Positions 1 to 64,000 of a stretch of 64,000 nt of DNA are shown here, piece by piece (position 1 is the stretch's first letter; every line of letters starts with the position of its first letter). The position numbers and the translations under genes were made by a program. The notes beneath the pieces are model-generated. The model ran no database searches and was not told the DNA's origin. It saw only the letters and a list, made by a program, of their open reading frames with translations. This stretch comes from Methanolobus vulcani (GTDB lineage: Archaea > Halobacteriota > Methanosarcinia > Methanosarcinales > Methanosarcinaceae): positions 186,001 to 250,000 of the forward strand of contig NZ_FNCA01000003.1 of the NCBI RefSeq assembly GCF_900100715.1. The letters are read 5' to 3'.

Positions 1-1137
1 AAAATTAAGCAGATCCTGTACAACCTCCTGAGCAATGCGGTCAAATTCACACCTGAAGGTGGAACGATAGATGTGAAGGTGGAAAATGCAGGAAAGATGG
101 TGAGGTTCTCTGTGCAGGATTCTGGCATTGGCATTTCCAGTGAGGACATGAAGAAACTATTCACTCCTTTCACTCAACTGGACTCAGCTGCAAACAGGCA
201 ATACGAAGGAAGCGGACTTGGACTCACCCTTGTAAAGAAATTTGTTGAGCTTCACAATGGTAAACTGGAAGTTGAAAGTGAACCTGGAAAAGGTACAAAA
301 TTCACTTTTGAACTTGCAATCAAAGAGGATCCAAAAGACATAGAAAAGAAAGATACTGCTCTAGAAAAACAGACTGTGGAAATCGATGATAAGAGCTCAT
401 CAGCAGTTTCCACACATATAGAACCAGAGAACAGCACCGGAGATGAGGATCTTATATTAGTTGTCGAAGATGATGATGCCTCCAGAGAACTACTAGAAGA
501 GACTTTAAAATATTCCGGGTACCGGGTAGTGTCCACATCCAGAGGAATGGAAGCAATTGAACTTGCTGAGAAGACACATCCCATCGCCATTACCCTTGAT
601 ATAATGATGCCAGGAATGGATGGATGGGAAGTGTTGAACAAACTGAAGAATAACGAGAAAACAAAAGATATTCCAGTTATTATCACAACAATGCTTGATG
701 AACGAAAAATAGGAACTGCACTTGGAGCCGAGGAACATTTCATTAAGCCGGTCCAGAAGAAAACACTCATAGCTACACTGGAAAGGATACGAAAGGGCAG
801 TACAGACTCACCATTCCATCTGCTTGTTGTGGATGATGAGAAGGTTGCTGTTGAGATGATAGAAGAGATGCTTAAAGGTATGAACTTTGAAGTCACTTCG
901 GCTTTTGGAGGAAAGGAAGCAATTGATATTGCACTGAAGAACCGCCCCGATGCTATACTACTGGACCTGATGATGCCGGAAGTCACTGGCTTTGATGTGA
1001 TCAGAACTTTGAAAAGCAAAGAAGAGAGCCGAGATATTCCTATAATAGTATGTACAGCAAAATATCTTGAAAAAGATGATCTGGAAATACTGAACAAAGA
1101 TATATCCGGAAAGGAGAGTTCAATAAGGAGAAACTGA
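1..1137 (+). CDS. Hybrid sensor histidine kinase, 5'-truncated by the window edge, with two receiver domains
   Basis: The reading frame is open from base 1, so the sensor and phosphoacceptor parts lie outside the window. The visible protein starts in the HATPase domain: an N-box (LLSNAVKFTPEGG) at the very start, a G1 box (DSGIGI) and a G2 box (GSGLGLTL). Two receiver domains follow, each with an acidic pocket and phospho-accepting Asp (TLDIMMP and LLDLMMP). It should autophosphorylate and relay phosphate to its own receivers; the stimulus is unknown. The last codons look abnormal: the protein stops as SSIRRN, while frame +3 continues with GEFNKEKLISHIKNLQ, the expected end of the last receiver helix. 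A small frame-changing deletion near 1105-1115 is therefore likely. No separate response regulator is next to it. Confidence 0.9.
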   Translation, partial: KIKQILYNLLSNAVKFTPEGGTIDVKVENAGKMVRFSVQDSGIGISSEDMKKLFTPFTQLDSAANRQYEGSGLGLTLVKKFVELHNGKLEVESEPGKGTKFTFELAIKEDPKDIEKKDTALEKQTVEIDDKSSSAVSTHIEPENSTGDEDLILVVEDDDASRELLEETLKYSGYRVVSTSRGMEAIELAEKTHPIAITLDIMMPGMDGWEVLNKLKNNEKTKDIPVIITTMLDERKIGTALGAEEHFIKPVQKKTLIATLERIRKGSTDSPFHLLVVDDEKVAVEMIEEMLKGMNFEVTSAFGGKEAIDIALKNRPDAILLDLMMPEVTGFDVIRTLKSKEESRDIPIIVCTAKYLEKDDLEILNKDISGKESSIRRN

Positions 1138-1181
1138 TCTCCCATATAAAGAACCTCCAAAAGAACAAGAAAACCAATTAA
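1105..1181 (+). pseudogene. Out-of-frame C-terminal tail of the hybrid kinase
   Basis: From about 1110 the third frame encodes K-GEFNKEKLISHIKNLQKN-KKTN and then stops at 1179-1181. This is the usual end of receiver domains of this type, which normally read ISGK, a few residues, then a KGEFxKEKL helix. The in-frame protein instead ends eight residues after ISGK. About seven residues plus a frame change are missing, which fits a deletion of roughly 20 bases rather than a single-base error. That is inference from family knowledge; a sequencing error cannot be excluded. Confidence 0.55.
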
Positions 1182-1204
1182 AGACCTGATAGAAATTAAA
1201 AAAG

Positions 1205-1244
1205 ATGCAGCATGAAAAATACCATGTTGCATTTGTACTTTTTT
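1205..1244 (+). terminator. Hairpin terminator after the hybrid kinase
   Basis: ATGCAGCATG (1205-1214) pairs with CATGTTGCAT (1223-1232) with one G-U wobble and an 8-base loop. A run of six T follows at 1239-1244. It sits just after both the in-frame and the frame-shifted end of the kinase. Confidence 0.6.
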
Positions 1245-1603
1245 GAAACTTATGATGTCTGAATCTTGCAGTTGCCGGTGTAGAGATCGGTTTAATTTCT
1301 GCAATTTGATGTTCAAATCATATCTATCCAATGATAATTGTTCAAAAAATAAGATTTATAAATATGCAATAATCGAATATACCTGAAAATTGCTTCAACA
1401 AAAGCTCAATTGAACAATTCAAACCGGAAATAATATTATATATATTTATCGGTTACATGGAGTTTAGAAGATATATAAAAACGAATCGGCAGGCATACAC
1501 AATATAATTAAAAATATGGCACAAAATATATATTTAAAATTCACTATTTATACTTTGTGTGACGGTGTTGCACTGTTCTAAAAAGGTAAACAAAGGAATA
1601 AAT
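1245..1603. other. Intergenic region with the chemoreceptor promoter
   Basis: This stretch is very AT-rich and has no credible ORF. Repeated TATA-like blocks (for example near 1436-1450 and 1525-1540) could serve as archaeal promoters for the chemoreceptor gene. A short AAAGGAATA Shine-Dalgarno-like block precedes the ATG at 1604. No repeat or structured RNA was noticed. Confidence 0.5.
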
Positions 1604-3760
1604 ATGGATTTTAAAAAAATGAATATAAGAAATAGACTTCTCTTATACATCGTTACCAGTATTATTATACTGATGGCCATAAGCACCTATGTGACCGTTC
1701 AAAAAGTCACGGAACAGGAAACAACTATGGCCTTTTCTGAGGCTGAAAGCGTTGCCAAGAGCTATGCATATTACTACGATAGTGATATGCGATCTAATCA
1801 GATGCTGGCTCAGACCATGGCCACAACTATGGAAAACTATGATACAGGCAACAGGGATGAAGTAAATTCGATCCTTAAGAACCTGCTCGAAGAAAACCAG
1901 GGACTTCTGGGTACGTATGTTGCATACGAATCCAATGCATTCGATGGACAAGATTCGGAATATGTAAATGATCAGGGACATGACTCCACTGGAAGATTTA
2001 TTCCATACTGGAGCAGAATCGGTGGTTCTGTTGCTCTTGATCCGCTTGCAGGTTACGAAACAGATGATTATTACCAGCTTCCTAAAACTCTGAAACAGGA
2101 CGTTATACTTGAACCTTTCATGTATAACGGAGTAATGATGATAAGCTACGTTTCCCCGATAATCAAAGATGGAAGTTTTGTGGGAATCGCCGGTGTTGAC
2201 GTTTCTCTTAATTATATTGATGATGAGGTTTCAAAGGTCAGCATCTTTGATACGGGCTATGCATTCATGGTCAGTAACACAGGTCTGTTCATGTCCCATC
2301 CGACTGAAAAGAACTGGATAGGGACCAAGACCCTTGCAGATCTTAATGACCCTGAAATCAATAAAATGGCAGCAGACATCGCAAAAGGAATCAGTGGACG
2401 CATAGAGGTCACTGACCCGACAACTGGAAAAGATGTTGTAATGATATACAGTCCGGTCAAAACGGCTGATTTCGCATTTGTGCTGACAGTACCTAAGCAA
2501 GAAATGTTTGCAGGTGCAATGGAACTTAGAAATCAACTTATCGTTATCTCCATTATTGCCATTATCGCAATGGCCGGAATTGCGTATCTTATCGCACGTT
2601 CCATCACAAAACCTATAGAGAACATAGTTGATGACTTCGAAAAAATATCAACTGATGCGCTTGAAGGAAAGCTTAACAGAAAAGCAGAGACAAATGTAGG
2701 CATTGACTTTGAGGCGATACCCCGCGGACTCAATGAAATTATGCACACGATGACCGGCATTATCACTGATATTAGCAGGAACTCGAATGTTATTGCGAGC
2801 ACATCTGAACAGATGTCTGCTGCAATTGAGGAAGTTACTGCTACATCAGAAGACGTTTCAAGGACTGTCGGAGAAATTGCGTTAGGAGCAAATGAACAGT
2901 CAACTAAGACTGATGATATTTCCCGTGCAATGAGTGATATGTCACTCAGTGTTCAGGACATTGCTACAAATGCACAGATTTCTGCTGAAATTGCTATAGA
3001 GTCAAGTGAAAAGACAAAGGATGTCGGAAACAGGTCTGAAGAATTGATCAAACAGATGGAAGAGATCCAGAAGAGTTCTATGGAATCAGTCGATGCTATC
3101 AAGGGGCTTGAATCAAAATCCAAGATGATTGGTGAGATTGTAAGCCTTATTACCAATATTGCAGACCAGACAAACCTGCTTGCTCTTAATGCTGCTATTG
3201 AGGCTGCAAGGGCAGGAGAACATGGAAAAGGTTTTGCTGTTGTAGCTGATGAGGTTCGCAAACTCGCAGAAGAATCAGGAAATGCAGCAAGCCAGATATC
3301 TGATCTTATTAATGAGATCCAGATTGAGACAAATGTTGTGGTTGATTCAGTTGAGAAAGGAAATACCACCGTACATGAAGGTGTGACTGCACTCAATGAA
3401 ACTGTCAATGCCATGAGGGAGATCGTTGAGGGTTCAATAAAGGTTTCTGAAATGGTCCAGAATATTGCTGCTGCTGCACAGGAGCAGTCTGCCAGCATTG
3501 AGGAAATTACTGCTTCTATTGAAGATGTTACATCCATTTCCCAGGAAACGGCAGCAGGAACCGAGCAAACTTCTGCATCCGTTGAACAGCAGAACGCTTC
3601 CATGCACGAACTGGCGCAGAGCTCACAGGAACTTGCAGGTATGGCAGTTGCTATGCAGGAAATGGTCAGCAAGTTCGTACTTGACAGCGAAGAACAAGTG
3701 ATGCATGAAGATGCACCGAAGAACGCACCAAAATTTGAAGGAAATAAGAAGGGACTTTAA
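1604..3760 (+). CDS. Methyl-accepting chemotaxis protein with dCache sensor
   Basis: This 718-residue transducer has a short basic N-terminus, a membrane helix at about 12-30, an extracellular double-Cache-like sensor to about residue 305, a second helix at about 312-331, a HAMP linker and a long signalling coiled coil. The conserved hairpin tip ([19 protein letters not shown]) is near residue 525. It should control CheA activity in response to an extracellular ligand; the ligand is not evident. A GTG 45 bases upstream is in frame, but the ATG at 1604 has AAAGGA at a suitable distance and gives a normal N-terminus. No che genes lie nearby, so it is an orphan receptor in this window. Confidence 0.93.
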
Positions 3761-3779
3761 TTGTCCCTTTTTGTTTTTT
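3749..3779 (+). terminator. Terminator overlapping the chemoreceptor stop codon
   Basis: AAGGGAC (3749-3755) pairs with GTCCCTT (3763-3769), and the stop codon lies in the 7-base loop. T-rich sequence follows to 3779. Confidence 0.7.
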
Positions 3780-3800
3780 GATTTTTATGATACTGATTCC

Positions 3801-6032
3801 TTACTGATACGCCCTTTCATCAATATCCTTTTCTTCCTCGTTAGCTGCATACATTGCAAATGATTCGGCAGCCTGCTCATAGAAATTCATAGCACTGCGT
3901 GATGTTGTTGGTTTTACACGGCTTTTGGCTTTGAGGAAGTGGTCGTAAGTAATCTTGATGCCTTCTGCTTTTTTGAGAGCTTCTTCCTGACTGAGACCTG
4001 GAGTTATCACTTCGCGCAGAGCCAGCATTGAAGCTTCACGACAGATGGACTCGATATCAGCACCAACATAACCTTCAGTTATTTCTGCAAGTTCTTCAAC
4101 GTCCACGTCTTTTGCAAGTGGCTTGTCGGCAAGATGGATGTTGAATATCTTTTCGCGGCTCTGTTTGTCAGGAGGACGAACGTAAATCAGGCGGTCAAAT
4201 CTTCCCGGGCGCAGAAGCGCAGGGTCAACAATATCAGGGCGGTTAGTGGCTGCGACTATCACAACGTCTTTGAGTTCTTCGACTCCATCGATCTCAGTGA
4301 GAATCTGGCTTACAACACGCTCGGTTGCATGGGCATCCACACTTGAACCACGTTCTGATGCCATTGAATCTATTTCATCGAAAAATATTATTGTTGGTGC
4401 AGCCTGTCTTGCTTTTCTGAAGGTTTCACGTACTGCACGCTCGGATTCTCCAACGTAGCGACTGAGGAGTTCCGGTCCTTTGATACTGATGAAGTTTGCC
4501 TCGCTTTCAGTTGCAACAGCTTTTGCGAGCATGGTCTTTCCGGTTCCCGGAGGACCAAAGAGCATGATCCCTCTTGGCGGTTTAGTGTTTACGGTTTCAA
4601 AGAGAGCAGGATATTTCAGAGGCCATTCAACTGCTTCCGCGAGTTCCTGTTTTGCTCCATCAAGGCCGCCGATGTCATCCCATTTCACATGAGGGACTTC
4701 CACGAAAACCTCGCGCATGGCCGAGGGTTCGATGTTCTTCAGAGCTTCATCGAAGTCCTTTTTGGTAACTTCAAGTTTTTCCATGAATTCCGGCGGGATC
4801 TCGTCTTCAACATCATCAATCTTTAGTTCAGGGAGAAGTCTCCTGAGAGCGTGCATTGCAGCCTCTTTACACAGGGATGAGAGGTCAGCACCTACAAAAC
4901 CGTGGGTTACTGCGGCTATTTCTTTTAGCTCGAGGTCTTTTTCAAGTGGCATTCCTCTTGTGTGAACGTAGAGGATCTGCAGCCTTCCGTCTGCATCAGG
5001 AATTCCTACCTCTATCTCACGGTCAAATCTTCCACCACGGCGCAGGGCTTCATCAATAGAATTAGGGCGGTTAGTGGCTGCTATGACTATGACCTTTCCT
5101 CTGGATGCAAGTCCGTCCATGAGGGAGAGTAGCTGAGCAACTATCCTGCGCTCCATTTCCCCAACCACTTCATCTCGTTTTGGAGCTATGGAGTCAATTT
5201 CGTCAACGAAGATGATGGTTGGAGCGTTACGCTGGGCTTCCTCGAAAATCTCACGGAGCTTCTGCTCACTTTCACCGTAGTATTTGGAGACGATCTCTGG
5301 TCCGCTAACTGATATGAAATTGGCATCTGTTTCGCTGGCAACTGCCCTTGCTATCATGGTCTTTCCAGTTCCCGGAGGACCGAATAGCAATACTCCTTTT
5401 GGCGGGTCGATGCCGAGCTTGTTGAATAGTTCCGGGTGCTTGAGCGGGAGTTCTATCATCTCACGTACGAGTCCGAGTTCACGTTGAAGACCTCCGATGT
5501 CCTCATAGGTGACCTGACCTGCGGTGCTTTCTGCAATGGCAGCTTTCTCGCGTAGATTTATCCGGGTGTTGCGGGTCACTACCACCGGACCTGTTGGTTT
5601 GGTGGAGAGTACGACAAAAGAGATGGGATTGTTCACTGTCTCGACACGGATGTTCTGTCCTTTTGCAACGGGACGACCTTCCAGTATCCTGAGTATGAAA
5701 CGTGCTCCGCCCACAAGATGAGTTTCCCTGGTTGGTGCGAGGGTGATAGCTTCTGCTTCTACGACCTGCACTTTTTTGAGTGTAACTGAGTCATCGATAC
5801 CTACTTTGGCGTTATTACGCAGGTTACCGTCTATGCGTACTATGTCCTTGCCTGCATCTTCAAGATAACCCGGCCAGACTATTGCGTAGCATTTCTCCTT
5901 GCTCTTGATCTCGATTATATCGCCGCTTATGGCACCGATCTTTTGCATGAGAGTCTTATCGAGCCTGGCAATTCCCCTGCCTGCATCCCTTGGATAAGCC
6001 TGACCTACTTTTACAGTAATCTCATCTGTCAA
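3801..6032 (-). CDS. cdc48: Cdc48/VCP-type AAA+ ATPase
   Basis: This 743-residue protein has the full archaeal Cdc48 (VAT) layout: an N-terminal double-psi barrel/substrate domain to about residue 190, then two AAA modules. Walker A motifs (GPPGTGKT) are near residues 215 and 492, with Walker B motifs IIFVDEID and IIFFDEID. The second module has the [21 protein letters not shown] signature region. It forms a hexameric unfoldase that feeds substrates to the proteasome or remodels complexes, powered by ATP. The gene is transcribed alone, convergent with the chemoreceptor. The C-terminus (about 25 residues, acidic) is a plausible partner-binding tail. No anomaly was seen. Confidence 0.97.
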
Positions 6033-6200
6033 GCCATATCACCACAGGACTGTTTTTGAATACGGTATCGACGGTCGTCATCAATAATATATTCAGTAGA
6101 AGTATGATTTAACGTTTCTGGGGTTTTGTGGGAGGAAAATGTGAAGTCAGAAAACATAAAACTGAAACCTAGATAAGTAATGAACTTTAATAAATAATAT

Positions 6201-7502
6201 GTGAGTCAAAAGAATTTATTATTGGCTGCTGTTATAATACTAGGCATCCTAACTATTGCTTTTGCTTTTTCAGACCATACACTTATTTTGAGAGGTAGTT
6301 CTGATTACGCCCCTATTTTTAAAGTCAATTCTGCATTTTTAAAGATGGATGCTGAAAAAGTCAATATTCATTCAGACGTTGTAGTATTCAGATACGTAAA
6401 AGAAATTAGAAAAGAGAATGATGGAGAAATTATACATTTAAATGGCTCACATATGCAAGTCGATTATAAATCAAACTACTTTTTTTCAGTGAACAATGCA
6501 ACAGTTAACATATACATGAATAAACCTACAAGTATTGAAAATAGCAGATCGTACAGTCGTGTAAATGGATATGAAGATTACTACAACATGGAAGCCATTC
6601 GTTCTAATGACATTATATCAATATTACCAAGCCAAGTCAATAGAGTATTATTAGGAGGAAAAGAAATATCAGATTTTGATAAAATTGATGTCGAAATGGG
6701 GACTGGTTATTTGGACTTGCCGGAAGGTAATATTACATTTTACGCATACCATACTTCAAATACAATAATTGAATCTCAAAATATTACTTCTGCTTACATA
6801 AGAGACTTTGAAGGAACATTAAGAATTGATGGAAAACGATATGCTATTGAAAATACAAATTATGTACAATTACAACTAGATCCTAATTCAGATCAGTCTC
6901 TTGTAGTTGATAATAATAATGTATTTCTGGATAGTAATGTAGAGTATGCCAGTATTGATGATAATAGTATAATTGAAATTTGGCCTTTATACTGGTTCAA
7001 TCATGATATTGATAAAATCAATTCTCTTGCTACTATTGTTCTTGTAGCTGTCACATATTTGTATGCTAAAGATAATCGCACAATGGTAAAAGAAAACAAG
7101 AAAATACAAGATACTTTGTATATTCATAAAAGACTTCAGCTTTTCTATTACCCTCTCCAATCTGCTGTTGAAAGTATAATAACTCAAAAGGAATATAGGG
7201 GAGGGTTTTCCCCTATTAACGACGACAATAATTATTATTCCTGTTTGTCTTCACTAGAGAAGTTTGTTGAATATCAGTATTTGGCATCATTAGAACTAAA
7301 ACAATTATTCAATGAATTACTCACAAAAATGTACTTGTATCAAGACAAAAGTCTTTCTTTGAATTTGAAAACATTATCATCACAAACAACCGATGATGAT
7401 GAAATAATAGAAATTCGTTCCAAAGTACTTGCATGTTTGACTAATGAAATAACAATGTTAGAATCTAGATTAGAAAAAATACAAGAGACATATCAATCTT
7501 AA
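6201..7502 (+). CDS. Membrane-anchored protein of unknown function
   Basis: This 433-residue protein starts at GTG with a hydrophobic segment at about 5-23 (signal anchor). A roughly 240-residue predicted extracellular, beta-rich and Asn-rich region follows. A second hydrophobic segment lies at about 272-290 (INSLATIVLVAVTYLYA), and the charged C-terminal part of about 140 residues is helical and probably cytoplasmic. I recognise no family. The gene is markedly AT-rich (third positions mostly A/T) compared with cdc48 and mfnB on either side, which suggests recent acquisition. The extracellular repeats of polar residues would fit a surface sensor or adhesin, but that is only a guess. Confidence 0.75.
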   Translation: MSQKNLLLAAVIILGILTIAFAFSDHTLILRGSSDYAPIFKVNSAFLKMDAEKVNIHSDVVVFRYVKEIRKENDGEIIHLNGSHMQVDYKSNYFFSVNNATVNIYMNKPTSIENSRSYSRVNGYEDYYNMEAIRSNDIISILPSQVNRVLLGGKEISDFDKIDVEMGTGYLDLPEGNITFYAYHTSNTIIESQNITSAYIRDFEGTLRIDGKRYAIENTNYVQLQLDPNSDQSLVVDNNNVFLDSNVEYASIDDNSIIEIWPLYWFNHDIDKINSLATIVLVAVTYLYAKDNRTMVKENKKIQDTLYIHKRLQLFYYPLQSAVESIITQKEYRGGFSPINDDNNYYSCLSSLEKFVEYQYLASLELKQLFNELLTKMYLYQDKSLSLNLKTLSSQTTDDDEIIEIRSKVLACLTNEITMLESRLEKIQETYQS

Positions 7503-7556
7503 CATTGACTACATGCACCTGCACGAATCAAGCAGATAATCAAAAGTAAAAAAAGA

Positions 7557-7574
7557 ATGTAACCGAAGTTACAT
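7557..7574 (-). terminator. Terminator overlapping the mfnB stop codon
   Basis: ATGTAAC (7557-7563) and GTTACAT (7568-7574) form a 7-bp stem with a CGAA tetraloop. On the minus strand it is followed by TTCTTTTTTTAC. The mfnB stop codon forms part of the stem. Confidence 0.7.
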
Positions 7575-8267
7575 CTCATTCCTTAGCTTCTCGACAAGTT
7601 CTGCCTTGATGCAGGAAGTCCTGTCGCCACCGCAGACCATGCCGCGAACACCGATGATGTCAGGCTGGATACGCTTGAGCATTGGAAGGTCCTCGAACTT
7701 GAGGGTTCCGGCAAGTGCGGACTCAAGACCCTGCTGGCGGATAGCTGTTGTGAACTTTGTAAGCTCTTCCTCGTCCATGAACTCAAAAGTTGAGCGTCCG
7801 TCCTTGATACCTGTATCGACCATAACAACATCAACGCCTGCCTTTGCACCGATAGCTGGAAGGAGCTGTGGGTTGATTGAATTGATACGCTCATAGTCAG
7901 AATAACCTGATGCTACAACCTTCTTTGTAGAATCGTAGTTCTTTACAGCCTTTGTGATGTTAGTAAGCATTTCAAGAGCCTGCTCTTCGGTCTGGACATC
8001 ATAAAGACCGACCTTGATATAATCTGCACCTGCAACTGCTGCGCCAAGTGCCGCAAGGGAAGCAGTGCCCGGCTTGAAATTGAAATCACCTATAGTCGCG
8101 CTTATTGGCTTTCCAGCATTAATAGACTCCTTCACAGAACTAATGATCCACGGGAAGTTTGCACCAAGTGAACCTTCTTTAGGATTCTTCACATCAACAA
8201 TGTCAGCACCACCTTCGTATGCTGCAATTGCCTCTTCAGGGTTGATCGGACTGATGAGTAATTTCAT
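7569..8267 (-). CDS. mfnB: (5-formylfuran-3-yl)methyl phosphate synthase
   Basis: The 232-residue protein matches the MfnB (formerly DUF556) family, which makes the furan precursor of methanofuran from two glyceraldehyde-3-phosphate molecules. The N-terminus MKLLISPINPEEA, the DIVDVKNPKEGSLGANFPW segment with the conserved lysine near residue 27, the KVGLYD lysine near residue 86 and the late GVRGMVCGGDR motif are all visible. It is a cytoplasmic TIM-barrel enzyme. The minus-strand leader AAAGAGGTTAAAATT gives a good ribosome site before ATG at 8267. A divergent HisA/HisF-like gene starts within about 50 bases, so the two probably share a compact promoter region. Confidence 0.95.
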   Translation of the reverse strand: MKLLISPINPEEAIAAYEGGADIVDVKNPKEGSLGANFPWIISSVKESINAGKPISATIGDFNFKPGTASLAALGAAVAGADYIKVGLYDVQTEEQALEMLTNITKAVKNYDSTKKVVASGYSDYERINSINPQLLPAIGAKAGVDVVMVDTGIKDGRSTFEFMDEEELTKFTTAIRQQGLESALAGTLKFEDLPMLKRIQPDIIGVRGMVCGGDRTSCIKAELVEKLRNEM

Positions 8268-8313
8268 AATTTTAACCTCTTTTTTTATAGCATGACAGAT
8301 GTATCAATTATAT

Positions 8314-9024
8314 ATGTTTCGTATCATCTTCGTTCTTGATATATTCAACCAGACAATAGTCCATGCACAGGGCGGGAATCGTAGTGAATACAAGCCCATC
8401 CATTTCTCAAGTCACATATGCAATACATCCGATGCAATACAGATAGTAGACACCGTAAAACCAGCAGAAGTCTACATCGCAGACCTCAACCTGCTTGAGA
8501 AGATCGGCAAGAGGGAAAAGAACTTCGATGTCATACAGGCCGTTTCAAAGAACGCAAAAGTAATGCTTGACCCCGGCGTAACATCCGTCTCAGAAATAGA
8601 TGACGTAATGGAAATAGTACAAACCGTCATACTCGGAACCGAGACCGCCTCACTTGAAACAATAAAAGAAGCCAGCTCCCTGTACCCCAAAAGAGTCAGC
8701 GTCAGTATCGATAAGAAGCACGGCAAGATACTCACCAAAGACCCAGACATGCCCGACGATCCACTCAAGATCGTGGAAATCCTCAACGACTACGACCTTG
8801 CAGATATCATAATCCTTGACCTTGACAGAGTTGGAACCGCAAGCGGAGTGGATTCACAATTCTTAAGTAAAATCGTTTCTATCTCAAGGCACAATGTGCT
8901 TCTGGGTGGCGGTGTAAGCAACGTGGAAGACATTAAGACTCTGGAAGATATCGGAATAAAGGGCGCACTTGTGGCAACCGCACTACATAACGGGTCCATT
9001 CCTCTTGAAATGGTCAGGCAGTGA
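8314..9024 (+). CDS. HisA/HisF-family related protein, archaeal type
   Basis: This is a TIM-barrel protein of about 236 residues of the HisA/HisF-related family found in methanogens (TIGR00734-like). It begins MFRIIFVLDIFNQTIVHAQGGNR and ends with LLGGGVSNVEDIKTLEDIGIKGALVATALH, the typical second phosphate-binding half. Substrate and reaction are not established. An in-frame ATG 15 bases upstream (8299) is also possible; neither start has a clear Shine-Dalgarno site. I prefer 8314 because family members start close to the IIFVLD strand. It is divergent from mfnB, which hints at a role in C1-carrier synthesis, but that link is only contextual. Confidence 0.85.
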   Translation: MFRIIFVLDIFNQTIVHAQGGNRSEYKPIHFSSHICNTSDAIQIVDTVKPAEVYIADLNLLEKIGKREKNFDVIQAVSKNAKVMLDPGVTSVSEIDDVMEIVQTVILGTETASLETIKEASSLYPKRVSVSIDKKHGKILTKDPDMPDDPLKIVEILNDYDLADIIILDLDRVGTASGVDSQFLSKIVSISRHNVLLGGGVSNVEDIKTLEDIGIKGALVATALHNGSIPLEMVRQ

Positions 9025-9106
9025 ATCACAATAAATCAAACACTGCAACCTAACCCACCTTTTACGAAATTTTCAGAGTAATATTATATACGAATAAAAA
9101 TAATGT

Positions 9107-9118
9107 GAACTAAAGTTC
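9107..9118. promoter_or_regulatory. Short palindrome in the promoter of the 78-residue protein gene
   Basis: GAACT-AA-AGTTC lies about 25 bases after a TATA-like block (AATATTATATA, 9080-9090), where transcription should begin. It could be an operator. Short palindromes of this length occur by chance, so confidence is low. Confidence 0.3.
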
Positions 9119-9178
9119 AATTTGCATTATTGAATTCAGATTTAAATTCCAATTTAGATTTTAATTATCGGTGTAATC

Positions 9179-9415
9179 ATGGCAGACAACGAAGAAATAG
9201 TAGATATAGGCGAGAACTATGGAGAAATTAAGATGGGAGCAGGCTGGTTCCTGACCATCACACTTGCAACAAGCGAGAGATACGAGAACGAATACATAGA
9301 GATCGCAAAGGAAAGAGGCGGACAGAAAAAATCACGTTTCAACCTCAACCCTAAATACACAAGAACTCTTGGAGAAGCTCTCATCAAATTCGCTGATGAG
9401 AACGGACTTGAGTAA
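9179..9415 (+). CDS. Small conserved-looking protein of unknown function (78 aa)
   Basis: This acidic 78-residue soluble protein starts MADNEEIVDIGENYGEIKM. The middle holds a predicted beta-rich block (GAGWFLTITLATSERYENEY), followed by a basic KKSRFNLNPKYTRTLGEAL segment and a short C-terminal helix. I do not recognise the family. Codon use is like the housekeeping neighbours, and the gene has a classical TATA box and its own strong terminator, so it is a real, independently expressed gene. The beta-strand plus final helix pattern loosely resembles small nucleic-acid-binding folds (PC4/YdbC-like), but this is weak. Confidence 0.8.
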   Translation: MADNEEIVDIGENYGEIKMGAGWFLTITLATSERYENEYIEIAKERGGQKKSRFNLNPKYTRTLGEALIKFADENGLE

Positions 9416-9437
9416 CCATTACGGTTACTCCTTTTTT
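9410..9437 (+). terminator. Strong terminator after the 78-residue protein gene
   Basis: GAGTAACC (9410-9417) pairs perfectly with GGTTACTC (9423-9430) around a 5-base loop, followed by CTTTTTT. It overlaps the stop codon. Confidence 0.85.
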
Positions 9438-9505
9438 ACTTCATCCGTCTATTTTACCAGAACTGATTTTTATCTAGTAGCTTACTCATCTAAACAACTT
9501 TTGTT

Positions 9506-9523
9506 GGAATAAACATATATTCC
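9506..9523. promoter_or_regulatory. GGAATA-N6-TATTCC inverted repeat
   Basis: This 18-base inverted repeat lies about 28 bases upstream of the 121-residue membrane protein gene. It may be an operator or part of the promoter. Nothing else supports it. Confidence 0.3.
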
Positions 9524-9550
9524 TGCAAACAAATTATTAAATGTGAGAGT

Positions 9551-9916
9551 ATGGGTAATTTGTCTTCAATCCCAAATATAGTATTAGAATCGTTTCGTAG
9601 CCCACTGAAACAAACAGATATAGTCCAGAAGGATGATTCAAAAATAAGTCTTAAGACATCTTCAATTTATGTAGATAAGACGTCGGACACCCTTGGTACT
9701 CAAGCAAATGGGAATATCTCACTTTCACCGACATTTAAAGTAGCATTCATTGCAGTATCAGTAGCTACATTGCTGGCATTCATAACAAATTTGTATATTG
9801 CTTTTTCATATCCCGAACTCACAGAAGCTCAAAATAATGTACTATCTATTTGCGAGAATATTGTCACTACTGGTTTTGGAGCCATAGTCGGTTTGCTTGG
9901 TGGAAAAGCTGCTTAA
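9551..9916 (+). CDS. Small membrane protein of unknown function (121 aa)
   Basis: The first 60 residues are polar and Ser/Thr-rich. They are followed by a membrane helix (VAFIAVSVATLLAFITNLYIAF, about 75-96) and a second, weaker hydrophobic segment at the C-terminus (IVTTGFGAIVGLLGGKA). The start at ATG 9551 lacks a strong ribosome site. Composition is AT-rich relative to the flanking tmk gene. No family is recognised; a helix ending in GLLGGKAA resembles membrane tails of some mobile-element-associated proteins, but no element is visible here. Confidence 0.65.
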   Translation: MGNLSSIPNIVLESFRSPLKQTDIVQKDDSKISLKTSSIYVDKTSDTLGTQANGNISLSPTFKVAFIAVSVATLLAFITNLYIAFSYPELTEAQNNVLSICENIVTTGFGAIVGLLGGKAA

Positions 9917-9985
9917 AAGCTCAAATAACAGCACTAAATAGTCCAAAAAACAAGGAAAAAAGAGATTTCAATTCTCAATCCCTAT

Positions 9986-10594
9986 TTATTTATTTTCTAA
10001 TAATGAGTTAATCGCATCCAGAACGTCTTTCTCAATCTCATCAACCGGCCTGTCAGTATTGATAATAACAAACCTCTTTGGATGTGCTTCTGCAAGTTTC
10101 AGGTAATTTGCCCTGACTTCCTCAAGGAAATCTATCTTCTCAAATTTGGTCTGCTCACCACGATTACCACATCTCTCAACTGATATCTTCGGGTCAATAT
10201 CAAAAAGAACAGTAAGGTCCGGGTCAACTGTCCATCCGTGGTGTATCTGCTGTATCCATTCCATTGGCTCCGGAAACTTGCCTTTAAGCGTCACAGCCTG
10301 ATACGCGTACCTGCTGCCTGAATACCTGTCAGAGATAACATTCTGGCCACTTTCAAGTGCAGGCAGGATTAGTTTGGAAATGTGTTCCGCATGGTCTGCG
10401 GTGAAAAGCAAAAGCTCTGCAAGGTCATCTGTATCCGAATGGATGGCACGGTTTACAGCATCACCGATCCAGCTGGTTGTTGGCTCCCTTGTGAAAACAA
10501 AATCCTTAAAATCAGGATTTGAGCGCAGACGCTTTGTAATTGTGGACTTACCGGAACCGTCGATACCTTCCAGAGTAATGAGTTTACCTTTCAT
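9986..10594 (-). CDS. tmk: Thymidylate kinase (dTMP kinase)
   Basis: The protein phosphorylates dTMP to dTDP for DNA synthesis. Its P-loop is GIDGSGKST near the N-terminus. The DRYSGSRYAYQ segment holds the DR(Y/S) motif for nucleotide binding, and the lid region and DIDPKISVERC follow. Length (about 202 residues) is normal. The frame can be read from 10615, but MKGKLITLEGIDG at 10594 matches the family N-terminus; MSMKGKL at 10600 is equally possible. No clear Shine-Dalgarno site is seen, so translation may be leaderless. The neighbouring divergent DUF166 gene has been linked to thymidylate synthesis, which would make this a dTMP/dTDP locus. Confidence 0.94.
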   Translation of the reverse strand: MKGKLITLEGIDGSGKSTITKRLRSNPDFKDFVFTREPTTSWIGDAVNRAIHSDTDDLAELLLFTADHAEHISKLILPALESGQNVISDRYSGSRYAYQAVTLKGKFPEPMEWIQQIHHGWTVDPDLTVLFDIDPKISVERCGNRGEQTKFEKIDFLEEVRANYLKLAEAHPKRFVIINTDRPVDEIEKDVLDAINSLLENK

Positions 10595-10664
10595 TGACAT
10601 CAACAATGAAAGCAAAGGAATACTATTTAGAATTTATTCCAGAGGAAAAATTGAACAAAAACGA

Positions 10665-10793
10665 TCAGGTCCTTACAACATCTTCACTGCCACACTGCGG
10701 ACATCTCACAGGAAACAGCGCAGGGTCTTCCATAAATAAGAACTCGCAGGTATTGCACCTGAAATAAACTTTATTGGGGTCATATTCGTCCAT
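10665..10793 (-). CDS. 42-residue zinc-ribbon protein
   Basis: This minus-strand ORF from ATG at 10793 encodes 42 residues. Two CxxC pairs are present (CNTC near residue 13 and CPQC near residue 31), separated by 14 residues with FMEDPALFPV between them, which is the geometry of a rubredoxin-like or zinc-ribbon knuckle. Many archaeal genomes carry such tiny ribbons near nucleic-acid genes; the function is unknown. It lies 70 bases upstream of tmk on the same strand and may share its transcript. The composition of the residues and the exact knuckle spacing make chance unlikely. Confidence 0.75.
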   Translation of the reverse strand: MDEYDPNKVYFRCNTCEFLFMEDPALFPVRCPQCGSEDVVRT

Positions 10794-10949
10794 GATCAAA
10801 ACCTCATGGAAATATGTATTATCATGATAAATATACTAATCGGTCGAATAATATCCTCTGAATCCAATAAACTCACCTTCCCAAAACTATCCAACACCAG
10901 ATATCCGGCAAGCATATATGCAAAGGGAGTAACCTTTTTAGAGAGAAAA

Positions 10950-11618
10950 ATGACCACAATAGGAGTTATCACCAGAGGAAAATACGGCAACAGACTCATT
11001 GAGACAATCCTCACAAAAACTGACCTTGAAGTAGTTCAAACAGCAGTTCCTGAAATATTGCCAGATTTCATAGACGAGCCAGAGGAGTTCCTTGAACGAC
11101 TCAATATAGATACTTCTGTATTTGATTCCAACATCGTGATAACTTACTCCCTTCACCCCGACCTTACAGTTGCAATAGCACACATGGCAGGAAAAGCAGG
11201 TGTAAAAGCCCTGATCATTCCCGGAGGAGCTTCAAAGGCTCCTGTTGTGGAACTAGAAGGAATATCCAAAAAATACGGAATGCTTATCGAAGTGGAAGAT
11301 ATTTGCTGCACTCTTGAGGCAAAAACCGAAACGGAAGAACTCTGTAAATACCTGTCAATACCAGAGCTTGAAGTTGACATCGATAAAGGTATAATTAGTT
11401 CGGTCAAAGTATTATGCGGGGCACCCTGTGGAAGCACATGGCATATGGCAAAAGAACTTGTGGGAATAAAAGTAGAAGATGCACCTGCAAAAGCCGGACT
11501 GCTGATACAGCAATATCCATGCAGGGCCGTAAGAGGTGGACCGGGAGGCATCCATGAATCCGGCGATATCCACAAAAAAGCCATAGAAGACGCAATCAAA
11601 AGAAAGAAGGAAAACTGA
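10950..11618 (+). CDS. DUF166 family protein, possible archaeal thymidylate synthase-related
   Basis: The protein has about 222 residues from ATG at 10950 (MTTIGVITRGKYGNR). The open frame reaches back to 10806, but that extension is low in complexity and unlike the family. Conserved Cys-containing motifs are visible: VEDICCTLE, VLCGAPCGSTWHMAK and YPCRAVRGGPGGIHESGDIH. These mark the DUF166 family of methanogens, which older annotation calls thymidylate synthase; I do not regard that activity as settled. The neighbours tmk and the PolX polymerase are consistent with nucleotide or DNA metabolism. It is followed 14 bases later by polX, so the two are probably one operon. Confidence 0.85.
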   Translation: MTTIGVITRGKYGNRLIETILTKTDLEVVQTAVPEILPDFIDEPEEFLERLNIDTSVFDSNIVITYSLHPDLTVAIAHMAGKAGVKALIIPGGASKAPVVELEGISKKYGMLIEVEDICCTLEAKTETEELCKYLSIPELEVDIDKGIISSVKVLCGAPCGSTWHMAKELVGIKVEDAPAKAGLLIQQYPCRAVRGGPGGIHESGDIHKKAIEDAIKRKKEN

Positions 11619-11632
11619 TCCAACGGGATAAC

Positions 11633-13363
11633 ATGGACAATATCCAGATAGCTGAGAAGTTCAACCATATGGCACAAATGCTTGAATTCAAAGGCGAAAG
11701 CCAGTTCAAGACACGAGCCTACACAAATGCGGCACGTACAATCAAAGGACTTGATGAGGAACTTAAGGTACTCCACAAAGAAGGGAGTATCGAAGATATT
11801 CCCGGTGTTGGCAAAATTCTCAAAAGCAAGATAGTGGAAATGCTTGAAACCGGAACTTTTGAAGCCTATGAGAATACAATGGACGAAATTCCCGCAGGAA
11901 TTATCGAAATAATGAACATTCCCGGAATAGGCTCTAAAACTGCAAGACTGTTCTATGAGAAACTTGGTGTACAAACAGTTGATGAACTTAGCAGGGCTGC
12001 AAGGGAACACAGAATACGAAGACTTCCGCGCATGGGAGAAAAGCAGGAAGAGAAAATACTGCGTTCCATTGTAAGACTAAAAGAGGATAAAGACCACGGA
12101 AGACATCCTTATGTACTTGCAAAGGACATAGCCAGGGAAATTACAGATTATCTTGATTTAAGCCAGTATATTGAAAAAGTGGCAATTGCAGGAAGTCTGC
12201 GAAGAAAGCAGGATACAGTTGGTGACATTGACCTTATAGCCATCTCCGAAGAACCAGAGAAAGCCATCAGCTATTTCACCGGAATGGATAAAGTGGAAGA
12301 GATACTGGAATCTGGAACAACTAAAGCTTCAATCATTTACTCCGGGAATTTCCATGTTGATCTTAGAGTTGTAAGCAGAGATACATATGGTTCCATGCTG
12401 CAACATTTTACAGGTTCAAAGGAACACAACATTCATCTTAGAAAGCTTGCACTCTCAAAAGGATATAGCCTGAATGAATATGGAATGAATGATGAGAGCA
12501 CTGGCAAACTCATAAAATTCAGCAGTGAAGAGAAACTGTATGAAGAGCTTGGACTTGGATACCTTTCACCTGAACTCCGTGAGGACAGGGGCGAAGTCGA
12601 AGCCAGTCTCAGAGATAAACTTCCAAGACTTATCGAAAGAAAGGACATCAAAGGCGACCTTCATGTACACTCTAACTGGAGTGACGGTGCCAACACCATG
12701 GAAGAGCTTGCAGAAGCTGCCATCCAGAGAGGATATGAGTACATTGCAATCACCGATCATTCACACTCAACAGGTGTGGCCAACGGCCTGTCAGATAAGA
12801 GACTGCTGGAACATATCGATGCCATTGATAAGCTCAACGAAAAATACGATGAGATAAGGATCCTTTCGGGAACCGAGTGCGATATCAAAGCGGACGGCAA
12901 GCTTGATTACAGTAATGACCTGCTGGAACGTCTTGATATTGTGGTTGTTGCAGTCCATGCAGGACTTGACCAGGACAGGAAGAAGATGACTAAAAGAATA
13001 GTCTTTGCCTTTGAGAACGAGCATGTTGACATAATGGCACACCCTACCGGAAGGAAGTTCGGAAAGCGTCCACCATATGACGTAGATATGGAAACTGTAA
13101 TTCAGGCTGCAAAGGACAATGAAAAAGTGCTCGAGATAAACTCATCTCCATGGCGACTTGACCTGAACGACATTAATGCAAAGCGTGCAAAAGAACATGG
13201 TGTGATGCTTGCCATCAATACTGATACTCATACCATCGACCATCTGGACAACATTGAATTTGGGATAAATATGGCTAGAAGAGCATGGATTGAACCTGAT
13301 GATGTTCTGAACACAATGAGTCTGAAACAAATTTGTTCCAGACTGGATATTCCTAAAGAATGA
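11633..13363 (+). CDS. polX: DNA polymerase X family protein with PHP domain
   Basis: This 576-residue protein combines helix-hairpin-helix DNA-binding motifs (IEDIPGVGKILKSKI, NIPGIGSKTARLFYEKLG), a nucleotidyltransferase palm with the catalytic Asp pair in VGDIDLIAIS near residue 198, and a C-terminal PHP phosphoesterase domain. The PHP metal ligands start at HVHSNWSD (near residue 343), then ITDHSHS, a distal HAG and MAHPTG. Such PolX proteins fill short gaps in base excision repair and have 3'-5' exonuclease activity in the PHP domain. All motifs look intact. It is translated from ATG just 14 bases after the DUF166 gene. Confidence 0.95.
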   Translation: MDNIQIAEKFNHMAQMLEFKGESQFKTRAYTNAARTIKGLDEELKVLHKEGSIEDIPGVGKILKSKIVEMLETGTFEAYENTMDEIPAGIIEIMNIPGIGSKTARLFYEKLGVQTVDELSRAAREHRIRRLPRMGEKQEEKILRSIVRLKEDKDHGRHPYVLAKDIAREITDYLDLSQYIEKVAIAGSLRRKQDTVGDIDLIAISEEPEKAISYFTGMDKVEEILESGTTKASIIYSGNFHVDLRVVSRDTYGSMLQHFTGSKEHNIHLRKLALSKGYSLNEYGMNDESTGKLIKFSSEEKLYEELGLGYLSPELREDRGEVEASLRDKLPRLIERKDIKGDLHVHSNWSDGANTMEELAEAAIQRGYEYIAITDHSHSTGVANGLSDKRLLEHIDAIDKLNEKYDEIRILSGTECDIKADGKLDYSNDLLERLDIVVVAVHAGLDQDRKKMTKRIVFAFENEHVDIMAHPTGRKFGKRPPYDVDMETVIQAAKDNEKVLEINSSPWRLDLNDINAKRAKEHGVMLAINTDTHTIDHLDNIEFGINMARRAWIEPDDVLNTMSLKQICSRLDIPKE

Positions 13364-13611
13364 TTTGAGAAATCAGATGCAATTTATTCCACATCCATCC
13401 CAAAATTAATATATAAATTACAATTGCTCTGTCTTTCTTAAGGAAGAAAACAAAAAATATAAATTCCTGTTGTACAAATCTATTTTTGAAAAATACATGA
13501 CGAGGTAGATTTACTAAAAAGTACAGGTTTGCAAGCTATTTTCAGTTTTCCGAGCTTTATGCTTTGCCGGTAGTTAAACGAATCATTTGTGATCGCTTAT
13601 GAGGTGCTATT
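13364..13611. other. Intergenic region after polX
   Basis: This AT-rich stretch has no clear gene apart from the short ORF that follows at 13612. A TATA-like AATATATAAATTAC block is near 13410. I see no RNA gene. An internal ATG at 13497 (ATGACGAGGTAG) is stopped after three codons. Confidence 0.5.
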
Positions 13612-13710
13612 TTGAAAGGTGCAAAAGCCAACAGGCATGACAGATCTATGAAAAAACATGAGATCGAGTTCCAGAAAGAAGTGAAAAGGCAGCAGAAGAG
13701 AAGAGCTTAG
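13612..13710 (+). CDS. Possible 32-residue highly basic peptide
   Basis: A TTG at 13612 is preceded by GAGGTG at good spacing and opens a 32-residue frame (KGAKANRHDRSMKKHEIEF, then a Lys/Arg/Gln-rich tail ending QKRRA). The Shine-Dalgarno match, clean end and strongly biased basic/helical composition support translation. An ATG 14 codons downstream (MKKHE) is an alternative. It could bind nucleic acid or the ribosome. I do not recognise a family. Confidence 0.5.
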   Translation: MKGAKANRHDRSMKKHEIEFQKEVKRQQKRRA

Positions 13711-13769
13711 AAATTAGTTGTATTATAGCTGTTTTAAAATCCACTTTCAAAGCAAATTTAAATATTAAC

Positions 13770-13787
13770 TGGCAGGGATACCTGCCA
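13770..13787. terminator. Hairpin after the methanogenesis marker 14 gene
   Basis: TGGCAGG (13770-13776) pairs with CCTGCCA (13781-13787) around a GATA loop. On the minus strand it is followed by AT-rich sequence (GTTAATATTTAAATTT) but not a clean T-run, so it is a moderate terminator candidate. Confidence 0.45.
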
Positions 13788-13812
13788 CTTCATATTATCC
13801 TCATTCTGATTC

Positions 13813-15249
13813 TTACTTGTTCTGTAATTTGATACGCTGTGCAAGGATACATTTTCCTCCTCTGTGACCACCCAGAGGGTTGAAGGTCGTTCCAAGGGAG
13901 TTCATACACCTTGCCATTACAGCCGCACCACGTGCAAGACCATCATCTACGAAAACAACATGCTCTTCGATATTGTTATTGATTCCCAGCTCATGGAGAT
14001 ATTTGAGCACCAGTTTTGGTTTGTTTCCTGTAATACCTGCCCTTCCTGTAATTCCTATTGCACTATCCTCATAAACAAGACCTTCGTCCTGTGCAACCTT
14101 AACAAGACGCTGGACAACACGTGCCATTACTTCATCAATAACGGCAAACAAGACCTTCACATTGTGCTTTTCGTATATTTCAGCACCAAGCTGTGCAAGC
14201 TTATCCAGATCTGTGCCGTTCTCACCTACATCACAACCGATAAGAACAACATTGATAGCATCTGCTGCTTCGGAATTGACAGGCACACTACCATATCTTG
14301 TACGGCCCTTTGGCACTTTCTCAATAACAATATAACTTAGTATCTTCTCAGCATATTCGTGTATGACCTTGCTTTTAAGCTTCAGTGCAATGCCATCAAG
14401 GGACTTTCCATCGAAAACATCAAGTGCAGTACCCTTTTTAGAGTCAACCATTCCTGTTCCTTTAATTATAGTATCAGGAATCGCACCTGCATAACCACAG
14501 AAGTTACCGATTGTCTTTGCATATGGGAGGTCAGGACTGATTATCCTGCCGTCAAGGGTTGTACCAAAGTCCATTGATAAACATGGGTTGCGGAAATCAA
14601 CATCTACCCACTTTGCACCTTCCTTGATTCCGGCTGTTGCAAGCTCACCCTCCATCTCATTAGCAACGATCTCAACACCTGTTGCACCGACGGGCGGTGT
14701 TACACTTGCTACTGCACCGTCAAATATGACCTTCTCAAGTTTGGAATATTTCTGGAACCTGTCAGGGATATTTGAAAGTGACATTGGAGGTGTCATTCTG
14801 TTAGGTGGAACGCCTGCCAGAAGACAACCGTCTGCCAATGCCTTGATGAATTCTCCAACCTCATCAGGTGAATCAAAACCCGCTACAACACCAGTTGAAC
14901 GGACTACAAAATGAACGTCAGTCTTTATGTCAAGATTTGCCTCTTTCACCGCTCCCAGAAGAGTGTCCTTTACAAGTTCACCAACTGATTCTCTTGTCAG
15001 TTCCACACCGTTAAGTGTTCTTCCGAAAACCTCTTCCCCGGGTTTCGGAGGGCGTACATCCCTTGTCATGCTAACTGTCTTCTTAACAAGTCTGGTTTTT
15101 CCGTCTTCAAGGTTGGTTGCGGTAAGGATACACTTCGTTGTAGTGTTACCCACTTCTACCGACGCTACGATAAAATATGATTTTGATTTGTCCTTTAAGT
15201 CAAGTAAACGGACTGAAGGGCTTTCTGCAATTCTTGGTTTGTGTGACAT
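13813..15249 (-). CDS. Methanogenesis marker protein 14
   Basis: This 478-residue protein matches the methanogenesis marker 14 family (TIGR03285-like), present in methanogens and of unproven function. Phosphate-binding-like motifs of the ASKHA/actin-like ATPase fold are visible: VEVGNTTTKCIL near residue 32, LSMDFGTTLDGR in the middle and GITGRAGITGNKP late. Related ATPases reactivate cofactor-dependent enzymes, so a reductive-activation or chaperone role is plausible but inferred. It follows the thioredoxin gene by 9 bases on the same strand, so the two are almost certainly co-transcribed. The ending LGGHRGGKCILAQR holds a conserved Cys. Confidence 0.93.
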   Translation of the reverse strand: MSHKPRIAESPSVRLLDLKDKSKSYFIVASVEVGNTTTKCILTATNLEDGKTRLVKKTVSMTRDVRPPKPGEEVFGRTLNGVELTRESVGELVKDTLLGAVKEANLDIKTDVHFVVRSTGVVAGFDSPDEVGEFIKALADGCLLAGVPPNRMTPPMSLSNIPDRFQKYSKLEKVIFDGAVASVTPPVGATGVEIVANEMEGELATAGIKEGAKWVDVDFRNPCLSMDFGTTLDGRIISPDLPYAKTIGNFCGYAGAIPDTIIKGTGMVDSKKGTALDVFDGKSLDGIALKLKSKVIHEYAEKILSYIVIEKVPKGRTRYGSVPVNSEAADAINVVLIGCDVGENGTDLDKLAQLGAEIYEKHNVKVLFAVIDEVMARVVQRLVKVAQDEGLVYEDSAIGITGRAGITGNKPKLVLKYLHELGINNNIEEHVVFVDDGLARGAAVMARCMNSLGTTFNPLGGHRGGKCILAQRIKLQNK

Positions 15250-15258
15250 TTATATCCC

Positions 15259-15651
15259 TCAGATGTAAGGCTCAAGTTTCTGGATGATATTTTGTTTAGG
15301 GACAGCACCTATAAGTTTATCGACAAACTCGCCATTTTTGAATATCAGCATTGCAGGAATGCTGGTAATTCCAAACTTTATGGCAGTCATCTTTTCATCG
15401 TCCACGTTCAGTTTTCCGAACACGACCTTTCCCTGCATTTCAACGGCCAGTTCGTCAAGAACTGGAGAAAGCATTCGGCATGGACCACACCAGGGTGCCC
15501 AGCAGTCCACAAGGACAAGCGGATATTTTGATACGAACTCGTTAAAGGAAGCATCATTAATTGTTACAGGATTTGAAGGATATTCCTTCTTCTCCAGAGA
15601 CTCTTGCAGTTGCTGCATTCTTTTCTGCCTGATAGATTCTATATCATCCAT
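15259..15651 (-). CDS. trxA: Thioredoxin
   Basis: This 130-residue thioredoxin has the active site WAPWCGPC, the cis-proline segment ITSIPAMLIF and the C-terminal GAVPKQNI helix. An extra N-terminal helix of about 35 residues (IRQKRMQQLQESLEKKEY) precedes the fold, as in several methanogen thioredoxins. The ATG at 15651 has GGGTG at the right distance; a GTG nine bases upstream is in frame but lacks support. It is the first gene of a two-gene operon with methanogenesis marker 14, which suggests that marker 14 or its client is controlled by thiol redox state. Confidence 0.95.
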   Translation of the reverse strand: MDDIESIRQKRMQQLQESLEKKEYPSNPVTINDASFNEFVSKYPLVLVDCWAPWCGPCRMLSPVLDELAVEMQGKVVFGKLNVDDEKMTAIKFGITSIPAMLIFKNGEFVDKLIGAVPKQNIIQKLEPYI

Positions 15652-15865
15652 TCGATTCACCCTTTGAATAATATAATTTACAGATATTTAACTGTAGACA
15701 TGATTTAATATAGACGTGTTAATTCTTCCTATTATCTATCCTTAATGCATTTAAGTGTTTGTATGGTTGTGCAATAACTACACAATACCACATTGAACAG
15801 GCCAAAACAAATAAACATAAAAAAGATAGATATTTAAGAATAATAACAGGATATCAAGGATTAGA

Positions 15866-16888
15866 ATGGCAAAATGGACTATTGAACATCTGCTTGAAAC
15901 CGATCCTCAGGACTTTGAGGTTCTGCTCTCACGGCTATTTTCTAAAATGGGATACCACACAGAGCTTACCCAATACTCCAGAGACAAAGGAATTGACCTG
16001 ATAATCCGAATAGAGAATTTCGGCCTGGTTCACACATGGTACGTTCAGGCAAAAAGGTACTCAGACCCAGTTGGTGTAAAAGATATCAGGGAATACAGCA
16101 GCATCAGGTATCGTGACCATGTGGACGGTGTCATAATTGTCGCAAGTTCATCCTTTACAAAGGAAGCCATTGAAGAAGCAGAGCAGCACAACCTCAAACT
16201 AATTAACGGTTACCTGCTTGTGGAGATGCTGAACCATTATCTTCCGGAAGAGTGTGCAAGTTCTGAATTACAATCTGAAAACGATGCACAAACAAAGCAG
16301 GACGAAAATAATGCCGGAGCAATTCTAAAAAGAGGAGAACAGGTTCTTGCAAATGAAACTGTAATGATGGGTAACGAAAAATTCACGCTTACCATAACTA
16401 ACAAAAACATATTTTTGCAAAGGGTAAGTTCCGGCCTTTTCTCAAAACGTTCGGACATCGAAGAACGTATCGAACTGAAAGACCTTTTGGGAATGCACTG
16501 CGAACCCGGCAAGATTGTCCTGGTAATAGGGAACAAGAAACTCAAATTATATCCTCTCAGTTCAAGGAAAATGCAGGTTATTGAGGAAATACTGGAAAGC
16601 ATGCGTCCGGAATATGTTAGGGGAGAGCACCTCATCAATTCATCCCGAAATGGAACAAATCTCACTTTGCTCACAAATAAACGTCTTGTAGTTCTTGATA
16701 ATACAGGAAATGCAGAACTTGACATACCTAACAAAAAGATAGTTGGTGTGGAATTAAAAGGTAGATTCCTGAAAAAAGAGCAATTGATCGTTTCAGAGGA
16801 TTCAGGAAATATGAAGAAACACTCTTTTGTGGTTGAAAATCCTGCTGAATGGAAAAAAATGATAGAACAATGTGTGAGAACTGTCTGA
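15866..16888 (+). CDS. Mrr-type endonuclease domain fused to two PH-like domains
   Basis: Residues 1-125 form an Mrr/PD-(D/E)XK restriction-like domain. GIDLII supplies the Asp and YVQAKRY the Q/ExK part, preceded by the family's FEVLLSRLFSKMGYHTE helix. Residues about 150-340 contain two similar beta-rich blocks (GEQVLANETVMMGNEKFTLT and GEHLINSSRNGTNLTLLTNK), each starting with an E-x-(L)-N-type strand. They look like PH/GRAM-like bacterial domains often seen in YokE/bPH2 proteins. Mrr domains usually act on modified or foreign DNA. The second half might be regulatory or a membrane/protein adaptor. The gene stands alone; the exact role is unknown. Confidence 0.8.
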   Translation: MAKWTIEHLLETDPQDFEVLLSRLFSKMGYHTELTQYSRDKGIDLIIRIENFGLVHTWYVQAKRYSDPVGVKDIREYSSIRYRDHVDGVIIVASSSFTKEAIEEAEQHNLKLINGYLLVEMLNHYLPEECASSELQSENDAQTKQDENNAGAILKRGEQVLANETVMMGNEKFTLTITNKNIFLQRVSSGLFSKRSDIEERIELKDLLGMHCEPGKIVLVIGNKKLKLYPLSSRKMQVIEEILESMRPEYVRGEHLINSSRNGTNLTLLTNKRLVVLDNTGNAELDIPNKKIVGVELKGRFLKKEQLIVSEDSGNMKKHSFVVENPAEWKKMIEQCVRTV

Positions 16889-16963
16889 ATGATAATAGAT
16901 ACTTCACAAGCGTGAAACCTATATATGTAATATCATCTTATGAAATATAGGAGGTTCAAAACT

Positions 16964-17173
16964 ATGACTACAGAAATTATCAAAATTGAAGGCATGATGT
17001 GCGGACACTGCCAGGCAAATGTGGAGAAATCCATCGGAGCCGTAGAAGGTGTCAGCGATGTTAAAGTTGACCTCGCAGCAAAGCAGGCCACAGTAACCTT
17101 TGATCCTGGTGTTGCAAGTCTTGATGCTATCAAGGCAGCAGTCACAGATGCTGGTTACTCCGTTGTAGCCTGA
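16964..17173 (+). CDS. CopZ-like copper chaperone (heavy-metal-associated domain)
   Basis: This 69-residue single HMA domain has the GMMCGHC metal site near residue 11 and the family's ferredoxin-like fold pattern. The ATG at 16964 follows a perfect AGGAGG 8 bases upstream, so the earlier in-frame ATG at 16940 is rejected. It should carry Cu(I) to the P-type ATPase encoded 38 bases downstream. Confidence 0.93.
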
Positions 17174-17211
17174 TATTTGAAAATCCGTTTTATTATTTTT
17201 CTTTTCAACAA

Positions 17212-19980
17212 ATGAAAGCTAATATCAAAGTCTATGGCATGACATGCATGCACTGTCATAAGCGTGTCACTGATGCAATATCAGCTCTTGAGGGAGTGAA
17301 TTCTGTAGAGGTCAGCCTTGAGGATGAGAATGCATCGGTTGATTTCAATCCTGAAAACATCAGTATCGAAGAGATAAAACAAGCGATCACAGATGCAGGG
17401 TATGAAGTCGGAGAAGATGCCTGCACAGTTCCTGTTGCAGATGAGGAAGCTGCATGTCCGATAATAATAGAGGACGATGAACCGGAAATGACTAAAATCG
17501 AACCCGGTTCTGTTGAGGAAATCGCCTTCAAAGTATCAGGAATGCAATGCTCCGCTTGTTCACAGAATGTGGAAAAAACATTGAAGAAGCTTGATGGAGT
17601 TGTATCAGCTTCAGTAAATCTGCCAATGGAGAGAGCATCGGTCAGCTATGACCCCGCACTTGTCAGTCTTGAAGATATGGAAAAAGCCATTGATGGAATT
17701 GGCTACCATGCGGTGAGAGACAAGGTCGTGCTGGAAGTAGGAGGCATGAAGTGTGCATCCTGTTCACAAAATGTTGAAAAGATCCTGAAAAGACTAAAAG
17801 GTGTCAGTGCTGTAAATGTGAATATCACTACCGGAAGAGCACAGGTTGAGTACAATTCATCACTTGTCTCAGTTGATGAGATGAGAAAAGCCATCGAGGG
17901 TATAGGATACACAGCTTCCCTGCCTGCTGACAGATATGAAGCTGAAGACAGGGAACGAAAAGAAAGAGAAAAAGAGATACGTAGCCAGAGAAACAACTTG
18001 CTGATATCCATTGTTATTCTTATTCCTATAATGCTTGGAAACATGAGCAATATGTTCCCTGCGTACTTCGGGTTTGTGCCGGGTTTCTTTTCGGACAAGA
18101 ATTTGCTGTTTTTGCTGGCAACCATTGTAATGGTGTTCCCGGGAAGACAGTTCTTTGTCGGTACCTACAAAGGCCTGAGGCATGGCGTTACTGACATGAA
18201 CCTGCTCATTGCCACCGGAACCGGCGCTGCTTATGTTATCAGTATTGCAGCTACCTACCTGAACCTTGGCCCTGGTTACCAGCATGTGTACTATGACACC
18301 GCTGTAATGCTTATCACTTTCATAACCCTTGGAAGATACCTTGAAGCAAGGGCAAAGGGAAGGACATCCGAATCCATAAAGAAGCTCATCGGACTCCAGG
18401 CAAAGACCGCACGTATCATCGTTGCAGGTGAGGAAAAAGAAATTCCGGTTGAGGATGTACAGGTTGATGATATCGTTTTTGTCAGACCCGGCGAGAAAAT
18501 TCCGGTTGACGGCGTTGTTACTGAAGGTTCTTCTGCTATTGATGAATCCATGATAACAGGTGAGAGCATACCTGTTGAGAAAAACATTGAGGACATGGTC
18601 ATCGGTTCAACCATCAACAAGTCAGGAGCACTCAAATTCAGGGCAACCAATGTTGGTGCTGATACTGCCCTTGCAAGAATTATCGAGCTTGTTGAAAACG
18701 CCCAGAACTCAAAAGCACCGATACAGCGTATTGCCGATGTTGTTGCAGGTCATTTCATTCTAGTAGTTCACATTATCGCACTTGCAGCATTCTTCTTCTG
18801 GTACTTTATTGGATATGAAAGATTCAATGCCGCAATGAACTCCGGAATCTCAAGTCCGTTCCTGTTCTCACTGCTAATCTCGATCACAGTTCTTGTAATA
18901 TCATGTCCATGCGCTGTTGGACTCGCAACACCTGCAGCCATCATGGTGGGAACTGGCAAGGGAGCTGAGAATGGTATTCTAATCAAAGGCGGGGAAGCCC
19001 TGGAGACAACACTGAAGATTGATACTATTGTGTTTGATAAAACCGGAACCCTGACAAAAGGCAAGCCTGAACTTACAGATATAATACTTAGTTCAGGACA
19101 CGGCAATGACGAAATACTTGCAATCGCAGCAAGTGCCGAGAAAGGCTCCGAACATCCTCTCGGAGAAGCTATTGTAAAGGCTGCCGAGGACAAAGAACTC
19201 AGCCTGAAGAACATCGAGCATTTCAATTCAATTGCAGGACACGGGATCGAAGCAACAATTGACGGTAGCAAAGTATTGCTTGGAACCCGCAAGCTCATGG
19301 AAGATAATGATATTGATAGCTCATCACTAAACTCTGACATGGAAAAGCTTGAATCCGAAGGCAAGACTGCCATGATAGTTGCAATGGACGGACAGGCAAT
19401 TGGACTTGTTGCCGTTGCAGATACACTCAAGGAAAACTCAAAGGAAGCCGTTGAAAAACTTCAGAAGATGAACATTGAAGTTGTAATGATAACCGGTGAC
19501 AACCGGAGAACGGCCGATGCCATTGCAGCACAGCTTGGAATTCAGAAAGTTTTGTCAGAGGTTCTTCCCGGAGACAAGGCTTCAGAGATCAAAAAGCTTC
19601 AGGATGAAGGCAGAATTGTTGCAATGGTCGGTGATGGTATTAATGATGCGCCTGCTCTCACACAGTCAGACATTGGAATTGCCATGGGAGCCGGAACTGA
19701 TATTGCCATGGAATCTGCGCAGATCGTCCTGATAAAGAATGATATAAGAGATGTGCTGGCCTCCATCAGGCTTAGTCGCCTGACAATGAACAAGATCAAA
19801 CAGAATCTTTTCTGGGCACTGGGATATAACAGCATCGGAATACCACTTGCAGCAGGAATACTCTATCCGTTCATCGGTAAAATAGTGATCACTCCTGAAC
19901 TGGCTGCCGCATTCATGGCTATGAGTTCTGTATCGGTTACGACCAATTCACTGCTGATGAAGAGAAGCAGGATAAAATAA
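17212..19980 (+). CDS. copA: Cu(I)-translocating P1B-type ATPase with three metal-binding domains
   Basis: This 922-residue ATPase exports Cu(I) across the cytoplasmic membrane. Three N-terminal HMA domains (metal sites MTCMHC, MQCSAC, MKCASC at about residues 9, 111 and 177) precede the pump. The core has the actuator TGES (near 449), the transmembrane SCPCAVGL metal site (near 564), the phosphorylation DKTGT (near 609) and the SEHPLGEAI nucleotide-binding His-Pro. The first HMA differs from the other two and is joined by an acidic linker. No Shine-Dalgarno site precedes the ATG. It lies between the chaperone and a small membrane protein gene in one operon. Confidence 0.96.
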
Positions 19981-19995
19981 AGGAGGAGATGATCA

Positions 19996-20226
19996 ATGGA
20001 TAATGTTTCGGAAAATAAAGGGAAATATGCTTTCATTGCCAGCGTTGTCTCTTCACTTGCGCTTGTGATAATTTTTGCAGTGCTCTCCTTTGCAGTGAAT
20101 GGCTCAAGAGATGTTCCACTGTACAGTCAGGTCGATATCATTGCAGGTATGATCTTTGTTTTTATGCTTAGTATGATAGTGGCGGCTTCGGTTTGGCCGG
20201 GCATTATTGAGAAGTGGATGAAATAA
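19996..20226 (+). CDS. Small two-helix membrane protein downstream of copA
   Basis: This 76-residue protein has two hydrophobic helices (about 12-34 and 47-68) with a short loop and a charged tail ending EKWMK. AGGAGGAGATGATCA before the ATG is a strong ribosome site. It follows copA by 15 bases, so it is probably co-expressed. A role as an accessory subunit of copper export is a guess; no Met-rich or Cys metal site is visible. Confidence 0.8.
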   Translation: MDNVSENKGKYAFIASVVSSLALVIIFAVLSFAVNGSRDVPLYSQVDIIAGMIFVFMLSMIVAASVWPGIIEKWMK

Positions 20227-20288
20227 AAAAGATTACTAATGATTGATTATACAGAACCACTGCTAATTTGAATTAAAACACAAATTAG

Positions 20289-21647
20289 TTAGTACTTTGA
20301 TAGTTCATAAGAAATGCATATTCTAACAATTTCTTTTGTTTTCATGGTGTACTCAGCTAATTCTTTGTAATCAAGCTTATCTGCCCTTTCTTTTTCATAA
20401 TGAGTGAGAATATCTCTTTGTTCAGATACTTTGTCTCCAAACAATCTGCATTCACCATCATCCCAATCAATAAAGTCATCTTCCTTTAGTTGTCTTAGAA
20501 CTTCTTTTATTCTTCTTCTTAAAGAATGTTGGTTTATGTAGCTTATTTTCTTGATGAATGTATTTCTTGCATCAGCATTTTTAATTTTATCATTAACTAT
20601 GTCACATAATGCAGTAAAGAGTTCATCGAATAACTCAGACTCAATATAGGTACTTTCACTAAATGTTCTTCGATGATATATTTCAACAGCCTGAGTGAAA
20701 TTTAAAAATTGTGTTTCTAAAGCTTTTTTATTCTGTATATTTGCATTATATAAGTTAATCATTGGCCTCAAATCTGTAGATATTCGAAACCAATTACTGA
20801 AAAAAACAGAAGTCTTTTCTTTTATGTCTTTATATGAGAATATAAGACTAGATGCATATACTTTTTCAGTTGTTTGGTTTGTTTTATAAAAGATATTGAT
20901 TGGCAATAATAGTTCTTTTTTGGTGAATTCATGTATTCTTTTATGGTCATTTCTTTTACCCTTAATCAAAATAGGATATATCGGAACATCCAATGAAAAT
21001 GAGATAAGCTTTTTCAAATCGAACAATATTCCATCCATCCAATCTTTAAAGTGAAGAGTATCCATGGAAAAGATTTTGAAATATGTAATTTGGTTCAATG
21101 ACCTGGAATATTTACTTCTTTTGTAATTTAGATTCGTTTTCAAATACAAAGCTAATTCAGATGATTCATATAGCTTTATCTCACTTTTTTGTGCTTTAAA
21201 AGATAATTTAGTCTCATTGTTGCTGGCATCAAAATATTCCTCAAAGCTGAGAGGGAAATCTAGCAGCCAATGTTCAAGATTTGAATAATTGATTGAAATT
21301 TCATCAAATAATATATCATCTTCTCTCAAAAAATGATAACCTTCAAATATAAACTCAACATCGAAAACAAGTGTTCCTTCATCAATTCCTTGAATAAAAG
21401 AAAAAGAATGCTTTATTTTACGGCATTTATAGCATGTAATGAATCGCCCCTCTGCCATACCTAAAATAAGGTCTTCATCTTGAAACTCACTTCCATCTGA
21501 AATAACTTTGGGCCTATCGTGAAGCAGACCAATTATTTTTAGTTCCCCTCCACTTGATGGACTATAGTTCAAAGTACCATGTACTTTTTTTTCTGGTTTG
21601 TTGGGTAACCACCATTTACCTGTAATTTCAAATGATTCCATGAGCAA
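20289..21647 (-). CDS. apeA: ApeA-like HEPN protein, probable abortive-infection defence
   Basis: This 452-residue protein begins SFEITGKWWLPNKPEKKVHG, the recognisable start of the ApeA N-terminal domain, continuing with GTLNYSPSSGGELKIIGLL. The C-terminus is helical and contains RDILTH, the R-x4-H catalytic motif of HEPN ribonucleases, near residue 415. ApeA is a known single-gene anti-phage system (a HEPN nuclease that shuts down the infected cell). The gene is strongly AT-rich compared with its copper and radical-SAM neighbours, a sign of transfer. ATG at 21647 or 21641 can start it. It is monocistronic, with no toxin-antitoxin partner in reach. The domain call rests on motif recognition. 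Confidence 0.8.
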   Translation of the reverse strand: MLMESFEITGKWWLPNKPEKKVHGTLNYSPSSGGELKIIGLLHDRPKVISDGSEFQDEDLILGMAEGRFITCYKCRKIKHSFSFIQGIDEGTLVFDVEFIFEGYHFLREDDILFDEISINYSNLEHWLLDFPLSFEEYFDASNNETKLSFKAQKSEIKLYESSELALYLKTNLNYKRSKYSRSLNQITYFKIFSMDTLHFKDWMDGILFDLKKLISFSLDVPIYPILIKGKRNDHKRIHEFTKKELLLPINIFYKTNQTTEKVYASSLIFSYKDIKEKTSVFFSNWFRISTDLRPMINLYNANIQNKKALETQFLNFTQAVEIYHRRTFSESTYIESELFDELFTALCDIVNDKIKNADARNTFIKKISYINQHSLRRRIKEVLRQLKEDDFIDWDDGECRLFGDKVSEQRDILTHYEKERADKLDYKELAEYTMKTKEIVRICISYELSKY

Positions 21648-21741
21648 TAATCAGACTAACTAATCTTATAGATTTTTTGGATTTATAAATAGATTTTTGC
21701 ATGATGATGCATATGCACCATCCTGAAAGAAAGTGTCTTGT

Positions 21742-22725
21742 TCAATCTTCTAAATCAACATGAGGATTGATATCACAACCCGTACACGGCAGGCACATGG
21801 TATCGAAAGTATCGGCACGCAGGCCATACTCATCCAGCTTTTTCTTCAGGAAACGGTTAAGGTGAAGCAGTCTTTCAGCTGTTGGCCTTTTCACTGTTAC
21901 CTCGTCCTTGCGCAAAGGATGCTGTGCAGCCGCCCTGAGGATCGGAACAACACCGATAGAAACGAGTTCTTCAATTCCTTTCTCTGCTGATTCGTCGGTT
22001 TCTCCAAGACCGATTATGAAATTGGAACAGACCTTGTTCTTTCCGAACACCTTCACGCCCTCCCTGAGAGCATCGAGCAGGTATTCAAGGTCCTGGTCCG
22101 GACATAATTTTGCGTGGAGCTTGCGATCCATGGTCTCAACGTTGTATTTAAGTTCGTCAGCGCCTGCTGCTTTGAGTCTGCGGGTTGAATCATCCGTGGG
22201 ATAGACTGAGACTCCTATTGGTACATTGTATTTTTCCCTGAGCCTGCGAATGAGTTCTTCGGCTCTGTCAACCTCATCTTCAGCTGAGATTTCCACACCG
22301 GAAGTAATTGAAATAGCGTTCATCCTGCCAGTTTCATGAGCCTCTGCGACCATCTTAAGCATCTGATCCATACTCTTGACCTTTCCATTGAGTTTGGGAA
22401 CCGGACAGAACTTACAATCATAAATACATTTTTCGCACATGGTTATAAATGCCTGATCAGGACAGTGGATAAGCTCTTCTTCAATGCTGCCTCTTGCAAT
22501 CTCAACACCGTCTTTCCTTATTACTAGGTCCTCACCCTCCATTTTAGCTTCCAGAGGAGAAGTCTCTTTTACAGCAAGACGTACACGGTGTCCTTCCGAG
22601 TTGAAAAAGAAAGCAACGTTCCCGGCTCCGGGACCTGCTGTTGGAATGGTTAACCAGTGGATGAGTTTTGGGTCCATATTCACGGAACCCACTGATATAA
22701 GCTGAGCTTTGGTTTCTGCGTTCAT
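21742..22725 (-). CDS. Radical SAM protein, BioB/LipA-like, with extra C-terminal Cys cluster
   Basis: The radical SAM site CIYDCKFC (CxxxCxxC) lies near residue 104. A long N-terminal region comes before it. A barrel follows with IGLGETDES and YNVETMDR segments similar to biotin/lipoate synthase-like enzymes. The C-terminus carries CLPCTGC, which could bind an auxiliary iron-sulfur cluster. It should cleave S-adenosylmethionine to start a radical reaction; the substrate is unknown. It is downstream of, and on the same strand as, a sulfite-reductase-like gene with a gap of about 95 bases. It may belong to a cofactor or sulfur pathway, but nothing fixes this. Confidence 0.88.
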   Translation of the reverse strand: MNAETKAQLISVGSVNMDPKLIHWLTIPTAGPGAGNVAFFFNSEGHRVRLAVKETSPLEAKMEGEDLVIRKDGVEIARGSIEEELIHCPDQAFITMCEKCIYDCKFCPVPKLNGKVKSMDQMLKMVAEAHETGRMNAISITSGVEISAEDEVDRAEELIRRLREKYNVPIGVSVYPTDDSTRRLKAAGADELKYNVETMDRKLHAKLCPDQDLEYLLDALREGVKVFGKNKVCSNFIIGLGETDESAEKGIEELVSIGVVPILRAAAQHPLRKDEVTVKRPTAERLLHLNRFLKKKLDEYGLRADTFDTMCLPCTGCDINPHVDLED

Positions 22726-22820
22726 GAGTGCTCCAGTACCAGAATAATGGTCGTTTTTTGTTTGCCGGAACTACTTAGAATTCCGACACCTCGTATAAGG
22801 CGATATATGAAAGATACTTA

Positions 22821-23690
22821 TCAGGGATACTTTATTGTTTCCCTGAACGCATCCAGACCAACACGGTCGATCACATCACCGAGTCTCTCTCCTTCCTGAG
22901 CATTCTCACGGTAATAATTAATGGATTTTTCGAGCACATCGAAGATCACAGACCTGTCGGATGTCCTGAGCAGCATATCACCCATGCGTGGTCTTTTACC
23001 TACTTTGCCACCGACAAATATTGTATATCCTTGCTCCTGATTCTGCATGGCATCTTTGCGGCAAGCTCTGATACATGAACCACAGGACACACATTTATGC
23101 ATATCCAGATAAAGACTTCCATTCTCTATTGTAATAGCAGACACGCCACATACTTTCTCACAGGCTCTGCACATTACACAATTCTCTTCCACAAAGACCG
23201 ATTCAGAGAATCCCATGATACCAAAATCATTCTCCTGGACTTTGAGACATGATGCAGGACAACCTGTTACTGCAATCTTGAATTTATATGGTACTGGCTC
23301 TGCAAAATAGAGATTATCTATTTCTTCACATATTCCCTGACAGTCGATGAGTCCGCGTTTGCATACTCTGTCTCCCTGGCAGGCAACTACGGCACGTATT
23401 TTCTTTCCTGAAGCTCCTGGTCCTATGTCTTTAGAATCCATTTCATTTCTGGCAGCTTCGGTATCATCCAGATGGACGAACGGAATTTCGATCCCCTGGC
23501 GGGAAGTTACATGAACATAGCCTTTGCCATAACGGTCCGCTGCATCTGCAACTGCCCTGAGGTAGTCAGATGTCAGATTTCCACCCGCAGCGTGCAGGCG
23601 CATTGAAAAGAAATCGTCCTGTCTCTGGGAAAGGAAACCTTTCTCTTTAAGCAGGTCTTTGTTTGTGTTGGTTTTTACCATTTGGGTCAC
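22821..23690 (-). CDS. Dissimilatory sulfite reductase-like protein (small methanogen type)
   Basis: This 289-residue protein belongs to the Dsr-like proteins of methanogens. After the nitrite/sulfite reductase half-domain come siroheme/iron-sulfur ligands: CQGDRVC (C-x5-C) and GCPASC (C-x3-C). An inserted ferredoxin holds two 4Fe-4S sites, CVMCRACEKVC and CVSCGSCIRAC. It resembles the C-terminal half of F420-dependent sulfite reductase (Fsr), which reduces sulfite with F420H2. Only the small single-domain form is present here. The start is GTG 23690 or ATG 23681. The gene is divergent from a YHS-FrhB protein that resembles the other half of Fsr. Confidence 0.92.
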   Translation of the reverse strand: MTQMVKTNTNKDLLKEKGFLSQRQDDFFSMRLHAAGGNLTSDYLRAVADAADRYGKGYVHVTSRQGIEIPFVHLDDTEAARNEMDSKDIGPGASGKKIRAVVACQGDRVCKRGLIDCQGICEEIDNLYFAEPVPYKFKIAVTGCPASCLKVQENDFGIMGFSESVFVEENCVMCRACEKVCGVSAITIENGSLYLDMHKCVSCGSCIRACRKDAMQNQEQGYTIFVGGKVGKRPRMGDMLLRTSDRSVIFDVLEKSINYYRENAQEGERLGDVIDRVGLDAFRETIKYP

Positions 23691-23827
23691 TTCTGTTCCA
23701 GTTGGTATTTGTTTACTGAATTATGCCATAAAACACACATTCAATGATTTAAAAACAAGTTTACTTGATATAACATATCGTGTAAAAACATTGTGCCCCG
23801 AATTTTCTCATAAATAATAATTATAAC

Positions 23828-23863
23828 TAATAATCATTATGCAGCGAACCATCATGATTATTA
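23828..23863. promoter_or_regulatory. 10-bp inverted repeat between the Dsr-like and FrhB-like genes
   Basis: TAATAATCAT (23828-23837) and ATGATTATTA (23854-23863) are perfect inverted copies, 16 bases apart, centred in the 250-base divergent promoter region. The size and symmetry suit a dimeric repressor, possibly metal- or redox-responsive. The repeat is AT-rich, so chance is not negligible. Confidence 0.5.
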
Positions 23864-23940
23864 AATTCAAATTTAGTTTTATACAATAAGAACAATATAC
23901 GGATTTATACTAAGGACATCCGCGATCCTGGGAGATTAAG

Positions 23941-25101
23941 ATGCCTATCGATCCTATCTGTAAAAACAAAGTGCAGGAAGACACCTCATATTCTGTGAAT
24001 TATGCAGGGAAAAAATATCGTTTCTGCTCGTCTGAATGTAAAGACAAATTTGATATCGTTGAAAAAAGAGTCATACGCCTGAAGAAGTCTATCGCTGAAC
24101 AGGAAAAGATCTCTTTTGGAAAGCTCAGGAAGGAAATTATCAAGCCTGGAATCTGTACTCTTTGCGGAGCCTGCGCTGCTTCCTGTGATTCTATTGTTAT
24201 TAAGGATGAACAACCCACTCTTGTAGATAAGTGTACAGCGTGTGGTGTTTGTTACAACCAGTGTCCAAGAACGATTACGACTGAAGCCGGACTGGTTGGT
24301 AAGTTACGTCATGCTTACTGTGCAAAGTCAGCTCTTCCTGAACTGAAAGGACAGGATGGAGGCGTTGTGACTGCCACGCTTGGCTATGCACTTGATGAAG
24401 GGCTCATCGACTGTGCTATTGTAACAACCAGGTCGGAGGAAGAGCCATGGAAACCTGTGCCGATTGTTGCAAAGACCTACGAGGACATTCTGGAGGGTTC
24501 CGGCAGTATTTACAGTCACAGTATGACCCTGAAAGCTTTGATGGACGCTGTTAAAGAAGGCATGAGAAGCATTGCTTTTGTCGGACCAAGCTGTAATATC
24601 GATGCGGTAACCAAGATGCAGAGAAGCCCGCAGGGATTCCTGCACCATTTCATGAGAGCAAATATCCTTAAAATGGGTCTGTTCTGCATGGATACTTTCT
24701 ACTATGAAGGTATCAAGGAGTTCGTTGAGAACAGAGAAATGAATCTTGCTGATATTGAATCAATGAAGATCCGCAAGGGTAAATTCGAGTTCCAGACACA
24801 GGATGAACTCAGGGTTTTCCCGCTTGAGGAATTTGACCAGTACAGGAGCAGTTCATGTAAATATTGTACGGATATGGCAGCTGAGAATGCAGACATCTCA
24901 TTTGGCGGTGTTGGCACACCTCAGGGATGGACCACAGTGCTTGCACGTTCCAGTATTGGATATGAGATCTTCAACGAAGCCGTGGACAATGGATATATTA
25001 CGTCACGTTTGCTTGAAGAAAAGGAAATGAAGAACGCCCTTAACCTGGCAAAGATGAAGAAGATACAGATGTATCCCATCCACCGCAGAGAAAAATTATA
25101 A
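23941..25101 (+). CDS. FrhB/FpoF-family F420 oxidoreductase subunit with N-terminal YHS domain
   Basis: This 386-residue protein opens with a YHS metal-binding domain (DPICKNKV ... YRFCSSECKDKF). A two-cluster ferredoxin follows (CTLCGACAASC and CTACGVCYNQCPR), then the F420/FAD-binding FrhB domain with GVVTATLGYAL, VGPSCNIDA and CKYCTDMAAENADISFGG. Members of this family oxidise or reduce coenzyme F420 and pass electrons to iron-sulfur partners. YHS at the front is unusual. The gene is divergent from a Dsr-like gene, and Fsr is a natural fusion of an FrhB-like half with a Dsr half. Working together is therefore an inference worth testing. Confidence 0.9.
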   Translation: MPIDPICKNKVQEDTSYSVNYAGKKYRFCSSECKDKFDIVEKRVIRLKKSIAEQEKISFGKLRKEIIKPGICTLCGACAASCDSIVIKDEQPTLVDKCTACGVCYNQCPRTITTEAGLVGKLRHAYCAKSALPELKGQDGGVVTATLGYALDEGLIDCAIVTTRSEEEPWKPVPIVAKTYEDILEGSGSIYSHSMTLKALMDAVKEGMRSIAFVGPSCNIDAVTKMQRSPQGFLHHFMRANILKMGLFCMDTFYYEGIKEFVENREMNLADIESMKIRKGKFEFQTQDELRVFPLEEFDQYRSSSCKYCTDMAAENADISFGGVGTPQGWTTVLARSSIGYEIFNEAVDNGYITSRLLEEKEMKNALNLAKMKKIQMYPIHRREKL

Positions 25102-25161
25102 ACAACTATTTTTTTAAATTTTGCAATAACTTTTTATAATGTTGTTGCAGAATATTATTTG

Positions 25162-25473
25162 ATGAGTGAAGTTAGTTTAGCATTAATCCCTTCCATCAAT
25201 AAAAAAACAGTAATAGCCTCTTTTGTTACTATAGGATGGAGTTACATTGCCCTTATTGCTGCTACAGCCATTGGAATAGTAAGTTATCATGAAGTAAAAT
25301 ATTTGTTTTGGGGTATATCACTAAGCCTTCCAATATGTGTGCTGCTTATGGCTAATCCAAATAGCCAGAACTTGAATGATAAGGATGAAAAGAAAGCTAT
25401 TATAGCAATGATAGTTACTTTTGCTGTCTTTGTAATCGTTGCGTTGGCAGCTATGTTGCAGGGAAATATCTAA
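25162..25473 (+). CDS. Small membrane protein of unknown function (103 aa)
   Basis: Three hydrophobic helices are predicted (about 17-38, 45-63 and 81-100), with a polar loop NPNSQNLNDKDEKK between the second and third. The TTG at 25159 is in frame, but ATG at 25162 is the natural start. The gene overlaps the end of the convergent HxlR regulator by four bases. No family is recognised. Its composition is more AT-rich than the upstream FrhB gene. Confidence 0.7.
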   Translation: MSEVSLALIPSINKKTVIASFVTIGWSYIALIAATAIGIVSYHEVKYLFWGISLSLPICVLLMANPNSQNLNDKDEKKAIIAMIVTFAVFVIVALAAMLQGNI

Positions 25474-25847
25474 TCCTCTATATTCAACAGTTCTTTAGTC
25501 AGCTCATAGCTGTGTTCTGTACATGCAGGAGTTGACTCGTCTGCACACTCCTTATACGCAAATCCGGAGAGCTCATAAAGCACTTTGTTAAGGTTTCTTC
25601 CTTTACCTGTCAGATGATATTCTATGGTTACCGGTGTCTTGGATACAATTACCTTTTCTATCAACCCGTCCTGCTCCAGTTGACGCAATTTAGTAGATAG
25701 GACTTTGCTGCTAAGCTTTGGATTACTTTTTAGGAATTCATTGAATTGCTTTTTTCCACAGAACATATCCCTGATGATGTTTAGCGTCCATTTCTTGCTT
25801 ATTAGTTTTATTGCCAGATCTATAGGACTGCGTTCCAGGTCTCCCAT
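25470..25847 (-). CDS. HxlR-family winged-helix transcriptional regulator
   Basis: This 125-residue regulator has the typical HxlR start (LERSPIDLAIKLISKKWTLNIIRDM). The winged-helix (FNEFLKSNPKLSSKVLSTKLRQLEQDGLIEK) and the wing with TPVTIEYHLTGKG are intact. It should bind a palindrome as a dimer. It is divergent from fae (formaldehyde-activating enzyme), with about 150 bases between the starts. The founding HxlR of Bacillus activates formaldehyde fixation genes, which makes control of fae attractive but unproven. Confidence 0.93.
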   Translation of the reverse strand: MGDLERSPIDLAIKLISKKWTLNIIRDMFCGKKQFNEFLKSNPKLSSKVLSTKLRQLEQDGLIEKVIVSKTPVTIEYHLTGKGRNLNKVLYELSGFAYKECADESTPACTEHSYELTKELLNIED

Positions 25848-25996
25848 GATTTCTCACCAGGTTACCAAATGGTTAGAATAACTATTTACATGTTCTCCTG
25901 TTTATGTGGTGATGTGAAAATAAGGAACGGTAGAAATGTCTTATGGATAAAAGATCATACAATACATTTCTGCAAAGTTCTGATTGAGGTGAAATA

Positions 25997-26500
25997 ATGA
26001 CAAAAATAGTAAATAGTCTTGTAGGCGAAGCCTTAGTTGGTGAAGGACCGGAAGTTGCACACATAGACCTTGTGATAGGCAGAAAAGGAAGTGCTGTTGA
26101 AACTGCATTTATGAATTCCCTTGCAATGCCAAGACAGGGACACTCTCCTTTACTTGCTGTACTTGAACCAAATGTTACACCAAAACCTGCAACACTCCTT
26201 GTAAACAAGGTGACAATGAAGAATGTGGCACAGGCATCCCTGATGTTTGGACCTGCACAGGCATCTATTGCAAAAGCTGTGATGGACAGTGTCGATGAAG
26301 GAGTTATTCCAAAGGAAGAAGCTGAAGACCTACTAATCATTGTTTCAGTATTCATCGAGTGGGATGCAAAGGACAAGGATAAGATCTACGAATTCAACTA
26401 CGAAGCTACAAAACTTGCGATCAAGCGTGCAGTTGATGGAACTCCTACCGTTGATGAGGCACTTGCTAAAAAGGACAGTGCAGCACACCCATTTGCATAA
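25997..26500 (+). CDS. fae: Formaldehyde-activating enzyme
   Basis: This 167-residue protein catalyses condensation of formaldehyde with tetrahydromethanopterin to methylene-H4MPT. The N-terminal VGEALVGEGPEVAHIDLVIG strand with its conserved His, the HSPLLAVLEPN segment and the NKVTMKNVAQASLMFGPAQ segment mark the family, and length is normal for single-domain Fae. In methanogens it may detoxify formaldehyde or feed the C1 pathway. GAGGTG precedes the ATG. The gene stands alone with a clean terminator. Confidence 0.97.
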   Translation: MTKIVNSLVGEALVGEGPEVAHIDLVIGRKGSAVETAFMNSLAMPRQGHSPLLAVLEPNVTPKPATLLVNKVTMKNVAQASLMFGPAQASIAKAVMDSVDEGVIPKEEAEDLLIIVSVFIEWDAKDKDKIYEFNYEATKLAIKRAVDGTPTVDEALAKKDSAAHPFA

Positions 26501-26510
26501 ATAAGATATT

Positions 26511-26546
26511 CCTGCAAGGTCATTGCAGGACTAACTTACTTTTTTG
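26511..26546 (+). terminator. Terminator after fae
   Basis: CCTGCAA (26511-26517) pairs with TTGCAGG (26523-26529) around a 5-base loop. A T-run (CTTTTTT) ends the element. Confidence 0.7.
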
Positions 26547-26592
26547 ATTAAGATGTTTTTTAATATTCAATTGAAATTCATTTTAAAGAGAA

Positions 26593-27417
26593 TTACTGCC
26601 ATGTAACCTCAAGAGGCTTCCTGCGAGGGATTCCATATATTTTATACAGAGGATTTCCGAATAAGATTGCATAAGCACTTTTCCTTCCTGCAGGAAAACC
26701 AAGTTCTTTCTGAAGAGGTTCGTAAGATGTGGCAGCCGCAGCAACAAAGCCAGCCCAGCATGTACCTATTCCAAATGCCGGTGCTGTGATATCAAAATGC
26801 GTGAGGGCGATTATGGCATCAACAGATGCGATCGGATTTTCTTCCGGAATATGTGCGAAAAGCAAATGTGGTGCATCCCGGCAAATGACATCATTTCCAT
26901 TCTCCCATGCTGAAATCAGTGAAGGTACGTAGCCACTCATTGGATGGGAGGTGTTCACAAGGCTTTTCATCCATTCGATTGTGAGTCCGGCAATCTTCCG
27001 GACTCTTTCCGGGTCATGAACAACGAGCCACTGAACCGGCTGGCCATTGGTTCCCGATGCAGCATAACGGGCAATATCAAGTATCTCAAGTATTTTCTCC
27101 CGTGGAACAGGTTCTTTTGTAAAATGCCTTACAGACCTGCGTTTCTTAAGATAGAAACCTATATCTTCAGTTGAGATATCACCAACGCCGTCAGGAAGTG
27201 CGACTTTCTCATCTGGACGCAGATCCAGAATCAGCGCCTGAGATGGACAAAAAACCTCACAATGTCCGCATTTGATGCAGCGTAGAACGTTTGCTTCCTG
27301 TATCTGAGGAAGATTTGATTCTTCAACCAACTCAATTATACGCGGCGGACATACTTTTGTGCAAATACCGCAGCCTGTGCATAGATCCTGATCAACAATT
27401 ATGTGAGTAATAAGCAT
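26593..27417 (-). CDS. Nitroreductase-family protein with N-terminal 2x[4Fe-4S] ferredoxin
   Basis: The N-terminus has two 4Fe-4S motifs (CTGCGICTKVCPP and CIKCGHCEVFCPS). An FMN-dependent nitroreductase domain follows: KKRRSVRHF binds FMN and APAFGIGTCWAGF is the conserved late helix. Such fused proteins take electrons from ferredoxin to reduce an unknown substrate. ATG at 27417 (MLITHIIVDQDLC) is preferred over the longer reading from 27486, whose extra 23 residues are not family-like. An AGGAGTTG block lies immediately upstream, unusually close (3 bases) to the ATG. Confidence 0.88.
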   Translation of the reverse strand: MLITHIIVDQDLCTGCGICTKVCPPRIIELVEESNLPQIQEANVLRCIKCGHCEVFCPSQALILDLRPDEKVALPDGVGDISTEDIGFYLKKRRSVRHFTKEPVPREKILEILDIARYAASGTNGQPVQWLVVHDPERVRKIAGLTIEWMKSLVNTSHPMSGYVPSLISAWENGNDVICRDAPHLLFAHIPEENPIASVDAIIALTHFDITAPAFGIGTCWAGFVAAAATSYEPLQKELGFPAGRKSAYAILFGNPLYKIYGIPRRKPLEVTWQ

Positions 27418-27733
27418 CAACTCCTGGAAAAGAGTGGCTATGTAAATACACAACCGGCTCTTTTTGTGGTAAATATTAACCGGCAATGTTCATTTGTTTT
27501 TCTCTTCAGGTCGAGAAGGAAATGAATAAAATTTTACTTTTTTGTAGGTAGGAGAACTGCATAATGCAGCGAGAGGTTTTAGAGCAGTCAATTGAGCTGA
27601 GATTTCATTAGATGCTATTATACAAACTGATTTTTGGAGTGAAAGCAAGCAATAAAAATAACATAGTAAAAGAGTCAACTGGCATAGTTTTAATAGAGGT
27701 ATCCCTAAATTTATTAGTTCAATTTATACAGCC
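27418..27733. other. Gene-poor stretch upstream of the AT-rich cassette
   Basis: No convincing gene. A GGAGAAC ribosome-like site precedes a 15-codon ORF (ATG at 27564, MQREVLEQSIELRFH) that looks like a remnant or chance. A GTATAATAATAGC-like AT-rich sequence is present. The boundary to AT-rich DNA at about 27650-27700 may be where the cassette was inserted; no direct repeat or tRNA was seen. Confidence 0.4.
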
Positions 27734-27765
27734 ACATACAATATAGTAAAATATTTATTGTATGT
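27734..27765. promoter_or_regulatory. 10-bp inverted repeat upstream of the three-gene cassette
   Basis: ACATACAATA (27734-27743) and TATTGTATGT (27756-27765) are perfect inverted copies 12 bases apart, ending 24 bases before the first start codon. The site overlaps the expected TATA/start region and could be the operator of the cassette. Confidence 0.55.
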
Positions 27766-27789
27766 ATATAATCATTTCAACGGGAGAAT

Positions 27790-28470
27790 ATGGAATATAG
27801 TTTTAGAACTGCAAGCGTGAAAATACTCCCCAGTACTTTCGGCATAATAGATATTCAAAAAATACTGCAAGTACCCTTTTTACCATTGAATAAATCAGGA
27901 GGATTCCGACTCTTAAGTTCTTCTGATGAGAGAAAGTTTCTATTCCAATATTTGCATGAGGTCCCAATTACCTATGGAGAATTCAATGGAGACTATACTT
28001 TAAAAACAGAAACAAGAGTCAAAGAGATCACATTTGAAATTGATATTAAAAGTAAAAGAATGATTGTGTTTTCTAACAAAGCACAATCTGATTTTTTCGT
28101 TAGAAAATTTATGAGTCAATTTGGATACCTAATATCTTCTTTTGAGTTAGACTTTACAAACTTAATTGATAAATTGACCACGTCTGAAATAATAACACAT
28201 AGTGAACAAGTTGTCATAAATGGATTCATATTTAAAGATATAATTGTTGGAAAATATATTGCAGAAATAAAGGATCTTGAAATTCTTCAGCAAATTGTTT
28301 CTGAATACGGACCAAAAGTGGATAAAATAAAGTTATCAATTATATATGACGACACTGACTCCATTATTTCTATTGATCGAAATGGATCATTTTTGTTTAA
28401 CTGCTTCAGAGAAGATAACATCAATATACTTAATTATTTCATAGATACCGCATTGACAGGAAGGTTATAA
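27790..28470 (+). CDS. First gene of an unknown AT-rich cassette (226 aa)
   Basis: This soluble 226-residue protein with alternating beta-rich segments (VKEITFEIDI, RMIVFSN, VDKIKLSIIYDD, SIISIDRNGSFLF) shows no recognisable motif. It starts at ATG 27790 after a GGGAG site. It ends exactly one base before the second gene starts, so translation is coupled. AT content is far above the surrounding genome. It might be a sensor or specificity protein for the nuclease-like gene that follows, but that is conjecture. Confidence 0.75.
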   Translation: MEYSFRTASVKILPSTFGIIDIQKILQVPFLPLNKSGGFRLLSSSDERKFLFQYLHEVPITYGEFNGDYTLKTETRVKEITFEIDIKSKRMIVFSNKAQSDFFVRKFMSQFGYLISSFELDFTNLIDKLTTSEIITHSEQVVINGFIFKDIIVGKYIAEIKDLEILQQIVSEYGPKVDKIKLSIIYDDTDSIISIDRNGSFLFNCFREDNINILNYFIDTALTGRL

Positions 28471-29391
28471 ATGTCTATTAATACAGATGGTCCTGAAGGT
28501 AAGAATGTTCTTTCAGATTTTCGTGAAAATGAGATCAGAGCTTTTTTTTCTAATTTTCTAAAGTGGGAGCTTCTTTACAATAATTTTGATGTTCAATTTT
28601 TGAATGTTGATACTGATAAAGAAGAAAACCGTGGATTTGATTTTTTATATGGCATGTATGAACCATTTTTACGTGATTCCTTCCGTCACGGAGTAATTGT
28701 AGAAGTGAAAGGCATAAGAGATGAAACCTTATTTAATAAAGGCAGGCTAACTAAGGACATAGATGTACTAAAGCATAAGATTGAAAGCGCTCTTTTGTCA
28801 AAAAACTTACATGATGATCCTAAAATTCAAGAAAAAGATATCAACTATTTTAAATACGGAATTCTTTGCTATAGGTTTACTAATTTTGACAATGAAAAAT
28901 GTAAGAAAGTATTAATGGAATATCAAATTTCAGGATTGAAAAATGGAGATATGTTCCCCACAATATTTGTTTTGACAAATGATAGAATTAGCACTTTTTT
29001 CCACTTAAAAAGAGAATATAATAATATCGAATTCTATTATCCATATTATAGAGAACACGCTACCAATGGTTATGAAAGCAAGTTATCATTATCATATTTG
29101 TTTTCAGACATAATTCCATTTAAGACACATGAAAATAATAACACGATAAAAAACATACTTTTTTTCGATGTCCCTTCACCTTTATCATTTAAATTGCTTG
29201 AAAATTTTTGCGGAAGATATCAATATCATGATATTGATAGAATAATTTTAGCAAATTCAGATTATACAAAAAAGGAGATATACAAGAGTTACTTGTCTGA
29301 TTGGGAACAAAACTCAAAAAAGAAAATAGAAATTAGTTGTTTAGAGAACGATCAAAATATTAGAAAAGACTTAGCAGAGGTGTTTCGTTAA
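28471..29391 (+). CDS. Second gene of the cassette with PD-(D/E)XK-like nuclease motif (306 aa)
   Basis: Near residues 50-80 the protein reads RGFDFLYGMYE, then SFRHGVIVEVKG. An Asp in a beta strand followed about 25 residues later by a hydrophobic strand with E-V-K matches the PD-(D/E)XK nuclease core. The preceding helix (IRAFFSNFLKWELLY) also fits that fold. The remaining C-terminal 200 residues are not recognised. If active it would cut nucleic acid. It is tightly joined to the genes on both sides (0 and -1 base), pointing to one protein system. Confidence 0.78.
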   Translation: MSINTDGPEGKNVLSDFRENEIRAFFSNFLKWELLYNNFDVQFLNVDTDKEENRGFDFLYGMYEPFLRDSFRHGVIVEVKGIRDETLFNKGRLTKDIDVLKHKIESALLSKNLHDDPKIQEKDINYFKYGILCYRFTNFDNEKCKKVLMEYQISGLKNGDMFPTIFVLTNDRISTFFHLKREYNNIEFYYPYYREHATNGYESKLSLSYLFSDIIPFKTHENNNTIKNILFFDVPSPLSFKLLENFCGRYQYHDIDRIILANSDYTKKEIYKSYLSDWEQNSKKKIEISCLENDQNIRKDLAEVFR

Positions 29392-30497
29392 TGAATGATA
29401 AAATACCTGATGATTTATTCAAAGATTATCATGAACTTCAACTCTTTTTCAACAGTGACCATATAAGGCTTCACAATATACATCAATTTTTGAAGGAAAA
29501 AGGTATTTTCGCTTTTGCCCATACAAATGATTCAGTTGCAAGATTTGCATGTGGTTTCTTTTGGGGGTTGGATTCATTAAATTCTTTAAAAAAATATGCT
29601 GACATCAAAGCTTATCCAAAAATAACTGGCTTTATTGTAGAAGCTGAAGAAGATATTACTCTTGGAAAAGTAAGAGATTATTTTAATGTGCATGTCGGCA
29701 AAAACTTCTCCACAAAAGAAAGTACATTTATAAATATCAGTGAGGACCACCATAAACTCTACATAAAAATTGGATATAGCATTACAAACATTCATGGTTA
29801 CAACATTTTCAACCATGAAAAAAAAGAAGCATGTGTAGAAGTATCTAAACATGGGAGATTATTTTTATTCAATTTAATTCAAAATCTTGGTTCAGATTAC
29901 TCTGTAGTTCATAGTGTTATTAACTTAATCATTAAAGATGATTCTTCTATCAAACTTAAATTAATAGAAGTAGATTTATCGATATTTAATGCAACAAAAG
30001 TGAGGCATGAATTTTTTTTACAACTCATAAAGGCGTTAAATAACGAGAAAAATGAGATATTAGGATTAATAAAATATAATAGAAATAAAGCATCAGACTC
30101 GACTACAACTGATTCATTTGAAGATAATCATCTCAAAGGAAGCAACGAAATAAAACTGATGACAATTGAACAAGTAATCGCAAATCTTGAAAAAAGAGGA
30201 GCACTTGTAGAAGGCATTGAAATTGTATTCTATGACAGCAAGAATAAACATTTGTTTATTTTGGGACTATTGGCTAAAGAAGACAAAAGAAAAGTAGAAG
30301 TTGGATTGATAGGAGATTCAAAGAAAATAGAATACGAATCACTTGTAAAAATAAAATCTAAAAGTGATATCACAAAATATGAATCTATGGGTTTGAATGA
30401 AACAGAAAAACAAGAAATTGCAATGAATATGTGGAATATTATTTCACAACAATATTACAAATATAGAAAAGAAAAGATTGATGGACTACAATCATAG
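29391..30497 (+). CDS. Third gene of the cassette, unknown function (368 aa)
   Basis: The start ATG overlaps the stop of gene 2 (TAATG). The protein is soluble and mixed alpha/beta: VARFACGFFWGLDSLNSLKKY near the N-terminus, a long central part, and a charged C-terminus with IEIVFYDSKNKHLFILGLLAKEDKR and a final QQYYKYRKEK helix. No known family is evident. Codon use and AT content match genes 1 and 2. It could be the effector or target-recognition partner; no catalytic motif was found. Confidence 0.75.
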   Translation: MNDKIPDDLFKDYHELQLFFNSDHIRLHNIHQFLKEKGIFAFAHTNDSVARFACGFFWGLDSLNSLKKYADIKAYPKITGFIVEAEEDITLGKVRDYFNVHVGKNFSTKESTFINISEDHHKLYIKIGYSITNIHGYNIFNHEKKEACVEVSKHGRLFLFNLIQNLGSDYSVVHSVINLIIKDDSSIKLKLIEVDLSIFNATKVRHEFFLQLIKALNNEKNEILGLIKYNRNKASDSTTTDSFEDNHLKGSNEIKLMTIEQVIANLEKRGALVEGIEIVFYDSKNKHLFILGLLAKEDKRKVEVGLIGDSKKIEYESLVKIKSKSDITKYESMGLNETEKQEIAMNMWNIISQQYYKYRKEKIDGLQS

Positions 30498-30586
30498 CCG
30501 CATTGTTTTATGTTTTTCAATATAAATAAAAATGATAGCTTTTTGACATTTATTGTATTTCATGGAAAAGATCACAGTATATTTGA

Positions 30587-31261
30587 TTATTTTTTCCCCA
30601 CCACAACAAACCCATTAACCCGATTCCCTGTCCTCGTCACAAAGGTATCCCTCTTGAAAAACTCCACCTCAAACCCATTCTCGACCAGCAGAAAAACAAG
30701 CTCTTTCTCAGTAAAGTGATGAGCCGTATAAGCAACCTCACCGGTCTTTTCATCATAAGCTAAAAATGAACCTTCCTCCTTTGTCACCGGCAGATCCCTG
30801 AGGTAACGTTCACGATAAACTGCCGAATGCCACGTTTGTCCGAAATCTGCAATGTAGAGGTAACCATCCGGTTTAAGGATGCGACAGGCTTCACGCACAA
30901 TTTTTGAGCGGTCTTCTTTTGAAACTACAACCGTGAGGAAAGCCTGCATAATGACTACATCGAAGCTTTCATCTGCAAAAGGCATAGCAATGGCAGTAGC
31001 TCTTGCAAATGCAGGAATCATTGAGATTTTACTATCTACAGCAGCATTTGCGGTCATTTCCAGAGCATCATGATTGATATCGATGCTTGTGACAGGGAAT
31101 CCATGTGAAGCCAGTTCTATGCTCACATTTCCTGTGGCACATGCAACATCAAGAATACTGGCATCAGGATGTGTGTACCTGAAAAGAACAGGATCAAGTG
31201 ATATTGTTGCCGGAATGTCCTCGCCTTCAACATCCATCCACGGGTTTTCATGTTTGGTCAT
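30587..31261 (-). CDS. Class I SAM-dependent methyltransferase
   Basis: This 224-residue protein has the AdoMet motif DVACATGNVSIELA near residue 38, an acidic end of strand 2 (VTSIDINHDAL) and the DESFDVVIMQAF segment of a methyltransferase barrel. It lies convergent with the AT-rich cassette. The substrate cannot be named; small-molecule methyltransferases of this length are common. Base composition is like the housekeeping genes. Confidence 0.9.
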   Translation of the reverse strand: MTKHENPWMDVEGEDIPATISLDPVLFRYTHPDASILDVACATGNVSIELASHGFPVTSIDINHDALEMTANAAVDSKISMIPAFARATAIAMPFADESFDVVIMQAFLTVVVSKEDRSKIVREACRILKPDGYLYIADFGQTWHSAVYRERYLRDLPVTKEEGSFLAYDEKTGEVAYTAHHFTEKELVFLLVENGFEVEFFKRDTFVTRTGNRVNGFVVVGKK

Positions 31262-31458
31262 TCTCTAAAAATCCCTCATCGAAAGTCCTGAAGTAGAATA
31301 TAATTCAGTAGAAGATATAGATTATCACAAAAAGCAATTAATTATCTGCCACACATGAGCAAACTGCTTAACCAACATTTTTAATATAATCGCCTGCTTT
31401 TCTAAGACTTAAATATACTACATATTACCCTATCTTTATTCAACTAGAGGAACTTACG

Positions 31459-31740
31459 ATGATCACTAAAGAAGAGGTAGAACACGTAGGCTGGCTCGCA
31501 CGTATCGAGATCGATGCAAAAGAATCTGATGCGTATGCAGAGAAGCTCAACTCCGTACTGGGATATTTCGGGCAGCTCGATGAGGTCGACACCGAAGGCG
31601 TAGAGCCAACATATCACGTAGCGGACATTGTGAACGTGTTCAGGAAAGACGAAGTCACAGGATCGATGCCACAGGAAGAAGTGCTTGCAAACACCGAACA
31701 CAAGCAGGAAGGAAACTTCAAAGCTCCAAAAATTATGTGA
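31459..31740 (+). CDS. gatC: Aspartyl/glutamyl-tRNA amidotransferase subunit C
   Basis: This 93-residue GatC has the typical start ITKEEVEHVGWLARIEI and the late FRKDEVTGSMPQEEVLANT. It stabilises the GatA-GatB complex that converts Asp-tRNA(Asn) and Glu-tRNA(Gln). It is the first gene of gatCAB, with GatA nine bases on. Confidence 0.95.
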   Translation: MITKEEVEHVGWLARIEIDAKESDAYAEKLNSVLGYFGQLDEVDTEGVEPTYHVADIVNVFRKDEVTGSMPQEEVLANTEHKQEGNFKAPKIM

Positions 31741-31749
31741 GGTGGACAA

Positions 31750-33177
31750 ATGGCAACATGGACAGACATTTCAGGCATCAGACAGAAAATCGCAGACTCT
31801 TCAGCTGAAGAGATCACTGCCTCTTACATTGAAACCATTGGCAAGAGCAAGATAAACGGATTCACCACCCTCTCAGAAGAGGCTATCAACGTAGCCCGTG
31901 AGATTGACGCAAACGGCCATGGAGGGCCTCTTGCAGGCGTACCGATAGCTATCAAGGAGAACATTTCAACAAAAGGGCTCTCCACAACCTGCTCATCAAA
32001 GATACTTCAGGGATATGTGCCGCCATACGATGCACATGTAATTGAGAAGCTGAAGGCAGCCGGCGCAGTCATTCTTGGGAAGACGAACATGGACGAATTC
32101 GCCATGGGAACTTCCACCGAATCAAGCTACTACGGACCAACATTCAACCCATGGGACATGGACAGAGTTCCCGGAGGTTCATCCGGTGGAAGTGCAGCAG
32201 TCGTTGCAGCAGGTGAAGTACCTGTGTCCCTGGGTTCTGACACCGGAGGGTCAGTCAGGTGTCCGGCAGCATATTGTGGAGTCGTCGGACTCAAGCCAAC
32301 CTACGGATGCATTTCAAGGTACGGACTTATCTCCTACGCAAACTCACTGGAACAAATTGGTCCCCTTGCAACAAACGTTGCAGACATTGCAACAATCATG
32401 GATGTTGTAGCAGGCTACGACAACAGGGACAGTACATCAATCAACAGGGAGAACACTTACAGCGATGCCCTGAAGGACGATGTAAAAGGCATGAAGATCG
32501 GTGTTCCTGAAGAGTACTTCGGAGAGGGCATCGACGAGAAGGTCGAGAAGGCAGTGTGGGATTCAATAGCAAAATTCGAGGACATGGGAGCCACCTATGA
32601 GAAGGTATCCATGCCACACACAAAATATGCCCTGGCATCATATTATATTATAGCCATGAGTGAAGCCTCATCAAACCTTGCACGTTTTGACGGTACAAGA
32701 TACGGATACCGCGTTGATGGTGATAACTGGCATGTAATGGCATCAAAGACCCGTGCAGAAGGCTTCGGTGACGAGGTCAAGCGCAGAATACTTCTCGGAA
32801 CCTACGCACTTTCAGCAGGTTACCACGACAAGTACTATCTCAAGGCACTCAAGGTAAGAACCCTTGTGAAGCAGGATTTCGATAAGGCTCTTGCAAACGT
32901 TGATGTGCTCATGGGACCAACCATGCCAGCACCGGCATTTAAGATTGGTGAGAAGATCGATGACCCGCTTTCACTTTACCTTGCTGATGTTAACACAGTA
33001 CCTATTAACCTTGCAGGTGTGCCATCCATCTCAGTTCCATGTGGACTTGCAGACGGAATGCCTGTGGGACTGCAGATAATTGGTAAGCACTTCGATGAGA
33101 ACACTATCATTAAGGCTGCTTACAGCTTCGAACAGAATACCGATCATCACACCAGAAGACCTCCGGAGGTGGCATAA
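31750..33177 (+). CDS. gatA: Aspartyl/glutamyl-tRNA amidotransferase subunit A
   Basis: This 475-residue amidase carries the catalytic lysine in IAIKENIST, the Ser-rich GGSSGGSAA motif and the [16 protein letters not shown] serine nucleophile region. It releases ammonia from glutamine for transfer by GatB. Its final A of the stop overlaps the gatB start (TAATGG). Confidence 0.97.
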
Positions 33178-34598
33178 TGGTTTACGAGAACCCTGACGGA
33201 GTAAGGATCGGACTTGAGGTCCACGTCCAACTGAACAAGCTCAACACAAAGCTGTTCTGTGGCTGTTCCACAAAATACCATGACTCCGAACCAAACACCC
33301 ATGTATGTCCTGTATGTCTCGGACTTCCTGGTTCCTTGCCGGTTATCAACGAGAAGGCAGTGGAATATGCAATAAAGATAGGTCTTGCACTTAATTGTAG
33401 TATTGTGGAGCAGACCCAGTTCCACAGGAAGAACTACTACTATCCTGACCTTCCAAAGGGATTCCAGACAACCCAGTATGATTTCCCTATTGCAGGAGAA
33501 GGAAAGATCATCATTGAAGGTGAGGACGGAGAACACGTTGTTGGGATTACCCGTGCTCACATGGAAGAAGACCCTGGAAGGCTTCAGCACATGGGAAGCA
33601 TTGACAAATCCAAGGGTACACTCATCAACTACAACCGTTCAGGCATGACACTTATCGAGATCGTCAGTGAGCCAGACATGAGAAGCCCGAAGGAAGCAAG
33701 ACGCTACCTTGACAAGCTCAGAAGCATTCTCGATTACCTTGATGTATTCGACGGTGACCTTGAGGGTGCAATGAGGGTGGACGCTAACGTTTCCGTACAC
33801 TGGGGTGACCGTGTTGAGGTTAAGAACATCTCATCCTTCAAGGGTGCTGAGAGGGCTCTGCTCTACGAGATAATGAGGCAAAAGAACCACATCAGACGTG
33901 GTGGCGAGATCACCATGGAGACAAGGCACTTCGACGAAGCCAGAGGTGTGACAATTTCCATGCGTACCAAAGAAGAAGAGCATGATTATCGCTACTTCCC
34001 TGAGCCTGACCTTGTACCTCTCAGAGTTGCAGACAGAGTACCAAAGGTACGTGAGACACTGCCGGAGCTTCCTGATGCAAAGAGAGAGCGCTTCATGGAG
34101 CAGTATGGCCTTGGCGAAACTCATGCAAGAGCACTAACCACCGAGATAAAGGTAGCCAACTTCTTTGAAGAAGTTGCAGAAAAAGTTGATCCCAAGGATG
34201 CAGCTGTCTGGGTATCTGATATTCTCAAAGGTGAACTCAACTATCGTGAACTGAGCATCGATGCTTTCACAGTGGAGGATATCGTTGCTGTTGTCGAGCT
34301 TGTAACAGGTAACAAGGTCACTGAGCAGAGTGGTGTTGAGATCATACGCACAGTCCTTGATGACGGTGGCAAGCCACAGGATATTGTCGAGAAGAAAGGA
34401 CTTCTTAAGGTGGAAGACGACATCGTTGCAACGGCTGTTGAAGAAGCAATTGCCGAGAACCCTGAAGCAGTGGCAGACTACCTTGGAGGAAAGGAAAAAT
34501 CCCTTAACTTCATCGTTGGTAAGGTCATGCAGAAAACAAAGGGACGTGCCGATGCCCGTGAAGCAAGAGAGAAAGTGCTTGCGAAATTGAAAGAGTGA
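33177..34598 (+). CDS. gatB: Aspartyl/glutamyl-tRNA amidotransferase subunit B
   Basis: This 473-residue GatB has the GLEVHVQLNKLNTKLFC start, HVCPVCLGLPG with two conserved Cys and the EIVSEPDMRSPKEA loop. The C-terminal YqeY-like tail (ADYLGGKEKSLNFIVGKVMQKTKGRAD) is complete. It activates the mischarged tRNA and adds ammonia. Together with gatC and gatA it forms a one-operon GatCAB. Confidence 0.97.
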   Translation: MVYENPDGVRIGLEVHVQLNKLNTKLFCGCSTKYHDSEPNTHVCPVCLGLPGSLPVINEKAVEYAIKIGLALNCSIVEQTQFHRKNYYYPDLPKGFQTTQYDFPIAGEGKIIIEGEDGEHVVGITRAHMEEDPGRLQHMGSIDKSKGTLINYNRSGMTLIEIVSEPDMRSPKEARRYLDKLRSILDYLDVFDGDLEGAMRVDANVSVHWGDRVEVKNISSFKGAERALLYEIMRQKNHIRRGGEITMETRHFDEARGVTISMRTKEEEHDYRYFPEPDLVPLRVADRVPKVRETLPELPDAKRERFMEQYGLGETHARALTTEIKVANFFEEVAEKVDPKDAAVWVSDILKGELNYRELSIDAFTVEDIVAVVELVTGNKVTEQSGVEIIRTVLDDGGKPQDIVEKKGLLKVEDDIVATAVEEAIAENPEAVADYLGGKEKSLNFIVGKVMQKTKGRADAREAREKVLAKLKE

Positions 34599-34613
34599 TA
34601 TTTTAACTAAAAA

Positions 34614-34646
34614 ATGGGGTTGATGACCCCATTAGAAACTTTTTTT
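34614..34646 (+). terminator. Terminator after gatCAB
   Basis: ATGGGGT (34614-34620) pairs with ACCCCAT (34626-34632) around TGATG. A run of seven T follows. Confidence 0.8.
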
Positions 34647-34705
34647 GATATAGTAAAATCTACTTTTGCGGTTCATTATTAGATTTACAAAGTCGAGTAT
34701 TAGCT

Positions 34706-35038
34706 TTAAAGATGCTTTGGATCAACATTCTCAAGGAATGCCTCACCGCGTACTGTGAGAACATAAGTCGTATCATCTTCCTTTTCGATGTATAGGGTAT
34801 CCACAAGCATATCGAGATTCAGCCTTGCCTGCATATCATTAAGATCAAACTTTTCCTTGACCTCATCAAAGGTCATTTTTCCCTCACCAAGACTTTCAAC
34901 AATATGCCTGCGAATAGGATTCTGCATAGCTTTTAAACCAGCTTTATGATCCTCAGTAGGATTCCTCTTAAGCTTACCTTCTTTCTTTACTTTCTCGTAC
35001 CATTCATCTCTTCTATTTTTGAGGTCATCATCGGTCAT
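34706..35038 (-). CDS. Small winged-helix regulator, ArsR-like
   Basis: This protein of about 110 residues starts MTDDDLKNRRDEWYEKVK (the in-frame ATG nine bases earlier adds only MIN). The middle reads LKAMQNPIRRHIVESLGEGKMTFDEVKEKFDLND, a classical ArsR-type winged helix, followed by a wing and VLTVRGEAFLENV. A helical Lys-rich N-terminus precedes it. No effector-binding Cys is seen, so it probably senses something other than metals. No obvious target is adjacent. Confidence 0.85.
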   Translation of the reverse strand: MTDDDLKNRRDEWYEKVKKEGKLKRNPTEDHKAGLKAMQNPIRRHIVESLGEGKMTFDEVKEKFDLNDMQARLNLDMLVDTLYIEKEDDTTYVLTVRGEAFLENVDPKHL

Positions 35039-35253
35039 GTTGATCATTCATTATTAATGATGAACTTTGATAAATACTTAGTCCTGAAAAAGAGAAAATT
35101 AGTAGCAATATTTATACCATAGAAAGTAGTCTCAGGACTATTCAATAGGACATGAAATGAGGGCTGAATTTGCCAAAACAATTATATGTTTTGAGCATCA
35201 TGTAAGCAGCCTATTATCCTAATTACATATCATAATCATTCAGGTGAAAAATA

Positions 35254-35403
35254 ATGGCAAGATTTCCAGAAGCTGAAAACAGAATACTGATTAAGAAGAT
35301 CTGTATGGACTGCAATGCCCGCAATGCAGTACGTGCAACAAGATGCAGAAAATGCGGTGGCAAAAGCCTGCGCATGAAGTCCAAGGAATCAAAGGGTGGC
35401 TGA
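35254..35403 (+). CDS. rpl40e: Ribosomal protein L40e
   Basis: This 49-residue protein starts [20 protein letters not shown] and carries two CxxC zinc knuckles (CMDC and CRKC), followed by a basic tail. It binds the large ribosomal subunit in archaea. The frame is too short for usual ORF cut-offs. GTGAAAAATA precedes the ATG. It is directly followed (8 bases) by the GGGP synthase gene. Confidence 0.95.
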
Positions 35404-35411
35404 TCGTTCTC

Positions 35412-36155
35412 ATGCAAGTGGAAGAGTACCTTAATAAGATTGCTGAAAGCGAAGGTACAGTTCACTTGACACTTATCGACCCGGCATCACAGACTCCGGA
35501 TCAGGCAGCTGAGATAGCTCATGCTGCTGTACTCGGAGGAACAGATGCTATTATGGTCGGTGGTTCCACAGGAGCCGGAGGAGTGCTGCTTGACCAGACG
35601 CTCCTTAAAATAAAAGAGAGAACAGACAAGCCTACAATATTGTTCCCGGGAAATGCATCAGGTGTCAGCAAGCATGCTGACGCGATATTTTTCATGAGCT
35701 TGCTCAATTCCCGTGATATTAATTACATCACCACCAATCAGGCAATGGGTGCTCCAGTCGTGTATAAGAGTGGAATTGAACCCATCTCCATGGCATACAT
35801 TATAGTTGAGCCTGGAGGAACTGTAGGATGGGTAGGTGATGCAAAGCTCATACCAAAACACAAACCAGAACTTGCAGTAGCATATGCACTGGCAGGAAAA
35901 TATCTTGGAATGCACTATACTTATCTTGAAGCAGGATCAGGCGCAGATTTGCCGGTCACTCCGGAAATGATAGGTGCGGTCAAGCACGTCCTCGGTGACA
36001 ACAAACTGATAGTTGGCGGAGGAATTCGTGATGGTGAAACTGCAAAGATGTGCGCCCTTGCAGGAGCGGACATGATAGTCACAGGAACTATCCTTGAAGA
36101 GAGTTCCAACGTTACTGCTAAGATAGAAGAGCTGGTTTCAGCCATAAAGAAGTAA
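35412..36155 (+). CDS. Geranylgeranylglyceryl phosphate synthase
   Basis: This 247-residue TIM-barrel prenyltransferase makes the first ether bond of archaeal membrane lipids from glycerol-1-phosphate and GGPP. HLTLIDPASQ near the N-terminus, VGGSTGAGG and the LEAGSGAD segment near the phosphate site, with a second GGGIRDGE glycine loop, identify it. The frame is open from 35343 inside L40e, but ATG at 35412 starts the family N-terminus MQVEEYLNKI. Overlap/packing with L40e shows an operon. Confidence 0.95.
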   Translation: MQVEEYLNKIAESEGTVHLTLIDPASQTPDQAAEIAHAAVLGGTDAIMVGGSTGAGGVLLDQTLLKIKERTDKPTILFPGNASGVSKHADAIFFMSLLNSRDINYITTNQAMGAPVVYKSGIEPISMAYIIVEPGGTVGWVGDAKLIPKHKPELAVAYALAGKYLGMHYTYLEAGSGADLPVTPEMIGAVKHVLGDNKLIVGGGIRDGETAKMCALAGADMIVTGTILEESSNVTAKIEELVSAIKK

Positions 36156-36237
36156 TTGAAGGATTTTCCTTTTCTATAATTACTATAGTTTATCTATTAT
36201 TTACCTTCAGACCGAAATAACCCATGGAGGTTTGACA

Positions 36238-37959
36238 ATGCTTGAAGTAGAGAATATCGTTAAAGAATACCAGTTCAATGGTGTAAAAAAAAGAGTTCTT
36301 GACAATGTCAGTTTTAATGTTGCAGACGGGGAGATACTTGGAATTACCGGAAAGAGCGGCAGTGGAAAAACTACTATTTTGAAGATACTCCGTGGTATTG
36401 AGGACTTTGACTCCGGTTACTTTGAGCTAAATGGGGAAAGAATAGAATCTGATCCAGACAGGGAAAAAATCAAATTCCTGACTCATAACAGTGCTATACA
36501 CCTCCAACGTAATTTCGGACTATGGAACGGACCTGCTGTTGAAAATATCATTCGCAGGCTGAATTTCCTTGCAGAAGGTCACGAAGGAATGCCAGAGCCT
36601 GATGCACTCCATTATGATGAGCTTTATGAAGAGGCAATGTATTACATGCGCCTTGTAAGACTTGACCATAAAGCAAAACATTCTTCAAACCTGTTAAGCG
36701 GTGGCGAGAAACAGAGACTCATACTTGCCCGTCAGCTGGCAGCAAAACCAAAACTTCTACTCCTTGATGAACCGGTAACAATGACCGACCCCGGTACTAA
36801 GCAGGAGATGCTTGATGTAATAAAAGACATCAGAAAAGAACTTAATATTCCTATTATTGTTGTTTCACACCTTCCGGAAATTCATCTTTACCTTGCAGAC
36901 AAAGTTGTTTACCTTGAAGAGGGAAAAATCATTGAAATCGGTAAAGCTAAAGATGTGCTGAAACATTTCCTCAAGGATATCAAAGAGCAGACACCTCTGG
37001 CAGAAATGACCAGTAAGGAACCTATCATAAAAGTGAGAGGACTTTCAAACCGCTTTGCACTCCTGCGTGTAGGAGAAGTCCTGAAGTTCGAGGACCTTTC
37101 TCTTGACATAAACAAAGGAGAAATCACAGCCCTTATCGGACCATCAGGTTCCGGAAAGACAACACTGCTAAAAATGATAGAAGGCCTCAGGTTCCCTAAA
37201 GAAGGAGAGATCACATACCTGCATGAAGGAAAGTGGCTCAATATAATCGATTTTACCATACAGCGTCTGGATCTTCGCAGGAAGATGAGCATCATGCACC
37301 AGGAATTCACGCTGTCGCCTCATTCTACAATAAGAGACCAGCTTGCATTCAAACTTCGGCTTAAAGGTGAAGGATCACTTGAATATGCCAGGGAAAAAGC
37401 TGTTGAACTTGGAATCTCAGATGAGAAGCTTGATACCCTTTACAGGCTGACCGAAGTTACCGAGGAAGAAAAGGACAAGACACTCCGCGAGATTGGTTTA
37501 TCCATAGATATTTACGCAAAACTCTTCCCTACAATAACCAAAGGTACAGTTGATACACAGGCTGCCGAAATCTTTGAAACCCTTGACCTTCCAATGTCAA
37601 TTCTGGACAAAACACCATACCAGATCAGCGGTGGAGAACACGTCAGGGCTTACATAGCGCTGGCACTTGTCACAAGTCCTGAAATACTGATGCTTGACGA
37701 ACCATTCGGTGACCTTGACCCTGTAACACTCAGGGATGTGACCAATTCCCTGAAGAACATAAACAGGAAATTCGGTACTACAATTGTATTTGTAAGCCAT
37801 CACACCGATTTTGTAAAGGAAGCTGCACACAGGGCAATTCTTATAGACGATGCAGAGATCACAATGGATGGTAATCCAGAAGATGTTTGCCAGAAGCTTA
37901 TTGAGATGAGCCATGCAAAGTATCTTGAGCATGACCTGCAGGAACTTGTTGATAACTAA
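36238..37959 (+). CDS. atwA: Methyl-coenzyme M reductase component A2 (double ABC ATPase)
   Basis: This 573-residue protein contains two ABC ATPase domains: Walker A GKSGSGKTT near residue 40 and GPSGSGKTT near 301, signatures LLSGGEKQR and ISGGEHVRA, and Walker B LLLLDEP and ILMLDEP. It belongs to the A2 family that supports ATP-dependent activation of methyl-coenzyme M reductase. No membrane partner is near, as expected. GGAGG lies 7 bases before ATG at 36238; the TTG at 36232 is in frame but less likely. A small hairpin after the stop may be its terminator. Confidence 0.94.
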   Translation: MLEVENIVKEYQFNGVKKRVLDNVSFNVADGEILGITGKSGSGKTTILKILRGIEDFDSGYFELNGERIESDPDREKIKFLTHNSAIHLQRNFGLWNGPAVENIIRRLNFLAEGHEGMPEPDALHYDELYEEAMYYMRLVRLDHKAKHSSNLLSGGEKQRLILARQLAAKPKLLLLDEPVTMTDPGTKQEMLDVIKDIRKELNIPIIVVSHLPEIHLYLADKVVYLEEGKIIEIGKAKDVLKHFLKDIKEQTPLAEMTSKEPIIKVRGLSNRFALLRVGEVLKFEDLSLDINKGEITALIGPSGSGKTTLLKMIEGLRFPKEGEITYLHEGKWLNIIDFTIQRLDLRRKMSIMHQEFTLSPHSTIRDQLAFKLRLKGEGSLEYAREKAVELGISDEKLDTLYRLTEVTEEEKDKTLREIGLSIDIYAKLFPTITKGTVDTQAAEIFETLDLPMSILDKTPYQISGGEHVRAYIALALVTSPEILMLDEPFGDLDPVTLRDVTNSLKNINRKFGTTIVFVSHHTDFVKEAAHRAILIDDAEITMDGNPEDVCQKLIEMSHAKYLEHDLQELVDN

Positions 37960-37967
37960 TAAAAATG

Positions 37968-37992
37968 GCCTTCTGGCCTGTTAGTCTTTTTT
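37968..37992 (+). terminator. Weak terminator after component A2
   Basis: ATGGCC and GGCCTG flank TTCT (stem GGCC/GGCC), followed by GTTAGTCTTTTTT. The stem is only four strong pairs, so this is a moderate call. Confidence 0.45.
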
Positions 37993-38080
37993 ACCATTCC
38001 CGATTTTGCTTGAGACGATGTCATCTTTCAGAACAAGATATTTATTGTAACACTGAGTAATTAATCATTGGAGGTTTAAT

Positions 38081-38425
38081 ATGAAAGACGTTACAGACAT
38101 CACAGAAGTCATGAAGAAAGTTGGTCTTTTTGGAATTGGCTTGTGGGCACTGACTGAAGAAAAGGTTCAGGATATTACTGATGATCTTATCGAGAACGGG
38201 GAGATCAAAAAGGAAGAAGGCAAGAAGTTTGTCCGTGAAGTAATGGATGAGCAGAAGAAGCAGAAGGAAGATATTGAGAAGAAGATATCATCAAAAGTCC
38301 AGGACACCATCAGCAAGGCAGATATTGCAACAAAGGATGAGGTCAGGGAGCTTAAAGATATAATTGCAAGTCTTGAAGCAAAGATAGATAAATTAGTAGA
38401 CTCTGACATTAAGGAAGACCTTTAA
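38081..38425 (+). CDS. Phasin-like small coiled-coil protein
   Basis: This charged 114-residue protein begins KDVTDITEVMKKVGLFGIGL. It continues in one long helical coiled coil rich in E/K (EEGKKFVREVMDEQKKQKEDIEKKI), as in phasin/PhaF-like proteins. A strong GGAGG lies before ATG. A role in granule or surface binding is assumed from the family look only. It is 15 bases before the next gene, so the two share a transcript. Confidence 0.7.
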   Translation: MKDVTDITEVMKKVGLFGIGLWALTEEKVQDITDDLIENGEIKKEEGKKFVREVMDEQKKQKEDIEKKISSKVQDTISKADIATKDEVRELKDIIASLEAKIDKLVDSDIKEDL

Positions 38426-38440
38426 ACCTGAAAAGGAGGA

Positions 38441-39052
38441 GTGCCCTTCAGCAAAGATAACAACCTCTTTTTAAATTTTTCAAAGGCACTTTATTCTTTA
38501 ACCAGTGAACACAGGGAAGGAAATCCCGAAGCTATTGTGGAGGAGTGGAGCTTTTTTCCACTTAGTCCCTGTACGGGAGATGTTCTTGATATTACCGGCA
38601 GGACTGAATCCAGTGAAACTATCACCATGGCAGTTTCATTTTCAATAACTTCACCTGTCATCAATGACAAATACGAATACCTTTTTAAGAAAGTTGGAAT
38701 TCCAGGAGGAAGTAACAGTTTTCAGGTCAGGGCACAGAAAGTCCATGATCTTAATTTCATTGTGAGGATGTTCGTTGACTTCAAGCGCAGTTTTGATGCA
38801 GAGAACGGCGTTGCACAGTTCTATGAAAAGAATGTTCCGCCCGGCAATTATGAAATTGTTATTAATGGAAATGCGATTGAAGGTGAAAACGAAGTGAAAC
38901 TTGATTTTCTGGCGACCCAGACCATTAAAGCCGACGATGAAGGGAAGTTCCATCAAAAATATGATACCTGCACACTGCCAAAAGGTGATTTCTCAGTAAA
39001 GATCGGAAATCGTGAAAAAGTGATAAGCCTGAAAGATGAAACAAAAGAATAA
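38441..39052 (+). CDS. Unknown 203-residue protein, probably co-transcribed with the phasin-like gene
   Basis: This soluble beta-rich protein contains paired segments (ETITMAVSFSITSPV, DLNFIVRMFVDFKRSF, GNYEIVINGNAIEGENEVKL). That strand pattern is reminiscent of immunoglobulin-like or C2-like sandwich domains. The only sensible start is GTG 38441, but the GGAGG of the gene is only a few bases before it, an unusually short spacing. No domain is recognised. The upstream coiled-coil gene suggests a partner function. Confidence 0.65.
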   Translation: MPFSKDNNLFLNFSKALYSLTSEHREGNPEAIVEEWSFFPLSPCTGDVLDITGRTESSETITMAVSFSITSPVINDKYEYLFKKVGIPGGSNSFQVRAQKVHDLNFIVRMFVDFKRSFDAENGVAQFYEKNVPPGNYEIVINGNAIEGENEVKLDFLATQTIKADDEGKFHQKYDTCTLPKGDFSVKIGNREKVISLKDETKE

Positions 39053-39073
39053 AGAAAAATAAAATTGATCAAA

Positions 39074-39093
39074 AAAGGGATTACAATCCCTTT
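39074..39093 (-). terminator. Terminator of the DUF3303 gene
   Basis: AAAGGGATT (39074-39082) and AATCCCTTT (39085-39093) form a 9-bp stem with a 2-base spacer. On the minus strand it is followed by TTTGATCAATTTT. It overlaps the stop codon. Confidence 0.6.
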
Positions 39094-39350
39094 GAGATCA
39101 TCAGTTTGATAAAATCTGTTGATTCCATTACCGGAACACTGTCAATAAGACAGACATCGGACCATGGAATATTGAATTCTGCGTATGCTTCGTTGCTTTC
39201 AGCCTCGTAAAGTATGAAATAGCGTCCTCCGTTGAGGTCTACCCACTGATTGATTACATTTATCCCTGCAGGTGGTCTGAGATTCTTGAAATGTTCAATT
39301 ACCTTTTCATTATCCTGCGGATCCCATGTGCTTATATCGAAAAATAACAT
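39081..39350 (-). CDS. DUF3303-like small protein (89 aa)
   Basis: This 89-residue soluble protein matches the DUF3303 pattern: MLFFDISTWDP, then NVINQWVDLNGGRYFILYEAES and a short ending with VPVMESTDFIKLMIS. Such domains (ferredoxin-like fold) are widespread and have no known function. It is alone on the minus strand, convergent with the beta-rich gene. Confidence 0.85.
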   Translation of the reverse strand: MLFFDISTWDPQDNEKVIEHFKNLRPPAGINVINQWVDLNGGRYFILYEAESNEAYAEFNIPWSDVCLIDSVPVMESTDFIKLMISKGL

Positions 39351-39569
39351 CTATTCACACTCCTTTTGTATTATAGATAAAGCCATTTTATTCTGGCATT
39401 AATACTCGGATCTCAGCAATTATATAACTGTCCCTTTAATTTAAGAACGGACATTGAGTGACATGAACTGAAAGATAATTGCAATATAATATCTTGTGCG
39501 ATAATTTAATAATAAAGCCAGTACAATTTAATTATACATCTAAATAAAAGAATCAAAGTCCAGGACATC

Positions 39570-41249
39570 ATGAAACCAAGAAAGATCCACAGATATTCAA
39601 TGATCAGGAGATATGGAAAGATCGTTGATGCGCTCATAAAATATGAATTCGGTTACATTGTTGACAGAATGGGACTTCGCAGTCTGAGGCCACTTAGATC
39701 ACGTATCAGAAGAAGGGAAAAGCTTCTCAAGGATACTGATACCAGGCCAATGAAAGCCAGGATGATGCTGGAGGAACTTGGCCCTACTTACATAAAGCTT
39801 GGACAAATCCTCAGCATGCGTCAGGACCTTATTCCTCCAGAATATGCAAATGAGTTCTCAAAGCTCCAGGATGATGTCCAGCCTTTTGGGATCGAAGAAG
39901 TGGAAAAGCTCATAAGAGCAGAACTTGGTTCTGAAATAAAAGACATTTTTCAGTATTTTGAACCGGAACCCATTGCAGCTGCATCTATTGGACAGGTGCA
40001 CCGTGCAAAATTAAAAAGTGGTGAAGATGTTGTTGTAAAAGTCCAGAGACCAGGGATAAAGAAAATCATAAATTCCGATCTGGACATCATGTACAGTATC
40101 GCATCTTTTGCAGAAGAGCACCTGCCTGAAGCAAAACTCTACCAACCTGTTGGGATTGTAGAAGAATTCGAACGTTCCATTAAAGCAGAAATGGATTATA
40201 CTCAGGAAGGAAGGAATGCCGACCATTTTGCACGCAACTTCAGGGATGATCCGAGAATATACATTCCAAAGGTCCACTGGGACTGCACCAGTGCAAAAGT
40301 GCTCACACTTGAATTCATAGATGGCGTAAAAAGCAGTTCTTTTGAAGAACTTGAATGCATGGAAATTGAAAGAAGGGAGATAGCAATCGATGTTCTGAAA
40401 GCTTTCATGAAACAGATATACGATGACGGCTTTTTCCATGCTGACCTACATCCCGGAAATGTATTCATCATGAAGGATGGAAGGATAGCACTTCTTGACT
40501 TTGGTATGGCAGGATTTCTTTCCCAGGACATGCGCAACCTGCTTATCGATGACCTGATAGCCCTTACAAGAGGAGATACCACCCTTTACATCGAACTTCT
40601 CAGAGAACTGGGTTCCATTGATGAGAACACAGACCTTTCTGCACTTAAGATAGATATTGATCAGTTGATCTACAAATACTATGGAAGGCCATTAAGGCAA
40701 CTTAATACTGCTTTGATACTTGAAGAAATGATCAATCTCCTGAGGAAGTATCAGGTAAGAGTGCCTTCCAATGTTGCATTGCTTTCCAAGGGAGCGATGA
40801 CTGCTGAAAGTTTTGGAAGCCTCATGGATCCGGATATCAACCTGACGATAATTGCAGAGCCTTTTGCAAAGAAAGCAATTAAGGACAGATTAAAGCTTAC
40901 CAATATTGCAGGAAGCACTTTCAAGGATGCAAGCAACTGGGCAAGGGTGCTACATAAAGCACCAATCCAAATTGGACATATTCTTAACATTGCAGAAAGA
41001 GGATACCTAAAACTGCGTTTTGACCCTCACGGGTTTGACAGGGTCGTGTCTGAGATAGATGCTGCAAGTAACCGTCTTTCATTCAGCCTTATCATCTCAG
41101 CCATAATAGTTGGTTCATCATTTATCATACAAACCGGCATGGAGCCACACATATGGGGAGTACCTTTACTGGGAGTGATTGGTTTTCTTATGGCAGGATT
41201 TCTGGGAATGTGGCTTGTAATCTATATCCTGAGGACCGGAAGGATATAA
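39570..41249 (+). CDS. UbiB/ABC1-family atypical kinase (AarF-like)
   Basis: This 559-residue membrane-attached protein has KLGQ-type motif (TYIKLGQILSMRQDLIPPEY), the Ala-rich loop AAASIGQVHRAKL, kinase lysine in VVVKVQRPG, HADLHPGN and LDFGMAG. The two C-terminal hydrophobic segments anchor it in the membrane. UbiB proteins act in ubiquinone synthesis in bacteria; in methanogens the partner may be methanophenazine or another lipid, which is inference. The start ATG 39570 gives a basic N-terminus. Confidence 0.94.
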   Translation: MKPRKIHRYSMIRRYGKIVDALIKYEFGYIVDRMGLRSLRPLRSRIRRREKLLKDTDTRPMKARMMLEELGPTYIKLGQILSMRQDLIPPEYANEFSKLQDDVQPFGIEEVEKLIRAELGSEIKDIFQYFEPEPIAAASIGQVHRAKLKSGEDVVVKVQRPGIKKIINSDLDIMYSIASFAEEHLPEAKLYQPVGIVEEFERSIKAEMDYTQEGRNADHFARNFRDDPRIYIPKVHWDCTSAKVLTLEFIDGVKSSSFEELECMEIERREIAIDVLKAFMKQIYDDGFFHADLHPGNVFIMKDGRIALLDFGMAGFLSQDMRNLLIDDLIALTRGDTTLYIELLRELGSIDENTDLSALKIDIDQLIYKYYGRPLRQLNTALILEEMINLLRKYQVRVPSNVALLSKGAMTAESFGSLMDPDINLTIIAEPFAKKAIKDRLKLTNIAGSTFKDASNWARVLHKAPIQIGHILNIAERGYLKLRFDPHGFDRVVSEIDAASNRLSFSLIISAIIVGSSFIIQTGMEPHIWGVPLLGVIGFLMAGFLGMWLVIYILRTGRI

Positions 41250-41307
41250 AAGTCAGTAACATATATTTATCGCACATCTTAAATAGACAAAAATATAACT
41301 TATACGC

Positions 41308-41327
41308 CGTTGAAGTGTCCTTCGACG
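41308..41327. promoter_or_regulatory. Inverted repeat in the nrpR leader
   Basis: CGTTGAAG and CTTCGACG (one G-T mismatch) flank TGTC, about 20 bases downstream of a TATA-like AAAATATAACTTAT block. It could be an operator or a stable leader hairpin. It does not resemble the GATTCCGT motif of the island. Confidence 0.35.
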
Positions 41328-41346
41328 AACATCTTCTGGTGAAAAA

Positions 41347-42321
41347 ATGACAGATCCAAACGTTGAAAGAAAGCTTGTTGAAATAATGCGTATCATTAAT
41401 GAAAGCGACAAGCCTTTAGGTGCACGCCTTATAGCTGATGAGCTCCATAACCGTGGTTATGCAATAGGTGAGAGGGCCGTCAGGTATCATTTGCGGATAC
41501 TGGATGAGCGAGGCTTTACCAAGAAGCACGGTTACATTGGACGCACCATAACCGAACGTGGAAAGAAAGAGCTCAATGACGCCCTTATAAGTGACAGATT
41601 CGGTTTTGTCATCACCAAGATAGAAGAACTGATCTACAAGGCAGACTATGACCTTGAAACCGGGAAAGGAAACGTGATCGTCAATATTACCAATATTGAC
41701 AAGGATGACTTTGACAATGCCACAGATATAATTAAATATGCCATGGATCATGGTGCCACCATCAGTCCAAGAGTAGGAATTATTGAAGAGGATACTGACC
41801 TTGATATTTATGTCCCTGATGGTAAAGTCGCAATTGCAACAGTGTGCAGTATTACTTTTGACGGATTGCTTCTGAACAATGGAATTCCTGTGGTTCCGGT
41901 TTTCGGCGGCCTTATGCAAATGGAGGACTATTCCCCGGCAGGCTTCCTGGACCTTATATCATATAACGGAACATCAATTGACCCTATCAAGATATTTCTG
42001 AGAAGAAAGGCAACATCCATTCTCGAAGCCATTGATACAGGCAATGGAAAAATGCTTGCAAATGTTCGCCAGATACCTGCATCAGCTGCAACAAGAGCTG
42101 AGGAACTACTGAATATTGCAAGTAAACACGATATTTCCGGCCATCTTACCATAGGTGATCCGGGAGAGGATGTTCTCTATGCACCTATTGAAAGAGGAAA
42201 GATCGGAATCCCTGTAATGGTAGGAATTAATTCTGTAGCTGCTGTTGAAGAAGCTGGCATAAACGTAGATACACATCCTGTTTCTGCAGTTATGGAATAT
42301 AGCAAGATGAGGAAACTCTGA
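41347..42321 (+). CDS. nrpR: NrpR nitrogen regulator (one HTH plus one NrpR domain)
   Basis: This 324-residue repressor has an N-terminal winged helix (IMRIINESDKPLGARLIADELHNRG) and one NrpR ligand domain with IAGL-like VPVFGGLMQMEDYSPAGF. NrpR represses nif, glnA and amt genes in methanogens and is released by 2-oxoglutarate. The single ligand-domain form corresponds to the NrpRI type of Methanosarcina, where a second NrpRII supplies the other half; NrpRII is not in this window. It precedes amt, glnK and nif, the expected targets. GGTGAAAAA lies before ATG. Confidence 0.95.
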   Translation: MTDPNVERKLVEIMRIINESDKPLGARLIADELHNRGYAIGERAVRYHLRILDERGFTKKHGYIGRTITERGKKELNDALISDRFGFVITKIEELIYKADYDLETGKGNVIVNITNIDKDDFDNATDIIKYAMDHGATISPRVGIIEEDTDLDIYVPDGKVAIATVCSITFDGLLLNNGIPVVPVFGGLMQMEDYSPAGFLDLISYNGTSIDPIKIFLRRKATSILEAIDTGNGKMLANVRQIPASAATRAEELLNIASKHDISGHLTIGDPGEDVLYAPIERGKIGIPVMVGINSVAAVEEAGINVDTHPVSAVMEYSKMRKL

Positions 42322-42664
42322 GCAAGATCTGCTTGGACACTACTTTTTAGCTATTCTTCTTTAAAAAAATGATTTCCTCAAAAAATAGTTCGAACCTATC
42401 TTTTTCTTCTGATTTTTTTTACAAACGGGGCAGTATTAATATCTTGCCCCACACAAACAGCGAATAAAGATACGTTGCACGAAATATGCAGAACTCTTTT
42501 TATATTACATAGTACTAAAAATATTTAATGTGTGGGTTTTGCAATTTTCATGTGGAATTTAGGCTCCAAATGCACATTACATTACGAATTTATTGTATAT
42601 TTTTATGCCAAAAACTATAGTGTTGGTTACAAAAACCGAAGTATTTAAATAGCATGAAGTCTAC
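42322..42664. other. Gene-free region upstream of amt
   Basis: No ORF or RNA gene was found. A T-rich segment follows nrpR (CTACTTTTTAGC, TTCTTTAAAAAAATG), and a TATA-like AGTATTTAAATAGC block at 42641-42653 marks the amt promoter. Sequences such as GGTTACAAAAACC (a short palindrome near 42625-42637) could be additional regulator sites. Confidence 0.45.
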
Positions 42665-42677
42665 ACATAGCATCCGT
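42665..42677. promoter_or_regulatory. Putative nitrogen operator at the amt promoter
   Basis: ACATAGCATCCGT starts 17 bases after the centre of a TATA box. It resembles the ACATAGGATTCCGT seen at nifH and at the candidate sRNA. The core differs by one base and a single-base gap, so it is the weakest member of the motif. Confidence 0.45.
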
Positions 42678-42709
42678 CTTCCTAATGAAGCGAAACAAAG
42701 GTGTTACTC

Positions 42710-44125
42710 ATGTATGGAATATCACAGAAACTCAATTCAAAGATGATCTGGCAGGTTTTACTGCTAATGAGCGTCATATTTATGGTATTTATAGGTCCAG
42801 CATCTGCTGCGACAGTAGACGAAAACAGTATGGCAATAGGCGATCTTCAGACAGCACTCACATTTATGTGGCTCCTGATCTGTGGTGCAATTGTGTTCCT
42901 CATGCATGCAGGTTTCTCTCTGGTAGAAATTGGTCTTACCAGAACAAAGAACACTGCTAACATTCTCATGAAGAACTTTATGACAATCTGTCTCGGTATT
43001 GTCGTTTACTGGCTTGTAGGCTGGGGAATTATGTACGGTGCCGATGCAGCAGGTCTAATAGGAACCAACCAGTTCATGCTAATGGGCGCAATGGACAATG
43101 CAACATGGAACGGATGGTGGTTCCAGATGGTCTTCGCAGCAACCGGTGCAACAATCGTATCTGGTGCAATGGCTGAGAGGACTGACTTCAAGTCATATCT
43201 AATTTATACAGTACTTATGGTAGCACTCATCTACCCTGTCTACGGACACTGGGTATGGAGCGGTGCAGGAATACTTACAAGTGGTTTCCTTGTTGATGCA
43301 ATCGGACAGTCATTCCATGACTTTGCAGGATCCGGTGTAGTACACTCAATTGGTGGATACTCAGCTCTTGCAGGTATCATGCTTGTAGGTCCAAGGATCG
43401 GCAAGTTCAAGAACGGCAAGGCAATAGCAATTCCAGGTCACAGCCTTCCACTGGCATTCCTCGGTACACTTATCCTCGCATTCGGCTGGGTAGGATTCAA
43501 CGGTGGTAGTACCCTTGATGGTAACGATCCATATGCCAGCATGGTAATTGTAAACACATTCCTTGCAGCAGGCGCTGGTGCAATCATGGTAATGATCATA
43601 ACCTGGATTAAGACAGGAAAGCCAGACCCATCACTCACTGCAAACGGTCTGCTCGCAGGTCTTGTAGCAATCACAGCACCTTGTGGTTCAGTTACTAACT
43701 GGGCATCGGTTGTAATTGGCCTTGTTGCAGGCATAGTAGTATACGCAGGTGTGATGTTCAATGAAAACACACTCAAGCTCGATGACCCTGTAGGTGCAGT
43801 GGCAGTACACGGATACTGTGGTACCTGGGGACTTCTCGCAGTAGGTATCTTTGCACTCGGACAGGGCGACGGTTCAATGCTCGCAGACGCAGCATACACA
43901 GCAGCTGGTGCAGGACTTATCTATGGCGGAACACAGCAGTTCATGATACAGGTAGTAGGTGCAATACTCAGCATAGTATGGGCATTTGTAATCTCATTCA
44001 TAATCTTCAAGATACTCGATGCAGTAGTAGGACTCCGTGTATCTGAAGAGCACGAGATCGCCGGACTTGATGTAGTCGAGCACGGAATCAGTGCATACCC
44101 AGAATTCATGATACTTAAGGAGTGA
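42710..44125 (+). CDS. amt: Ammonium transporter (Amt) with signal sequence
   Basis: This roughly 471-residue Amt/AmtB protein starts at ATG 42710 with AGGTG seven bases upstream. A short N-terminal extension leads into an apparent signal peptide (MIWQVLLLMSVIFMVFIGPASA) before the conserved first helix. Conserved histidines of the pore (HDFAGSGVVHSIGG and VHGYCGTWG) and the GFNGGS turn are present. It takes up ammonium/methylammonium under nitrogen limitation. It is followed by glnK (7 bases), the classic amt-glnK pair. Confidence 0.95.
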   Translation: MYGISQKLNSKMIWQVLLLMSVIFMVFIGPASAATVDENSMAIGDLQTALTFMWLLICGAIVFLMHAGFSLVEIGLTRTKNTANILMKNFMTICLGIVVYWLVGWGIMYGADAAGLIGTNQFMLMGAMDNATWNGWWFQMVFAATGATIVSGAMAERTDFKSYLIYTVLMVALIYPVYGHWVWSGAGILTSGFLVDAIGQSFHDFAGSGVVHSIGGYSALAGIMLVGPRIGKFKNGKAIAIPGHSLPLAFLGTLILAFGWVGFNGGSTLDGNDPYASMVIVNTFLAAGAGAIMVMIITWIKTGKPDPSLTANGLLAGLVAITAPCGSVTNWASVVIGLVAGIVVYAGVMFNENTLKLDDPVGAVAVHGYCGTWGLLAVGIFALGQGDGSMLADAAYTAAGAGLIYGGTQQFMIQVVGAILSIVWAFVISFIIFKILDAVVGLRVSEEHEIAGLDVVEHGISAYPEFMILKE

Positions 44126-44131
44126 TGTTAA

Positions 44132-44470
44132 ATGATGAAGATCGAAGCAATAATAAGGCCAACAAAGATCCACGAAGTCAAGGATGCCCTTGATGAAGCG
44201 GGATTTGAAAGTGTGACCGTGACCGATGTAAAAGGCCGTGGTAAGCAGAAGGGTGTAATGCAGCAGTGGAGAGGACGCAAGTACTGTGTCGACCTGCTGC
44301 CAAAGATAAAGATGGAAATGGTAGTAGCCGACGATAGTGTTGACAAAGTTGTTGACATTATCATGAAGACAGCAGCAACCGGCTCCATTGGAGATGGAAA
44401 GATCTTTATTTACCCTGTAAGCAAGATCATCAGGATCCGTACAGGAGAAACAGACGGAGAAGCACTCTAA
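44132..44470 (+). CDS. glnK: PII signal protein GlnK
   Basis: This 112-residue PII protein has the Tyr of the T-loop in WRGRKYCVDLLPK, the KIEAIIRPTKIHEVKDAL start and the C-terminal GDGKIFIYPVSKI. It binds ATP/2-oxoglutarate and blocks the ammonium channel when nitrogen is in excess. ATG at 44132 or 44135. It shares a transcript with amt. Confidence 0.95.
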   Translation: MMKIEAIIRPTKIHEVKDALDEAGFESVTVTDVKGRGKQKGVMQQWRGRKYCVDLLPKIKMEMVVADDSVDKVVDIIMKTAATGSIGDGKIFIYPVSKIIRIRTGETDGEAL

Positions 44471-44497
44471 GTGCTTTCTCTAACCTTTTTTATTTTT
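44460..44497 (+). terminator. Terminator of amt-glnK
   Basis: AAGCACT (44460-44466) pairs with AGTGCTT (44470-44476) around CTA. The stop codon is in the stem region. T-rich CTTTTTTATTTTT follows. Confidence 0.75.
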
Positions 44498-44553
44498 GAA
44501 TGTTACATTGAATATTACACAATTAACGATAAGTTCATAAAACCAATCATTGT

Positions 44554-44675
44554 GAGCCCCGAGAATTCAACATATACCTATTGTAAAAGGATTCTGCAGT
44601 CCAGTTGTCACAATTAGCACTTCCATAGTTTCGGGGCTCTTCCCTAAAATATTGCCTTTTAATATATTTTTTTTA
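44554..44675 (+). ncRNA. Candidate structured RNA between glnK and the sensor kinase
   Basis: GAGCCCCGA (44554-44562) and TCGGGGCTC (44631-44639) form a nine-bp, GC-rich closing stem with 68 bases between, in an otherwise AT-rich spacer. A run of eight T follows at about 44667-44674. A weak AT-rich block near 44525-44535 could serve as a TATA element. No ORF fits. It may be a small RNA, a leader of the sensor kinase or a protein-binding element. Confidence 0.45.
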
Positions 44676-44732
44676 GAATGACATCCTTTTTAGAATAAAA
44701 TCAAAAATATAATATATTTTAATATTATATTT

Positions 44733-44740
44733 GATTCCGT
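44733..44740. promoter_or_regulatory. GATTCCGT motif at the sensor kinase promoter
   Basis: The exact eight-base core GATTCCGT lies just after a long TATA-like AT block and seven bases before the TTG start. It is identical to the core at nifH and at the candidate sRNA. Confidence 0.45.
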
Positions 44741-44746
44741 GATATT

Positions 44747-46219
44747 TTGACGGGGAAGGATAAAATACTGATAGTAGACGATGAGAAGATCAACGTCGCA
44801 GTTCTGACATCATATCTTGCAGATAATTATGATGTAATTACAGCATCCAATGGTGAGGAAGCACTCAAAATAGTGAAAAAAGAAGAGCCGGATCTCATCT
44901 TACTTGATGTCGTCATGCCAGGAATGGATGGATTCGACATATGCAAGATAATCAAACACGATTATAAACTCGATTTTATACCCATAATAATGCTCACAGC
45001 CCTTACTTCGAGGAATGATCACCATAAAGGTATAGAAGTCGGTGCAGATGATTTTCTTAAGAAACCTGCTGACAGGTTTGAACTTGACAAGAAGATAACA
45101 GCACTTTTGCGCATCAAAGAACATCACGACTCACTTCTGCAAGACCGGAATAAAGCATACGAATATCTGGACTATGTAGGTGTTTTAATCGCAGTTCTGG
45201 ACAGAGACTACAAGCTCATTCATATCAACCAGAAAGGTGCGGATATCCTGGGATATAACAGGAACAACATAATTAACAGGGACTGGATAGATCTTATTGT
45301 TTCCGAGAGCTATGCAAACCTTGTTAAGAGAAAATACGACATGCTTCTGGATGGCATTATGAACGAACCTGAATGTTCCGAATATCCCATAATGACAATC
45401 ACACGTAAGGAGAAACTTTTCAAATGGCACTATTCTGTCCTGAGAGATGCGAAAGGAAATATTACAAACATCCTGATGTCAGGAGAGGACATAACCGAAA
45501 AGAGAAAGGATGAGATCAAGCTCATGGAATATGCTAAAGAACTTCAGAAGTCCAATGAAATTAAAGATCTATTTACTGATGTTCTCCGCCATGACCTGCT
45601 AAATCCTGCAGGACTTATCAAATCATTCACAGAGCTTCTTGAAGAGACAGGAACCAATGAAAAACAGCAACGTCTCATAGAGAACATTAAAAAATCGAAT
45701 CTTAGACTTATCGGACTTATTGATAATGCTGCCAAACTCGCCAAACTTGAATCTATCAATGAGATGGCATTTGTAAAGACCAATATATCTCAGATGATAA
45801 ATGATGTACAGGACAATTTCGAGCAGGACCTTAAAAGTAAGAATATCACCCTGAAAAGTGAGACTTACGGCCAACATCCGGCACTTGCCAACCCAATGAT
45901 TGAAGGAGTATTTTCTAATCTTATATCAAACGCTATCAAATACAGCCCGGAAAATACCAATATTACGGTTAAAGTAGAAGATCTTGCAGATAAATTGAAA
46001 ATCTCCGTGGCAGACCAGGGAGATGGTGTTCCTGACAAGGATAAAGAAGCGGTATTCACGCGTTTTAACCGTTTGCACAAGGAAAATATCAAGGGTAGTG
46101 GAATTGGGCTTGCTATTGTCAAAAGGATCATGGACCTTCATGGAGAAAATGTAGGTGTCATTGATAATCCACAAGGAAGGGGAAGTGTATTCTGGTTTAC
46201 ACTGAAAAAAGCGCTTTGA
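44747..46219 (+). CDS. Receiver-PAS-histidine kinase in the nitrogen island
   Basis: This 490-residue protein has an N-terminal receiver (phospho-Asp in LLDVVMPGMDG, near 52), a PAS domain (about 135-250), a dimerisation box with LRHDLLNP (near 283) and an HATPase domain with NLISNAIKYS and GSGIGLAI. It looks complete except that it has no classical ATG start; TTG at 44747 sits about 25-30 bases after a TATA-like run, so the mRNA may be nearly leaderless. Its promoter contains the GATTCCGT motif. Its job in nitrogen control is an inference. It ends in a shared terminator with the second amt. Confidence 0.88.
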   Translation: MTGKDKILIVDDEKINVAVLTSYLADNYDVITASNGEEALKIVKKEEPDLILLDVVMPGMDGFDICKIIKHDYKLDFIPIIMLTALTSRNDHHKGIEVGADDFLKKPADRFELDKKITALLRIKEHHDSLLQDRNKAYEYLDYVGVLIAVLDRDYKLIHINQKGADILGYNRNNIINRDWIDLIVSESYANLVKRKYDMLLDGIMNEPECSEYPIMTITRKEKLFKWHYSVLRDAKGNITNILMSGEDITEKRKDEIKLMEYAKELQKSNEIKDLFTDVLRHDLLNPAGLIKSFTELLEETGTNEKQQRLIENIKKSNLRLIGLIDNAAKLAKLESINEMAFVKTNISQMINDVQDNFEQDLKSKNITLKSETYGQHPALANPMIEGVFSNLISNAIKYSPENTNITVKVEDLADKLKISVADQGDGVPDKDKEAVFTRFNRLHKENIKGSGIGLAIVKRIMDLHGENVGVIDNPQGRGSVFWFTLKKAL

Positions 46220-46244
46220 GTTATGAAAGAGAGAATAAAAGAAT

Positions 46245-46264
46245 GGTGCACAGTGCTGTGCACC
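46245..46264. terminator. Bidirectional terminator between sensor kinase and amt2
   Basis: GGTGCACAG (46245-46253) and CTGTGCACC (46256-46264) form a perfect nine-bp stem. TAATCTTTTCT follows on one strand and an AT-rich stretch (ATTCTTTTATTCTCTC) on the other. It serves two convergent genes. Confidence 0.8.
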
Positions 46265-46280
46265 TAATCTTTTCTACCAG

Positions 46281-47501
46281 TTAAATAAGGTGAATATCGT
46301 ATGCCATCTCACCATGAATGGACATGTCAAGTCCCTGGTGTTCTTCGTCATCTGATACCTTTACCGGTGTGATATAGTTGATGGCTATGAGCATTATGTA
46401 TGTGAATACAAATGCATAGAGTGATGCTGCAACTACTACAATGAGCTGTATCATGAAGAAGCTACCACCACCATAGAGAAGACCGTCAGCACCATTTGGA
46501 TTAATAGCTGTGGATGCAAAGATACCAAGAAGCACGGTACCAAGCACACCGCCCATACCATGGACTCCCCATACATCCAGTGCATCATCCCATCCTAGCT
46601 TGTTCTTGATGTGGACACAATAGTAGCAGACAAATCCTGCAGCGATTCCAAAAAGAGCTGCAACCGGCATTGACACATAACCTGCTGCAGGTGTGATGGT
46701 TGCAAGTCCTGCAACAGAACCTGTCAGAAGTTCCACAAACTTTGGTTTTCCCTGTTTTACCCATGCGATAGTGAGCCATGTAATTGCGGCAAATGATGCT
46801 GAGATGTCAGTGTTGAGGAATGCAAGAGGAGTGATAGTGTCAACATTAAGCTCACTTCCTGCGTTAAATCCATACCAACCGAACCAGAGAAGTGCAGTTC
46901 CTATTGCAACCAGTGGAAGACTGTTGGGTTTGGATGCACGGTCCTTTCTTGAGCCTACATAGAACACAGATGCCAGTGCTGCAAAACCTGCAGTAGCATG
47001 AACGACGATTCCGCCTGCATAGTCAAGAACTCCGATGTTTGCGAGCAGACCACCGCCCCATACCATGTGGACGAATGGATAGTACACAAGTACCTGCCAG
47101 AGAACAAGGAATATGAGATATGCCTTGAAGGTCACACGATTGACAAATGCTCCTGTGATGAGTGCCGGAGTGATGATAGCGAACATCATCTGATAGGAGA
47201 TGAAGACGATCTCAGGAATTGCACCGTTTGCAGAAAATGCTGAGGTTATGGTTACACCATTTAAGAACATCTTGTCAAGGTTACCGATGATGCCACCTGC
47301 ACCACCGCTGAAACAGAGAGAATAACCCACGATAAACCAGAGAATGGTTGTAATTCCTAGGGATACGAAACTTTGCATCATTATCCCTAAGATATTGCGT
47401 TTACATGCCAGTCCGCCATAGAAAAAGGCAAGGCCAGGGGTCATGAGCATAACAAGGCTCGTGGCCACCAGCATAAATCCTGTAGTACCTGTATCAAACA
47501 T
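46281..47501 (-). CDS. amt: Second ammonium transporter (Amt)
   Basis: This 406-residue Amt protein has the expected MTPGLAFFYGGL and GWYGFNAGS signatures and both pore histidines (VVHATAGF and WGVHGMGG). It lacks the signal-peptide extension of the first amt and is only moderately similar to it. It lies on the opposite strand with no glnK partner. Its promoter is in the 47.5-47.6 kb region, where TATA-like ACATTTAAACTTAG is visible on the minus strand. Probably it provides a second affinity or regulation state. Confidence 0.95.
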   Translation of the reverse strand: MFDTGTTGFMLVATSLVMLMTPGLAFFYGGLACKRNILGIMMQSFVSLGITTILWFIVGYSLCFSGGAGGIIGNLDKMFLNGVTITSAFSANGAIPEIVFISYQMMFAIITPALITGAFVNRVTFKAYLIFLVLWQVLVYYPFVHMVWGGGLLANIGVLDYAGGIVVHATAGFAALASVFYVGSRKDRASKPNSLPLVAIGTALLWFGWYGFNAGSELNVDTITPLAFLNTDISASFAAITWLTIAWVKQGKPKFVELLTGSVAGLATITPAAGYVSMPVAALFGIAAGFVCYYCVHIKNKLGWDDALDVWGVHGMGGVLGTVLLGIFASTAINPNGADGLLYGGGSFFMIQLIVVVAASLYAFVFTYIMLIAINYITPVKVSDDEEHQGLDMSIHGEMAYDIHLI

Positions 47502-47806
47502 AAACGTATACCTGCCTAAATAGCTAAGTTTAAATGTAGATTAGTTAGAGCTACGAAACACATTACCCATTTCCGCCATAGTTCTATTTTAATGTTACTG
47601 TTCAGAAAATAATAAAAATGAAAACAAATCAAAATAAGGAACATTATCAAAAACAGAAGAAACAATCTGAAAATAAAGAAAAATAAACTGTTGTATTCAT
47701 TATAAACTCAATACGGCAGGCAATGAAGAGGCAAATAATACATTTTATATGATGAAATCTAAAAATCTGTTCCTATTAATAAGTAGTATTAAGTATTATA
47801 AGACAA
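47502..47806. other. Promoter region of amt2 and upstream region of the candidate sRNA
   Basis: No ORF. The first part holds the minus-strand promoter of amt2, including a CGGAAATGGGTAATG block. The second part is AT-rich and leads into the candidate sRNA promoter. A TATA-like TATTAAGTATTATAAG block lies at 47787-47802. Confidence 0.45.
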
Positions 47807-47822
47807 TACATAGGATTCCGTT
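47807..47822. promoter_or_regulatory. 16-base nitrogen operator candidate at the sRNA promoter
   Basis: TACATAGGATTCCGTT is identical to the block at nifH (48276-48291). It overlaps the expected transcription start. It is the longest exact repeat found in the island's intergenic DNA. Confidence 0.6.
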
Positions 47823-47824
47823 AG

Positions 47825-48012
47825 TACCCTACAAGCATAGAACCTGCTTCCTAAAGCAATAAAAACGAAACGAAACACACATTCACCCTGTGATCATGAA
47901 AGACCTGCCATGAGAAAAATGTTCACAGGAAAATGGTACTAACTACCTCTATAAGTGACATATCCGTTCTGAACGCAGCTCCGGTTGGTCAGAACGGACA
48001 CTTTTCTTTTTT
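47825..48012 (+). ncRNA. Candidate nitrogen-regulated small RNA (possible sRNA154 counterpart)
   Basis: The region has a promoter motif shared with nifH, no ORF and three consecutive hairpins. Hairpin 1: TGCTT-CCTA-AAGCA (about 47845-47858). Hairpin 2: CCTGTGA (47887-47893) with TCACAGG (47923-47929), enclosing an inner TCATG/CATGA stem. Hairpin 3: TCCGTTCTGA (47963-47972) with TCAGAACGGA (47989-47998), a 10-bp stem with a 16-base loop, followed by CACTTTTCTTTTTT. A single-stranded CTACCTCT (about 47943-47950) could pair with Shine-Dalgarno sequences. Methanosarcina mazei sRNA154 is a known nitrogen-controlled RNA; homology here is not tested. 5' end is estimated. Confidence 0.65.
47963..48012 (+). 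terminator. Terminator hairpin of the candidate sRNA
   Basis: The 10-bp stem 47963-47972/47989-47998 followed by CACTTTTCTTTTTT is a strong factor-independent-like end. Its loop carries AACGCAGCTCC, also found in the nifH leader. Confidence 0.75.
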
Positions 48013-48275
48013 ATCCATAAAAAATATAATACAAAAAGAATACTGCCTTGACTCGTCAGTTAATAGCTTCCATTAAAATGGTCAGATTATACAGTATATA
48101 AGTGTTTGCCAAAATAGGACAAAAAACACGGATTTTGTCTGAGATTGATAAAAATTAATTACTTTGAGAATAAAACACTGAAGTTGGCAAATAAAGCAAC
48201 TTGATTCTGTTTTTCATTTTTGGTTAAAAAATAAACAAATGTAAATAAGCAATGATTTTATATATAGGAACATAG
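48013..48275. other. Region upstream of the nifH promoter
   Basis: No gene seen. The sequence is AT-rich. The nifH TATA box TTTTATATATAGG is at 48255-48268. A GGAA at 48267-48270 and TTCC at 48285-48288 face each other, 14 bases apart; methanogen NrpR operators have GGAA/TTCC halves but usually with a shorter spacer. Confidence 0.45.
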
Positions 48276-48291
48276 TACATAGGATTCCGTT
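48276..48291. promoter_or_regulatory. 16-base nitrogen operator candidate at nifH
   Basis: TACATAGGATTCCGTT starts about 17 bases after the TATA centre, where transcription should begin. It is identical to the block at 47807-47822 and flanked by GTAC on both sides (GTAC...GTAC), which adds dyad symmetry. NrpR is the obvious candidate binder. Confidence 0.6.
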
Positions 48292-48367
48292 GTACGTTAC
48301 GAAATAACGCAGCTCCAATAATTAACACAGTCGTACAACAAACACAACAAAAAAACACATCAAATAA

Positions 48368-49207
<840 letters not shown>

Positions 49208-49230
49208 ATAGAATCAGAGGTGAAAAAACA

Positions 49231-49548
49231 ATGCAGATGATTCGTGCAATAATCAGACCGGAAAAGGTAACTGATGTTGTTGAAGCTCTTGAAAAGGAAA
49301 GCTTTGTATCTCTCACCAAGTCCGATGTATTCGGAAGAGGAAAGCAGAGAGGAATACACACAGCAGAATTACAGTTTAATGAACTTCCAAAGACAATGCT
49401 CATGCTAGTAGTCGAAGATGGAGACAAGGACAAAGTCCTTGACATCATCAAGACTTCAGCTCACACAGGAAAGTACGGAGACGGTAAGATTTTCGTAAAC
49501 CCGGTAGAAAGCGCATACACGATCCGTACAGGCGCAAGCGGACTTTAA
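49231..49548 (+). CDS. nifI1: Nitrogen regulatory protein NifI1
   Basis: This 105-residue PII-like protein reads [23 protein letters not shown], and the C-terminus is [22 protein letters not shown]. NifI1 and NifI2 together bind dinitrogenase and switch it off when ammonium is present. Its T-loop differs from GlnK (no tyrosine site). AGAGGTG precedes the ATG. The position between nifH and nifD is diagnostic for archaeal nif. Confidence 0.95.
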
Positions 49549-49567
49549 ATCCGTGGAGGGATCTCAA

Positions 49568-49945
49568 ATGAAGGAAATAACGGCAATCATCCGTATGAAC
49601 AAGGTGCATAAGACACTTGATGCCCTTGATGGATGCGGATACCCCTCATTCACCGTGGAAAAGGTGATGGGACGCGGAAAGCAAAGGGGATTATGCTTTG
49701 AATTTGATCCACCGCTCCCTGAACAGGAAGAACCAAACCTTACACACGTGCCATTCGTTCCAAAGAGAATGTTTACGATCATAGTGGATGACAAGGCAGC
49801 TGAGAAGGTAGTACAGAAAATAATCAAGATCAACCAGACAGGCCATGCAGGAGATGGAAAGATCTTCGTCACAGACATACCTGAAGCTTACAGAGTAAGA
49901 ACTGGTGAATCAGGAGAAATGACCGTAGGGAGGAATGTGGAATGA
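49568..49945 (+). CDS. nifI2: Nitrogen regulatory protein NifI2
   Basis: This 125-residue PII-like protein starts [20 protein letters not shown] and has an extended T-loop ([18 protein letters not shown]) that distinguishes NifI2 from NifI1. GGAGGG lies before ATG at 49568; the earlier in-frame GTG would read through the ribosome site and is rejected. Its stop overlaps the nifD ATG by four bases. It acts with NifI1 in the post-translational control of nitrogenase. Confidence 0.95.
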
Positions 49946-51525
49946 GTTCTGAAGTAGAACATTCACAGAATGTCCTTGACGAAATGATGAAGGTCTACCC
50001 TGCAAAGACTGAAAAGGACAGAAGGAAGCACTTTACAGTAAAGGATTCCTGCGAAACAGAACAGCACATCGAAGCCAACGCAAAGACGGTCCCTGGTATT
50101 ATGACAAACCGTGGTTGTGCTTATGCCGGCGGAAAGGGTGTGGTGATGGGACCTATTAAGGATATGGTTCACATCACACATGGACCAATTGGCTGTGGAT
50201 ATTACACCTGGGGGACCAGACGTAACATGGCCAAGGCAGAAGACGGCGGCGACAACTACCTGCAATACTGTTTCTCAACAGATATGAAAGAAACAGATAT
50301 TGTATTCGGTGGTGAAAAGAAGCTCAAGGAAGCAATTGATGATGCAATGAGAATCTTCAAGCCAGGAGCTATCTCCATCAATGCAACGTGCCCAGTAGGA
50401 CTTATCGGTGACGATATTGAATCCGTAGCACGTAATGCAGAAAAGGATTATCCTGGTTTAAAGGTACTGGCTCTTCGCTGTGAAGGATACAGAGGTGTAA
50501 GCCAGTCAGCAGGACACCACGTTGCAAGTAACGTGATCATGGAAGCACTTATCGGTACTGAACAACTTGAAAACCCAACACCATTTGACATCAACATCTT
50601 TGGTGAATACAACATTGGCGGGGACCTCTGGGAGATCAAGCCACTCTTTGAAAAAATAGGATACCGTATAGTTTCTAGTTTCACAGGAGACGGTTCATAC
50701 CACAATCTTGCAAAGGCACACCAGGCAAAGCTCAGTATCCTTCTCTGTCACAGGTCAGTTAACTACACTAACCGTATGATGGAAGAGAAGTACGGAGTTC
50801 CATGGCTCAAGGTCAATTACATTGGTGTTGAAGGAACAAAGAAGTCACTCAGAAAGATGGCTGAATTCTTCGATGATGCAGAACTTACCAGGAAGACAGA
50901 AGAAATAATTGAAGAAGAAGTAGCAAAGATCCAGCCTGAACTCGAAAAGTACAGGAACAAGCTTCAGGGCAAGACAGCATTCATCTATGCTGGTGGTTCC
51001 AGGTCACACCACTACCAGAACCTCTTTGAAGATCTCGGAATGAAGGTACTTGTTGCAGGATACCAGTTTGCTCACCGTGATGACTACGAAGGAAGGCAGA
51101 TTCTTGAAGGTATGAAGGAAAAGGCATCAAGTGGGATCCTTGAAGATCTCCACTATGAGAGAGATGAAAACTTCACACCAGCCATCAGTGAAGAACGTAT
51201 GGCAGAACTCAAGGAAAAGCTTGGTCTTATGAGCTATGAAGGAATGCTACCGGAAATGAAGGATGGTGCTATCATGGTGGATGATCTGAACCATTACGAG
51301 ACAGAATTCCTTATCAAGGAACTCAAGCCAGATCTGTTCTGTTCCGGCATCAAGGACAAGTACTGGGCACAGAAGATGGGAATCCCATCAAGACAGATAC
51401 ACTCATATGACTACAGCGGTCGTTACACCGGATTTACTGGTGTACTGAACTTCGCAAGAGATGTAGACATGGCAGTGAACAACCCAAGCTGGAAGCTCCA
51501 GAAGACTCCATGGAAGGGAGCATAA
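49942..51525 (+). CDS. nifD: Nitrogenase molybdenum-iron protein alpha chain
   Basis: This 527-residue NifD has P-cluster cysteines in [17 protein letters not shown] and [12 protein letters not shown]. FeMo-cofactor ligands are in [11 protein letters not shown] (Cys) and [18 protein letters not shown] (His), and the proton-relay AGHHVASN segment is present. All are intact for a molybdenum nitrogenase. It forms the alpha2beta2 dinitrogenase with NifK, which is 14 bases on. Confidence 0.98.
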
Positions 51526-51539
51526 AGGAGGGCTGAAAA

Positions 51540-52910
51540 ATGTTAGATTATACACCAAAGGAAAAGGTGGAGAGAAATGCACTGGTTGTTAACCCTGCAA
51601 AGATCTGCCAGCCTATTGGCGCAACATATGCTGCTCTGGGTATACGCAACTGTATGCCCCACAGCCATGGTTCACAGGGATGTCTTTCATACCTGAGAAT
51701 GTGCCTTACAAGACACTTCAGGGAACCAACAATCGGTACAACCAGCAGTTTCTATGAAGGTACTGCTGTATTCGGTGGTGCATCAAACCTCAAGAAGTCA
51801 CTTGAGAACATAGAAGCTGTATACACGCCTGAAGTTGTAGCGATTCACACAACCTGTCTCTCAGAGACAATCGGTGATGATGTCGGCTCGATCATTGAAG
51901 ATGTAAAAGAAGAAGAACTCATCGACCCATCCATCAAGCTCTGTGCAGCATCAACACCAAGTTATGTGGGATCCCACGTAACAGGTTATGACAATATGGT
52001 AAAGTCATTTGTCACAACCTTTGCAACAAAGACAAAGCCAAACGGAAAGCTGAACGTAATTCCTGGTTTCGTAGATCCTGGAGACATTCGTGAGATCAAG
52101 AGATTACTCTCTATCATGAATATCCCAACAATTGTCTTCCCTGACCAGACAGATGTTCTTGATACCGGAATGGGAATGGAAAGAGAACTGTTTGCAAATG
52201 GCGGAACACCAATCGGTGACGTCGAAGACAGTGCAAACTCCATGGGTACCATCGCACTCTGCAGTATGGCAGGAGGCGCAGCAGCAAATGTATTCAAGAA
52301 CAAGTTCAAGATGCCAGTACAGATAGGACCTGCACCAATAGGTGTACGCTTTACTGACAGGTTCATCATGAAGGCAGCTGAGCTTGCAAATGTAGCGATC
52401 CCACCTGAACTTGAACTGGAAAGGTCAAGGGTAGTTGACATGATGACAGATGCTCACCCACACTTCTATGGTAAGAAGGTAGCCATATTTGGTGACCCAG
52501 ACATAATAGAGGGTCTCACAAGCCTTGTGCTTGAAATGGGAATGGAGCCTGTTGTAGTTCTTTCAGGATCAGTAAGCAAGGCTTACGTGGAAAGAGTCTC
52601 TGAGATGGTACACCCACTGTACCCTAGCGCACAGATCCTTGACGAAGCTGATCTTTTCACACTCCACCAGATCATAAAGAATGAGCCTGTAGACATGCTG
52701 ATCGGTAACACCTATGGTAAGCACATCGCTCTTGCCGAGGATATCCCACTGATCAGGGTAGGGTTCCCAATCATGGACAGGGCAAACCTGCACCACTTCC
52801 CGGTCATGGGATACGCAGGAGCAGCTCGCATGATCGAGTGGATAGGAAACACTTTCCTTGACATCAAGGACAAGACAGTTCCTGAAGAAGAACTTGAGGT
52901 CGTTCAGTAA
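51540..52910 (+). CDS. nifK: Nitrogenase molybdenum-iron protein beta chain
   Basis: This 456-residue NifK has P-cluster cysteines in NPAKICQPIG, GSQGCLSYLR and TTCLSETIGDD. The N-terminal extension of bacterial Mo-NifK is missing, as is usual in methanogens. It pairs with NifD to hold the P-cluster. AAAGGAGGGCTG lies before ATG. Confidence 0.97.
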   Translation: MLDYTPKEKVERNALVVNPAKICQPIGATYAALGIRNCMPHSHGSQGCLSYLRMCLTRHFREPTIGTTSSFYEGTAVFGGASNLKKSLENIEAVYTPEVVAIHTTCLSETIGDDVGSIIEDVKEEELIDPSIKLCAASTPSYVGSHVTGYDNMVKSFVTTFATKTKPNGKLNVIPGFVDPGDIREIKRLLSIMNIPTIVFPDQTDVLDTGMGMERELFANGGTPIGDVEDSANSMGTIALCSMAGGAAANVFKNKFKMPVQIGPAPIGVRFTDRFIMKAAELANVAIPPELELERSRVVDMMTDAHPHFYGKKVAIFGDPDIIEGLTSLVLEMGMEPVVVLSGSVSKAYVERVSEMVHPLYPSAQILDEADLFTLHQIIKNEPVDMLIGNTYGKHIALAEDIPLIRVGFPIMDRANLHHFPVMGYAGAARMIEWIGNTFLDIKDKTVPEEELEVVQ

Positions 52911-52941
52911 CGACCTCACTATATATTTTTGGAGTGAGAAC

Positions 52942-54438
52942 ATGCCAGACATTACAAGCGTTATAAACACGCTGGATGAAAGACGGCCATACATAGAACT
53001 GAAGCAGGCAAACAAGTCTGGAGAACTTGCATGTGATAACACATCAATTGCAGGTTCAATGAGCCAGAGAGCCTGTGTATATTCAGGAGCACGTGTGGCA
53101 CTTAATCCCGTAACCGATGCAATTCACCTCGTGCACGGTCCCATTGGTTGTGCAAGCTACACCTGGGATATCAGAGGAAGCCTGTCAAGTGACAAGGAAA
53201 CCTTCCGTACCAGTTTCTCAACTGATATGAAGGAGCTTGATGTTGTATTCGGTGGCGAGAAAAAACTCTCAAAGAGCATAGACGAGCTGGTCGAGTTATA
53301 CAACCCACCTGTCATCTTTGTCTATTCAACCTGTATTGTCGGTATAATCGGCGATGATCTCGAAGCCATTTGTAAGGAAGCAACCGAAAGGGTTGGAATA
53401 CCAGTATTACCTGTTCAGTCCGAGGGATTCAAGGGTACAAAGTCCGATGGATATAAGGCGGCATGTCATGCACTTATGCAGCTTATCGGAACAAAGGAAC
53501 CTGAAATAATATCTGAATACAGGATCAACATTCTTGGCGATTACAATGTGGCAGGAGACGTCTGGTTAGTAAAGCCCCTCTTTGAGAAGATGGGAATACA
53601 GGTAATTACTTCAATGACAGGAGATGCGACGGCAGATAGCATCTCAAAGGCACATGGAGCACAGCTGAATCTGGTTCAGTGTTCAGGTTCCATGACATAT
53701 CTCGCGAAGTGGATGAAGAAGGAATTCGGGATTCCTTTCACAAAGGTCAGCTATTTTGGAATAGAGGATCTTGCAATAGCACTTAGATCAACTGCTGAAT
53801 TCTTCGGTTCAGAAGAAATGATGAACATCGCAGAAGAAATAATCGAGCAGGAAACAAACAGAATAATGCCTGAAATTCAGGAAATCAGAAGCAGACTTGA
53901 AGGGAAGACTGCAGCAATTTACATGGGCGGGGCAGCCAAGGCATTAACATTGATAAAGGGCTTCCGTGAACTCGGAATGGAAGTCGTTATAATCGGTACA
54001 CAAACCGGAAAGAGAGATGATTACAAGCAGATCAGTTACCAGGTAAAGGATGGAACTGTCATTGTAGATGACGCAAATCCACTGGAACTTGCAGATCTTC
54101 TGGTAAATCAGAAGGCAGACCTCATGGTTGCAGGTGTCAAGGAAAGATTCCTTGCTTACAAGCTTGGAGTGTCATTCTGTGACTTTAACCATGATAGAAC
54201 AATTGAGTTTGAAGGTTACGACGGGTTCCTTAATTTTGCAAGGGAGCTTGATACATCTGTAAACAGTCCTGTGTGGAGATATGTTGGAAGCAAGATAGAG
54301 GACTCATATTCCGGTAGCAGCGGGGCAGAACAAACAACTGATTCAACTGCAAAAGCAGGAACAATCAAGAAGATAGAAGGGGAGAGCAATATGCAGGAAA
54401 TTAGTCCCATTACATTTCAACAGGAGCCAGTGGCATGA
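52942..54438 (+). CDS. nifE: Nitrogenase iron-molybdenum cofactor synthesis protein NifE
   Basis: This 498-residue scaffold protein, paralogous to NifD, helps build FeMo-co with NifN. It keeps cysteines in SQRACVYSG and PIGCASYTWD but lacks NifD's His cofactor ligand (FCDFNHDRTIEFEGYDG). ATG at 52942 follows GGAGTG; the frame reads back into nifK but that part is not family-like. The C-terminus ends in a Ser/Thr-rich linker and IKKIEGESNMQEI, a tail not seen in most NifE. Confidence 0.95.
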   Translation: MPDITSVINTLDERRPYIELKQANKSGELACDNTSIAGSMSQRACVYSGARVALNPVTDAIHLVHGPIGCASYTWDIRGSLSSDKETFRTSFSTDMKELDVVFGGEKKLSKSIDELVELYNPPVIFVYSTCIVGIIGDDLEAICKEATERVGIPVLPVQSEGFKGTKSDGYKAACHALMQLIGTKEPEIISEYRINILGDYNVAGDVWLVKPLFEKMGIQVITSMTGDATADSISKAHGAQLNLVQCSGSMTYLAKWMKKEFGIPFTKVSYFGIEDLAIALRSTAEFFGSEEMMNIAEEIIEQETNRIMPEIQEIRSRLEGKTAAIYMGGAAKALTLIKGFRELGMEVVIIGTQTGKRDDYKQISYQVKDGTVIVDDANPLELADLLVNQKADLMVAGVKERFLAYKLGVSFCDFNHDRTIEFEGYDGFLNFARELDTSVNSPVWRYVGSKIEDSYSGSSGAEQTTDSTAKAGTIKKIEGESNMQEISPITFQQEPVA

Positions 54439-55850
54439 GTGAACGTAACTACACCACTGTAAATCCTTGTATCATGTGCCAGCCTATTGGCAGTGTAATG
54501 GCTTTTAAGGGAATCGAAGATTCAATGGTCCTCTTACACGGATCACAGGGCTGCAGTACCTATATGAGACTGCACCTTGCACACCATTTCAGAGAGCCTG
54601 TGGACATCGGTTCAAGTTCATTGAGTGAGAAGGGAGCCGTGTATGGCGGAAGTGAGAACCTGAAGAAGGGACTTAAGAATATTATACTACGTTACAACCC
54701 GAAGGTCATCGGTGTCTCTACAACTTGTCTTGCAGAGACAATTGGAGATGACATTTCACGTATTATCAGTGAATTCAGAGAAGAGGAAGGTGTTGGTGAT
54801 GAGAGAATTATCATCCCGGTCCCAACTCCAAGTTACGAGGACAGCCACAACAGCGGATACATAAAGGCTGTTGAAGCTATTGTCAAGACTTTTACTCTTG
54901 ATGATTCAAAGAAGGCTATATTTAACAATAAGCTCAATGTCGTACTTTCAGAGAACATCTCTCCTGAAGACACAAGGGAACTTAAGCACTTATTTGACAG
55001 TATTGTGGGACAGAACTCATACATACTTCTCCCTGATATCTCTGAGACCTTTGATGCTCCTATGACAGGAGATCTTCATAAGATCCCACCAGGAGGAACA
55101 ACTCATGCTGATATTGCAGACATGAAGAACAGTGCTGCAACCATCGGACTGGGAATTACCAATGATAACAAAGCGGTCAACTACCTTAAGCAGACTTTTG
55201 ACATCCCTTCGCAGAATCTGCCCCTCCCGATAGGACTTGAATACACTGACAGGGTTTTGGCCGCATTGTCTAATATATCCGGGGCAGAAATACCAGACGA
55301 GTTCCAGAAGGAGCGTGGAAGGCTTATTGATGCCATGGTAGACTCTCACAAGTACGTTTACGGAACAAAGGTTGCTATTTACGGTGATCCTAACAACGTA
55401 CTTGGAATGCTTTCACTTGTGCTTGAGAATGGAATGCACCCTATTCTTGTGGTTGCTTCCAGCAAGTCTCCAAGGTTTGCTGAACAGGCAATGGAAAGAG
55501 TAAAGCAGGTAAAGCCTGACTGTGATGTCACGATCCTTGAGGATGTTGACTTTGATACTTTCAACGACGCTGTCAAGAAGGCAAAGCCACAGATGCTCAT
55601 AGGCAACTCAAATGGAAAGTACATTGCAAAGGAAATGAACATCCCATTGATTAGATTCGGATTCCCGATCCATGACAGAGTCGGTGCCCAGAGATTACTG
55701 ACACTTGGATACAAGGGAGCAATGCGCATGCTTGACAGAATTACAAATACTATCCTCGAAGTTGAGGATACTGAATTAGCTGCGAAATGGTCTGAACCGG
55801 AAAGCTACGTTCCGCTCGGCGAAAGTAGCTTTCACTCCGCAGAAGCGTGA
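54435..55850 (+). CDS. nifN: Nitrogenase iron-molybdenum cofactor synthesis protein NifN
   Basis: This 471-residue NifK paralogue and NifE partner has the cysteine in NPCIMCQPIG, GSQGCSTYMR and TTCLAETIGDD. It overlaps nifE by four bases (ATGA). It is the last nif gene; no nifB, nifV, nifX or modulator genes follow in this window, so FeMo-co precursor supply must come from elsewhere. Confidence 0.95.
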   Translation: MSERNYTTVNPCIMCQPIGSVMAFKGIEDSMVLLHGSQGCSTYMRLHLAHHFREPVDIGSSSLSEKGAVYGGSENLKKGLKNIILRYNPKVIGVSTTCLAETIGDDISRIISEFREEEGVGDERIIIPVPTPSYEDSHNSGYIKAVEAIVKTFTLDDSKKAIFNNKLNVVLSENISPEDTRELKHLFDSIVGQNSYILLPDISETFDAPMTGDLHKIPPGGTTHADIADMKNSAATIGLGITNDNKAVNYLKQTFDIPSQNLPLPIGLEYTDRVLAALSNISGAEIPDEFQKERGRLIDAMVDSHKYVYGTKVAIYGDPNNVLGMLSLVLENGMHPILVVASSKSPRFAEQAMERVKQVKPDCDVTILEDVDFDTFNDAVKKAKPQMLIGNSNGKYIAKEMNIPLIRFGFPIHDRVGAQRLLTLGYKGAMRMLDRITNTILEVEDTELAAKWSEPESYVPLGESSFHSAEA

Positions 55851-55878
55851 GGACGAAACCAAAAATGTGTAAGATAGA

Positions 55879-55922
55879 TGCAGGATGAAAAACGTAAAGA
55901 AAGTCCTGCATTAACTTTTTTT
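55879..55922 (+). terminator. Terminator of the nif operon
   Basis: TGCAGGA (55879-55885) pairs with TCCTGCA (55904-55910) around an 18-base loop, followed by CTTTTTTTC. Confidence 0.65.
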
Positions 55923-55961
55923 CTTTTTTCTTTTGAATTAATAATCAGACATTTTTTCAAC

Positions 55962-56543
55962 TTAGTCGACCCACACGATCGGAGGTTCTTTTTTAGGTGG
56001 TTCTTCGGTCACCTTCGATTCATAACCGAATACAATAGGTGCAATTACCCTGTAATCAGGTGTAATCCCTAGTTCCTCAAGTAGTTCAGCACTTTCCTGT
56101 ACAAAACAGGCAGAACCTATCCAGCAACTGCCAATTCCCATTGAATGAGCTGCAAGCATCATATTCTCAGCACAAAGAGAACAATCATAGTCCGCAGTTA
56201 TAGCTGCATTATTACCAAGAATAATGATCAGTACCGGAGCATTATAGAATATATCGAATTCTTCCATTGATAGATACTTTTTGAACTCTTCTATCGTTTC
56301 ACCTGTAGCCTCTTCCAGCTTTGCCAGAAGACGTGGTTTACAGTGATCCGAGATACGTGTCATCATTTCACGATTTTTAACTACAACAAAAAACCAAGGC
56401 TGACTGTTAAAAGCCGATGGTGCATGGATACCGGCATCAATTATAGCCTTAATATCCTCATTATTTACATCTTCATCCGTAAACTCACGGACACTTCTCC
56501 GAGTCTTTATATTTTCAATTACAGCATTTTCTGCCACTCCCAT
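55962..56543 (-). CDS. Nitroreductase-family FMN enzyme
   Basis: This 193-residue protein starts AVIENIKTRRSVREFTDEDV and has the FMN-binding APSAFNSQPWFF segment and the late IGSCWIGSACFV. It reduces a still unknown nitro or enone compound using reduced nicotinamide or flavin/ferredoxin. It is the last gene of the run Rieske-Rieske-Rieske-glutaredoxin-FTR-nitroreductase, 30 bases after the FTR-like gene, so it probably belongs to the same redox unit. Confidence 0.9.
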   Translation of the reverse strand: MGVAENAVIENIKTRRSVREFTDEDVNNEDIKAIIDAGIHAPSAFNSQPWFFVVVKNREMMTRISDHCKPRLLAKLEEATGETIEEFKKYLSMEEFDIFYNAPVLIIILGNNAAITADYDCSLCAENMMLAAHSMGIGSCWIGSACFVQESAELLEELGITPDYRVIAPIVFGYESKVTEEPPKKEPPIVWVD

Positions 56544-56573
56544 AAATTCACTCCCCTATTCCTATTTACACTT

Positions 56574-56921
56574 TCAATTCTTATTTTTAGATTCCCGGAA
56601 CTCTTTGAGCGAGATCTGCATCAGGCTGTCGGGATCCTCAACATCCTTATGGACGTAAAGACCGCACCAGCAGCGTCTCATTGCATCATAGTGTTCCCGG
56701 TGGAATGGAATACACGGACATACAAGTTTCATGTCATGTTCCCGCTCACCCGTAAGTCCCTGACAGGGACAGAACGGACTCCCCTTTTCTTTTTCAATAT
56801 TGACTTCCTGTTCAAGCAGGAAACCAACCAGTTCCTCATCAGGACTGAACTTATATCCCAGAGGATCCACAACTTTTGAGAACATTGTTCTCAGTTGCTC
56901 TTTACGCTTCTCGTTATCCAT
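56574..56921 (-). CDS. Ferredoxin:thioredoxin reductase catalytic-subunit-like protein
   Basis: This 115-residue protein carries the three Cys motifs of FTR catalytic chains: FCPCQG, VCPCIP and CWCGLY. These coordinate a 4Fe-4S cluster beside the active disulfide. The spacing between motifs differs a little from plant FTR, as in archaeal homologues. It would pass ferredoxin electrons to a disulfide partner, here most likely the glutaredoxin encoded six bases upstream. Confidence 0.9.
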   Translation of the reverse strand: MDNEKRKEQLRTMFSKVVDPLGYKFSPDEELVGFLLEQEVNIEKEKGSPFCPCQGLTGEREHDMKLVCPCIPFHREHYDAMRRCWCGLYVHKDVEDPDSLMQISLKEFRESKNKN

Positions 56922-56927
56922 AGTAGA

Positions 56928-57176
56928 TCAAAGATCCAGTAATGTAGCGTATTTGTCAGGGTTATAACCAACTACAACCTCATCATCAATTTTCACAAAC
57001 GGAAATGACATTTCAGAACCATGTGCAAGACAATCTTCCTTTATGGCTTCCTTGGTCTTGTCATCCGCTTTGTCATAATCAGTATATTCAAAGGGAATGT
57101 CATGTTCCCTGAAGAATTTCTTTGCCCTCATGCACCAGGGACAGGTGCTCAGGGTGTACATTACTACTTTCTTCAT
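56928..57176 (-). CDS. Glutaredoxin/NrdH-like protein
   Basis: This 82-residue protein starts KKVVMYTLSTCPWCMRAKKFF with the CPWC active site and ends with FPFVKIDDEVVVGYNPDKY. It is a small disulfide carrier, slightly acidic. Its start overlaps the stop of the preceding Rieske gene by four bases, and the FTR-like gene follows, giving a complete ferredoxin to disulfide chain. Confidence 0.93.
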   Translation of the reverse strand: MKKVVMYTLSTCPWCMRAKKFFREHDIPFEYTDYDKADDKTKEAIKEDCLAHGSEMSFPFVKIDDEVVVGYNPDKYATLLDL

Positions 57177-57508
57177 TTACCTGCACCTTCCATACTTAAA
57201 TTTACAAAAACACCTTCTTCCATAACTTTGGTTTCATAGATAGGTACCCTGATCTCTTCTGCATCAAGGAATTTGCCTTCACGGACATCAAATCTCCAGT
57301 CATGACAGGGACATTTGATCACGTATTGTTCAAGAGTTCCCTTTGACAGAGGACACTCCATATGCGGACATTTGTTGGACATAGCAAAAAAGTCATCACC
57401 GACCTTAAGAACAAGCACCTTGTTGCCTTCTATAAGCAAAGGCTTCTTTTCGCCGTTATCAAGTTCATCTGCCTTTAGTGCAAATATCCAGTTATCTTCC
57501 TGTTTCAT
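57173..57508 (-). CDS. Rieske [2Fe-2S] ferredoxin A
   Basis: This protein of about 111 residues has the Rieske motif CPHMECPLSKG...CPCHDW (C-x-H ... C-x2-H with 16 residues between). ATG at 57508 (MKQEDNWIFALKADEL) gives the family N-terminus; the longer frame to 57550 overlaps the next gene. Third of three tandem paralogues. Such soluble Rieske proteins carry electrons to oxygenases or reductases. No oxygenase is near, so the partner may be the nitroreductase. Confidence 0.93.
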   Translation of the reverse strand: MKQEDNWIFALKADELDNGEKKPLLIEGNKVLVLKVGDDFFAMSNKCPHMECPLSKGTLEQYVIKCPCHDWRFDVREGKFLDAEEIRVPIYETKVMEEGVFVNLSMEGAGK

Positions 57509-57524
57509 AGATATATTCCCGCTA

Positions 57525-57830
57525 TCACACAAGGACAGATATATTTCCATCCTTTAGCTGTGTTTCATATACATTAACCTTGATCTTGTCTGATGCTACA
57601 TATGCCCCGCTGCGCAGATCAAAGCTCCAGCTATGACAGGGACATTTGATAGAATGATCCATAAGGATGCCTCCCTGTAGAGGACAATTCATATGCGGAC
57701 AACGATTCTCAATGGCAAATATTTCCCCGTCAACACGAATAAGGAGAATTCTTGTATCTCCTACTTCCACGGGTTTCATTTTGCCTTCTTTCACATCACT
57801 TTCACTTGCAGCTACAGTCCATGAAGTCAT
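57525..57830 (-). CDS. Rieske [2Fe-2S] ferredoxin B
   Basis: This 101-residue Rieske protein has CPHMNCPLQGG and CPCHSW, with the same length and order as its neighbours. It is 16 bases upstream of Rieske A. It differs mostly in the surface, so the three may serve different partners or arise from local duplication. Confidence 0.93.
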   Translation of the reverse strand: MTSWTVAASESDVKEGKMKPVEVGDTRILLIRVDGEIFAIENRCPHMNCPLQGGILMDHSIKCPCHSWSFDLRSGAYVASDKIKVNVYETQLKDGNISVLV

Positions 57831-57854
57831 TTGTACTCTCCGTTCATGCGGATT

Positions 57855-58169
57855 TTAAAGAAGGACAAGTATTTCCCCGTCTTCAATCTTGTTCTCAAAG
57901 ATAGAAAGCTCTTCGTCCTTATCTCCGAGATATTTACCGGACCTTATGTCGTATTCCCAACCATGGCACGGACATTTGAGCACATATTCTTCACTGAAAG
58001 TACCTTTTGATAAACGACAGCCCATATGTTTACATTTCCCGGAAAGGGAATATACAGTGTCATTCTTCCTGATAAGAAGTACAGGTGTCCCTTTCACCCT
58101 TGCAAACTCCATACTGCCTTCTTTAAGGTCATCGTCATTTATAGCAAAGAACCAGGATTTTTCCGGCAT
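57855..58169 (-). CDS. Rieske [2Fe-2S] ferredoxin C
   Basis: This 104-residue Rieske protein has CKHMGCRLSKG and CPCHGW. It is the first of the three in transcription order. GGGAG precedes its ATG. A TATA-like CTATTTATATTTTT block on the minus strand between it and the MATE gene may give it a separate promoter as well. Confidence 0.93.
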   Translation of the reverse strand: MPEKSWFFAINDDDLKEGSMEFARVKGTPVLLIRKNDTVYSLSGKCKHMGCRLSKGTFSEEYVLKCPCHGWEYDIRSGKYLGDKDEELSIFENKIEDGEILVLL

Positions 58170-58239
58170 TTATATCTCCCATAAATATTCAGGGATTCAA
58201 AAATATAAATAGTTGTCGTGAAATAAAATGTAGCAACAA

Positions 58240-59604
58240 TTATGCATTGCTACTACTTCTGTTCTGGAAATAACGATATTCTTTCCAGACAAGGAACATA
58301 CTTATCATGGCAGCCATGAAATCAGATATTGGAAATGCCATCCACACTCCTGAAAGATCGAAATAGTATGGCAAAAGTATTACCAGAGGGATCAGGAACA
58401 GAATCTGACGGCACATTGAAAGGAAGAATGATGGTCTTGCCCTGCCAAGTGACTGGAAAAACGTTGTTCCGATCACATTCAGACCTATCAAAGGACTTGC
58501 CAGTACCATTATTCTCAGAGCTGATGCTCCGCTGTTGATAAGGTCAGTATCTGTGCTGAACATGCTGAAGAATGTTCCTGGAAACAGAGACAGCAAAATA
58601 AAACCTGCCAGTCCGAAAACAGTGGTGATCATCAATGACTTTTTAACAGACTCATTAACTCTCTCATAATTCTCTGCTCCGTAGTTATATCCGACAATTG
58701 GCTGCAGACCATGAGATATACCTATTATCGGCATTAGTATCAGCATTAACAATTTGATGGCAACACCAAATACAGCTATTGAAAGGTCTCCTCCATAGAT
58801 GGCAAGTACGTTGTTAAGCACAAGCATCATGAAACTGTTGGATGCTCCCATAACAAATGAACCGAAACCAATAGTTGTTATATCTTTTATCAGGTCGAAT
58901 TTTGGTTTGAAATTTGCCAGTTCAAGCTTAAGAGGGCTTTTGCCACTCATGTAGTAATAGAACAGATAGATTGTACCTGCCATTTGTGCAAGTACGGTTG
59001 CAAGAGCTGCACCCTTGACACCCATTCCAAATCCGAACATAAGTATTGCATCAAGGAAAATGTTCAGTACACCTGAAAAGACCATGTTGTTCATGGCAAC
59101 TTTGGAATTGCCTTCTGCCCTTACAAGATTGTTAAGTACGAAACCAAATGTGAATGCCAGAGTTCCCTGCAATATAACAACAGCATATTCCTTTGCGTAG
59201 ACAAGGTTATCAGCAGTCGCACCGAAAAGATTCAGTATCGTATCTACATTGAAGAAGAACAAAATCTGGAAAATTATACTGAGTATCAATGTGTAGGAAA
59301 AAACATTTCCAAGAGTTCTTTCAGCTTTGTTGACATCTCTGGAGCCCAGCAGACGTGAAATTACCGAGGAACCACCAACACCTATGCCTATGGAGATAGC
59401 CATCATTAGCATCTGAAGTGGAAAAGCAACAGCAACTCCTGCAATACCGAGTACGCTCTGCTCACCAAGTGCTCTTCCTACAAAGAAGGTATCTACAAGA
59501 TTGTAGAATGCCTGTACAAGAAGCCCGATTATTGCTGGTGTGGCAAGCTGCCAGAGAAGCTTATTGATTTTCTCGGTACCTAAAAACTCACTTTTTTCAT
59601 TCAT
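58240..59604 (-). CDS. MATE-family multidrug exporter
   Basis: This 454-residue membrane protein has the twelve-helix MATE pattern: LATPAIIGLLVQAFYNLVDTFFVG near the start and a repeat of the motif in the second half (IGFGSFVMGASNSFMMLVLNN). MATE pumps expel drugs or organic cations in exchange for sodium or protons. It is 33 bases downstream of the MarR regulator gene, on the same strand, so it is the classical regulated pump. All helices look intact. Confidence 0.95.
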   Translation of the reverse strand: MNEKSEFLGTEKINKLLWQLATPAIIGLLVQAFYNLVDTFFVGRALGEQSVLGIAGVAVAFPLQMLMMAISIGIGVGGSSVISRLLGSRDVNKAERTLGNVFSYTLILSIIFQILFFFNVDTILNLFGATADNLVYAKEYAVVILQGTLAFTFGFVLNNLVRAEGNSKVAMNNMVFSGVLNIFLDAILMFGFGMGVKGAALATVLAQMAGTIYLFYYYMSGKSPLKLELANFKPKFDLIKDITTIGFGSFVMGASNSFMMLVLNNVLAIYGGDLSIAVFGVAIKLLMLILMPIIGISHGLQPIVGYNYGAENYERVNESVKKSLMITTVFGLAGFILLSLFPGTFFSMFSTDTDLINSGASALRIMVLASPLIGLNVIGTTFFQSLGRARPSFFLSMCRQILFLIPLVILLPYYFDLSGVWMAFPISDFMAAMISMFLVWKEYRYFQNRSSSNA

Positions 59605-59637
59605 GATGTTATCCTGATATCAATATTTGTTTTTCAT

Positions 59638-60081
59638 TCATTTTGATGAATTTCTGTCAAATTCCTCAAGGGTATTTTTTGTTTTATCAAGGAGCTTTCT
59701 GAAAATATGCTCCTCTTCATCAGAGAAGTCTGAAAGTAGAATGTTATTCCATTCCAGAAGAGCAGCGTTTATCGCCGGAACAACTTCCCTGCCTTTGTCG
59801 GAGATGAAAACACGATACATTCTCCTGTCATTCTCATCCTTTTCACGATAGACATAGCCTTCTTTTTCAAGTGCTGTGATGACCCTGGTTGCCGTAGCTT
59901 TACTAAACTTGAGATAGCGTGCCAGGCATTCCTGAGAACAACCATCTTTATGTGCGAGTGTCAGCAGGAATGCAAACATCGGACCTTTCAGGTTATATGA
60001 TTCAAGCGCATTCTCGATGTAATGGTGATTGTGCGAAAAGATGTATGCGATCTTTGCACCGATTCTTTCAGACTGTCTCAT
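59638..60081 (-). CDS. MarR-family transcriptional regulator
   Basis: This 147-residue winged-helix repressor reads LTLAHKDGCSQECLARYLKFSKATATRVITALEKEGYVYREKDENDRRMYRVFISDKG, the typical MarR recognition helix and wing (positions about 44-100). It should bind a palindrome as a dimer and be released by small phenolic or oxidant ligands. Two adjacent palindromes lie in its own promoter. It probably controls itself, the MATE pump and perhaps the redox genes downstream. Confidence 0.95.
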   Translation of the reverse strand: MRQSERIGAKIAYIFSHNHHYIENALESYNLKGPMFAFLLTLAHKDGCSQECLARYLKFSKATATRVITALEKEGYVYREKDENDRRMYRVFISDKGREVVPAINAALLEWNNILLSDFSDEEEHIFRKLLDKTKNTLEEFDRNSSK

Positions 60082-60096
60082 ATTATTCCCGTTTTA

Positions 60097-60118
60097 ATTG
60101 GTTTCGTGTGAAACCAAT
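60097..60118. promoter_or_regulatory. MarR operator palindrome 1
   Basis: ATTGGTTTC-GTGT-GAAACCAAT is a perfect nine-bp dyad just upstream of the MarR gene. Confidence 0.8.
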
Positions 60119-60138
60119 TAGTTTAACGTGAAACTAAT
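60117..60138. promoter_or_regulatory. MarR operator palindrome 2
   Basis: ATTAGTTT-AACGTG-AAACTAAT is a perfect eight-bp dyad directly next to palindrome 1, sharing two bases. The TATA-like CTTTATATAT on the minus strand lies right upstream of it, so bound repressor would cover the start site. Confidence 0.78.
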
Positions 60139-60210
60139 ATATAAAGATAATCTAAATGAAAAATAAAAAAAGAAGAAAATATAGAATTCCTGAATGGTTA
60201 TTCTTCGAAG

Positions 60211-61167
60211 TTATTTGGTGAACCTAGATATTATCAACAGACAGAGAATGAGCATGATAGAAGTGAAACCCGGCGTGGTTTGTGAAGTTTCTTCACCATT
60301 TTCAGTCGTTTCATTGTCGGCGGTATTTTCCACCGTTTGAGATGAATCCTCTTCCATGGGAGGAATTTCTTCTACCAGAGCCTCATCTGTTTGTAACGGC
60401 ATGTCCCACACAAAAACAACCGGAATATCACTTATGCCCGCTTCTTCAAAGTGCTCTTCGATTATCAGATATATTTCATTTAGAGATGAATCATTGACTT
60501 TATCTGGTGTCTCTTTATTGACTCCCACTTCAATGTATCCACTGTATTTTTTGAATCCGAATGACAGAAGAGGTCCATCTTGAGAAGCAAAATGGGATTC
60601 CAATTCAAATACATGCCTAGCTTTATGAACTTTCTCAGACCATTTCAGCCATTCATCTTCATCAGCAAATACCGGAACATGGCCCATAGAAGCTACAAAT
60701 CCTGAACTGTCTTTTGCCTTTTCAAATGCATCAGGGTCGTATTCAAATTTAAGATACTCTTCATCTTCTGCCCACATAAAAACAACGGGAACTTCACTTA
60801 AACCTGTATTTTCTTCACAATGAGCTTCTATTTTCTGATACAACTTATCGATTCTGGAATCGTTTATCTCTCCTTTGTATTCAGATTTCAACTCAACTAT
60901 TATGAACTCACTGCATGCAAAAGTTCTTATGGCTTCATCAAATTTATAGTAAGAATACGAATCGGGGAGACTTGCACAACAATTGTGAATTATATTTCTC
61001 CATTCCTGGTCAATTGTGTCTGTAAAAGTACCTTTGCTTGTTATGAAATGAGGGTCTTCAGCGTATTCTTCAAACGCTTCAGTTGCTGCACTCGCATAGC
61101 CAATTGAGAGCAATGAAACAAGAAATAGAATCATTAAATGCTTCCACATTTTATTAGTTACAACCAT
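60211..61167 (-). CDS. Secreted protein with PGF-CTERM-like tail
   Basis: This protein of about 318 residues has a signal peptide (LMILFLVSLLSIGYASA). Two similar regions each hold a beta/alpha unit: VPVVFMWAEDEE and VPVVFVWDMPLQ, suggesting an internal duplication. The C-terminus is TPGFTSIMLILCLLI followed by a basic ISRFTK, a variant of the PGF-CTERM sorting signal processed by archaeosortase. It should be lipid-anchored to the outer face. The domain itself is unrecognised. GGTGGCATA precedes ATG at 61167. Confidence 0.75.
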   Translation of the reverse strand: MVVTNKMWKHLMILFLVSLLSIGYASAATEAFEEYAEDPHFITSKGTFTDTIDQEWRNIIHNCCASLPDSYSYYKFDEAIRTFACSEFIIVELKSEYKGEINDSRIDKLYQKIEAHCEENTGLSEVPVVFMWAEDEEYLKFEYDPDAFEKAKDSSGFVASMGHVPVFADEDEWLKWSEKVHKARHVFELESHFASQDGPLLSFGFKKYSGYIEVGVNKETPDKVNDSSLNEIYLIIEEHFEEAGISDIPVVFVWDMPLQTDEALVEEIPPMEEDSSQTVENTADNETTENGEETSQTTPGFTSIMLILCLLIISRFTK

Positions 61168-61358
61168 TATGCCACCACAAAAATTCAAGCATGGTTAATA
61201 CAACAAACATGCTGAAGAATGTTGCAAATATATGTTTAATTCCATCACTTTGATGTAAAAACACACGTATTTGCATCAAAATAAGATCTCTTTGTCAACA
61301 TATAAATATATTTGAAATTCAAAGGTTTTTTTAATAAAATAAAAAAAGAAGAAAATGC

Positions 61359-62144
61359 TCAGTTATAACTGGAAGGTGTTTCATCCCAGTTATCCGGAGC
61401 ATCTCCTGTACCTGACGTTACGTCCATAAAGTATTCATTGTTATAATAGTACCATAGTTCTATGACAGAGTAATCTTCATCCTGGAAATAATCGAAGTCT
61501 ATATCCTCATAGTCATCAGGATAAACTACTTTTTTCAGGTCATCGTCATAATATGGACCTACAGTCGGATCCAGAGGGAACCATTCTCCGTCCTCGTAGA
61601 CCTCTACCCATGCATGTCCGCCGGTACTGCCGTCGAAATCCACAAGACCTATGGCAACCCTTACTTCGCTCTCATCATATTCACCGGAGCCTATAAGCAG
61701 TGATGTCAGAGTGTTAGCCTGATCTTCACAGTCACTTACTATCTCACCTGGAACAGGGTTTGAATCATAATCCGGGGTTTCCTCAAGGAACTCAGTTGGA
61801 GTTAACCATTTTTCCTGCTGCCCGTTCAGGGTCATGTCAGATACCCATATCCATTCAACTGCAGCTTCATATATCTCATCCTCATCATCGAGGTCTTCAC
61901 CGTCAAGATAATCCTGAACTGCATCTGCATAAGGGGTGACATATTCCTGAAATTCAGAGACATCGGTCACCGAGAATGTTTTCTCCTGCAGGAAATTCCT
62001 GAGCTCTTCCCTGTCAGTCATTTCCTGTTGCATTCTTGGAACTGCTTGCATAGGAACATTCTGAACCGGAACAGTTGAAGGAGCAATATTCGTTCCACCC
62101 TGCTGACCCTGTTGTCTCATATTCTGCATGTTCTGGTTTTGCAT
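61359..62144 (-). CDS. Transglutaminase-like protein, C-terminal fragment
   Basis: This 261-residue part has the transglutaminase-like triad: Cys in SDCEDQANTLTSLL, His in GGHAWVEVY and Asp in PLDPT. An N-terminal Gln/Asn-rich linker (MQNQNMQNMRQQGQQGG) precedes it. It has no signal peptide of its own. The frame upstream (KPPQNNNNN) continues without a start, so it is probably the second half of a secreted protein whose first half is the small ORF at 62170-62433. It could act as a protease, cross-linker or surface amidase. Confidence 0.75.
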   Translation of the reverse strand: MQNQNMQNMRQQGQQGGTNIAPSTVPVQNVPMQAVPRMQQEMTDREELRNFLQEKTFSVTDVSEFQEYVTPYADAVQDYLDGEDLDDEDEIYEAAVEWIWVSDMTLNGQQEKWLTPTEFLEETPDYDSNPVPGEIVSDCEDQANTLTSLLIGSGEYDESEVRVAIGLVDFDGSTGGHAWVEVYEDGEWFPLDPTVGPYYDDDLKKVVYPDDYEDIDFDYFQDEDYSVIELWYYYNNEYFMDVTSGTGDAPDNWDETPSSYN

Positions 62145-62200
62145 ATTATTGTTATTATTCTGTGGGGGTTTAGTAAGATTGTGGAGTTTGCATATTTTGA
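62145..62200 (-). pseudogene. Frameshift junction in a secreted transglutaminase-like gene
   Basis: The upstream frame ends ...QTSQNMQTPQSY-stop, and the downstream frame enters as ...LTKPPQNNNNNMQNQ. Deleting one base near 62178-62190 would fuse both into one Gln/Asn-rich linker. This suggests a -1 difference or a programmed shift; a sequencing error is possible. Confidence 0.5.
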
Positions 62201-62433
62201 GAAGTCTGAATCTGACCCTGATTAAATCCTAATCTCTGGGCCATATTAAAATTAAAGAACTGCTGGCTGATCACATATATCTGCTGGGCTTTTACCTGTA
62301 TGCGACCTGAAACACCATCCTCTATGGAAAAAGAAGAAAAGGAGAGAGCTGCATCGTCATTTTCAGCAGCAACAGAATAAGCCAAGAACATAAGTAAAAA
62401 CGCCACAAATGTTGACAATACCAGTTTCTTCAT
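62170..62433 (-). CDS. Signal-peptide fragment of the transglutaminase-like gene (87 aa)
   Basis: This 87-residue frame starts MKKLVLSTFVAFLLMFLAYS, a clear signal peptide, followed by a short mature part ending in a Gln/Asn-rich stretch (GQIQTSQNMQTPQ). Alone it is an unlikely product; together with the next frame it would make a secreted transglutaminase-like protein of roughly 360 residues. It may therefore be one gene broken by a frameshift. Confidence 0.65.
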   Translation of the reverse strand: MKKLVLSTFVAFLLMFLAYSVAAENDDAALSFSSFSIEDGVSGRIQVKAQQIYVISQQFFNFNMAQRLGFNQGQIQTSQNMQTPQSY

Positions 62434-62599
62434 AGCATTTCACCTAATTTTCTATACGATCCTCTATCATTCACGTTTATTTTTTCCTTACTTACCCCAC
62501 TTGTTCCTGAATTATAGCAAAGGGATCATATGAAGCAATTCAAAACTCAAGCTTCATATGAAACCTGTATTCCTTTCAGGAGAGGAATCTTTAGTTTAT

Positions 62600-63829
62600 T
62601 TATTCGTATCTCAGTGCATCGACCGGCTTCATCTTTGAAGCATTATATGCCGGGATAATACCAGAGAGCACTCCAATGACAACTGCAATGGAAATACCCA
62701 GCACCATCAGATATGGAGCAACGGTCATGCCCATGGATGAACGCATAATGGATATTCCAAGATACGGCATCAACGATGTAAGTACGAGACTCAGCACTAT
62801 ACCGAGCACACCTCCTACAAAGCCTACAAGAGCTGAATTGAACAGGAATATCATCATGATGTCCTTGTTCTTGGCACCTATAGCCTTCATTGTGCCAATC
62901 TCTTTGGTCTTTTCCAGAACTGATGTGAACATTGTGTTCGCTATTCCCACTGAACCCACTATAAGAGAGACACCAGCTATAGCTCCAAGGAACAATGTCA
63001 GTGATGACATCATCTCACTTGCGGATTCGGCTCTTGACAATGAATCGGATACACTGAAATCTCTATCCTTTTCATTGACGATATGTCTGGATATCATAAG
63101 TTTATCCTCAGTAGCATTGACAACCGATGCCACGTTATCAACATCATTGGCCTTTAACACAATGGTATTGTATACATTTGCCTCTGCATCAGTAATAACG
63201 TCCACTGCCGCATCTATCGGCATGATAATAGCATTATCGTCTTCACCGGAGGCTAATATGCCTATGACTCTGACAGACTTACCGTTGACAGTGATCACAC
63301 GATTCAGTCCTATCTCATTATCATACATAGTATGAGCTACTCTGTAACCTATAACAGCTACGTATTTGTCTGTGGGCTGGAGCAATCTCCCGGACTCCAC
63401 ATCATACGTCACCATATAACTCCAGACCTGAGGATCAACTCCGGTAATAGAGAGACTGGCTGACTTGCCCATAAAATACACATCTTCACTACCGGAGATC
63501 TCCCCATCTATATATGTGACATTCTGAAGCAATTTCAACGTCGTTATATCTTTGTTAGTAAGCGTTGCATCAGAAGAGGAGGAGGAAGACGAGAAATCTC
63601 CCGGGCCTCCAAATGACATAGCCCTTGTATAGCCTGGTGTTACTCTTATAAGCGTAAGGTCCATGTCAGCAAATCTACTTTGCATATCTGCAGCCATACT
63701 GTCACTGAGTGACATTATAGTAACTACTGCTCCAACGCCAATAACGATACCTATTATAGTTAGCCAGCTTCTGACCTTACTGTGTACCAGAATATTTGCA
63801 GCAAGCTTAATATAGGTACTTCGTCTCAT
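62600..63829 (-). CDS. ABC transporter permease, MacB/FtsX type
   Basis: This 409-residue protein has one N-terminal helix (LTIIGIVIGVGAVVTIMSL), a large extracytoplasmic domain with an SSSSSSS stretch (FSSSSSSSDATL) and three C-terminal helices with GVLSGIIPAYNASKMKPVDALRYE, the hallmark end of MacB-type permeases. These couple to an ATPase to export or assemble surface material. Its start overlaps the stop of the gene upstream, so an operon is running in from outside the window. Confidence 0.93.
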   Translation of the reverse strand: MRRSTYIKLAANILVHSKVRSWLTIIGIVIGVGAVVTIMSLSDSMAADMQSRFADMDLTLIRVTPGYTRAMSFGGPGDFSSSSSSSDATLTNKDITTLKLLQNVTYIDGEISGSEDVYFMGKSASLSITGVDPQVWSYMVTYDVESGRLLQPTDKYVAVIGYRVAHTMYDNEIGLNRVITVNGKSVRVIGILASGEDDNAIIMPIDAAVDVITDAEANVYNTIVLKANDVDNVASVVNATEDKLMISRHIVNEKDRDFSVSDSLSRAESASEMMSSLTLFLGAIAGVSLIVGSVGIANTMFTSVLEKTKEIGTMKAIGAKNKDIMMIFLFNSALVGFVGGVLGIVLSLVLTSLMPYLGISIMRSSMGMTVAPYLMVLGISIAVVIGVLSGIIPAYNASKMKPVDALRYE

Positions 63830-64000
63830 TGATTGTCCTTCTTCAGTATTTTGTTTTTCAGTTCCCTCAATTGGACACCAAGCGGTTCATAGGTTCCTTC
63901 TTTCATCATTTTTTTCTTTCTATAGTAATATGCTCCTCCTACAACTACAACGACAAGAAGACCATATTCAAGATAAGTGGTGGTACTGGATGAACTGCGA
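63826..64000 (-). CDS. C-terminal fragment of a membrane-anchored protein upstream of the permease (truncated)
   Basis: The visible 57 residues run from the window edge to a TGA overlapping the permease ATG. They contain Ser/Thr (SSSSTTT), a membrane helix (YLEYGLLVVVVVGGAYYY), a basic RKKKMMKE stop-transfer segment and a short cytoplasmic tail ending ILKKDNQ. The protein is probably an extracytoplasmic partner of the transporter. Its main body lies outside the window. Confidence 0.7.
   Translation of the reverse strand, partial: RSSSSTTTYLEYGLLVVVVVGGAYYYRKKKMMKEGTYEPLGVQLRELKNKILKKDNQ

Follow-up and report, generated by a model that had tools for sequence, protein, structure and literature searches.

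Does the interval between the histidine kinase gene and nifH of Methanolobus vulcani encode a small regulatory RNA, and is such an RNA the counterpart of sRNA154 of Methanosarcina? sRNA154 is expressed only under nitrogen limitation, where it binds and stabilises the nifH, nrpA and glnA1 mRNAs and masks the ribosome-binding site of glnA2. The original prediction for this locus was a structured small RNA next to nif, possibly homologous to sRNA154. We followed it up in the 64-kb window (contig 10, positions 186001-250000, of the 2.95-Mb genome G000), in which nif is accompanied by genes for NrpR, a P-II protein and two ammonium transporters. Near the candidate the gene order is NrpR, AmtB, P-II protein, histidine kinase, second AmtB, nifH and two nif P-II proteins.

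A conserved unit upstream of nifH

The predicted transcript (Table 1) lies on the same strand as nifH and about 370 nt upstream of it. It was delimited from blastn and covariance-model homologues, TATA spacing and synteny, with the 5' end placed to within +/-3 nt and the 3' end set at the T-run. Of the boundaries first proposed, 47825-48012, the end stands but the start does not: a start at 47825 omits seven bases and with them most of the 5' arm of the closing stem (half of the 9-bp stem). The first base of sRNA154 is 2 nt before the G of GTT (from sORF nt 4-66 and the start of RF02906), and by this analogy and the TATA spacing the 5' end should therefore lie near 47818. This position agrees with the dRNA-seq paper on M. 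psychrophilus, which places promoters about 19-22 nt away from transcription starts and makes no mention of nif.

Table 1. Predicted features of the small RNA (sRNA), its promoter and the nifH leader, in window coordinates
Feature	Position	Strand	Remarks
TATA-like box ATTAAGTA	47788..47795	+	24 nt before GTT
Promoter/operator-like block ACATAGGATTCCGTT	47808..47822	+	15 bp; genome-wide, common only to sRNA and nifH
Predicted sRNA transcript	47818..48012	+	about 190 nt
Closing stem, 5' arm GUUAGUACC	47820..47828	+	9 bp; predicted folds
Closing stem, 3' arm GGUACUAAC	47935..47943	+	9 bp; predicted folds
Hairpin 1, UGCUU/AAGCA	47845..47858	+	5 bp, 47845-49/47854-58; beside invariant AGCAUAGAACCUGCUU
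Hairpin 2, CCUGUGA/UCACAGG with inner UCAUG/CAUGA	47887..47929	+	7+5 bp, 47887-93/47923-29 and 47894-98/47909-13
Conserved segment CUACCUCU	47943..47956	+	weak hairpin, anti-Shine-Dalgarno-like
Segment AGCAUAGAACCUGC			sRNA segment named alongside CCUCU
3' terminal hairpin	47963..47998	+	10 bp, 47963-72/47989-98; compensatory changes between species
Loop element AACGCAGCUCC	47972..47982	+	identical to nifH leader loop
T-run TTTTCTTTTTT	48002..48012	+	presumed terminator
Promoter block, second copy	48277..48291	+	before nifH; identical to 47808-47822
nifH leader hairpin GUUGUACG/CGUACAAC	48289..48339	+	AACGCAGCUCC in loop; conserved in Methanolobus

A blastn search of 112 genomes of the family identified copies of full or almost full length in G062, G046, G063 and G061 (78-86% identity), whereas G039 has the 3' part only. 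Mean pairwise identity fell from 0.78 in the 5' domain to 0.52 in the 3' part; in the flanks it was 0.28 (upstream) and 0.43 (downstream). A covariance model of the sRNA core scored 134-152 bits on the five carriers and found nothing convincing elsewhere; those weak Methanosarcina matches of the first covariance-model search of the family that were inspected resemble coding or chance sequence. Searching the 1.5 kb upstream of nifH with nhmmer in all 24 nif-bearing genomes yielded no further copies. Since a copy is undetectable in 18 of these 24 Methanolobus genomes, the sRNA must be dispensable for fixation. Where present it sits in the histidine kinase-nifH interval, even in G063, where the second AmtB is absent. 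In G039, which lacks both the second AmtB and the 5' half of the sRNA, the 3' half lies directly behind the kinase gene (L170 2531-2651), its CAGCUCC hairpin intact. In the nifH tree the non-carriers G043 and G058 fall among the five carriers, a distribution that, with mixed support, fits inheritance with losses.

Promoter and predicted structure

The promoter block that the sRNA was predicted to share with nifH proved to be an identical 15-mer, and at up to one mismatch the whole 2.95-Mb genome contains only these two sites (chance expectation by our own estimate, about 0.3). The sRNA promoter sequence is ACATAGGATTCCGTTAGTACC, and its offset from TATA-like box to GTT recurs in most Methanolobus nifH promoters and in most of the sRNA154 promoters examined. 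The operator letters differ from those of sRNA154, the promoter of which carries the NrpR operator GGTA-N6-TACC (PMC3177094); this motif is present in the Methanosarcina locus L088 and was not found in the sRNA promoter. Other near-matches of the block in G039 and G061 were not accompanied by a second sRNA copy. Given a nif-type promoter of its own, the sRNA would be expected to be repressed by NrpR with ammonium and co-produced with nitrogenase under nitrogen limitation; its activation probably coincides with that of nitrogenase, and the promoter common with nifH predicts expression when nitrogen is limiting. Upstream of nifH there is also a second conserved element (48044-48110: TTGCCTTGAC, about 45 nt, then TATATAAG-GTTTGCC), present in about 18 of the 24 nif-bearing Methanolobus genomes independently of the sRNA; this element may serve as an activator site or as an additional promoter.

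All three hairpins of the original prediction were recovered, with stems of 5, 7+5 and 10 bp, as was the T-run behind the last of them. The minimum free energy (MFE) of the sRNA is -44.1 kcal/mol compared with -29.8 +/- 3.5 for 200 shuffles (z = -4.1), every one of which it beats. With folds started at 47820, the closing stem appears in the MFE structures of all five full copies; G046 shows a change from U-A to C-G, and in G061 the stem is kept through a shifted partner. Across these five sequences, 90% of cells pair under the named structure, a share that drops to 31-43% once the structure is slid along the alignment. Four pairs changed on both sides, a value reached by 117 of 500 shuffles, and we attribute this failure of covariation to exceed the shuffles to there being only five full homologues. 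The structure is therefore plausible and conserved, with covariation proof absent. Conservation, promoter sharing and structure together support a structured, nif-linked small RNA, and we consider it very likely that the locus is an sRNA co-regulated with nif.

Candidate pairing partners and the loop shared with the nifH leader

For the starts of nifH and nifI1, the best conserved pairing with the sRNA was no better than that obtained with column-shuffled sRNAs (for nifH, 30 of 40 shuffled sequences were as good), and restricted interaction scans revealed no preferred nif target. Among translation starts in the window, the top score belongs to the divergent AmtB, where AGGCAGGU lies opposite ACCUGCC (47509-47517 and 47902-47910); in the other homologues this ACCUGCC is replaced by CCAGC.

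The 3' hairpin carries the loop of the nifH leader. In both G000 and G062, AACGCAGCTCC has exactly two copies, one in the sRNA and one in the nifH leader. ACGCAGCTCC has three copies in the genome: one at each of these two places and one in a gene reading as a chemoreceptor. The leader loop shows (G)CAGCUCC in most Methanolobus species, with or without the sRNA. The sRNA loop is AATGCAGCTCC in G061, and its copy is degraded in G046 (CAGCCCC) and G063 (CAGCAAC). Both RNAs have the same promoter block, and the leader hairpin shares with the sRNA a GUU..GUAC 5' arm as well as the loop; the leader, however, is part of an mRNA, spans 51 nt and holds the loop within its 5' stem, whereas in the sRNA the loop belongs to a separate 3' hairpin. 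This 5'-terminal leader hairpin of Methanolobus itself shows compensatory changes, and Methanosarcina nifH leaders instead begin with a tight hairpin of the GGUUACCGG-CCGGUAGCC type.

Loop sharing suggests that one factor may read both the sRNA and the nifH leader, and antisense action on nifH or nifI1 is less well supported than a factor common to both loops. One version of this idea, which we regard as speculative and rather doubtful, makes the sRNA a mimic of the nifH leader: by presenting the same loop, its 3' hairpin would titrate away a protein, nuclease or RNA whose usual site of action is the 5' hairpin of nifH.

Relation to sRNA154 and competing interpretations

The covariance search against sRNA154 that had been proposed for this locus was run with both the Rfam model RF02906 and our own 17-sequence model, and leaves homology unsupported. 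RF02906 gave no match in the window at the gathering threshold, at this locus (L002) at E<=1, or in the homologues at E<=5; as controls it scored 164.8 bits on L088 and 88.5 bits on L120, from the sister genus. Our model found all five positive controls (91-135 bits), and its best score in 27 Methanolobus genomes, 20.7 bits (E 0.27), was not significant. The reverse search between sRNA and sRNA154 was likewise without a match. The real sRNA154 gene was located through printed primers (PMC11549558), of which the first, used as a pattern, found no gene and the second did; in L088 it carries GGTAGTAAGATACC and a readable 20-codon TTG frame. sRNA154 occurs in 17 Methanosarcina-like and two sister-genus genomes, and in none of Methanolobus. 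Because neither model matched significantly, we place the two RNAs, alike in layout, in separate families.

The sRNA and sRNA154 of Methanosarcina mazei both belong to archaeal Methanosarcinaceae, have a regulated promoter of nif type in which TATA lies 24 nt ahead of GTT, have a closing stem that starts with GUU and surrounds hairpins and open loops, and have an expected role under nitrogen limitation. The agreement is limited to promoter geometry and closing-stem layout. The closing stem has 9 bp here (five MFE folds) compared with 11 bp in sRNA154; the predicted length is about 190 nt rather than about 130-134 nt, with additional CU-rich and 3' terminal hairpins; and the Methanolobus sRNA lies beside nifH, sRNA154 near a PYLIS element. 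In L088 this element (PYLIS_1, 2916-3015) is about 1.2 kb downstream of sRNA154, and L120 has the same pair. An orthologue of sRNA154 that diverged past recognition and moved to the nif locus would account for the common promoter geometry, the GUU start of the stem and the occupation of separate genera by the two RNAs; moreover, when 4 kb of the window were searched with filters off, our sRNA154 model matched best at exactly 47817-47943. That match, though, reaches only 6.6 bits (E 1.1) and was not reproduced in the four homologues, and to the failed RF02906 and reverse searches are added about 60 nt of extra length, different operator letters and neighbours, and the lack of the 20-codon sORF, so we judge true orthology improbable. 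NfiS and NfiR of Pseudomonas stutzeri (PMC6606865, PMC6755748) resemble the sRNA in being tied to nitrogen fixation, but these bacterial RNAs work with nif mRNAs under a different kind of regulation, and no relation is expected.

Three further interpretations differ in what the RNA would do. It was originally proposed that an exposed CCUCU could pair with ribosome sites such as that of nifI1, and a plain anti-Shine-Dalgarno repressor would mask the site of this or other mRNAs. The 7 bp with AGAGGUG of nifI1 do exist within the window, and CUACCUCU is near-invariant in the five homologues and kept in G039; yet the pairing is generic, nifI1 ranking only 10th among 57 translation starts in the window, behind better-scoring genes, and nearly all 24 species, whether or not they carry the sRNA, use GAGGTG as the nifI1 Shine-Dalgarno. 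The segment also resembles the 16S tail, and we think such a repressor unlikely. Strand and proximity would also allow the RNA to be the start of a long nif leader or attenuator running into nifH, but the 3' hairpin is followed by a T-run, a separate promoter copy serves nifH, and the gap to nifH widens to about 4 kb in G063 and about 1 kb in G046, which makes a cis-acting role very improbable. Scarcely credible, finally, is a small mRNA or dual-function RNA as proposed for sRNA154, which has a translated leaderless 20-codon sORF at nt 4-66 (PMC11456600). A frame of this kind, readable in L088, is absent at the 5' end of the sRNA, and no ORF of at least 60 aa covers the unit, in line with the lack of an ORF originally noted. 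The only widely common short frame, the 10-codon MRK-FTGKWY in four of five copies, has no Shine-Dalgarno; since its differences mainly alter amino acids and it is frameshifted in G061, we read it as not coding.

Our best reading is thus a new family analogous to sRNA154, with a function of known kind and a predicted expression. It would be a non-coding regulatory RNA, stand-alone and about 190 nt long, confined to a subclade of Methanolobus and equipped with its own nif-type promoter. Its 5' end would be locked by the homologue-supported closing stem around two hairpins and single-stranded segments, followed by the CU-rich anti-Shine-Dalgarno-like hairpin and the 3' hairpin that copies the nifH leader loop. 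Acting in trans and post-transcriptionally on nitrogen metabolism, in the manner of sRNA154, it may pair with mRNAs through its conserved open segments, while the 3' hairpin may engage whatever recognises the nifH leader. We lean somewhat towards this explanation as a whole, a stand-alone trans-acting RNA co-regulated with nif; the specific mechanism, mRNA pairing in trans combined with a 3' hairpin engaging the reader of the nifH leader, is put forward tentatively.

The sharing of the loop points to a factor that recognises the beginning of the nitrogenase mRNA, for which the loop offers a short bait sequence. Were the mimic interpretation true, the RNA would represent a decoy sRNA in an archaeon, co-transcribed with the very mRNA under its protection. 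Small RNA control of nitrogen fixation in archaea rests on one well-studied case, sRNA154. If a neighbouring genus has a second, unrelated sRNA under a nif promoter, methanogens would seem to have recruited riboregulators for nif on more than one occasion.
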